Shown here: one piece after another, positions 1-39,031 of the stretch
Layout of the letters: each line of letters begins with the position of its first letter
Position numbering within the stretch: position 1 is the stretch's first letter
Assembly: GCA_017694495.1 (NCBI GenBank)
Contig: JADIMU010000044.1
Location: forward strand, 1 to 39,031
Length of the DNA stretch: 39,031 nt
Source: Candidatus Aphodenecus pullistercoris
GTDB lineage: Bacteria; Spirochaetota; Spirochaetia; Sphaerochaetales; Sphaerochaetaceae
Reading direction: 5' to 3'
Notes under the pieces: model-generated
Seen by the model: the letters and a program-made list of their open reading frames with translations, nothing else
Databases searched by the model: none
What the model was told of the DNA's origin: nothing
Translations under genes and position numbers: made by a program

Positions 1-95
1 TGGCTGATGTGCATCGTCTTGTCGATGTAGTAGTTGCCTGAATTCCTGATTCTTATGAAATCCGTCCGTCCTACCGGTAGCGTCAGCTTTGCCAT
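1..95 (-). CDS. AAA-ATPase-like / DUF1703 family protein, N-terminal part only
   Basis: Reading the minus strand from position 95, the protein begins MAKLTLPVGRTDFIRIRNSG and continues NYYIDKTMHIS before leaving the window. The pattern 'LPVG..DF..IR..G.YYIDKT' is the characteristic start of the AAA-ATPase-like family (PF09820) that is usually fused to a DUF1703 PD-(D/E)XK nuclease-like domain; this assignment rests on about 30 residues only. An AGGAG sequence lies 6 nt before the ATG at 95; an ATG at 101 is also in frame. Such proteins are often present in many copies in gut bacteria and their function is not established. Walker motifs and the nuclease part would lie outside the window, so I cannot tell whether the gene is intact. 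Confidence 0.6.
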   Translation of the reverse strand, partial: MAKLTLPVGRTDFIRIRNSGNYYIDKTMHIS

Positions 96-245
96 CTTCA
101 TCTCCTGCTGGAAGTATACCTTAGACCTGTCAAAGGGCAAAGAGCGTGGCTGCCCAGCTTTGATGATTCAGTTTTCCGAGAACAGGACGAACACCAATAC
201 TACAGCATCATTGTTGCAGTTTGGACTTGTCTTCTCATTTGTAGG

Positions 246-280
246 CCGGCTCCTGTGTGCAAGCAGCGTCCAGGAGCCGG
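246..280 (-). terminator. Perfect inverted repeat downstream of thiI, possible terminator
   Basis: CCGGCTCCTG at 246-255 is repeated as its exact reverse complement at 271-280, with a 15-nt loop. It begins 14 nt past the thiI stop codon. No U-run follows on the minus strand, so it is either a U-poor terminator or a 3'-end stabilising hairpin for the desulfurase-thiI transcript. Confidence 0.4.
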
Positions 281-293
281 TCTTCTGTCCTCT

Positions 294-1520
294 TCAGTGC
301 TGATCCCTCTCGAGGTGAGTGCTGAAGTCCCACACTCCAGTGGCTTCTCCATTGGCGTCATAGGAGTAGATCTTCGTCTCCTGCAAGGCACTTTCGATGA
401 AGCTCTCCATGCCAAGCGTCGCGTAGTGCTCCGTCATCTCGGCCTTGTCCGGGTTCGTGATCGGATGCTTGGGCGAGAAGATGACGCAGCAGTCCTCGTA
501 GGGGAGGATGGAGGTCTCGTATGTCCCGATCCTCCGCGCGATCGCGATGATCTCCTCCTTGTCCATGCCGACGAGGGGGCGAAGGACGAGGGCCTCGGCC
601 ATGCTGTCCGTGAAGGACATGGCGGCCAGCGTCTGGCTCGCCACCTGGCTGAGGGCTTCGCCGGTCACGATGCATTGCATCCCTTCCGTCCTCACGACGC
701 TGCTTGCCAGCTTCATCATGCTGGCGCGGAACATCAATGTGGTGGCATCAGGCATCGCCTTCTCCTTGATGTTCAGCTGACCTTCGGTGAAGGGGACGAC
801 GAAGAGGCGGGTGCCGTTGAGGTAGGGCGCTATGGTCGCAGCGAGCGTCTTGACCTTCTCCAATGCCTCGTCGCTCGTATAGGGATAGGCGTGGAAGTAG
901 AGGCAGTCGAGCTTCAGGCCACGCTTGGCCATCTCATAGGCGGCCACAGGGCTGTCGATGCCTCCGGACAGGAGCAGCAGACCACGGCCGGCCGTTCCGA
1001 CGGGAAGGCCTTTGACACCGCTCCTGTCGCTCGTATAGAGGAAGGCGTTGTTCCTCACCTCGAGGTGGAGGACCAGGTCGGGTTTCTTCAGGTCGACGAC
1101 GAGCTGTGGATGGACCTCATGGACGAGCTCGGCGAGGATGCATGCCATATCATAGCTGTGGACTGGGAAGCTCTTGTCCTCGCGGCGGCAGACGACCTTG
1201 AAGGTGCGCATCGCGCTCGTGTCCACCTTCTCGAGGAGGCACCTCGCCTTCGCCTTGATCGTCTCTGTATCCTTCTCGCACATCAGGGCCTCTGCCCAGC
1301 CCACGATGCCGAAGGTCGTCGCGAGTGCATGCTCGATCCTCTCTCTGGGGCAGTCCTCGTCGACGAAGAGGTAGATGCGTCCCTTCTGGCGCTGTGTCGT
1401 CGAATGGTAGGGCCTCAGCTTGTCCTTTATGTTGTTCTTCAGCCTCTTCTCGAAGAGGCCCCTGTTCAGTCCCTTGAGGGAGATCTCCCCCTCCTTGATC
1501 AGATAGAGCTGTTTGGGCAT
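294..1520 (-). CDS. thiI: tRNA 4-thiouridine synthetase ThiI (sulfurtransferase)
   Basis: ThiI adenylates U8 of tRNA and replaces its oxygen with sulfur taken from a cysteine desulfurase persulfide, giving 4-thiouridine; in some bacteria it also serves thiamine thiazole synthesis. The 408-residue product has the N-terminal ferredoxin-like region (KEGEISLKGLNRGLFEKRL), a THUMP region at about 60-165, and the PP-loop SGGIDSP at 185-191. It keeps the conserved 'EDCCVIFSPKHP' cysteine segment in the C-terminal half. It ends at about the length of ThiI proteins without the rhodanese extension found in E. coli, so sulfur transfer probably needs a direct desulfurase partner. That partner lies immediately upstream: the desulfurase TGA and the thiI ATG share one base (TGATG at 1518-1522), implying translational coupling. 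I chose the ATG at 1520 because the frame upstream of it is desulfurase coding sequence. Confidence 0.93.
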   Translation of the reverse strand: MPKQLYLIKEGEISLKGLNRGLFEKRLKNNIKDKLRPYHSTTQRQKGRIYLFVDEDCPRERIEHALATTFGIVGWAEALMCEKDTETIKAKARCLLEKVDTSAMRTFKVVCRREDKSFPVHSYDMACILAELVHEVHPQLVVDLKKPDLVLHLEVRNNAFLYTSDRSGVKGLPVGTAGRGLLLLSGGIDSPVAAYEMAKRGLKLDCLYFHAYPYTSDEALEKVKTLAATIAPYLNGTRLFVVPFTEGQLNIKEKAMPDATTLMFRASMMKLASSVVRTEGMQCIVTGEALSQVASQTLAAMSFTDSMAEALVLRPLVGMDKEEIIAIARRIGTYETSILPYEDCCVIFSPKHPITNPDKAEMTEHYATLGMESFIESALQETKIYSYDANGEATGVWDFSTHLERDQH

Positions 1521-2635
1521 CAGCCGATCTCCTTGAGCGCCTCGACGAGGAGCTGCGCCTCCTCGGGCGTGTTGTCGTGCGAGAATGATATCCTGAGCGC
1601 GCCGCCGGCGGCCTTGGCGAAGCCTGAGGCACGGAAGATGGCCTCGGCCTTGCCGCGCTCGTTGTTCGAGCATGCCGAGCCTGAGGAGAGGAGGAAACCC
1701 CTGTCCTGGAGCATGCGCATGGCGACTTCGCTGGGAAGCGGACCTGCTATCGTCAGTATGTATGGCGTTGAGCCTTCACGCGGAGTCAGTATGCCGTACT
1801 TCGTCCCTTCGAGGCCTGTACGCACGATGTCGTTGAGACGACGGATTTCTTCATCATCCCTCTGGGCGAGCTCCTCGGCCGCGACGGTGAATGCCGCGAT
1901 GGCGGGCAGGTTCTCCGTGCCGCCCCTCACACCCTTTTCCTGACCACCGGCATGGGAGAGGGACTGGATCTGTCCCTTCTTGAGATACAGCAGTCCGACG
2001 CCACGCGGTCCGTGGATCTTGTGGGCGCTGAAGGAGGCGGCGTCGAGGGCCCAGTCGCTAAGCCTGAGCTCAGCCTTGCCGAAGGCCTGGACGCAGTCGC
2101 TGAAGAAGAGGATGGGACGGCCGAACTCGGCTTCCTTGCGCCTTGTTACGCTGACAAGGCCATCGATGTCCTGCACTGTGCCGAGCACATTGCTCACCGC
2201 CATGACCGCAACCAGTCTCACATCCTTCGTAAGCTTGGCTTCCAATGTCTCGGGAGAGATGAATCCTCCTTTCGCTGGAAGGACTTCCACAGTCCATCCC
2301 TTTTCCTTGAGGAGCGGTATGAAGGAGCTGACAGCCTCGTGCTCGAGGGCGGAGATGAGCACCTTTCCAGGGCTCTTCGCCCACAGCAGGGACTCCATGA
2401 CGATGGCGATCGACTCGCTGGCACCGCTTGTGAAGAAGAGCTGGTCGGCTTGCACGCCGAGCACCTTGGCCATACGGCTGCGGCAGTCGTTCAGGAAGGC
2501 CTTGCTCTCCCGTCCAGGGGCGTAGCTTGCGGAAGGATTCGCCATATGGAGGCGACAGCAGCTTTCATAGGCCTCCAGGGCCCTGTCGCTGATCATGGTC
2601 GTCGCCGCGTTGTCGAAGTAGTGGAAGTCCTGCAT
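1520..2635 (-). CDS. Cysteine desulfurase (NifS/IscS family), partner of ThiI
   Basis: This PLP enzyme removes sulfur from cysteine as a protein-bound persulfide. The 371-residue product starts MQDFHYFDNAATT, the standard family opening. It has the catalytic His in LEHE (about residue 99), the PLP lysine in SAHKIHGPRG (206), and the active-site cysteine in SSGSACSNN (322). The placement directly before thiI resembles dedicated NifZ-ThiI pairs known in Firmicutes, where the desulfurase feeds only tRNA thiolation; no iscU or suf genes are nearby. An in-frame GTG at 2695 would add 20 residues unlike anything in the family. No good Shine-Dalgarno precedes the ATG at 2635, so the start is the least certain point. 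A TATAAT on the minus strand (2706-2701) sits upstream and overlaps the aroB -10 element. Confidence 0.92.
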   Translation of the reverse strand: MQDFHYFDNAATTMISDRALEAYESCCRLHMANPSASYAPGRESKAFLNDCRSRMAKVLGVQADQLFFTSGASESIAIVMESLLWAKSPGKVLISALEHEAVSSFIPLLKEKGWTVEVLPAKGGFISPETLEAKLTKDVRLVAVMAVSNVLGTVQDIDGLVSVTRRKEAEFGRPILFFSDCVQAFGKAELRLSDWALDAASFSAHKIHGPRGVGLLYLKKGQIQSLSHAGGQEKGVRGGTENLPAIAAFTVAAEELAQRDDEEIRRLNDIVRTGLEGTKYGILTPREGSTPYILTIAGPLPSEVAMRMLQDRGFLLSSGSACSNNERGKAEAIFRASGFAKAAGGALRISFSHDNTPEEAQLLVEALKEIG

Positions 2636-2700
2636 AGCTTGACAATTCTGTCGACAATCGGGCAAAAGCTCAAGACGCGTTTTCCTTCCGTCCACTTTGG

Positions 2701-2708
2701 ATTATAGT
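2701..2708. promoter_or_regulatory. Shared, near-symmetrical -10 element for desulfurase-thiI (minus) and aroB (plus)
   Basis: ATTATAGT reads TATAGT (2703-2708) on the plus strand and TATAAT (2706-2701) on the minus strand, between two divergent genes. The plus-strand hexamer lies 6 nt before the aroB ATG, which would make that mRNA leaderless or nearly so. The -35 elements are weak on both strands. Assignment is by inspection only. Confidence 0.4.
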
Positions 2709-2714
2709 TGTCGC

Positions 2715-3770
2715 ATGGCACAAGACTTCACAGTACAGCTTGCGGCGGGACGGACGAGCTCCGTCATCTTCCTCGACGGTATAAAAGCCCTCTCACACAG
2801 GTTGTCATCCTATGGCAGCCGCGCCGTCTGGGTCTTCGACGATAACAGCGCAAGACTGTTCACATCCTTGCCAGAACACACAGTCGTGCTGCCAAGCGGC
2901 GAGGAGCACAAGACCTGGGCCAGTGTGGAGAAGATCCTCACTGCGGCACTCGATGCCCACCTCTCGCGTGACAGCTGGTTCATCGGCTTCGGCGGGGGCG
3001 TCGTGTGCGACCTCACAGCCCTGGCTTCCAGCCTCTACATGAGGGGTTCCCGCCTCATCCTCGTCCCGACGACACTGCTGTGCATGGTCGATGCCACGCT
3101 GGGAGGAAAGAGCGCGATCGACTTCAAGGGAGGAAAGAACCTTGTGGGAACCTTCTGGCCGGCGAGGGACGTCCTCATCACGCCAGCGTGCCTGAGGACC
3201 TTGCCCGATGCCGAGTACATGAGCGGGATGGGGGAAGTGCTCAAGCACGCCTTCCTCTCGGCCGACCACAGGCTCTACGACCTGTTGATGGAGAAGAAGG
3301 ACGCGATCCTTGCCCGTGACAGGGATGTGCTTCTGGAGCTGCTCGACCTCTCGCTTCATGTGAAGGCTTCATATCTGGAGAGGGATCCGGAGGAGACGAA
3401 GGGGATAAGACAGGCCCTGAACCTCGGCCACACCTTCGCCCACGCCCTCGAGTCGATCGAGAACTTCACGGTCAAGCATGGCATGGCAGTCGCCTGGGGC
3501 CTGTCCCGCGCGATGGAGTGTGGTGTGGCGGCGGGAGTGACGCCATCCTGGATCCAGGAGAAGGCGGACGGACTGCTGCGCTTCTACGGCTACGACATCG
3601 ACAGGCGCATCGAGCGGGGCCGCTGGCTTGACTGGCAGGCGGCAACGGCAAAGGACAAGAAGAACTTCAGCGGCACGATCAACTTCGTCCTCCTCGAGGA
3701 CTGGGGCCGCCCTGTGCTCCGTCCTCTGGACAGTGCGCTTGTCAGGAGCGCTGTGATCAGGAAGGCTTGA
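2715..3770 (+). CDS. aroB: 3-dehydroquinate synthase
   Basis: AroB converts DAHP to 3-dehydroquinate, the second step of the shikimate pathway to chorismate and aromatic amino acids, using NAD and a divalent metal. The 351-residue product shows the NAD-binding GGGVVCDL (about 94-101), YMRG with the LVPTTLL segment, GGKSAIDF, and GTFWPARDVLI. The three metal ligands are placed as in the family: Glu174 in GMGEVLKHAF, His239 in LNLGHTFAHALE and His255 in VKHGMAVAWG. I start at the ATG at 2715 (MAQDF); a TTG at 2697 would add six residues and overlap the promoter. No Shine-Dalgarno precedes 2715. The gene stands alone, divergent from the desulfurase, with no other shikimate gene in view. Confidence 0.95.
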   Translation: MAQDFTVQLAAGRTSSVIFLDGIKALSHRLSSYGSRAVWVFDDNSARLFTSLPEHTVVLPSGEEHKTWASVEKILTAALDAHLSRDSWFIGFGGGVVCDLTALASSLYMRGSRLILVPTTLLCMVDATLGGKSAIDFKGGKNLVGTFWPARDVLITPACLRTLPDAEYMSGMGEVLKHAFLSADHRLYDLLMEKKDAILARDRDVLLELLDLSLHVKASYLERDPEETKGIRQALNLGHTFAHALESIENFTVKHGMAVAWGLSRAMECGVAAGVTPSWIQEKADGLLRFYGYDIDRRIERGRWLDWQAATAKDKKNFSGTINFVLLEDWGRPVLRPLDSALVRSAVIRKA

Positions 3771-4026
3771 GGTTCAATCATCAATCATCCATTCTAGAGG
3801 ATCAGCTCCGCCTTTGAAGAGGCCCATGTCAGTCTCTGGTTTTGGTTGTACGAGTTTTGAATGCAGATTATATTTCTTTTTTCGGATGCTTTTATTGTAT
3901 TAAAAACACTCGTGTGAAGTGTTTCTTCTGGAAGAGCTGGAATGCCGAATTTCTAGAAAAGCATCACTCCGTATGACTGTATTGCCATCCCTTGTAGAAA
4001 TGAGGAATAAGAATTCATTTGCAAAA
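3771..4026. other. Non-coding stretch between aroB and the antitoxin gene
   Basis: About 250 AT-rich bases without a credible gene. AAACACT (3904-3910) and AGTGTTT (3918-3924) form a 7-bp inverted repeat with A-rich and T-rich flanks; it could be a weak aroB terminator. The GC drop relative to aroB marks the edge of the accessory segment that follows. Confidence 0.4.
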
Positions 4027-4057
4027 TTGTAACCAAAATTATTAATTTAGGTTACAA
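4019..4057 (+). promoter_or_regulatory. Promoter-operator of the AbiEi-like antitoxin
   Basis: TTGTAACC (4027-4034) and GGTTACAA (4050-4057) are an exact 8-bp inverted repeat around an AT-rich core containing TATTAA and TTAATT -10 candidates, with TTGCAA at 4019-4024 as a possible -35. The second arm ends 12 nt before the ATG at 4070. AbiEi antitoxins are known to repress their own operon by binding inverted repeats, so an operator overlapping the promoter is the expected arrangement. The promoter part is by inspection. Confidence 0.5.
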
Positions 4058-4069
4058 AAGGGGTATGAC

Positions 4070-4675
4070 ATGAATTCGATGCAGACAATTAGGAATCAGA
4101 TTCAAGCCGCGCCTGATGGGAGCATCTTCACATTGCACGATTTCTATGGAATCGCAGACCGGAACAACACGAAGCAGTGCATCAACCGACTCATCATGGA
4201 GGGCTCACTCAATCGTGTCTGCAAGGGGATTTATCAGAAGCCCAAATACATCAGGATCTTGAATTCATACGCATCCGCAGACCCCCAGCTCGTCGCAGAA
4301 GCCCTTGTCCGTGAAAACGGCTGGAGCATCGTCCCAACCGGGAATGCAGCACTGAACATCCTCGGGCTGGACACTCAGGTTCCGATGCGGACCGTCTATG
4401 TTTCATCCGGCCCTAATCGCAGATACGAATGGGGGAAGACATCGCTGGAGTTCCAGCACCGTTCATCCAAGGAGATCGGTCCCTTCTCTGAAATCACTGC
4501 GCTGATCATACAGGCATTGAAAGCCCTCGGTCCTGACCGCATAAGCGACTGGCACATCCGCATGATTTGCAGCCTCCTCTCGGAAGGAGACAGGGAGGCT
4601 GTAAGAAACGAGTCCCGGTTCGCATTCACATGGATGCAGCCATATCTGGAACGGATAGCGAAGAAGGAGGAGTGA
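4070..4675 (+). CDS. AbiEi-like antitoxin / transcriptional repressor (DUF6088 family)
   Basis: The 201-residue protein matches DUF6088, the AbiEi-like antitoxin family of type IV toxin-antitoxin loci. It has an N-terminal winged-helix region (IRNQIQAAPDGSIFTLHDF, then CINRLIMEGSLNRVCKGIY, about 7-65), then VAEALVRENGWSIVPTGNAA and LNILGLDTQVP, YVSSGPNR, and a C-terminal TALIIQALKALG segment. In characterised relatives the protein represses its own promoter and counteracts an AbiEii nucleotidyltransferase toxin without binding it. Here the inverted repeat just upstream fits autorepression. The stop codon overlaps an ATG (4675-4677), the usual coupling to the toxin gene, but only toxin debris follows, so this antitoxin appears to be an orphan. 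Its codon use is less GC-biased than that of aroB or hrpA, consistent with acquisition. Confidence 0.8.
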   Translation: MNSMQTIRNQIQAAPDGSIFTLHDFYGIADRNNTKQCINRLIMEGSLNRVCKGIYQKPKYIRILNSYASADPQLVAEALVRENGWSIVPTGNAALNILGLDTQVPMRTVYVSSGPNRRYEWGKTSLEFQHRSSKEIGPFSEITALIIQALKALGPDRISDWHIRMICSLLSEGDREAVRNESRFAFTWMQPYLERIAKKEE

Positions 4676-4955
4676 TGGATAGCCTGGTGACTTGCTCTCC
4701 ACCCTGTAACACATTACTGTAAGCCTGAGGATGGAGCTTCTACCCGCTCAAGACCCCTGTCGGAGCCAGTATCAACGAGCTATCCCCTCTAGCCCAAGTT
4801 GGTCCCCCTGAGTTCAGAATTCCATCACTGAGGCATGATTTAAGAACATGAAAGAGATGCTGTATGGAAGGGTGCCATCCTTTGACGATGTCATGGAAAG
4901 GATGGCGCACGTCGAGGAAGAGATGCACGAGTTGCCATACATCTCATCCAGATGA
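4675..4955 (+). pseudogene. Degenerate AbiEii-type nucleotidyltransferase toxin remnant
   Basis: The ATG at 4675 overlaps the antitoxin TGA but the frame closes after 15 codons. Further on, one frame reads FRIPSLRHDLRT and stops at 4846. The next frame continues NMKEMLYGRVPSFDD with VMERMAHVEEEMHEL to the stop at 4953-4955. Joined across a frameshift near 4845 this gives 'LRHDLR.MKEMLYG..PSFDD.ME...EEE', which resembles the C-terminus of AbiEii toxins as I remember the family ('LR.DY..M..M.YGE.PSFDE......LE'). The nucleotidyltransferase core, normally over 200 residues, is absent, so a large internal deletion is inferred. Only about 35 residues support the family call. Confidence 0.45.
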
Positions 4956-5057
4956 CTTGTCCCGCTCCATGACGCCAGAGCGCCACATGTGGCTCCCTGT
5001 TGGCATCATGGAGAATCCAATGGGGATACGACATGTACCCCTCGTACTTCCAGGAGA

Positions 5058-7679
5058 CTATTCGTCGAGGCCTTCGAGCTCGTCGAGGCGCTTGAGGAGC
5101 TTTTCTGAGGCAGTCCTCAGCTTCCTGTAGCGCTTCTCGTTGCCATGTGTGGCCTCCACCAGCTGGCTCAGGGCCGAGTAGACGGTGTCGACGCAGGAGG
5201 GAAGGGAGGATGAAGCGTAGAGCTTGAACTCTCCTTCACGCTTCTTGGCCTTGGCCAGGCAGAGGAAGCCGAGCTTGCCCTTTCCAAGTCCCACAGGTGT
5301 GAAGAGGCGGCCTAGGGCGTCGGCAAGGGCCTCGTGGTCGTCCTCGAGCCTGTAGTGCTGGTCCTTGAAGCTCTCCAGAGGCTTCTTGTCCTCGATGAGG
5401 GCGGCCTCCTGGATGAGCACCTTGAGCGGAATGGGCTGGAGCGTCGTGTCCTTTCCTGCACTGAGGGCAGCCTTGAGCTTGGGCACGGAGCCGGCCTTGA
5501 AGGCGGCCTCGCTGAGGGCCTTGAGCCTCCTGAGCGGGATGACGACGCAATTGCCCTTGTCCTTCGTCTTGAAGCCCATGCCGAAGAGGATGCGCTCGTC
5601 CGGCGCGCTCTTTGCAGCCGCTTCCTTCGCAGCCTTCCTCTCCGCCTTCTGCATTCCACGTTCGTAGCTCTTCTCGATGCTTTCGTAGCCTGTGGAGTAG
5701 CTGTAGCGGAGCAGGTCGCTGAGCTTTGGATAGATCTCGTCAAGCCATTCCTTCTTCAGCGGAGAGACGGAGCGGGCGAAGGTGCGGCTCGTGGAGACGA
5801 TCTCGCCTGCGAGGATGTAGCGCGGCTTCTGGCTGAACCAGGAGCATGAGGGATGGATGTAGATGTCGCTCACGGTCAGCGAGCGGTAGCTCGAGTAGTC
5901 GTCCTGGATGCATACGAACTGCAATAGTCCGCTGCCCAGGCTGATGAAGTAGTGCGACATCTCGCCGCCGCCTGTGATCGGGACGCCGAAGGTGGAGACG
6001 ATCTCCTCCAGCTGCGTCTTGATGTGGACGATCTCGTTCATCGTCTGGAGGTCGAGGAAGTAGTGCTTGCAGAACTTCTCTGCCGCCTTGTCCGCGGCCT
6101 TGGGGCTCTCGGCCTCGTCGAGGACCTTTTTGTAGGCCTTGTAGAGCTTGAGGTAGCCGGCGAAGTCGCCGTAGGTGGAGTCCTGGAAGCGCTCCTGGCG
6201 GCTGCGGGCCAGCATGGCCTGGTCCTTGGGGAAGAGGAAGGGCCCCTTGGTCGAGAGGAAGGAGACGGCGATGAGCACTTCGCTGAGCACGTCGGGGTAC
6301 TTCATGATCGACTCGACGATTGCCCTCGAGAGTCGGGGGATGAGGGGGAAGCGGACCATCATCTGGCCTGTGGAGGTCAGGTGGTGCCCGTCGTCGATCG
6401 CGCCGAAGAGCTTGAGCGTGTACTCGGCGCTGTCCAGCGCGCTCTTCTTCGGTGCCGTGATGAATGGAAAGCCCGAGTAGTCGTAGATGCCCAGGTCGCT
6501 CATGCGCAGGGCGACCTCTGCAAGGTCGCTGCGTGTGATCTCCTCCTTCGTGAAGTCCTCGCGGCTGGAAAAGCTCTCCTCGCTGTAGAGTCGGTAGCAC
6601 TCGCCCGGGCTGGTGCGTCCGGCGCGGCCCTTGCGCTGCTCGGCGCTGGCCTTGCTGATGAGCTGGGGCACAAGGGCGGAGGCGAAGGTGCGCTGGTCGT
6701 AGAAGTTGACCTTGGCCAGTCCGCTGTCGATGACGCATCTGATGCCGTCGATCGTAATCGAGGTCTCGGCGATGTTCGTCGCGATGACGACCTTGACCTT
6801 GCCCGGGGCTGTGGGTGTGAAGACGCGTTCCTGGTCCTCCTTGCTGAGGCGTCCGTAGAGCGGATAGACCTGGAGGTAGGGCCCCAGGGGACCGTGGCGG
6901 AGCATGTCGTCGCACTGGAGGATCTCGTACTCGCCGGGCAGGAAGACGAGGATGTCTCCCTCGACGCCGTCCTTGAGCCTCTTGTCGATGATTGACCAGA
7001 TGCGCTCCATCCTCAGGTCGGTCTCGTCAGCGTCGCGGCCATTCCTCCTTTGTCCCTTCTTCCCGCGCTGGACGGTGTAGTCCTCATCCCGCTCGATGGG
7101 GGAGTAGTGGACGGTGACGGGATAGACGCGGGTGGGGATCGAGATGATCCTCGCCCCGCCGAAGAAGTCGCTGAACTTCTGCGTGTTGATCGTCGCGCTG
7201 CTTATGATGACCTTGAGCTCTGGCCTCACCTCGATCACCTGCTTCAGCAGGCCGAGGATGAAGTCGATGTTCAGGCTCCTCTCATGGGCCTCGTCGACCA
7301 TCATGACGGAGTAGCGCGAAAGGTAGCGGTCGTCCTTCAGCTCCTGCAAGAGAATGCCGTCAGTCATGACCTTGATGCGCGTCGTCTCGTCGCTCGTGTC
7401 GGCAAAGCGCATCGTGTAGGCGCAGTAGTTGTCCTCGATCTCCAGCTGCCTCTTGATGAAGTCGCAGATCGACAGGGCGGCGATGCGTCTGGGCTGGGTG
7501 ACGCCTATGATGCCCTCTCTGTCGTAGCCCGCCTCCTTGAGGATGAGGGGAATCTGGGTCGTCTTGCCGCTGCCCGTCGGGCTCTCGACTATGATGACCT
7601 GGTTCTCCCTCAGGCTCTGGAGGATGAGGTCCTTGTGCTTGTAGACAGGCAGCTCAGTGAAGGCGCTCTTTGATGGCAC
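5058..7679 (-). CDS. hrpA: DEAH-box ATP-dependent RNA helicase, HrpA type
   Basis: This superfamily 2 helicase unwinds RNA and is implicated in mRNA processing and ribosome rescue. Over 873 residues the order is: motif I GSGKT (36-40), TQPRR (motif Ia), DEAH at 129-132, SATINTQKF (motif III), and motif VI QRKGRAGRTSPGECYRLY. An HA2 region (DLAEVALRMSDLGI onward) and an OB-fold C-terminal region (YIHPSCSWFSQKPRYIL) follow. It is much shorter than the roughly 1300-residue E. coli HrpA but close to the HrpA of Borrelia burgdorferi. HrpB is of similar length, but the DEAH-HA2-OB layout and spirochaete context favour HrpA. The ATG at 7679 overlaps the last 26 bp of hisS, which precedes it on the same strand, so the two are probably co-transcribed. 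Confidence 0.85.
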   Translation of the reverse strand: MPSKSAFTELPVYKHKDLILQSLRENQVIIVESPTGSGKTTQIPLILKEAGYDREGIIGVTQPRRIAALSICDFIKRQLEIEDNYCAYTMRFADTSDETTRIKVMTDGILLQELKDDRYLSRYSVMMVDEAHERSLNIDFILGLLKQVIEVRPELKVIISSATINTQKFSDFFGGARIISIPTRVYPVTVHYSPIERDEDYTVQRGKKGQRRNGRDADETDLRMERIWSIIDKRLKDGVEGDILVFLPGEYEILQCDDMLRHGPLGPYLQVYPLYGRLSKEDQERVFTPTAPGKVKVVIATNIAETSITIDGIRCVIDSGLAKVNFYDQRTFASALVPQLISKASAEQRKGRAGRTSPGECYRLYSEESFSSREDFTKEEITRSDLAEVALRMSDLGIYDYSGFPFITAPKKSALDSAEYTLKLFGAIDDGHHLTSTGQMMVRFPLIPRLSRAIVESIMKYPDVLSEVLIAVSFLSTKGPFLFPKDQAMLARSRQERFQDSTYGDFAGYLKLYKAYKKVLDEAESPKAADKAAEKFCKHYFLDLQTMNEIVHIKTQLEEIVSTFGVPITGGGEMSHYFISLGSGLLQFVCIQDDYSSYRSLTVSDIYIHPSCSWFSQKPRYILAGEIVSTSRTFARSVSPLKKEWLDEIYPKLSDLLRYSYSTGYESIEKSYERGMQKAERKAAKEAAAKSAPDERILFGMGFKTKDKGNCVVIPLRRLKALSEAAFKAGSVPKLKAALSAGKDTTLQPIPLKVLIQEAALIEDKKPLESFKDQHYRLEDDHEALADALGRLFTPVGLGKGKLGFLCLAKAKKREGEFKLYASSSLPSCVDTVYSALSQLVEATHGNEKRYRKLRTASEKLLKRLDELEGLDE

Positions 7680-8967
7680 TTGTCACCTCGTCCAGATCCT
7701 TGACCGCCAGGGACTCCTGTGTCCTGGTGTCCTTGAGAAGCCTCTCACCCTTCCAGTTGTAGACCAGGATGAAGGGGATGCTGTTCTTGCCGCTGTAGTC
7801 GTATACGGCCTTCATCTTCTTCACGTTGAAGGGGTAGAGGTCGCACCTGAGGCCCTCCTTCCTGAGGGCACCTGCCCAGGCGACATCCTCGCTGTAGCTT
7901 TTGGCCTTGTCCTCGCTGACGATCAGCAGGTCGGCGCCGGAGCTGGATGCCAGAATGGGGCTGCCGAGCTCCTCGAGGGCCGCAAGCAGACGGTCCAGTC
8001 CGATCGACGAGCCGACGCCGGGCAGCTCCTCCTTCGTGTAGAGGCTTGCCAGGTTGTTGTAGCGGCCGCCGGAGCACACGGAGCCGATCGAGGGCATGGC
8101 GGTGAGGAAGGTCTCGTAGACGATGCCCGTGTAGTAGTCCAGACCGCGCGTGATCGACGGATCGAGGCTGAAGAGGTGGGCGATGCCCTCCTCCTCGAGG
8201 AGGCTGTAGGTCGCCCTGAGGCGGGATGCCGCCGCGCTGGGCTTGCCGATCAGGTCCTCAAGCCGGCCCAGGGTGTCGAGGAAGGACTCGCCCTCCACGA
8301 CTGTGATGAAGGAGAGGATGCGCTCAGCCTTGTCCGGGGAGCCTGTCTCCTCACTGAGGATCCTTGCGACCTCGTCGCGTCCGATCTTGCGCAGCTTGTC
8401 GACGGCGCGCAGCACCTCGACTGAACGCTCGCGCACGCCCAAGGCTTCGAGGAAGTCGTTGAACAGCCCCCTGTGGGCCAGGTGGAAGCGGAAGGCGCCA
8501 TCGTCGCCCTGGAAGATCTCCCTCATGCAATAGGCCATCGTCGAGAGGATCTCGCTGTCGGCGTACTCGTTGTCGACGCCGACGATGTCGAAGTCGCACT
8601 GGTAGAACTCCCTGTAGCGGCCCTTCTGCGGGTTCTCGCCCCTCCACACCTTGTTGATGTGGTAGCGCTTGAAGGGGCGCGAGATCTCGCCCGAGTGGGC
8701 GGCGACGAAGCGGGCGAATGGGACGGTCAGGTCGAAGCGCAACGCGACCTCGCGGCCTCCGTTGTCGGTGAAGTGGAAGATCTGCTTGTCCGTCTCTCCG
8801 CCGCCCTTGCCCAGCAGGACGCTGGTGTACTCGAGGGCCGGTGTGTCGATGGGCGAGAAGCCGTAGAGGGCGAAGATGTCCTCGAGCTTCCTGATCAGCC
8901 TCCGCTTGGGAATCTCCTGGGCGGGAAGCGAGTCCCTGAATCCTTTCAGGACCACTGGATCTATCAT
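7654..8967 (-). CDS. hisS: Histidyl-tRNA synthetase
   Basis: HisRS charges tRNA-His; it is a class II, dimeric cytosolic enzyme. The 437-residue product has class II motif 1 around ALEYTSVLLGKGG, motif 2 with LRFDLTVPFARFVA and YREFYQCDFDIVG, the HisRS-specific TRGLDYYTGIVYE, and motif 3 SIGLDRLLAALEE. The C-terminal anticodon-binding domain follows (ADLLIVSEDKAKSYSEDVAW onward). A good Shine-Dalgarno (AGGAG, ending 8 nt before the ATG at 8967) supports the start. It is first in a hisS-hrpA unit and diverges from valS across 94 bp, so two synthetase genes share an intergenic control region. Confidence 0.95.
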   Translation of the reverse strand: MIDPVVLKGFRDSLPAQEIPKRRLIRKLEDIFALYGFSPIDTPALEYTSVLLGKGGGETDKQIFHFTDNGGREVALRFDLTVPFARFVAAHSGEISRPFKRYHINKVWRGENPQKGRYREFYQCDFDIVGVDNEYADSEILSTMAYCMREIFQGDDGAFRFHLAHRGLFNDFLEALGVRERSVEVLRAVDKLRKIGRDEVARILSEETGSPDKAERILSFITVVEGESFLDTLGRLEDLIGKPSAAASRLRATYSLLEEEGIAHLFSLDPSITRGLDYYTGIVYETFLTAMPSIGSVCSGGRYNNLASLYTKEELPGVGSSIGLDRLLAALEELGSPILASSSGADLLIVSEDKAKSYSEDVAWAGALRKEGLRCDLYPFNVKKMKAVYDYSGKNSIPFILVYNWKGERLLKDTRTQESLAVKDLDEVTSAIKERLH

Positions 8968-9011
8968 GATTGACTCCTGTCTAGGGTGGAAATTGTCACA
9001 TCCGTGTTCTG

Positions 9012-9040
9012 TTGTATTCTTACTTTTCTTCTGCTAATAT
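9012..9040 (+). promoter_or_regulatory. Putative valS promoter
   Basis: TTGTAT (9012-9017) and TAATAT (9035-9040) are separated by 17 nt in the 94-bp gap between divergent hisS and valS. Both hexamers are close to sigma-70 consensus. Transcription would start about 15 nt before the valS ATG at 9062. Confidence 0.5.
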
Positions 9041-9061
9041 TCAAGGCAATTTCCCAAAAGC

Positions 9062-11734
<2,673 letters not shown>

Positions 11735-11757
11735 TCACAATGCAACATTAAAGAAAA

Positions 11758-11790
11758 CTCCCACGGCGCGTTCCGTGGGAGCTTTTTTGT
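11758..11790. terminator. Bidirectional intrinsic terminator between valS and the Hc1-like gene
   Basis: CTCCCACGG (11758-11766) pairs perfectly with CCGTGGGAG (11773-11781) around a 6-nt loop, followed by CTTTTTTG on the plus strand. Read on the minus strand, the hairpin is followed by TTTTCTTT, so it can end both valS and the convergent gene at 11809-11994. Confidence 0.9.
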
Positions 11791-11808
11791 ACATCAGGAC
11801 AAAGGGCC

Positions 11809-11994
11809 TTACTCGGCGTCCTCGGCGCTCTTGGCCTCCTGGATCTCCTTCCTCCTCTCCTTGCAAAGCTTTGCGATCTCGGCAAGGGCCTTCCTGGCTC
11901 TGGCCGCGGAAACCTTGACGCCCTTGGCCTCGAATTTGCCGGATTCCGTCACATAGATCTCGAACTGTTCAACCAGCTGTTCATGCAGATTCAT
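11809..11994 (-). CDS. Histone H1-like (Hc1 family) small basic protein
   Basis: This 61-residue protein has an N-terminal amphipathic segment (MNLHEQLVEQFEIYVTESGK) and the Hc1-type signature VSAARARKALAEIAKLCKER followed by RKEI, rich in Lys, Arg and Ala. The 'RARKA..EI.KLCKE.RK' pattern matches the chlamydial and spirochaete histone H1-like family, whose chlamydial members condense DNA. It is shorter than chlamydial Hc1 (about 125 residues) and lacks a long lysine-rich tail, so I would not assume chromosome-wide condensation. A clear AGGAGA lies 10 nt before the ATG at 11994. The gene stands alone and shares the valS terminator. Confidence 0.7.
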   Translation of the reverse strand: MNLHEQLVEQFEIYVTESGKFEAKGVKVSAARARKALAEIAKLCKERRKEIQEAKSAEDAE

Positions 11995-12190
11995 CTCAAA
12001 ACACTCTCCTTGGAATTGCGTTGTTGCATCCAGAATAGCACATTTTCACCTCGAGGCAAGGGAAAATAGTTGTTCTTGCGAAAAAACATGCTCCTGTGGC
12101 ACCTAGGGGCGAGGATGGAGGAAGGACACATTCCCTTGAAGGAGTCGGTCCACTCCTCCCGCATCATGGCAGATCAACCTCAGCGTCCCA

Positions 12191-12437
12191 TCAGATGAAG
12201 GAGATGGACAGTCTTTTGCCAAGGGCTGCGGCAATCCTTTCCAGTGTCGCCTTCGATCCGGTCGATCTAGGAATGCTTGATTCCTGTCTTCTCGGAAAGC
12301 TGCTTCTGCGTCATGCCAGTCTCAAGCCGCGCTTCGATCATCGAGCGCATGATCTGGGTCTCGGCCTCAAGGGCATCCCACTCTTTCTTGAATTGTGGAT
12401 CTTCCAGATTCTTCTTCAGGTACCTTGCGAAATCCAT
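12191..12437 (-). pseudogene. Broken XRE-family (HigA-like) antitoxin gene
   Basis: From the ATG at 12437 the frame reads MDFARYLKKNLEDPQFKKEW and on to EARLETGMTQKQLSEKTGIK, then HS and an amber stop (12269-12267). The same frame continues IDRIEG, and after a shift the next frame reads SKATLERIAAALGKRLSISF and stops at 12193-12191. Reassembled, it is a full XRE helix-turn-helix antitoxin of about 80 residues: N-terminal helix, HTH with TGMTQKQLSEKTGI, and the closing 'LERIAAALGKRL' helix typical of HigA-type antitoxins. One nonsense and one frameshift lesion are therefore needed. No RelE/HigB-like toxin frame is present in the roughly 145 bp upstream before the ABC genes. GGAAGAAAG before the ATG supports the start. 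Confidence 0.7.
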
Positions 12438-12540
12438 ATCTTTCTTCCAGATGAAGGATAATTCCCAATTGTAAGAAAGCCAACGGGAAATCGTTAGGCC
12501 CGTCAGGCCACAGCATTGTGCCGCTCTGGAAGAGGAGTGC

Positions 12541-12574
12541 GGGAGGAGGGCTCCTCGAACCATCCTCCCTTTTT
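12541..12574 (+). terminator. Plus-strand terminator-like hairpin facing into the ABC operon
   Basis: GGGAGGA (12541-12547) pairs with TCCTCCC (12563-12569), followed directly by TTTTT on the plus strand. No plus-strand gene is upstream. It would block antisense transcripts entering the ABC genes from the decayed antitoxin region, or it may be chance. Confidence 0.35.
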
Positions 12575-12581
12575 CTGACTC

Positions 12582-14315
12582 CTACATCCTCCACCTGGAG
12601 GACTTCAGCTGACGCTCGGCCATCTGGCTGAAGAGGCCCTGTGATGCCATGAGGCTCTCACCTGTGCCTTCCTCGACCTTGCGGCCCTCCTTAAGCACGA
12701 CGATGTGGTCGGCTGCCATTACTGTCCTCAGTCGGTGTGCGACCACAAGCACCGTCCGTCCCTTGAGGAGGCTTGAGAGGGCGGCCTGGATGCGGCTCTC
12801 GTTCTCCGTGTCCAGACTGGCCGTCGCCTCGTCAAGAAGGATGATTGGAGCGTTCTTGAGGATGGCGCGGGCGATCGAGATGCGCTGCCTCTCGCCGCCG
12901 GACAGCGAGGAGCCGTTCTCGCTGAGGACGGTGTCGTAGCCATCCGGAAGGGCGAGGGCGAAGTCGTCGCAGCATGCCAGGCGGGCGGCCTTGAGGACCT
13001 CCTCGTCGCTTGCTCCCGAACGGCCGAGCCTGATGTTCTCCAGGATGGTGCCGTTCATCAGTGTGACGTCCTGGAAGACTGTCGAGATGTCGGCAAGCAG
13101 GGCCTCGGGCTCGACTGATGAGATGTCGACGCCACCTATCCTTATCCTTCCGGCATCCGGGTCCCAGAAGCGGGAGACGAGGCGTGTGGCCGTGCTCTTG
13201 CCGCTGCCGGAAGGTCCGACGAGGGCTGTCACCTCTCCTTCCTTGGCATTCATCGAGAAGTGGGAGAGGGCAGTGCGGCCTGCACTATAGCTGAAGCTCA
13301 CGTCCTCGAAGTCGATGTCGTGGCCAGAGGGCTTGAAGAAGGCCTGGCCACCTTGCACAGGCTCGTCCAGTATGGCCTTGATGCGACCTATCCTGAGCTT
13401 CGTATTGAAGGTCGCTGCGATGTTCTGCAAAAGGCTCTCGATCGGGGTGTAGACGAGGACGGAGGCGAAGGCGAAGCCGATGAAGTCGATGAGTGGCAGA
13501 CTTCCCGCCGCGTAGAGCGTGACGCCGACGATGAGGCAGCTGGCCATGGCGAACTTCAGCATGATGAAGCCCGACGAGACGAAGATGCCGCTTGCAAGCT
13601 CGCTGCCTATCTCGCACCTGACCTGCCTGTCCGCCTTCTTGCGGAAGGCCTTGTCATCGTCCTCCTCCAGCTGGAAGGCGCGGATCTCGACGACGTTCTC
13701 AAGCGTCTGCTGGATGTGTGCGGCGACGGCGAGCTTGGCGCTGATGTTGGCCCTGCCGCATCTGTCCTGGACCCTCTTTCCAAGGATGGGGCAGAGGATT
13801 GCGAGGGGTACGGCCCACAGGGCGGCGATGGCCATCCTCCAGTCGTAGATGAACATCATGAGGGCCACGACCAGGGTCGAGATGGCGCTTGCCGCCATCT
13901 GTGGGATGTAGTGGCTGAACATCTGGTCCAGGTCGGCCGTGTCCGAGCACAGCGCGTTCGTGAGCGTGCTCAGCTCATGGCGGGAGAAGAAGGAGAGGGG
14001 AAGCTTCCTGAGCTTCTCGGCAAGGCGGAGGCGGCGCTCTGTGCTCTCCTCATATGTGTTGATGTACAGCGAAGGGTACTGGAACCAGGCGACGATGTAG
14101 ATGAGGGCGACAGCGACGAGACAGGCGAGGCACAATTGTCCCAGGCAGGCCTGGAAGCTTTCAGGCTGCTCGAGCAGCACCTTGACGGTCAGCAGTGAGA
14201 GCGCGACTGGAAGGAACAGAGTGATGTTCGACAGCGTGCTCAGCAGCGTGGCCTTCACGAGTCCCTTCGCGCCCTTCTCAGTCAGAGCGAACATGTCCAT
14301 GAGTCGGTGTGTCAT
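12582..14315 (-). CDS. ABC transporter, fused permease/ATPase, second subunit of a heterodimer
   Basis: A half-transporter of 577 residues: a six-helix type I exporter membrane domain (about 1-310, with hydrophobic runs such as ITLFLPVALSLLTVKVLL) fused to a nucleotide-binding domain. The ATPase has Walker A GPSGSGKST, signature LSGGERQRISIARAIL, Walker B IILLDEATASLD and H-loop VAHRL, so its sites look competent. The ATG at 14315 overlaps the stop of the preceding ABC gene by 4 bp (ATGA) with GGAGGA before it. The open frame upstream of this ATG is an out-of-phase reading of the neighbour. Paired half-transporters behind a PchR/YbtA-type regulator resemble YbtP-YbtQ and IrtA-IrtB, exporter-fold proteins that take up ferric siderophores. 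Drug or peptide export is the main alternative. Confidence 0.9.
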   Translation of the reverse strand: MTHRLMDMFALTEKGAKGLVKATLLSTLSNITLFLPVALSLLTVKVLLEQPESFQACLGQLCLACLVAVALIYIVAWFQYPSLYINTYEESTERRLRLAEKLRKLPLSFFSRHELSTLTNALCSDTADLDQMFSHYIPQMAASAISTLVVALMMFIYDWRMAIAALWAVPLAILCPILGKRVQDRCGRANISAKLAVAAHIQQTLENVVEIRAFQLEEDDDKAFRKKADRQVRCEIGSELASGIFVSSGFIMLKFAMASCLIVGVTLYAAGSLPLIDFIGFAFASVLVYTPIESLLQNIAATFNTKLRIGRIKAILDEPVQGGQAFFKPSGHDIDFEDVSFSYSAGRTALSHFSMNAKEGEVTALVGPSGSGKSTATRLVSRFWDPDAGRIRIGGVDISSVEPEALLADISTVFQDVTLMNGTILENIRLGRSGASDEEVLKAARLACCDDFALALPDGYDTVLSENGSSLSGGERQRISIARAILKNAPIILLDEATASLDTENESRIQAALSSLLKGRTVLVVAHRLRTVMAADHIVVLKEGRKVEEGTGESLMASQGLFSQMAERQLKSSRWRM

Positions 14316-16075
14316 GCTTCCTCCTTCGAATTGAGCCTCCACTGGGCGGCTTCGTTGTAGTCCTTCCACATCGTCCTGAAGAGGCCTTCCTCCACACTCA
14401 GGCTTCTGAAGTCCCCATCCTGGACGATGCGTCCATGCTCGACGACGAGGATGCGGTCTGCGTCCACTATGCTTGAGAGGCGGTGGGCTATGGTCAGGAC
14501 GGTGCGTCCCTTCGTCAGCTGGCCGATCGCCTTCTGAATCAGGACCTCGTTGTCGGCGTCGGCCCAGGCCGTCGCCTCGTCCAGAATGACGATGGGCGAA
14601 TCCTTGAGTATGGCGCGGGCGAGGGCGATGCGCTGCCTCTCGCCGCCGGACAGCTGGCAACCTGCGTCCGTGATCCTCGTATCGAGCCCCTCGGGCAGCC
14701 TTGCGATGATGTCGTCGCACTGGGCCAGGGAGAGGGCTCTGATGACCTCCTCACGGCTGGCATTTCTGCGTGCCAGCGCGACGTTCTCGTAGAGCGTGCA
14801 CTCGAAGAGGCGGGGGTTCTGGAAGACGATGGAGAGCGAGTCCATCAGTGTGGCGTGGCTCAGCGTCCTCACATCGTGGCCGCCCAGGGTGACACAGCCC
14901 GAGTCGACGTCCCAGAAGCGTCCCGCCAGGAGGGCGATCGTGCTCTTGCCTCCACCGGAGGGCCCGACGAGGGCGGTCAGCTTCCCCTTCTCGAGGGTGA
15001 AGGAAAGGTCGTCGACGGCCTTTCCCTCCCGGCCCGGATAGCTGAAGGAGACGTGGCTGAAGGCCAGTGTGCCGTCCCCTGTGTCCGTGATGGCGCCTTC
15101 CTCCATCTGGCCGACCTCCAGGAGGGATGAGATGCTGTCGACGGCGAGAGTGAGCTTCATGACGGACTCGGATGCGTACATGAGGCGGTACATCAGGCTG
15201 CCGCATGCCGGAGCGAAGATCGAGTAGAAGATGAATGAGCTCAGCGTCCCCATAACATCCCCATCTCCTGCCAGGACGAGGGCGATGGGGATGAGCAGGG
15301 CGAAGGTCGAGTTGATCAGCGTGAGGAAGGCCGTCTGCCCCTTGCGGCAGGAGAGCGCGTACTCCAGCGCCGCGTCGCCGTTGTCCTTGATCGTCTTCCA
15401 GAAGGCCTTGAACGACATGACAGTCTGGTTGAAGGTCTTGAGGACGGGAATCAGGCGGACGTACTCGACCGCCTCGCTCGACATCTTCTCAAGCTCCTTC
15501 TGGTAGCGCATGTAGAATCCCTTGTGGGCACCTCCCATCATGCTTGCCATGGCGAGGATGGAGAGGGCCATTGTCGCCAGACAGGCCAGACCCATGAGGG
15601 GAGAGAAGACGAAGAGGAGGACGATGGCGACGATGGGTGTGAGCACCGAGGCGGCCGTGTCCGCCAGCTTGTGGGCGAGCACGTCCTCCGTGAGCGAGCT
15701 GTTGTAGTCGATCGTCTTGCGCACCTGTCCCGTGCTGTGCGTCATGAACCAGCCCAGGGGCAGCTTCCTGACGTGGTCCAGGGCCATGATGCGGATGTTG
15801 CGCGCCGTGTGGAAGGCCGCGATGTGTGTGCACATCAGTGCGCTGATGTAGCATACTGTGTTGGCGACCGCCGTCCAGAGGGCGGCCCAGCCCCATTTCG
15901 AGGCCCCTCCCTCTGAGCCTGACAGGATTTCGTCCACGCATAGGTAGACGAAGATGTAGGGCATGAGGGCGAGGGCGGCCGAGATGAAGGCCAGGCTGAC
16001 GCCGAAGAGTGTGAGTCCCTTCCAGCGCCCTGACCAGCCAAGGAGCCTTGCCAGGGACCTTTGTTCCTTCTCCAT
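14312..16075 (-). CDS. ABC transporter, fused permease/ATPase, first subunit of a heterodimer
   Basis: A half-transporter of 587 residues beginning MEKEQRSLARLLGWSGRWKG. The exporter-type membrane domain (about 15-310) includes LFGVSLAFISAALALMPYIF and GLACLATMALSILAM. It is joined to an ATPase domain with Walker A GPSGGGKST, signature LSGGERQRIALARAIL, Walker B VILDEATAWAD and H-loop IAHRLSS. The start has a strong GGAGGAG 6 nt upstream. It is coupled to the second subunit by a 4-bp overlap, so the two probably form an obligate heterodimer in the inner membrane. The DtxR-like box at 16086-16104 lies against its ribosome-binding site, pointing to metal-dependent repression of both ABC genes. 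Confidence 0.9.
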   Translation of the reverse strand: MEKEQRSLARLLGWSGRWKGLTLFGVSLAFISAALALMPYIFVYLCVDEILSGSEGGASKWGWAALWTAVANTVCYISALMCTHIAAFHTARNIRIMALDHVRKLPLGWFMTHSTGQVRKTIDYNSSLTEDVLAHKLADTAASVLTPIVAIVLLFVFSPLMGLACLATMALSILAMASMMGGAHKGFYMRYQKELEKMSSEAVEYVRLIPVLKTFNQTVMSFKAFWKTIKDNGDAALEYALSCRKGQTAFLTLINSTFALLIPIALVLAGDGDVMGTLSSFIFYSIFAPACGSLMYRLMYASESVMKLTLAVDSISSLLEVGQMEEGAITDTGDGTLAFSHVSFSYPGREGKAVDDLSFTLEKGKLTALVGPSGGGKSTIALLAGRFWDVDSGCVTLGGHDVRTLSHATLMDSLSIVFQNPRLFECTLYENVALARRNASREEVIRALSLAQCDDIIARLPEGLDTRITDAGCQLSGGERQRIALARAILKDSPIVILDEATAWADADNEVLIQKAIGQLTKGRTVLTIAHRLSSIVDADRILVVEHGRIVQDGDFRSLSVEEGLFRTMWKDYNEAAQWRLNSKEEA

Positions 16076-16085
16076 TTGTCTCCTC

Positions 16086-16104
16086 CTTTGTTAGTCTAAG
16101 CTAA
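16086..16104 (-). promoter_or_regulatory. DtxR/IdeR-like iron box upstream of the ABC pair
   Basis: On the minus strand the 19-mer is TTAGCTTAGACTAACAAAG. It matches the DtxR/IdeR consensus TTAGGTTAGCCTAACCTAA at 14 of 19 positions and has the symmetrical core TTAG-A-CTAA. It sits immediately upstream of the Shine-Dalgarno of the first ABC gene, in the 101-bp gap after the AraC gene. DtxR-family repressors occur in spirochaetes (TroR of Treponema). A repressor there would block transcription of the ABC genes when metal is plentiful. This is a match by eye; no genome-wide background was computed. Confidence 0.5.
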
Positions 16105-16176
16105 CTAGAAGGGATTGTGACACGATCCTCGCCAAATCTCTTAGCACAATGCTGACAGGACTCTGGCGCAGAAGTG

Positions 16177-17100
16177 TCAGCCGGCCACGCTGCGCCGGTA
16201 CTCGGAGGGTGTGAGGCCGTAGAGTCTGCGGAAGGCCGAGGCGAAGCGGCTGTGGTTGGCATAGCCGACGCGGCTTGCAACCTCACCTATGCTCAGCGAG
16301 CTGTCCTCGGCCAGGAGCTGGGCGGCGTGGGACAGGCGCGTCTGGCGGATGAAGAGTCCCAGCGGGAGGCCATAGACGGCCTTGAAGCAGCTCCTGAGCA
16401 ATGTCGACGAGAGGGCGAAGCGGCTTGAGAGCGCCTTGATTCCATCGCCTCCCGCAGGGTGGGAGAGGATGTAGCTGTGGCACTCGCTGACGCGGCGCAG
16501 GGCGAGGGGCGAGAAGTCGCTCTTCCTGTGCCCTTCGGCCCTCAAAAGGAGGATGAGGTCGACGACGGCCAGCCTTGCGGCCATCATGTCGCTCTCGGCG
16601 AGGTCCTCGTCCAGGGCCCTCACAATGCCCTCGCTGCGGCTGTCGTGGTAGATGACGACGCTCTGGCCGGCAGTCTCGAGCGACTTGGCAAGCGCCTCCA
16701 GATCGTCTTTGAGCGAGGGGAGGAAGGCCTTGAGCGAGGCTGCCGCGAGGGCGGGGTCGATCAGGAGGCTGAGGCCCTCGTAGTGGGCCGTGGGCAGGAT
16801 GCTTGTGCCTTCCTCCCTGACGCGGCTCGAGAGGTTGAGCGCCACGTCACCGGAGGCCAGGGCGACTCTGGAGCCGTCAGAGAGGCTGACGAGGTAGCTG
16901 CCCGCAGTGCAATAGTTGACCTGGATCAGGCGGCCTGGAATGTGGCCCGTGTACGAGATGCTCTTCCTCTCGAGTCTGTTGAAGAGTATGTCGATGCCAT
17001 CCAGGATGCGGTAGTGGCGTATGCTCACGCCTTCAGTGCCACCATCGACAAGGTGGTTCCAGTCGACATCGTCCAGGATTGGGATTCTTGCTGTCTCCAT
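16177..17100 (-). CDS. AraC-family transcriptional regulator, PchR/YbtA-like
   Basis: A 307-residue regulator with an unassigned N-terminal sensing domain (about 1-200) and a C-terminal pair of helix-turn-helix motifs. The first HTH is in GIKALSSRFALSSTLLRSCF and the second in SIGEVASRVGYANHSRFASA, followed by FRRLYGLTPSEYRRS, the AraC signature. The middle part (GDVALNLSSRVREEGTSI and HYEGLSLLID) resembles the N-terminal domains of siderophore-responsive PchR and YbtA. It lies just upstream of and codirectional with the ABC pair, as ybtA-type regulators often do. I start at the ATG at 17100 (METARIPIL) with GAGGAC 7 nt upstream; a TTG at 17121 would extend it by seven residues. GTTAGCC in the leader could be half of a metal box, but the other half is not recognisable. 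Confidence 0.85.
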   Translation of the reverse strand: METARIPILDDVDWNHLVDGGTEGVSIRHYRILDGIDILFNRLERKSISYTGHIPGRLIQVNYCTAGSYLVSLSDGSRVALASGDVALNLSSRVREEGTSILPTAHYEGLSLLIDPALAAASLKAFLPSLKDDLEALAKSLETAGQSVVIYHDSRSEGIVRALDEDLAESDMMAARLAVVDLILLLRAEGHRKSDFSPLALRRVSECHSYILSHPAGGDGIKALSSRFALSSTLLRSCFKAVYGLPLGLFIRQTRLSHAAQLLAEDSSLSIGEVASRVGYANHSRFASAFRRLYGLTPSEYRRSVAG

Positions 17101-17152
17101 GAAGTTGTCCTCGGCTAACAATACTACAGAGACAAGCCGGGTGCAAGAGGGC

Positions 17153-17158
17153 TATAAT
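17153..17158 (+). promoter_or_regulatory. recO -10 element, implying a near-leaderless mRNA
   Basis: A perfect TATAAT ends 8 nt before the recO ATG and no Shine-Dalgarno is present between them. The predicted start of transcription is within 1-3 nt of the ATG. The -35 region (AGACAA at about 17130) is poor. Confidence 0.45.
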
Positions 17159-17166
17159 CCTTGTCC

Positions 17167-17916
17167 ATGGACAGGAACGAGAGTGCGCCCGCCATCGTCG
17201 TCAGGAGCGCCCGACAGGGAGAGCGCGACCGCATGCTGACCCTCCTGAGCCCCGTGTGGGGGCTGAGGAGGACTCTGGTCTACGGTGCCCAGAAGAGCCG
17301 CAAGGCGGTCAAGGCCTCCCTCTACATGGAGGCCGTCTTCCACGTCTACAACAACAGGGAGAGGGGACTTGTCAGCCTCGTCGACCTCGATGTCATCGCG
17401 ACGCACGAGGGGGTGCTCTCGAGTCTGGAGGCGAGCTTCGCCGCCAGCCTCATGGCCGAGATCGTCATAGCGGAGAAGGGGGAGGGCCCTCTGGGCTGGT
17501 ACCGCCTGCTCACGGACTGTCTCGATGCGCTCGAAGGCTTCGACTACCGCGCCGTCGCATCGCAGTTCATCCTGCGCGCCCTGGCTCTTGCCGGACACGG
17601 GAGCGACTTCAGGACCTGTCCCGTGTGCGGAGCGGCCTATGGCGAGTCTGAGATTGTCGGCTTCTCGGGCCAGATCCTGGCCCCATGCTGCCAGAAGTGC
17701 GACAGCGAAGGCATGAGCCTCATCCTCCCGCCCAATGCGAGGCGCTACCTCGCAGACAGCCTGGACGTACCCCTCCCGCGTGCCCTCTCCTTCAGGATAA
17801 GTCCCCTCATGCTCACTCGGATCCTCGGCTACCTCGTGCGCCTGTACAGCGCCGAGAGCGGGGCTCTCCTGCGCTCGGCGGACAGCCTGATCGGCCTTGC
17901 AGAGGGCGCCCTGTGA
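17167..17916 (+). CDS. recO: DNA repair protein RecO
   Basis: RecO works with RecR (and RecF) to load RecA on SSB-coated gaps during recombinational repair. The 249-residue product has the N-terminal OB-fold region (about 10-85: AIVVRSARQGERDRMLTLLS, GLRRTLVYGAQKSRKA), a helical core, and a zinc site from Cys151-Cys154 (CPVCG) and Cys175-Cys178 (CQKC), as in zinc-bearing RecO proteins. The length fits the family. The ATG at 17167 is preferred over the TTG at 17161. Upstream is a near-consensus TATAAT but no ribosome-binding site. recJ follows after 64 nt on the same strand, grouping two RecF-pathway genes. Confidence 0.88.
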   Translation: MDRNESAPAIVVRSARQGERDRMLTLLSPVWGLRRTLVYGAQKSRKAVKASLYMEAVFHVYNNRERGLVSLVDLDVIATHEGVLSSLEASFAASLMAEIVIAEKGEGPLGWYRLLTDCLDALEGFDYRAVASQFILRALALAGHGSDFRTCPVCGAAYGESEIVGFSGQILAPCCQKCDSEGMSLILPPNARRYLADSLDVPLPRALSFRISPLMLTRILGYLVRLYSAESGALLRSADSLIGLAEGAL

Positions 17917-17980
17917 CGCTTTCAAGCCACCTGTGCCCTGTGCTAAGATGGCGGATGCACAAGAGACAGGACAAGAAATC

Positions 17981-20143
17981 ATGAGATATACATTGCAGCG
18001 CACCAGAGTCGACGAGGTCAGACGGCTGTGCGAGAAGTTCAGGCTCGACTTCCTGGACGCCAACATCTTCGCCAGGCGGGGAATAAGCAAGGCGGACGAC
18101 ATCCGCTTCTACCTCGAGGGCGGGGTCAACAACCTGCGCTCCCCCTTCCTCTTCGACGACATGGAGGAGGCCGTCGAGCGCATCCTCAGCGCCCAGGAGG
18201 AGGGTGAGACAGTCGCCATCTTCGGCGACAGGGACGCCGATGGCATAACCTCGACGGCCCTCCTGTGCCAGGAGCTCGAGGCCATGGGCCTGGAGGTGAA
18301 GTGCCACCTCCCCGAGGGCGACGAGCCCTATGGACTGTCGATGAAGGCCGTGGAGGAGATCCATGGAGAGGGGGCGAAGCTGGTCATCACAGTGGACAAT
18401 GGCATCACCTGCCTCGAGGAGGTCGACAGGCTGAACGGCTACGGCATCGACACGATCGTCGTCGACCATCACCTGGCCGGAGACGAGCTGCCCGACGCCC
18501 TGGCCATCCTCGACCCCAAGGCTCCCGACTCGGGCTATCCCTTCGAGCATCTGGCCGGCTGCGCCGTGACTGCGAAGCTCGTGTGGGCCTTGCGCTTCGC
18601 CCAGACGCCCCTCTACAAGAGCCACGTCATCCTGCTGCACGCCGAACCGGGACCAGGGGACGTCGAGAAGTCGACGACCGTCGTCCAGGCCGTGGAGCTG
18701 TACAACCTCGTCGAGGTCGAGCGCATCGTCGAGGCCCTGCCCAACAGGGCGGTGGACTTCGACAACAGCCGCCTCGTGCGCCTCCTGATGCGTGGCCTGC
18801 CCATACTCGTGCTGGACAGCCAGGACGAGCTCAGGCAGCTGACGCTCGCCTTCGGCCCCTCGGTGGACATCAACCTCGTGGACATCAGGAAGGAGCTGGA
18901 GGCCGTCATCCCCCGCACCCGGGGCAAGAAGCTCTTCACTCTGGCTACGGAAAGCCGTGCGGCCCTCTACGCCGACGGCCATGAGGAGATCGAGACCCTG
19001 CTCTCCCTCTTCACATCCTCGTGCATCTACAAGTACCCCCAGCTGAGCCGCCAGTATGCCGACATCCTCGACCTCGTCGCGATCGGCACGATAGCCGACA
19101 TGATGCCCCTGGTCGACGAGAACCGCATCCTCGTGCGCCTCGGCCTCAAGGCCCTCTCGGCATCGAAGCGGGAGAACCTCGTCCAGCTGATGAGCGCCCA
19201 GAACCTCTTCGGCCATCCGCTGACGAGCCACGATGTCGGCTGGTACCTCTCGCCTGTGGTCAATGCGGCGGGGCGCCTGGGCTGCCCCTCCGTCGCCTTG
19301 CGCCTCCTGCTCACGAAGGACGCCAAGGAAATGTACGACCTCACGGTGCGCCTGATCGAGCTCAACAAGGAGAGGCAGAAGATGGGTGAGGAGGCCTGGG
19401 AGGACAGCTGGAAGGCGGCCAAGGACTCGCTCGAGTCCTATGGCAGCAAGTTCCTCTGCCTGGACACGGGCAGGACGCCCCGCGGCCTCACAGGCGCCCT
19501 GGCAAGCCGGGCGCTGAAGGAGTTCACCGCCACACCGGCCGTCATGGTCCTCTCACAGGAGGACGAGGGGAGGATCTCAGGCTCGATGAGGTCGCGCGGC
19601 TCCTTCAACTGCCGCGACTTCCTCTCGAAGTTCTCCGACAAGCTGATCGACTTCGGCGGCCACAAGGCGGCCGGAGGCTTCTCGATGGAGGCGGGGATGA
19701 AGGCCGACTTCCTCAAGAGCCTGGAGGACGAGGTCATGGCCATGGACAGTGAGGAGACGGAGGAGGACGTCATGATCGACGCCCTGGTCAGCGAAGCCGA
19801 CATGGGGACGAATCTGATCCGCGTCGTCGAGCTCTTCGAGCCCTATGGAGAGGCCAACGGCCCCCTCACGTTCCAGTACAACGGCGCCCTGGTCAGGGAC
19901 ATCATAAACCTGGGCGACTCGTCGAAGGGCCATGTGAAGCTCATGCTCCAGATCGGGCGGAGCCTCTGGGGCGCCCTGTGGTGGGGAGCGAAGAAGGACC
20001 CCTCCTTCGACTATGCTTCCGGCGATGTCATCGACATTGTCTTCCGCGTCGGCCACAACTGGTACAAGGGCGTGGACAATGTCCAGCTGACCCTCCTCGA
20101 AGTCAGGAAAGCTCCTTCCACTTCCTCAGGGCAAGGTCGCTGA
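17981..20143 (+). CDS. recJ: Single-stranded-DNA exonuclease RecJ with a large internal insertion
   Basis: RecJ degrades single-stranded DNA 5' to 3' in RecF-pathway recombination, base-excision and mismatch repair. The DHH-family motifs are clear: FGDRDADGITS (81 onward), VDNGIT, DHH at 162-164, GCAVTAKLVWAL, DLVAIGTIADMMPL, NAAGRLG, and the DHHA1-type GGHKAAGGFS near the C-terminus. The product is 720 residues against about 570-580 in E. coli. The excess is mainly a block of roughly 130 residues between GCAVTAK (about 193) and DLVAIG (about 364), where typical RecJ proteins have about 40. I chose the ATG at 17981 (MRYTLQRTRVDEV) with AGGAC upstream; an in-frame ATG at 17948 is possible. The 3' end runs 41 bp into the convergent CCA-enzyme gene. 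Confidence 0.92.
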   Translation: MRYTLQRTRVDEVRRLCEKFRLDFLDANIFARRGISKADDIRFYLEGGVNNLRSPFLFDDMEEAVERILSAQEEGETVAIFGDRDADGITSTALLCQELEAMGLEVKCHLPEGDEPYGLSMKAVEEIHGEGAKLVITVDNGITCLEEVDRLNGYGIDTIVVDHHLAGDELPDALAILDPKAPDSGYPFEHLAGCAVTAKLVWALRFAQTPLYKSHVILLHAEPGPGDVEKSTTVVQAVELYNLVEVERIVEALPNRAVDFDNSRLVRLLMRGLPILVLDSQDELRQLTLAFGPSVDINLVDIRKELEAVIPRTRGKKLFTLATESRAALYADGHEEIETLLSLFTSSCIYKYPQLSRQYADILDLVAIGTIADMMPLVDENRILVRLGLKALSASKRENLVQLMSAQNLFGHPLTSHDVGWYLSPVVNAAGRLGCPSVALRLLLTKDAKEMYDLTVRLIELNKERQKMGEEAWEDSWKAAKDSLESYGSKFLCLDTGRTPRGLTGALASRALKEFTATPAVMVLSQEDEGRISGSMRSRGSFNCRDFLSKFSDKLIDFGGHKAAGGFSMEAGMKADFLKSLEDEVMAMDSEETEEDVMIDALVSEADMGTNLIRVVELFEPYGEANGPLTFQYNGALVRDIINLGDSSKGHVKLMLQIGRSLWGALWWGAKKDPSFDYASGDVIDIVFRVGHNWYKGVDNVQLTLLEVRKAPSTSSGQGR

Positions 20144-21461
20144 GGACCTCTGGACTGTTGAGGCCCTCGTCGTCCAGGACGGCCTCGAGGATGGCGGAGA
20201 GCACCTTGCCAAGCATGGGGCCGCGGGGAATGCCGAGGGCCATGAGGTCGTTGCCGTCCACGGCGAGGTCCTTGACCGAGAGGGGCACCTTGCGCCCGAT
20301 CTCGCCTTTCATCCTCTCCTCGAAGGCCCACAGTCCGTCCAGACGGCATGAGGGGTCCATCGCCTGGGCGTCCGCGATGCGCAGCTGTATCAATGGCTCG
20401 ATGTTCTGAGCTCCCACGCGCCTGATGAAGCGCCTCACGGCCCCGTCGCTCCACTCGTCCGTGTAGTTGAACATGTGCTCCCTGACGAGGAGGGATGCAA
20501 GCTCCCTCTCCTCGTTGGAGCTCTTGAGGCGGCGCATGATGGCATCCACCATCTCGCCACCCAGCCTGTCGTGGCCATGGAAGCTCGTCGTCCCGTCCGT
20601 CTCCACCTTGAGGCAGCGCGGCTTGGCCACGTCGTGGAGCAATGCCGCGACGCGCACGATCAGGGGATAGGAGTGGCGGCGGGCCATCTCAAGCGTGGTG
20701 AGGCAGTGGTGGTAGACGTCCTCGTGGTGCCGTCCGACCTGCTCGACGCCATAGCAGTCCATGAGCTCTGGAAGCACATGGGCAAGAAGCCCCGTCCTCC
20801 TCATGAGCTCGAGTCCCCTCACCGGATTGCGTCCCATCAGGAGCTTGAAGAGCTCTTCCCTTATCCTTTCTGCGGAGATGAGCCTTATGTTCCCGCTCAG
20901 CTTCGTCGCCGCAGCCTCAGTCGCCTCGTCCAGCGTGAAGTCGAGCCTGCTTGCGAAGCGGCATGCGCGCAGCATGCGCAGCGCGTCCTCGCGGAACCTC
21001 TCCTCAGGGTCCCCGATCGCCCTGACCACATGGTCCTTCAGGTCCCTCATGCCATTGTGGAGGTCTATGATGATGCCGTCTGAAGTGTTGGCGGCGAAGG
21101 CGTTGATCGTGAAGTCGCGCCTCTCCAGGTCGCTTTCCAGCGAGCGGACGAATGTGACGCTGTCGGGATGGCGGCCGTCGGAGTAGGAACCCTCGCTGCG
21201 GAAGGTCGTCACCTCGTATGAGCGGCCCCGGAAGCGGACTGTCACTGTGCCGTGCCCGATGCCAGTAGGTATGCACCTGCGGGGGAAGAGGGCCATGACC
21301 TCCTCGGGCAGGGCGTCCGTCGTGAAGTCCCAGTCGTCGTTCTCCAGCCCCAGGAGCCAGTCGCGCACGGCTCCTCCCACGAGATAGAGCTCGTGTCCCG
21401 CCTGGCGGAAGATCTCGCCAAGCGCCCTGACATTGTCGTCGATGTGGCACTTCCTTTTCAT
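20103..21461 (-). CDS. cca: CCA-adding tRNA nucleotidyltransferase (PcnB/Cca family) with HD domain
   Basis: This enzyme builds or repairs the 3' CCA end of tRNAs. The 452-residue product has the class II nucleotidyltransferase head: LVGGAVRD (27-34), catalytic DWD (43-45), GTVTVRFRG, RRDFTINAFA, and the template region EDALRMLRACRFASRLDF. It then has an HD phosphohydrolase-type domain with HHEDVYHHC and ALLHDVAKP. Poly(A) polymerase I is the main alternative in this superfamily; with no second family member in view I favour CCA addition. The ATG at 21461 (MKRKCHIDDNVRALGEIF) has no Shine-Dalgarno, but TATTTT ends 7 nt upstream, the same near-leaderless layout as recO. Its tail overlaps the convergent recJ by 41 bp. 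Confidence 0.88.
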   Translation of the reverse strand: MKRKCHIDDNVRALGEIFRQAGHELYLVGGAVRDWLLGLENDDWDFTTDALPEEVMALFPRRCIPTGIGHGTVTVRFRGRSYEVTTFRSEGSYSDGRHPDSVTFVRSLESDLERRDFTINAFAANTSDGIIIDLHNGMRDLKDHVVRAIGDPEERFREDALRMLRACRFASRLDFTLDEATEAAATKLSGNIRLISAERIREELFKLLMGRNPVRGLELMRRTGLLAHVLPELMDCYGVEQVGRHHEDVYHHCLTTLEMARRHSYPLIVRVAALLHDVAKPRCLKVETDGTTSFHGHDRLGGEMVDAIMRRLKSSNEERELASLLVREHMFNYTDEWSDGAVRRFIRRVGAQNIEPLIQLRIADAQAMDPSCRLDGLWAFEERMKGEIGRKVPLSVKDLAVDGNDLMALGIPRGPMLGKVLSAILEAVLDDEGLNSPEVLSDLALRKWKELS

Positions 21462-21468
21462 GCTGGAC

Positions 21469-21474
21469 AAAATA
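21469..21474 (-). promoter_or_regulatory. cca -10 element, implying a near-leaderless mRNA
   Basis: On the minus strand TATTTT, preceded by TGTGC, ends 7 nt before the ATG at 21461 with no ribosome-binding site between. By spacing the transcript would begin at or next to the start codon. Confidence 0.35.
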
Positions 21475-21592
21475 GCACACAGTCCACACCAAGGCCAACG
21501 ACCCGCCACAGCTTGACGCGGGAACAAAGCCCCTCCACAATGGAAGGCGAGGGGCACCGCCGATGGACGGCTGACCTTAAAGTAAAGCTGGT

Positions 21593-21629
21593 AATAAGCC
21601 GTCCTTCTGGTCAAATTGGGCGGATTGTC
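21593..21629. repeat. 37-nt covarying hairpin repeat, copy 1
   Basis: AATAAGCCGTCC pairs imperfectly with GGGCGGATTGTC around a loop ending TCAAATT. It shares the inner stem and the loop segment TCAAATTGGGCG with copies 2 and 3. It lies 33 nt upstream of the small gene at 21663 and overlaps that gene's likely -35 region. Confidence 0.65.
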
Positions 21630-21662
21630 CATTCCTCTATATTAAAATACAGGAGGTATGCC

Positions 21663-21857
21663 ATGGCTACAGAATCGTTCAGCAGGACATTCACAGTAAA
21701 CCCGGACTGGGGTATCAAGAACCTTGAGAAAGCTATCGACAACGGATCGCCTACTGTAAAGAGGCTGAGCACTCCAGAAGCCAAAGCCAAATTCAAAGAG
21801 GCTACAACGATAACTCCTGAAATGGAGGCAAAAATCAAGGCGAGGTATGGCAAATAA
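21663..21857 (+). CDS. Small antitoxin-like protein of unknown family
   Basis: This 64-residue protein (MATESFSRTFTVNPDWGIKN to IKARYGK) has a perfect AGGAGG 6 nt before the ATG and TATATT-AAAAT promoter-like sequence upstream, so it is very likely expressed. It is charged, soluble and has no signal peptide. An N-terminal beta-strand (SRTFTVN), a helix (GIKNLEKAIDNG) and a charged C-terminal helix (PEMEAKIKARYG) recall small type II antitoxins, but I cannot place it in a family. Its end overlaps an ATG at 21847 by 11 bp, the coupling typical of toxin-antitoxin pairs, yet the frame behind that ATG is broken. Function is unassigned; antitoxin is an inference from size and layout. Confidence 0.65.
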   Translation: MATESFSRTFTVNPDWGIKNLEKAIDNGSPTVKRLSTPEAKAKFKEATTITPEMEAKIKARYGK

Positions 21858-22196
21858 GACTGGAGTGTACTGAGCTCCGTGATTTCATAGGTCTCGTAGG
21901 AGAGGATGAGGATTTGACAGGTTGTTTCTCTATTTTCTGGGTTTGCAAGCAACAATAAAACGGCTTTCACCGATGTTTCCATTCATGTTGTCAGCCGGAA
22001 ACTCGTAGCCTCTGTCATGAGACTCACTGACAAACATTCAGAAAAGAAGATGTTCGAGAGCAAGATGACAAATTCGCTGCTGATGGCTATGGTCAGAATC
22101 GTTGGTGAACGATGGTCTTGCCTGGTCTTGCGTTCATTTCATGAAAATGAGTTTGACAGTTGCATCTGTTTTTCTTACCATTGTTGTGGGGAATGA
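21847..22196 (+). pseudogene. Decayed reading frames behind the small antitoxin-like gene
   Basis: This gene-poor stretch holds pieces that read as protein only when frames are joined. MANKTGV (from 21847) is followed, one frame over, by TELRDFIGLVGEDEDLTG to a stop near 21957. Then, in a third frame, comes TDVSIHVVSRKLVASVMRLT and DKHSEKKMFESKMTNSLLMA as far as a stop at 22194-22196; an ATG at 22017 would open 59 codons of this. No family is recognised. A frameshifted toxin partner is the simplest reading, but chance open frames cannot be excluded. Confidence 0.3.
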
Positions 22197-22208
22197 CATC
22201 ACTAATCT

Positions 22209-22448
22209 ATGTCTGGCTTGATTCTCGACAGAGGCAATTACATGCGGAAAACGAATAACAGTTATAAAATGATTGATGCCTTCTGTGCTGGTGCCCTCTC
22301 ATTGAGGATGAACCATATCGGAATTGGAGGTTTTCATTCTTCTCCGGGTGAAGACAGAATGGTTCAGACATGGAAGGGTGTCGAGAAGTCGTTCAACCAG
22401 GCTGGAAGCTCAATATCAGAGGCGGTCAGAGATGCCTTACGGTCGTGA
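22209..22448 (+). CDS. Small hypothetical protein or 5' part of the DUF2335-type gene
   Basis: A 79-codon frame whose last part (MVQTWKGVEKSFNQAGSSIS, EAVRDALRS) looks helical and protein-like. It overlaps the start of the DUF2335-type gene by 17 bp. The next frame carries straight on with REKAELESRVEQNPDK, so the two may be one gene split by a frameshift near 22440, or a coupled pair. Ribosome-binding sites are poor at 22209 and modest at an internal ATG (22242, MRKTNNSYKM). Weakly supported. Confidence 0.3.
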   Translation: MSGLILDRGNYMRKTNNSYKMIDAFCAGALSLRMNHIGIGGFHSSPGEDRMVQTWKGVEKSFNQAGSSISEAVRDALRS

Positions 22449-22878
22449 AAAAGCTGAATTGGAATCGAGAGTAGAGCAGAACCCTGATAAGGTTGATACG
22501 TCCATCATGCAGGAGCAGAAAGTTCTCCTTTCTTCGCATAGTGGCCCACTTCCTCCCCCTGATACATTGAAGGGGTATGCCGAAATTGATCCGTCCTTTC
22601 CTGAACGGATTATGAAAATGGCGGAAGAGAACAATGCTGCCAATATCCGTCATGAAAAAGAAATCATCAAACAAGCTGGTGGTATCCAGAAGCTGGGAAC
22701 TGTCTTGTCATTCGTTCTAGGAATGGCTGGATTGTGTGGAGGAATCATATGTGGAGTACTTGGTTTCTCAGCTGCCGCGATTTCGTCAATCATAGGGGGT
22801 GTGGCGCCTGTCCTGATTGCTTCAATCAGTGGAGTGGCTTCCAGTTCCAAGAAGGATGGAACCACCAACAATGCCTGA
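22432..22878 (+). CDS. DUF2335-type predicted membrane protein
   Basis: The 148-residue product has a charged N-terminus and then LLSSHSGPLPPPDTLKGYAE followed by IDPSFPERIMKMAEE, the hallmark 'SGPLP.P..L..Y..I.P....RI..MAE' of DUF2335. Two C-terminal hydrophobic segments follow (VLSFVLGMAGLCGGIICGVL and IIGGVAPVLIASISGVA), giving a two-helix membrane anchor. Function of this family is unknown; members are scattered in mobile islands. The start (MPYGREKAELE) has only a weak GAGGCG upstream and lies inside the preceding 79-codon frame, so the true N-terminus could come from there by frameshift. The island sits between cca and ileS and is less GC-rich than both. Confidence 0.6.
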   Translation: MPYGREKAELESRVEQNPDKVDTSIMQEQKVLLSSHSGPLPPPDTLKGYAEIDPSFPERIMKMAEENNAANIRHEKEIIKQAGGIQKLGTVLSFVLGMAGLCGGIICGVLGFSAAAISSIIGGVAPVLIASISGVASSSKKDGTTNNA

Positions 22879-22985
22879 TCTGCTGTGCTGTGTATAGTCC
22901 CCGTTGCTGGAAGATTGACTTTTTTATAAAGTGAGAGAGGCATTGGCATATAGTCGGCTTGTTTTTTGAGAAGTATACTGTATTT

Positions 22986-23022
22986 GATGAGTCGTCATTC
23001 GGATCAAATTGGGCGACTTATC
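22986..23022. repeat. 37-nt covarying hairpin repeat, copy 2
   Basis: GATGAGTCGTC pairs with GGCGACTTATC around a loop containing TCAAATTG. Compared with copy 3, a C-G pair in the stem has become T-A and an A-C mismatch has become a G-T wobble, so pairing is preserved while sequence changes. Confidence 0.7.
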
Positions 23023-23076
23023 CGTTTCTTACGGCTATCAGGAGACCGATAACCGTCGATACGATCATCAGTGTCT

Positions 23077-23113
23077 GATAAGCCGTCCTAGGGTTCAAAT
23101 TGGGCGGCTCATC
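23077..23113. repeat. 37-nt covarying hairpin repeat, copy 3
   Basis: GATAAGCCGTCC pairs with GGGCGGCTCATC (12 positions, one mismatch and one G-T pair) around TAGGGTTCAAATT. The loop segment TCAAATTGGGCG is identical in copies 1 and 3 and nearly so in copy 2. Confidence 0.7.
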
Positions 23114-23411
23114 ACTTCTTAAACGATCATCAAAGGCTTTTTTTGCTGAATCACCGCTTTGACAGACTTCTATTCAGCAATCCGGTTCCATTGCAAATTG
23201 GATTCTGACCGTCTGGTGCTTCCAGCCAATGTATGGCTGATGGAGCGTAATTTCTGGAGACAAGCTTTTTGAATGTGGAAATTGGGTCTGTGCTGGATGA
23301 GCGGTGCCTTGTGCTCCTGTTGTCCTCTGTCCTTTTCCACACATCTATTGAAACGGGGAGGCGAATGCAATTATCATCTCAGCCAAACGCGAACCATTGG
23401 AGTGATATAGC

Positions 23412-26536
<3,125 letters not shown>

Positions 26537-26540
<4 letters not shown>

Positions 26541-27448
26541 AGAAAGTCTTCTCCATCCTGACCCTCGCCGCCATCCTCACCCTCACAGGCTGTGTCCACC
26601 ACACGCCCTTCGAGGAGGAGTACTTCTTCCAGGCCATGGGCAAGGATGGGGAGATCGTCATCACGGCCGACACGACGAAGCTGAAGGAGAAGATGCCTGG
26701 CGTCCTCGCGACGGGCAATGGAGTCCTTGACGACATCATAGCTCGCAGCGAGCGCGTCTCCGTCGCCTTCTACCAGAATCCCCCGCTCGGCGAGGAGGCC
26801 TATCCTGCCGACCTCGCCTCGCTCGACTACTACGGTGGACTCGAGGGCGACTACGGCTCCTTCACGTTCAACACGGCGCTGAGCTGGTCCAGCCAGTTCC
26901 ATGGTGAGAAGGAGGAGGGGATCAGGTACTACACGGACGAGGGCAATACGATCGAGCTCGCTGTCCCCGTCTCCGGCCTCCTCCTCTTCGCAAGCCAGGA
27001 CTACGTCCAGGCCTACCTGGACACTGTCAGCGAGCGCCTCACACTGATCGGCGACGATACGGCCAAGCTCTTGGCCGACTCGCTCTTCGGCCTCTACGTC
27101 AGAAGCCCCCAGACCATGATCGACCTCGGCCTCGGCCTGCCGTACTCGGTCATCGCGAAGATGAGCGATGCGATCATCTACGTCAACATGACGGATGAGG
27201 GCGGCTACGTCCTCAACGCCGACATCACGATGCAGAGCGAGGACCTGGCCACGACACTTCTGTCATTGCTGAGGCAGAACGTCGTGGCAGAGCTGAGGAG
27301 ACAGGGCCAGAGACCCGACTTCGCCGCCCTCAGCCGCCAGTACTACAACGAAGGCCGCCTGGTACTCATCAGGGACATGAGCCTCACTGAGGAGCAGGTG
27401 GACCAGCTTGCAGGAAGCATCACGGACATCACGGGAGGTGTCATCTAG
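26537..27448 (+). CDS. Predicted lipoprotein of unknown function
   Basis: The 303-residue product begins MKKVFSILTLAAILTLTGCV: a short basic start, a hydrophobic core and the lipobox LTGC with the lipidated cysteine at 19. The mature part is soluble, rich in Asp, Glu, Leu and Thr, without further membrane segments; segments such as SDAIIYVNMTDEGGYVLNAD suggest beta structure. I recognise no family. It is coupled to ileS (ATGA overlap at 26537-26540) and one base separates it from fmdB, so it is co-expressed with two tRNA synthetases. In spirochaetes such proteins may face the periplasm or the surface; the sequence does not tell which. Confidence 0.8.
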
Positions 27449-27449
27449 A

Positions 27450-27665
27450 ATGCCAATCTATTCATACAGGTGCCACAGCTGTGGCAAGAGCTTCGACCTC
27501 AGCCAGGGCTACGACGACGAGCCTGTCAAGGACTGCCCCTACTGCGGGGGCAAGGACAGCGTCAGGAAGGTCTACGGCGACGTGCCCGTCATCTTCCATG
27601 GCTCCGGCTACTATTGCACCGACAACAAGAAGGGTGGCTGCGAAGGCTGCCCACACAAGGACTGA
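27450..27665 (+). CDS. FmdB-family zinc ribbon protein
   Basis: A 71-residue protein starting MPIYSYRCHSCGKSFDLSQG. It carries the FmdB-type ribbon with CxxC pairs CHSC and CPYC, followed by GSGYYCTDNKKGGCEGCPH with three further cysteines. The 'MP.Y.Y.C..CG..F' opening is the family signature (PF09723); family members are small, probably regulatory or RNA/protein-binding, and mostly uncharacterised. GGGAGGTG upstream overlaps the lipoprotein end, and the ATG at 27450 begins one base after that gene's stop; an earlier GTG-type start is unlikely. trpS follows after 6 nt, so the gene is inside the ileS operon. Confidence 0.85.
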   Translation: MPIYSYRCHSCGKSFDLSQGYDDEPVKDCPYCGGKDSVRKVYGDVPVIFHGSGYYCTDNKKGGCEGCPHKD

Positions 27666-27671
27666 GAAAGA

Positions 27672-28685
27672 ATGAAAAGGATACTCACCGGAGACAGGAC
27701 CACAGGCAAGCTCCACATCGGACACTACGTGGGCTCCCTCAAGAGCCGCGTCGAGCTCCAGGACAGCTATGAGGAGTTCATCCTCATCGCCGACGTCCAG
27801 GCCCTGACGACCCACTTCTCGCACCCCGAGATGATCAACGACTCCATCTACAACGTGTGCATGGACAACATCGCCGCCGGACTCGACCCTGAGAAGGTGA
27901 CCTTCATCCAGCAGTCGATGATCCCTGCGATCGCCGAGCTGACGGTCTTCTACTCCATGCTCACGACTGTCAACCACCTCCTGATCAACCCGACGATCAA
28001 GACGGAGGCCAGAAGCTACGGCATGGGCGAGAGCGATGGAGACTTCAGCTACGACTTCTCGAAGCTGACCTACGGCTTCCTCGGCTACCCTGTGAGCCAG
28101 AGCGCAGACATCACATTCTGCAACGCCGACCTCGTACCGGTAGGCGAGGACCAGGTCCCCCACATGGAGTTCACACGCCGCCTGGTGCGCCACTTCAACG
28201 AACTCTATGGAACGGAGATCACTGTACCCCAGACCAAGCTCTCGACGACGCCCCGCCTGGCAGGTCTGGACGGCAACGCCAAGATGGGCAAGAGCCTTGG
28301 CAACGCCATCTACCTGTCCGACACTCCGGATGAAGTCTGGGACAAGGTGCGCAACGCCGTCACGGACACCACCAGGGTCACAGTGAAGACTCCTGGCAAT
28401 CCTGACAACTGCCCCCTCTTCAAGTACCACCAGACCTTCAACACGGGAGAATCGGAGAACATCGCCTCCATGTGCCGCTCGGCCTCCATGGGCTGCGTCG
28501 CATGCAAGAAGCTGATGAACAAGTGCCTAAACGACCTTCTGGACCCGATGAGGGAGAGGAGGGCCAAGTACGAGTCCAACCGCCCCCTTGTCAAGGAGAT
28601 CATCACAAGCGGCACCGCCAAGGCCAACGAGATCGGCAACAGGAACATCCAGCTGATCAAGGAGAAGATGCACGTCGCTCTGTGA
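27672..28685 (+). CDS. trpS: Tryptophanyl-tRNA synthetase
   Basis: TrpRS charges tRNA-Trp. The 337-residue class I enzyme has the ATP motif GDRTTGKLHIGHY (HIGH at 15-18), the tryptophan-pocket region (LLINPTIKTEARSYGMGESD), the dimer and anticodon segments, and the KMSKS loop as KMGKS at 204-208 (GNAKMGKSLGN). The length is typical. The C-terminal third includes a cysteine cluster (MCRSASMGCVACKK) not part of the core. It is last in the ileS-lipoprotein-fmdB-trpS operon, starting 6 nt after the fmdB stop, and a strong intrinsic terminator lies 28 nt downstream. Confidence 0.95.
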   Translation: MKRILTGDRTTGKLHIGHYVGSLKSRVELQDSYEEFILIADVQALTTHFSHPEMINDSIYNVCMDNIAAGLDPEKVTFIQQSMIPAIAELTVFYSMLTTVNHLLINPTIKTEARSYGMGESDGDFSYDFSKLTYGFLGYPVSQSADITFCNADLVPVGEDQVPHMEFTRRLVRHFNELYGTEITVPQTKLSTTPRLAGLDGNAKMGKSLGNAIYLSDTPDEVWDKVRNAVTDTTRVTVKTPGNPDNCPLFKYHQTFNTGESENIASMCRSASMGCVACKKLMNKCLNDLLDPMRERRAKYESNRPLVKEIITSGTAKANEIGNRNIQLIKEKMHVAL

Positions 28686-28713
28686 GGATGACGTCAAACA
28701 GTCCAGACGGCAC

Positions 28714-28746
28714 GGGACCGGAAAAACGCTCCGGTCCCAGTTTTTT
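28714..28746 (+). terminator. Intrinsic terminator of the ileS-trpS operon
   Basis: GGGACCGGA (28714-28722) pairs perfectly with TCCGGTCCC (28730-28738) around a 7-nt loop, followed by AG and six T residues. It lies 28 nt after the trpS stop and separates the housekeeping operon from the AT-rich secreted-protein operon. Confidence 0.92.
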
Positions 28747-29057
28747 ACTACAGAAACCGGCACACAAGCCCCTTTTGCATCGCTTCAATGTCGAATGGCT
28801 GTCCCTCATGATGGGAAAAATCGAATAAAAAGGTGCTGATTTGACAGCCTATGCTGACTTATGACATAAGTTCGTGAATTGCAAGTCCTGATATGAAAAG
28901 AATATGTATAATTATGCGTTTCCTGCTGGCGACCTTGTGTGCAAACTGTTGACATAAGTTTCCTGTGGGATGATACTTTGACTCAGCAAAAGGGAATACA
29001 TCAGTATAGTCAGTTTTTGACCACATTTGCTGGTGATGTGTGTGGTAGGGCTGGGGA
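28747..29057. promoter_or_regulatory. Control region of the AT-rich secreted-protein operon
   Basis: About 310 non-coding bases. The clearest promoter is TTGACA (28949-28954), 17 nt, GATACT (28972-28977). A second consensus -10, TATAAT (28907-28912), lacks a good -35, and another TTGACA occurs at 28841-28846. CTTATGACATAAG (28858-28870) is a perfect 6+6 palindrome, and its half GACATAAGTT recurs across the -35 at 28951-28960, as expected for a regulator-binding site repeated at two positions. The leader after the promoter is about 75 nt. Confidence 0.5.
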
Positions 29058-29636
29058 ATGAAGAAGACATTAAGAGTTTGGGCTGCTTTTCTGTCTGTTC
29101 TTTTATTTGTTTGTTTGTCGACATTGTCTGCTACTGTGATTGCAAGTCAGTCCTTTTCATATGTCTTGGATTATTCCAAACAATATGATCCTCCTTATTT
29201 TGTACAGAATTATGATGATACCAGTGAGATTACATCCGTAGGAACATCAAGTACTTCACCTAATGTAGGCTTCTTTCTCAGAGTCCCGTGTAGGGCGGGC
29301 GAGTCGGTGGATTTGAGCCATATTACTGTTAAATTCGGCCCTTTCCAGATTGACAATGATGGAGTTTTGGAAAAAACAGGGCTTCTGTATGGTATTGGTA
29401 TCTATAATTTCAAAGGGAGTGGGGGCCAATCTTCCGATTCCAGTGGCGGACTTGAGTTTTCTGGTTCTGGTGAAGAGGAATACGAAACAAATCTTGGAAC
29501 AGGAAACAAGACATTCCTCCAACATGAGTATTGCATGTTTCGAATAGATTATACGTTCAATGACAGCGACTTTTCGAAATACCAAGCTGATTCCACTCTT
29601 GTCAGTGTTGTCACAGTGGGGGTTGATGCGCAATGA
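29058..29636 (+). CDS. Secreted protein 1 of an AT-rich surface-protein operon, unknown family
   Basis: The 192-residue product begins MKKTLRVWAAFLSVLLFVCL, followed by STLSATVIASQ, an apparent signal peptide cleaved near residue 30 (IAS-QS). The mature part is acidic, rich in Ser, Gly, Thr, Asn and aromatic residues, with alternating beta-strand-like stretches (VGFFLRVPCRAGESVDLSHI, YCMFRIDYTFND) and a Gly/Ser-rich insert near 115-140; it has two cysteines. No lipobox, membrane anchor or known domain is visible. It opens the operon about 75 nt after the promoter and overlaps the next gene by 4 bp (ATGA). Base composition is far more AT-rich than the trpS side. Likely a periplasmic or surface beta-sandwich protein. 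Confidence 0.8.
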   Translation: MKKTLRVWAAFLSVLLFVCLSTLSATVIASQSFSYVLDYSKQYDPPYFVQNYDDTSEITSVGTSSTSPNVGFFLRVPCRAGESVDLSHITVKFGPFQIDNDGVLEKTGLLYGIGIYNFKGSGGQSSDSSGGLEFSGSGEEEYETNLGTGNKTFLQHEYCMFRIDYTFNDSDFSKYQADSTLVSVVTVGVDAQ

Positions 29637-30514
29637 AAAGGAGGATCATGGCATTTCTGGTGTCGATGTTTCTACTCGTTTCCGGTAGTTTTGCTGATAC
29701 TGAAACACTGGTGATAGAAGCAATCATTCCTGGAGGAGGCACATCTGGTGAAATACCTGTCCATGCTCTTGTTGTCCAGGATGTGTTCCTTCAGAATCAG
29801 AACCTGATAGCCAATGGGGATAAGATTGATGTTGGCGGACAAGGCACCGATTTGTTTGGAGATAACCCAATTCCGTTGTTCGTTGTTCGTCATGTCACCA
29901 ACAGCACAGAGCCGATAATCATATCCGTCGAAGTTTTTCCATTCATTTGCACAAATACCGATGGAACAACATCAGTTCTGACCACAAATGTCCAGAGCCA
30001 GGCTGGACTGGATGCTTATCTCAGCGATATTGAGAATTTATTTGCACCGGAATCATACACACCACCGCAGTCATTTTCCGGAAGGGAAAACCGGAATCCT
30101 GGTAATCCAGATTTTTCTGGTTCTGGGGCAAGAATGCGAATCCTTAATGATGGAAACATTGTATTAGACTCATATAATGCAGATCGCATTGTTGCAGATG
30201 CGGAGAACTCACCAGTATTGGATAATGAAAGCAGCAAAAAAGTTGATAGCTACAGTTTCCAGTTTGAAATGGCAAACTCATTAAATGGTCATTGGTCTTT
30301 TGATGAAGATACTATTTTTGGGGTTGGAACTGGATGGGGAACTTGGACGTGGATAACAGAGAGTGTTGGCTATACTACAAACAGCACAATAATCCCAAAT
30401 GGTGGCTACATAACCGAGTATGTCGAGTATTCTGTGAATATCACCGATGAGAATATTCCTACTGATGGAAAGTATGTCATGAATGTGAAGGTTAAGTTGT
30501 CGACTGACCAGTGA
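29633..30514 (+). CDS. Secreted protein 2 of the AT-rich operon, paralogous to protein 3
   Basis: The 293-residue product starts MKRRIMAFLVSMFLLVSGSF-AD, a signal peptide ending near residue 22. RHVTNSTEPIIISVEVFPF (about 85-105) lines up with SVHSNSTPIDIRIKAEPL in protein 3, suggesting a shared Ig-like or fimbrial-type fold. A linker rich in Pro, Gly and Asn lies at about 140-165. The end (PTDGKYVMNVKVKLSTDQ) has the 'G.Y...V.V' final strand also seen in proteins 3 and 4. No cell-wall anchor or lipobox is visible. It is coupled to protein 1 by a 4-bp overlap, and protein 3 begins 14 nt after its stop. Confidence 0.8.
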   Translation: MKRRIMAFLVSMFLLVSGSFADTETLVIEAIIPGGGTSGEIPVHALVVQDVFLQNQNLIANGDKIDVGGQGTDLFGDNPIPLFVVRHVTNSTEPIIISVEVFPFICTNTDGTTSVLTTNVQSQAGLDAYLSDIENLFAPESYTPPQSFSGRENRNPGNPDFSGSGARMRILNDGNIVLDSYNADRIVADAENSPVLDNESSKKVDSYSFQFEMANSLNGHWSFDEDTIFGVGTGWGTWTWITESVGYTTNSTIIPNGGYITEYVEYSVNITDENIPTDGKYVMNVKVKLSTDQ

Positions 30515-30528
30515 AGGGTGGAGGAATA

Positions 30529-31182
30529 ATGAAAAGACTATTTGCTTCTCTTCTGATTCTTGTTCTTGCTGCATCCTTTTCTGTTGCCTATGTCGAGCAG
30601 AAGTACATAGGTATGGATATCACGGCGTATAACGGTACTTATTCCGATTTCATAATTAAAACGATTAAAGGTGCGCCAACAGATGCTGTTGGCATGCCTT
30701 TTTTTCTTACGGGTGCTGATGTCCAGTATAGTACTAGTGAAGCGACTGCGGGTAGAGAGATTGCCCAATGGTCTGTCCATTCAAACAGTACGCCTATTGA
30801 TATCAGGATTAAAGCTGAACCTTTGAAACGTGTTGTTGATTCCGGTGCAGAAACAGTATTTGACAAGAATGCAACACCAATCAATTATGTACTTTTCTTC
30901 CCTTATACGTATACATGTTATGATGTAGAGACTGGGAAAATGAAGGATGTTTCAGGATTCATGCGTGTAGTATCTGGGGAGGAGGAATATAGTTCCCTTA
31001 CTGCAAATAATGCTATTTCGGATGCTTTGTTTGACAATCAAGGTGTTAGAGCAGGAATAAATACAGGAACCTTTCCTGTCAGGTTTATGCTGTCAAGCGA
31101 TGTAACTAATATAAATGACAGAGACATTTATCCGGCAGGAAATTACCGTGCGAATGTGACGATTGTGAATTCGGGGACTTGA
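30529..31182 (+). CDS. Secreted protein 3 of the AT-rich operon, paralogous to protein 2
   Basis: The 217-residue product begins MKRLFASLLILVLAASFSVA-YV, a signal peptide cleaved near residue 20. SVHSNSTPIDIRIKAEPLKR matches protein 2, and the end PAGNYRANVTIVNSGT has the shared closing strand. One cysteine is present, in FPYTYTCYDVETGKM. A strong GGAGG lies 5 nt before the ATG at 30529; a GTG at 30511 is in frame but lies upstream of that site and is not used here. Protein 4 starts 3 nt after its stop codon. No known domain is recognised; the pattern suits subunits of an extracellular or periplasmic assembly. Confidence 0.8.
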   Translation: MKRLFASLLILVLAASFSVAYVEQKYIGMDITAYNGTYSDFIIKTIKGAPTDAVGMPFFLTGADVQYSTSEATAGREIAQWSVHSNSTPIDIRIKAEPLKRVVDSGAETVFDKNATPINYVLFFPYTYTCYDVETGKMKDVSGFMRVVSGEEEYSSLTANNAISDALFDNQGVRAGINTGTFPVRFMLSSDVTNINDRDIYPAGNYRANVTIVNSGT

Positions 31183-31185
31183 GTT

Positions 31186-32613
31186 ATGAAGAGAATTGTC
31201 ATTTTGATGCTTTTGCTGTCCATCAGTACATTCTGTTTTGCATATTCTGCCACCAGCTGGTTTGCCCCTTATCCAGCTGGGTTTAACGTGAATTTGCTTG
31301 ATTCCAGCTCATATCCCGGTATAGGAACAACTACCGTAACAGACTTTCCTGCAAATGGGTATAATGATCCAACTATAGTTGCCTTGGTTGGTGTGATGCT
31401 TACAGGTGACAACTTCCAGAACTCAATCGCAAAGATATCCATCTCAATGGACTTTAAAGGTGATACACCATGGACCTATGTCTCTGCCAGCGAGCCATAT
31501 CTGAAAAGGCCGTTTGGCTTGGATTTTGTAGTATGTTATGATGATTCCCCTGAAAAAAATCCAAGAGACGTGATTTCCATAAGACCAGATTCTAATAATG
31601 GTGCTACAGTAAACTACAATGAAAGTAGTTTTACTGAAAATAAAAAAAATTATGGATGTGAGCTACCTGTCATTAATGGTAAAACGGGGGAAGTGACATT
31701 AGAGTTGCCATTGTCCGCTAAAACGCCAGTAGTCTGGATGGATATAGTACTTGCTCTTCCTTCTAATGTTGATATGTCAACAGCGCTTTCGGCTGATGAC
31801 TACTATTGCGGAATCAATATAACTTTGGATGTTGTGCAAAGAGATTCTGATAATAAAGATACTCTTGTTGCAGGAGGCCATAACTCTTGGACATATTCAT
31901 TCAATGGATACATATCATCTAGACCTGACGCGACATCTGCCAGAGTATTCTTCAATCTGCTTCCAAATGCGACAGCAAATTCAATCAATGTTTCTGACCT
32001 GCAGAATCGAAACAGTCTTCTGATTGGATCATACACCTATGAGACACAATCATTCCTTCTGCGTAACGCAGATGATGGAGATCTGGAGTACGACTATCAG
32101 AAGTACAACAACTACTATATCTTTGCCTCATCTTCCAAAGATCCTACTGATGCAGGTGGTAAATTTGCTCTCACTCTTCAAGGCTTGGATCCATCTCAGA
32201 CTGAAGGATATTCCAACACTTCTTTCAACTATGAGATTGGTATTCAGAGTGCGAATGCAGGAAAATCTATATTCTGGGTTTCAAATTCTCCTTCAAGCAT
32301 TGAGGATGCAAAAGATATGGAAGAGAGGAAAGAGGATCCCAATAAAACACCTCTAAGCGTCCCTTCTTTGAGCGATGATGACGCTTGGTTTGATGGGACA
32401 GAATCGACTGCTACATGGAGCACTGGGAATGAGCATCCTCCAATTCTGGGAACACGTGTAGAAGAGGATATGAGAGATCATATGAAGAGCCTTGTATTCA
32501 AGGATAGTGGAGATATATATATCCGGGCTACTAACGCTGCTCTTGACCCAACTAAACTCTCTCCTGGAGTCTATACTTCTACTGTTTACTTCCATGTCAT
32601 TTCCAATTTCTGA
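31186..32613 (+). CDS. Secreted protein 4 of the AT-rich operon, large subunit or tip-like protein
   Basis: The largest of the set at 475 residues, starting MKRIVILMLLLSISTFCFAY with cleavage near residue 19. The mature protein is acidic and rich in Ser, Asp, Asn, Thr and Tyr, and probably has several beta domains; the segment at about 380-400 (DMEERKEDPNKTPLSVPSLS) looks like a linker. The C-terminal domain ends DSGDIYIRATNAALDPTKLS followed by PGVYTSTVYFHVISNF. The severed gene at 36729-36884 reproduces this layout (DDGDILIR, then GGGYTADIYIHLVSNE). No catalytic motif or anchor is seen. By analogy with multi-subunit surface fibres, the longest last gene could encode a tip or adhesive subunit; this is speculative. 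It converges on the DUF4143 gene with 16 bp between stops. Confidence 0.8.
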   Translation: MKRIVILMLLLSISTFCFAYSATSWFAPYPAGFNVNLLDSSSYPGIGTTTVTDFPANGYNDPTIVALVGVMLTGDNFQNSIAKISISMDFKGDTPWTYVSASEPYLKRPFGLDFVVCYDDSPEKNPRDVISIRPDSNNGATVNYNESSFTENKKNYGCELPVINGKTGEVTLELPLSAKTPVVWMDIVLALPSNVDMSTALSADDYYCGINITLDVVQRDSDNKDTLVAGGHNSWTYSFNGYISSRPDATSARVFFNLLPNATANSINVSDLQNRNSLLIGSYTYETQSFLLRNADDGDLEYDYQKYNNYYIFASSSKDPTDAGGKFALTLQGLDPSQTEGYSNTSFNYEIGIQSANAGKSIFWVSNSPSSIEDAKDMEERKEDPNKTPLSVPSLSDDDAWFDGTESTATWSTGNEHPPILGTRVEEDMRDHMKSLVFKDSGDIYIRATNAALDPTKLSPGVYTSTVYFHVISNF

Positions 32614-32629
32614 CTTTGTGTGACACCTC

Positions 32630-33946
32630 TCAGTCCTTGAGACAGCAGATGGGAACCTCCAGAACACCGTCGTTACGCTTCATGGCGTAGTTGCCGACAG
32701 CAGTGAGGACCATAAGGAAGGACCGCGAAGGCATCTTGTCCGTATCAATCTTCGAAGCAAGCTTCTGGAGGCTCTGGACCGCTTCATTGATGGCGGTCTC
32801 GCCACCAATCTTGATCTCGATCAGGCCATATGAACCATCTGCAAGGTGGACAACGGCATCGCATTCAAGTCCTGTCTTGTCCCGATAGTGAGAGACGCTT
32901 CCTCCCAGACTTTCAGCATAGACTCTGAGGTCACGCACGCACATCGCCTCAAAGAACAGGCCCATGGTCCTCAGATCTTTTGTCAGCGTTTCTGGTCCGA
33001 CTCCCAGGGCGGCGACAGCGAGGGAAGGGTCGATGAAGTAGCGTGTATCGCTGGTGCGGATTGCAGTCTTTGAGCGCAAGTTGGGATTCCACGCCGGCAT
33101 GTCTTCGATGACGAAGAGTTTCTTCAGCGCTTCGACATAGGAGAAGGCGGTACGGTCATCAATCGAAGGTCCTCCATTGGCCTTCATGTCCTCACAGATT
33201 GCCGCAAGAGATGCCTGCTTACCTTGAAGATGGGCATAGGACCTCAGCAGGGCCCTGGTCGTCCTTCCGCTTCTGGAGACGCCATCCACACGGTGGATGT
33301 CGACATCTGCAGTCGCATTCAGATAGTCCATGGCACGGTCCAGCGCGATCTCCCGGTCCAGCATGACAGCACGGGGCCAGCCTCCACGGCAGATGAGATA
33401 GGCGATGTCATGGATGTTCCTGTCGCTTCTGCCAGCAATCCCATCGTTGCCGGCGAAGAGTTCCCTGAGGCTTACACTGCCATCAGAGTCCCTGGATTCC
33501 CACAGGCTCATTGGTCTCATCAGCATCTGTGCGATGCGGCCAGTGCCGGAATGGTGGACAGTATCAGCTTGCACATCCATGTCGAGGGGAACTGAGGATC
33601 CTGTCAGAATGAACTGGCCATCAGCCTTTCGTCTGTCGACGCACCAGCGTACTGCATCCCAGAGTTTGGGGGCAACCTGCCACTCGTCGATGAGCCGTGG
33701 AGTTTCTCCATCCAGGAGCAGCATCGGGTCGACCTGGGAGGCCATGATGTTCGCTTCGACCTTGTCCGGCTGGTCGATGTAGATGACGCTCGATGCATGC
33801 TGCTCTGCAGTCGTCGTCTTGCCAACCCACTTTGGGCCCTTGATCAGAATCGCCCCCATTCCGGCCAGCTTGCGAGCCAGAATACGGTCCGCAATCCTTG
33901 GCAGGTAGTTGGGCGAATGGCTGTTCAGAATGGCTTGTTCACACAT
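32630..33946 (-). CDS. AAA ATPase with DUF4143 C-terminal domain
   Basis: The 438-residue product has an AAA_14-type ATPase domain with Walker A KGPKWVGKTT, Walker B PRLIDEWQ and sensor FILTGSSVPLD. The DUF4143 region contains HYRDKTGLECDAVV and GSYGLIEIKIGG, a 'D...EIK' arrangement like PD-(D/E)XK nucleases. Members are abundant in gut bacteria and archaea and their role is unproven; defence, toxin-like and nuclease roles have been considered. The ATG at 33946 (MCEQAILNSHS) is only 43 bp from the left end of the IS21-family element. The open frame continues upstream into the element but those residues are not family-like. Its native promoter may have been displaced by the insertion. Confidence 0.85.
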   Translation of the reverse strand: MCEQAILNSHSPNYLPRIADRILARKLAGMGAILIKGPKWVGKTTTAEQHASSVIYIDQPDKVEANIMASQVDPMLLLDGETPRLIDEWQVAPKLWDAVRWCVDRRKADGQFILTGSSVPLDMDVQADTVHHSGTGRIAQMLMRPMSLWESRDSDGSVSLRELFAGNDGIAGRSDRNIHDIAYLICRGGWPRAVMLDREIALDRAMDYLNATADVDIHRVDGVSRSGRTTRALLRSYAHLQGKQASLAAICEDMKANGGPSIDDRTAFSYVEALKKLFVIEDMPAWNPNLRSKTAIRTSDTRYFIDPSLAVAALGVGPETLTKDLRTMGLFFEAMCVRDLRVYAESLGGSVSHYRDKTGLECDAVVHLADGSYGLIEIKIGGETAINEAVQSLQKLASKIDTDKMPSRSFLMVLTAVGNYAMKRNDGVLEVPICCLKD

Positions 33947-33988
33947 GCTTCCACTATAGAGGTTGATAGCCAAACAGTGCATATGGCG

Positions 33989-34027
33989 TGATAAAACGGC
34001 CACAGAAGCGTGAATTCTTGGCCAGCT
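33989..34027. repeat. IS21-family left terminal inverted repeat
   Basis: Begins TGATAAAACGGCCACAGAAG and aligns with the reverse complement of 36538-36576, sharing GGCCACAGAAG and a second TGGCC block. Confidence 0.7.
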
Positions 34028-34140
34028 GTGCGGGAAAACGTGGCCACCATTCATGCCCAGCCTGACTGAATGCAGTTTGATTTGGATTAGACTTCCTGGT
34101 AGCTCCGTGCGGAGCAAAATCCATTTCAGGAGGTCAGTCA

Positions 34141-35721
34141 ATGATCAACTACAGGGAGATCCTGTTCCTCTCCTATGAGAAGAAGATGGGATCTCGAGAG
34201 ATTGCGGCATCAGTACGATGCAGCAAAAGTGCTGTGAACGAATTCCTGAGCCGTTTCGAGAGGTGCGACAGGAATCTCCTGTCCTACCCGCTGGGGGAAG
34301 ATGTCACAAACGAGCGGATACGGGAGGTGCTCTACAAGCAACAGGGGAACATCTCAAAGAGCGCGCATTACAGGGAGCCCGACTATGCAGCCGTAGTCTC
34401 GGCGATGAAGAACAAGGGTGAGACGCTCAAGCGGCAATGGCGGAAATATTTCTCTGCAGGGGTCGTCGAAGGGAAAGAGCCATATGGTTACAGGCAGTTC
34501 TGTCAGCGGATGGCCGACTGGGTCTGCGACCAGGAGACGGTGAGCCACATCTTACGCAATCCCGGAGAGAACATGGAACTCGACTTCGCGGGAATGAAGC
34601 TGCGTCTGAAAAGTGCCAATCCTTCTGAAGATGGCGTTGAGGTGGTCATATTCGTCGCGACCCTGTCGTACAGCGCCTATTTCTATGCCGAAGGGCTTGT
34701 CTGCTGCGACGAGGAGAACTGGATCAGGGTCTGCAACAATGCCTTGAGCTTCTTCGGCGGCGTAACGCCAATCGTCACGCCAGACAACTGCAAGGTGGCA
34801 GTCAACCACAACAGGGACTGGGTGGAGCCATCATTGAACGAGACGTTCCAGAACTGGGCCGACCATTACCACACGGCGATCCTTCCTGCGGCAGTCAGGT
34901 CACCACGCTGGAAGCCCATGGTTGAGAACTCGGTCGGAGTGGTCACCCGCGACATCCTGGCCGAGATGAACGAGATGGTGTTCTTCTCTCTTGCCGACCT
35001 GAATGCAGAGCTCATGCGCAGGGTCGAGGAACGCAATGCCGAGAACTTCAGGGGACTTGATTTCTCAAGGCGCGACAAGTTCCTCGAATTCGAGAAACCC
35101 GCACTTCTACCGCTCCCTTCCGAAATGTTTGCAGTCACCCAGAAGAGGACGGCAAAAGTGGCAGGAGACCTTTCGGTCTTCTTTGATGGCAACCACTATT
35201 GTATGACAAAGAGGTGGGTCGGCTCCACAGTCGAGATCCGTGCCAGCTACTCGAAGGTCTCGATCTACACGCGCACAGGCACACTCATCAAGACATACCC
35301 CAGGTGCCATGGAAGGCACGAATGGGTCTATGACGAGACGACAGCGCCGAAGACGGCAAGCGACTTCTCATATTGGTCCCCAGACTACTTCAAGGCGAAG
35401 GCGACGGCCATTGGCCCGAACACGAAGGCTGTCGTGGAGAGGATACTGGCCTCGCGGAGATACCCAAACCAGACATTCAGGGCTTGCATGGGCGTCATCT
35501 CTCTCGCCAAGAAGCATGGCGTGGACGCCCTCGAGGCCGCCTGCATGCACGCGCTGGAGGCCCATCGGCCGAACTACACTTTCGTGAGGGACATGCTGGC
35601 ATCTTCCGACCATGTCGTTTTGAACAGGCAGGATGAGCCAGCGCCACGCATGCGCTACAAAGCGGATGACAGTCAGTATTCACTGGAACACCTGCTCAGA
35701 GCTCAGGAGGCGGATGGATGA
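34141..35721 (+). CDS. istA: IS21-family transposase IstA
   Basis: IstA is the DDE transposase that cuts and joins the element's ends. The 526-residue product has an N-terminal helix-turn-helix (GSREIAASVRCSKSAVNEFL) and the catalytic triad Asp148 in MELDFAGM, Asp215 in TPDNCK and Glu262 in MVENSVG. A C-terminal beta-barrel-like region follows (FFDGNHYCMTKRWVGSTVEI). The spacing and length match intact family members. AGGAGG lies 7 nt before the ATG. A leader hairpin (GCTCCGTGCGGAGC, about 34101-34114) may limit outside transcripts. The stop overlaps the istB ATG by 4 bp. Confidence 0.93.
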   Translation: MINYREILFLSYEKKMGSREIAASVRCSKSAVNEFLSRFERCDRNLLSYPLGEDVTNERIREVLYKQQGNISKSAHYREPDYAAVVSAMKNKGETLKRQWRKYFSAGVVEGKEPYGYRQFCQRMADWVCDQETVSHILRNPGENMELDFAGMKLRLKSANPSEDGVEVVIFVATLSYSAYFYAEGLVCCDEENWIRVCNNALSFFGGVTPIVTPDNCKVAVNHNRDWVEPSLNETFQNWADHYHTAILPAAVRSPRWKPMVENSVGVVTRDILAEMNEMVFFSLADLNAELMRRVEERNAENFRGLDFSRRDKFLEFEKPALLPLPSEMFAVTQKRTAKVAGDLSVFFDGNHYCMTKRWVGSTVEIRASYSKVSIYTRTGTLIKTYPRCHGRHEWVYDETTAPKTASDFSYWSPDYFKAKATAIGPNTKAVVERILASRRYPNQTFRACMGVISLAKKHGVDALEAACMHALEAHRPNYTFVRDMLASSDHVVLNRQDEPAPRMRYKADDSQYSLEHLLRAQEADG

Positions 35722-36473
35722 AGGACAACATCTATTACCGGTTGGTGGAGGAGCTGGACTACCTTGGAATGGATGCGATGGCCAGCAAGCTTGAACGTAT
35801 GCTTGATGAGCCAAGCACATTCCAGATGCCTCCGCTGGCCGTACTGGAGGCGGTGGTCGATGAAGGTTTCATCTCAAAGAAGGAGAAGACGGCGCAGAGG
35901 CTGCTCAAGAGTGGACGGCTTGCGGGCAGGATGGGAGACATCGACAGCCTACACTCCAAGAACGGCCGACTCTACAACGAGCCGGTACTCGAGCAGGTCA
36001 AAGCACTCGCATTCATCTCCAACGGAAAGAACGTATGCGTCTTCGGTGCGTCCAATGCAGGTAAGAGCTTCCTGTTGAGCGCAATCGGAAGAGAAGCCTG
36101 CTTGAGGGGGTCCAGATGCCTGTACACGGACTACATGATGCTGATGGATGAACTGGTCACCTTGCGCGTTTCAGACGTGGAGGCTTACAAGAAGAAGCTG
36201 CGCAAGTACTCCTCCATTCCGATTCTGATCATAGACGACTTCCTTTCTGAAGATGGCACGCCTGAAGTGGTGAGTGTGCTATTCCAGCTGGTGAAACAGA
36301 GGGATGAGAAGCATCTGCCAACGCTCATCGGCTCGCAATACGACCCGGGTGAATGGGGTCAGCTGCTTTGCGGTTCCCAACTGCGCAAAGGCGAAGCGGA
36401 TTCGATAAGACGACGGCTGACTGGCAGTGCCTACATCGTCGAGATCTCTCTGGAAGGGAAACAGGAGATGTGA
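35718..36473 (+). CDS. istB: IS21-family helper ATPase IstB
   Basis: IstB is a AAA+ ATPase that selects target DNA and activates IstA. The 251-residue product has Walker A GASNAGKS (110-117), Walker B ILIIDDFL, a sensor region with LIGSQYDPGEW, and an arginine-rich C-terminus (GEADSIRRRLTGSAYIVEI). Walker A reads GxSNxGKS, close to the GPTGVGKT-like form of most family members. It appears intact and translationally coupled to istA. A 10-bp perfect hairpin follows 8 nt after the stop. Confidence 0.92.
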   Translation: MKDNIYYRLVEELDYLGMDAMASKLERMLDEPSTFQMPPLAVLEAVVDEGFISKKEKTAQRLLKSGRLAGRMGDIDSLHSKNGRLYNEPVLEQVKALAFISNGKNVCVFGASNAGKSFLLSAIGREACLRGSRCLYTDYMMLMDELVTLRVSDVEAYKKKLRKYSSIPILIIDDFLSEDGTPEVVSVLFQLVKQRDEKHLPTLIGSQYDPGEWGQLLCGSQLRKGEADSIRRRLTGSAYIVEISLEGKQEM

Positions 36474-36481
36474 GCCTGCCC

Positions 36482-36510
36482 ACTCGGCCCGGACTTCTTT
36501 CGGGCCGAGT
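36482..36510 (+). terminator. Hairpin after istB
   Basis: ACTCGGCCCG (36482-36491) pairs perfectly with CGGGCCGAGT (36501-36510). No U-run follows. It probably ends or stabilises the istAB transcript inside the element. Confidence 0.5.
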
Positions 36511-36537
36511 CCTCTGGCCAGGATTCTACTCACTCGC

Positions 36538-36576
36538 GGCCACGATTACGCTCTTCTGTGGCCAAGGTTTTCCGCA
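36538..36576. repeat. IS21-family right terminal inverted repeat
   Basis: Contains CTTCTGTGGCC and ends TTTTCCGCA; its reverse complement aligns with the left end at 33989-34027 with a short internal gap. Confidence 0.7.
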
Positions 36577-36652
36577 CTATTGTCCTTTTTTTCACTCCGT
36601 ATGCAAACAGTCAAGGTTGCAATTTGTTTTATGTGAATATGTTGCGTCATCT

Positions 36653-36721
36653 GTTGGTAAATTTGGCTTGATTCCATTAGTCAATTTGGCTTCGTTCTGT
36701 TGGTCAATTTGGCTTGAATCA
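36653..36721. repeat. Three tandem IS21-end-like repeats, relic of a second element
   Basis: Three units of 22-24 nt, each containing GT(A/C)AA(T)TTTGGCTT: GTTGGTAAATTTGGCTTG, TTAGTCAATTTGGCTTCG and GTTGGTCAATTTGGCTTG, the last running to GAATCA. Spaced GGTCAATTT-type repeats ending in CA are typical of other IS21-family termini. No second istAB copy is present and the sequence differs from the ends of the intact element, so this is a separate relic. Confidence 0.5.
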
Positions 36722-36728
36722 GTCCTCG

Positions 36729-36884
36729 ATGCGCATCGAGCGCAACCAGAACAACTGGCTCCATTCCTACTATGATGATGGAGACATCCTCATCCGCTAT
36801 GCGCAAGATGGCAATGAGGAGCGCAATCTCGTGGGCGGAGGCTATACGGCAGACATCTACATCCATCTTGTCAGCAACGAGTAA
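36729..36884 (+). pseudogene. Severed 3' end of a gene paralogous to secreted protein 4
   Basis: The frame gives MRIERNQNNWLHSYYDDGDI, LIRYAQDGNEERNLVGGGYT and ADIYIHLVSNE, then TAA. Against the C-terminus of secreted protein 4 it shares DxGDIxIR, a variable stretch, a leucine, and then GxYTxxxYxHxxSN at the very end. The frame is open back to 36681, but those residues come from the IS21-like repeats. The 5' part of the gene is missing. I therefore read it as a paralogue cut by the relic element; no signal peptide or ribosome-binding site remains. Confidence 0.65.
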
Positions 36885-37000
36885 GCATTGATGCCAGCTT
36901 GACCAATGAAAGCCCTGGTTCCAAAGCCTGAAACTGGCGTGCGGACATGGTGCAAGTCAATTTGCCAGATTCACAGAGGCTTGCCTGTGGGAGCAGTCAG

Positions 37001-37077
37001 GTACGATGCGATTTGTTGACAAATAGCACCTTACAGCCGAATTGTCGGGATGGAAAGAGTCTCCAGCAAGACGGTGG
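37001..37077 (+). repeat. Diverged direct repeat, copy A (upstream of the DUF234 ATPase)
   Basis: About 80% identical by hand alignment to 38754-38832, with one 2-nt gap. Shared blocks are GCGATTTGTTGAC and CCAGCAAGACGG. In this copy the reading frame present in copy B is stopped (MRFVDK then TAG). Confidence 0.65.
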
Positions 37078-37119
37078 AGATCATTTGGGCTCTTGCGGTC
37101 TTGATGATGGCAATCTGTG

Positions 37120-37157
37120 AATTGTCAATCTATAAATTGACAATTTGTAAATTGTCA
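37120..37157 (+). promoter_or_regulatory. Palindromic operator-like array before the DUF234 ATPase gene
   Basis: AATTGTCAAT (37120-37129) and ATTGACAATT (37136-37145) form a perfect 10-bp inverted repeat with a 6-nt spacer, and AATTGTCA recurs at 37150-37157, 14 nt before the ATG. TTGACA and TTGTCA within it can act as -35 elements. Such a triple site overlapping a promoter suggests a repressor, possibly the ATPase's own product or a partner; which one is unknown. Confidence 0.5.
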
Positions 37158-37171
37158 TTTAGCTTTGAGCC

Positions 37172-38560
37172 ATGAAGAAGTTCGTGGCAAGAGAGAAGGA
37201 AGTCGAGAAGCTCGAGAAGATATTCGACAGCGACGGGTTCAGATTTGTTGTGGTATACGGAAGACGCAGGGTCGGCAAGTCCGAACTCATCAAGCATGCC
37301 ATCTCTGGTCGGGACCATCTATATTTCCAGGCGACGACTGACATGGACTTCAATCTTCGTCGTCTGTCGGCTCTGATGGGTTCCACATTCTACTCATCTT
37401 CACAAATCGCTCCTTATACGTCGATGGCGGCTGTGTTCGAGGCGCTTGTGCATCTCATCAAGGAAAGGAACTTCATCCTTGTCATCGATGAAGTGTCCTA
37501 TCTGGCACAGGCAGACAGCTCATTCCTGAGTGTATTGCAAAGCTTTGTGGACAATGATTTCCAACAGTGCGATCTGACACTGGTCCTCTGTTCGTCCAGT
37601 ACAAGCTTCATCGAGGATGATCTTCTTGGCCTGAAAAGCCCTGTCTATGGACGCAGCGCATCGACAATCAAGCTGTTGCCTTTCTCCATCGCTGAGACGG
37701 CGCTCATGCTCACCGGCTGGTCATGTGATGACATCGCCAGGGCACATGCGCTCTCTGGCGGCATCCCATACTATCTTTCATTCTTCGCGTCGCAGAAATC
37801 CCTTGAAGAGGCTGTGGAGGCCGAGTTCTTCTCTCCTGGTGGCCGGTTGCTGGTCGAACCCAGACTGCTCCTGTCGATGTCGTTCAGGAGTGTGGACCTC
37901 TATGAAGGCATCCTCGACCTGATGGCGCATGGAAACAATGAAGTGTCCGTGATCGCATCGAAAAGCGGAAAGGACAAGGCTGTGGTCAGCCAGGTCCTCT
38001 CGAAGCTTGAGGACATAGGTGTGGTCGCCAGAAGGAAGCCGATCGCTGGAGTCGGCCTGAGCCGTGGTTGGGACATCGTCGATGGTAGCTTCAGGTTCTT
38101 CTACCGCTACGTCTTCCCTTACGAGTCGAGCATCGAATATGGAGCGGGAGAAGGGGCGATGAGACTGGCCATGGATGAGCTTGACCAGTTCACAGCCAGG
38201 GAAATGGAGAAGGCTTTCCAGCGCTTCGTCCTGACACATTACAATGCGCCGATACGTACAATCGGCAATGTCGAGTTCCCCAACAGGCTTGTGCATAGGA
38301 ATGAGGAAATGGACCTTGTGGCTGTGGTCTCTTCCTCCACAATTCTCTTCGGAGAGTGCAAGTGGAGGAGAAGTCCTGTCGATGTCGATGTCTACGAACA
38401 GCTTGTCGAACGCTCTCATCTTGCCTATCCAAAGCTTGAGGACAGGCGCTATTGCATCCTCTCCAGGGGTGGCTTCACACAGGCTCTGGAATCGCTTGCG
38501 GACCAAAGTGGTGGACGTCTCATGCTGCTTGATGCCGAGGACCTGATCCGCACGAGATGA
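37172..38560 (+). CDS. Archaeal-type AAA ATPase with DUF234 C-terminal domain
   Basis: The 462-residue protein starts MKKFVAREKEVEKLEKIFDS. Its ATPase domain (PF01637-like, STAND-related) has Walker A YGRRRVGKSELI (about residues 30-41), Walker B FILVIDEVSYLA and a sensor region LVLCSSSTSFIEDDLLG. A winged-helix part follows (VSVIASKSGKDKAVVSQVLS). The C-terminal DUF234 domain contains MDLVAVV and ILFGECKWRRSP, a 'D...ECK' core typical of PD-(D/E)XK nucleases. Function of this ATPase-nuclease class is unproven. No strong ribosome-binding site precedes the ATG. Upstream is a palindromic array, downstream a coupled 83-codon frame, and diverged direct repeats bracket the unit. Confidence 0.88.
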   Translation: MKKFVAREKEVEKLEKIFDSDGFRFVVVYGRRRVGKSELIKHAISGRDHLYFQATTDMDFNLRRLSALMGSTFYSSSQIAPYTSMAAVFEALVHLIKERNFILVIDEVSYLAQADSSFLSVLQSFVDNDFQQCDLTLVLCSSSTSFIEDDLLGLKSPVYGRSASTIKLLPFSIAETALMLTGWSCDDIARAHALSGGIPYYLSFFASQKSLEEAVEAEFFSPGGRLLVEPRLLLSMSFRSVDLYEGILDLMAHGNNEVSVIASKSGKDKAVVSQVLSKLEDIGVVARRKPIAGVGLSRGWDIVDGSFRFFYRYVFPYESSIEYGAGEGAMRLAMDELDQFTAREMEKAFQRFVLTHYNAPIRTIGNVEFPNRLVHRNEEMDLVAVVSSSTILFGECKWRRSPVDVDVYEQLVERSHLAYPKLEDRRYCILSRGGFTQALESLADQSGGRLMLLDAEDLIRTR

Positions 38561-38808
38561 CCACTGTGATCGCATTCCCCAGGCTGGCAAGGATGGATGG
38601 AATCCATTCCAGTATGAAGAGTGCGCTTGTGCCTGGAGTCGGCTCGAGGGGACGCGCCTATGCCGACTACAGTCTGTTCCATCCTGATGGGACGAGGTGT
38701 GAGGCCTTCAGAAAGCGCTATGGCCTGGAGGTGCTGTCACGAGCTGTTCCCTTGTACGATTTGCGATTTGTTGACGAATATCGGCTTCCAGTCGTATTAT
38801 TGGGATGA
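38557..38808 (+). CDS. Small hypothetical protein coupled to the DUF234 ATPase gene
   Basis: An 83-codon frame starts with the ATG that overlaps the ATPase stop by 4 bp (ATGA), the spacing of a translationally coupled partner. The product (MTTVIAFPRLARMDGIHSSM onward) is basic, has no signal peptide or membrane segment, and ends in YDLRFVDEYRLPVVLLG inside direct repeat B. I recognise no family. The ATGA overlap could be chance, and the frame might be the 3' debris of a longer gene. An intrinsic terminator follows about 40 nt downstream, which suits the end of a two-gene operon. Confidence 0.4.
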   Translation: MTTVIAFPRLARMDGIHSSMKSALVPGVGSRGRAYADYSLFHPDGTRCEAFRKRYGLEVLSRAVPLYDLRFVDEYRLPVVLLG

Positions 38809-38832
38809 AAGGAGTCGCCAGCAAGACGGCGG
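38754..38832 (+). repeat. Diverged direct repeat, copy B (downstream of the DUF234 ATPase)
   Basis: Counterpart of 37001-37077 in the same orientation. It includes the last 18 codons of the 83-codon frame and the CCAGCAAGACGG block that leads into the terminator. Confidence 0.65.
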
Positions 38833-38850
38833 CCTCAGATGTTAGAGATA

Positions 38851-38892
38851 ATCTCCGCTCCCGTTTGGCTTTTGGGACGGCGGAGATCTTTT
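38851..38892 (+). terminator. Intrinsic terminator after the DUF234 ATPase unit
   Basis: ATCTCCGCTCCC (38851-38862) pairs with GGGA-CG-GCGGAGAT (38874-38887) with a 2-nt bulge, followed by CTTTTAT. It closes the plus-strand transcript. Confidence 0.75.
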
Positions 38893-38908
38893 ATAAAGTC
38901 AGCCGCCA

Positions 38909-38935
38909 GAAAACCGGCCAGGCTTGTCCTGCCGG
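38909..38935 (-). terminator. Terminator-like hairpin of the zinc-ribbon gene
   Basis: On the minus strand CCGGCAGG, a 5-nt loop and CCTGGCCGG (one bulge) are followed by TTTTC. It begins 16 nt after the stop of the minus-strand gene entering from the right edge. Confidence 0.55.
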
Positions 38936-38951
38936 ATGAAGGCGGCAATGA

Positions 38952-39031
38952 TCATCTGATCTTGTAATCGGCAAATACATGTCCACAGGATTGGCAGACA
39001 TATGCCTCCGCCTTGTTTTCAAGAGCGGGAG
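38952..39031 (-). CDS. Zinc-ribbon protein, C-terminal end only
   Basis: The minus strand reads PALENKAEAYVCQSCGHVFA then DYKIR and a stop at 38954-38952. The CxxC in YVCQSCGHV followed closely by the C-terminus is typical of small proteins with a terminal zinc ribbon of the DUF6487/PF20097 kind, in which a first CPxCG lies near the N-terminus; that part is beyond the window. The family assignment is tentative. A terminator-like hairpin follows, which supports this frame as a real gene end. Confidence 0.5.
   Translation of the reverse strand, partial: PALENKAEAYVCQSCGHVFADYKIR

Follow-up and report, generated by a model that had tools for sequence, protein, structure and literature searches.

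Archaic chaperone-usher pili are associated with a pilin of the SCPU type, and in the ushers known to us the signal peptide is cleaved and no inner-membrane energy is needed. The non-classical chaperones, archaic and alternative, are most characteristically marked by an invariant arginine (Arg89 in CsuC and EcpB), and the phyla listed with such pili are Proteobacteria, Cyanobacteria and Deinococcus-Thermus (PMC4654587). No report of a spirochaete chaperone-usher system was found in the open literature that we searched by title and abstract. Here, four orphan genes without a domain match, located in a window of 39,031 nucleotides (the whole stretch of DNA that was analysed) from Candidatus Aphodenecus pullistercoris, are explained as pilus subunits: we consider it very probable that they encode exported subunits of a chaperone-usher pilus whose genes are split over three loci.

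The four genes, A to D, lie 3' of trpS with the following features.

28714 to 28738, + strand: intrinsic terminator-like hairpin of trpS, a 9-pair stem followed by TTTTTT
28949 to 28977, + strand: possible sigma-70-type promoter 5' of gene A, TTGACA-17-GATACT, 10/12 match to consensus
29058 to 29636, + strand: gene A, 192 aa with signal peptide, predicted small pilus subunit
29633 to 30514, + strand: gene B, 293 aa with signal peptide, predicted small pilus subunit
30529 to 31182, + strand: gene C, 217 aa with signal peptide, predicted small pilus subunit
31186 to 32613, + strand: gene D, 475 aa, predicted two-domain subunit and probable tip adhesin

When the coordinates were rechecked, the coupling of the genes was as originally predicted, with a 4 bp overlap and gaps of 14 and 3 nt; the start of gene C was placed at the ATG at 30529 behind a GGAGG and not at the GTG at 30511 of the ORF list. 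Two further statements of the original prediction stood: A, B, C and D all carry a signal peptide as judged by eye, and none contains a known domain, no Pfam or NCBIfam family being found up to E=10. A PHROGs scan of the four gave weak chance matches and nothing usable. Gene A is a single copy in its own genome. The hairpin at 28714-28738 separates trpS from the operon, and the site at 28949-28977 is a weak promoter candidate because promoter-like sites in the region were no commoner than in shuffles. The contrast in base composition noted earlier was also found, the operon having a GC of 0.41 and a GC3 of 0.36 against 0.58 and 0.77 in the neighbouring genes of over 200 aa. Nearly all congeners with the operon at this site 3' of trpS show the same low GC in it, so that composition is no pointer to recent acquisition.

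Conservation of gene order in relatives, which had been proposed as a check, was observed: the set of A to D and its order are kept, with the A family preceding B, C and D, and the arrangement is therefore not due to chance. In eight congeners A-B-C-D directly follow trpS as in the window (L022-L025, L029-L032), at protein identities of about 20-50%. Some of these clusters have extra content, namely a further set in L024 and L030, two genomes with tandem copies, and a further small gene in L031 and L032; L027 comprises three sets, away from trpS. A profile search detected D in 13 of the 16 genomes of the genus. Recent horizontal acquisition of the operon was considered and rejected in view of the conserved site and order.

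Each of the A, B, C and D profiles recognised the genes of the same name, and matches across families were weak. The segment 'NST.PI.I' said to be shared by B and C is real but was one residue out of register: it reads NSTEPI in B and NST-PI in C, and the two profiles align there. The C-terminal strand described as 'G.Y...V' likewise proved real and holds across the families, all of which commonly end in a strand of the G.Y...V.V.V type with the glycine mostly 14-15 residues before the end. Together with profile-profile matches, which were partly helped by the signal peptides, the weak cross-matches suggest at sequence level that A to D are mutually paralogous. As judged by eye, the first domain of D follows the signal peptide almost directly and A, B and C have an N-terminal extension, which fits D as the tip.

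The region 3' of D carries a DUF4143 ATPase, an IS21 element, a remnant of a D gene and a second ATPase, in this order (window 32630-38808).

34141 to 36473, + strand: IS21-family element (istA/istB), Mu-transpos_C_2 E=8.5e-16, IstB_IS21 E=1.5e-23
36732 to 36884, + strand: C-terminal remnant of a second D, 3' of the IS21 element, ending GGGYTADIYIHLVSNE-stop

The severed paralogue suspected 4 kb from the operon was confirmed: the remnant matches the D profile (E=9.8e-10) and encodes the C-terminal end of a second D. The IS21 element sits in an inserted region between D and this remnant. Judged by eye, the ORF at 38557-38808 is similar to the beginning of a Gfo/Idh/MocA oxidoreductase gene that lies directly 3' of D in L022 and looks like a short remnant of one, so that the stretch from 32.6 to 38.5 kb looks like a later insertion, which would have broken a second subunit cluster, together with the decayed rest of that cluster. 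A 71-nt direct repeat (37007-37077 and 38762-38832, 82% identical) flanks the second ATPase gene (37172-38560).

The statement that no usher or chaperone is encoded is true for the 39-kb window, but a chaperone and a probable, divergent usher are present on contig C51 of the same genome (G000:C51). The chaperone there belongs to the PapD family (PapD_N, E=7.4e-7, 29.6 bits against a cut-off of 23), and 39 nt 3' of it lies the probable usher of 1075 aa (L035:3943-7167) which in hmmscan scored just under the Pfam Usher cut-off (E=1.5e-5, 24.5 bits against 27.1). This usher escaped detection with PF00577 in all six frames of the genome and was reached through the PapD_N search; over the family, PapD_N matched 16/17 chaperones and Usher 6/17 ushers. 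The usher profile aligned with FimD over 289 columns (E=9.6e-4), the plug motif included. In the PDB the sole match of the chaperone profile was EcpB (E=1.9e-4); residue 89 of the EcpB chain is where the Arg that is invariant in the chaperone family falls in the alignment. Comparisons of usher, chaperone and subunits with single FimD, EcpC, FimC and EcpD sequences were weak or negative, little information being expected of profile comparisons with one sequence per side, and phmmer searches of PDB sequences with D and with the usher, as well as with the usher profile, gave no useful match. A scan of the genome collection with the usher alone gave no match, whereas the chaperone profile did find relatives. 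Of the 139 genomes of the bacterial family, 104 carry relatives of the usher, which adjoin a chaperone in every locus inspected; named relatives are genomes of Spirochaetales and of Sphaerochaetaceae, among them Sphaerochaeta halotolerans (L101, with chaperone and usher), Pleomorphochaeta and Candidatus Ornithospirochaeta. The pair lies beside a V-type ATPase operon in L035, L066, L067, L068, L072, L077, L079, L081-L084 and L101, a neighbourhood conserved in many Sphaerochaetaceae. Divergent from the C51 chaperone gene, a 963-aa protein with CARDB-like repeats is encoded on the minus strand (L035:256-3147).

In the window's own genome A to D are unlinked to the usher, but in L069, from a sister genus, and in L070 and L071, from two congeners, chaperone, usher, B, C and D are followed by several small subunits in one operon. 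After removal of the signal peptides, E-values ran from 1e-27 to 5e-22 for the C profile against the C genes at these usher loci and from 5e-44 to 2e-33 for the D profile against the D genes there. The B-like gene directly after the usher in L069-L071 was matched by the full-length profile at E 1.5e-6, 2.2e-7 and 7e-5; this match was weak once signal peptides were removed, and the link of B is mostly positional. D lies near an usher in 32 loci, with a median gap of 1.4 kb (1.3-1.9 kb in 31 of them), and a gap of about 1.4 kb leaves room for B and C. The unusual export and assembly route which had been anticipated did not hold up, relatives encoding B, C and D directly 3' of the chaperone-usher pair. 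Over the 139 genomes of the bacterial family, 60 had both D and usher, 3 D only, 44 usher only and 32 neither (Fisher p=1.5e-7, ignoring relatedness), and within the genus the two were all or nothing, with 13 genomes having both and 3 neither (Fisher p=0.0018, ignoring relatedness). Two of the three genomes with D and without usher (G147, G152, G154) are incomplete. Many of the usher-only genomes belong to the Sphaerochaeta-type genus g3, and the subunits of usher-only genomes may have diverged too far for the D profile to find them. In the outgroup L085 the same chaperone and usher family adjoins an SCPU pilin (E=6.1e-10). This compact chaperone-usher operon with its SCPU pilin (L085:6640-11431) comes from a Guaymas spirochaete MAG and is a possible ancestral form.

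A third locus was reached through a weak C match on contig C53 (G000:C53), where nine tandem signal-peptide genes (L180:2154-8684) encode proteins of 208-271 aa that end in the same kind of strand as the A to D families. A profile built from eight array members and the usher-linked small subunits (A7) revealed arrays in all D-bearing genomes of the genus but G002 (12 of 13), and in genus g16 it placed single copies next to D in most genomes. We infer that the nine genes encode shaft pilins.

The structure comparison proposed earlier was run for C and D (AlphaFold models with pLDDT of 87 and 74), and the best Foldseek matches in the PDB were in both cases chaperone-usher pilins, clear for D and with weak E-values for C. 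The D model matched a CfaB fusion at 7e-6, CfaE-CfaB at 2e-5 and CsuE at 3e-4, and the C model CfaB and SafA, both at about 1e-2; TM-scores on query length were low (0.29 for C, 0.16-0.20 for D). By VIA, domain 1 of D was closest to CsuA/B (Z 9.1 over 137 residues, rmsd 2.8), followed by CfaE (Z 8.7). Ig-like sandwiches are a common fold, and for C the best VIA values (Z 5-6.4) were tied with unrelated sandwiches.

The ushers of this bacterial family have a distinct N-terminus. All 16 examined, the one from contig C51 (L035:3943-7167) and 15 others of alignment A3, have a hydrophobic segment at the very N-terminus (mean Kyte-Doolittle 2.2-3.2), and a linker of 99-337 residues separates it from the usher N-terminal domain. 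The linker contains 4-27% Pro and 10-33% acidic residues and is Pro- or acid-rich in most members, in a TonB-like manner. No Ala-X-Ala site was seen by eye in the usher of the window's genome, and two hydrophobic segments are possible in the L069 and L070 ushers. In outgroup L085 the usher lacks a linker and begins with what looks like an ordinary signal peptide. From these sequence features it is conceivable, if somewhat less than evenly likely, that the segment acts as an uncleaved inner-membrane anchor and the linker spans the periplasm, tying the outer-membrane pore to the inner membrane and coupling assembly to it; such coupling of pilus assembly would be physical and perhaps also energetic. 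We know of no usher with inner-membrane anchoring, and the anchor, if real, would change the view of the mechanism of the pathway.

The four products would enter the periplasm by their signal peptides, where the PapD-family chaperone from contig C51 would hold each of them. D, which has two domains and hardly any extension at its N-terminus, would form the distal tip adhesin, A, B and C would act as adaptor or tip-fibre subunits, and the array on contig C53 would supply the shaft. The original prediction, a surface fibre or adhesin of several subunits, is supported by conserved gene order, family membership, the predicted folds of C and D, and the linkage to, and co-occurrence with, chaperone and usher. 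The idea of a new fibre family gives way to a divergent member of a known pathway, given the C51 pair and the linkage of B, C and D to the usher in relatives. The export machinery appeared to be missing because the chaperone-usher pair and the pilin array sit at two other sites of the chromosome, and the usher is itself unusual.

Among other explanations, the C51 chaperone and usher might build the nine-pilin array alone and A to D form a separate, pilin-derived secreted complex. The lack of linkage to the usher in this genome would agree with such a division, as would the g3 genomes that keep the usher without D, but L069-L071 place B, C, D and pilin-like genes in one chaperone-usher operon, and across the genus each genome has either all of usher, D and array or none of them, G002 (no array) excepted; we regard this explanation as highly unlikely. 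Slightly less likely still is a donor-strand fibre that self-assembles after Sec export and needs no usher, like TasA or archaeal threads. The window itself has no usher, and the TasA fibre is among the tied VIA matches of D (Z 6.4), as are the Sulfolobus 0406 filament and Pyrodictium cannulae among those of C (Z 5.0-6.4). Against it, relatives carry the C and D families immediately 3' of chaperone and usher, these families co-occur with the usher, and their best Foldseek matches are chaperone-usher pilins. The least credible explanation is a recent gain of the operon as an AT-rich island without a settled role: its GC and GC3 are far below those of its neighbours and an IS21 element lies just 3', but eight congeners have the same genes in the same order at the same trpS site, with the same low GC and at identities of about 20-50%.

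A chaperone-usher pilus as the best explanation extends such pili to a spirochaete family and implies that the genes for usher, tip and shaft need not lie together and that single-locus annotation therefore misses such systems. Its unusual traits are the three unlinked loci in the genus, the very divergent usher, and the N-terminal segment and long linker of the latter. By sequence, no subunit matched a known pilin family, C against CsuE reaching just E=0.09. SCPU (PF05229) matched neither C, D and the array members nor A and B of the window, and was found only in the outgroup L085; for want of such a match in the window's own subunits, the system is not filed as archaic.

With classical type 1 pili (FimA-H) it shares the general logic and an usher plug motif that aligns to FimD, whereas the chaperone has the non-classical Arg and no subunit similarity was found. 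To the alternative (alpha) class of ECP and CFA/I it is connected by EcpB as the only PDB match of the chaperone profile and by the Foldseek matches of the C and D models, which are nearest to CfaB and CfaE; unlike in ECP, the subunits have no sequence similarity to EcpD, and that of the usher to EcpC is weak. From the archaic (sigma) Csu pilus of Acinetobacter baumannii and CupE it differs in subunits without an SCPU match, an usher below the Pfam cut-off with a putative membrane anchor and linker, many pilin paralogues, genes spread over three loci, and a phylum absent from the published list (PMC4654587). With Csu and CupE it nevertheless shares the non-classical chaperone Arg, a probable usher, several putative small adaptors and a probable two-domain tip adhesin, CsuA/B being the best structural match of D and CsuE being among its Foldseek matches, and the L085 operon of the outgroup includes an SCPU pilin. 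The system is closest to a non-classical, archaic-like (archaic/alternative) chaperone-usher pilus.
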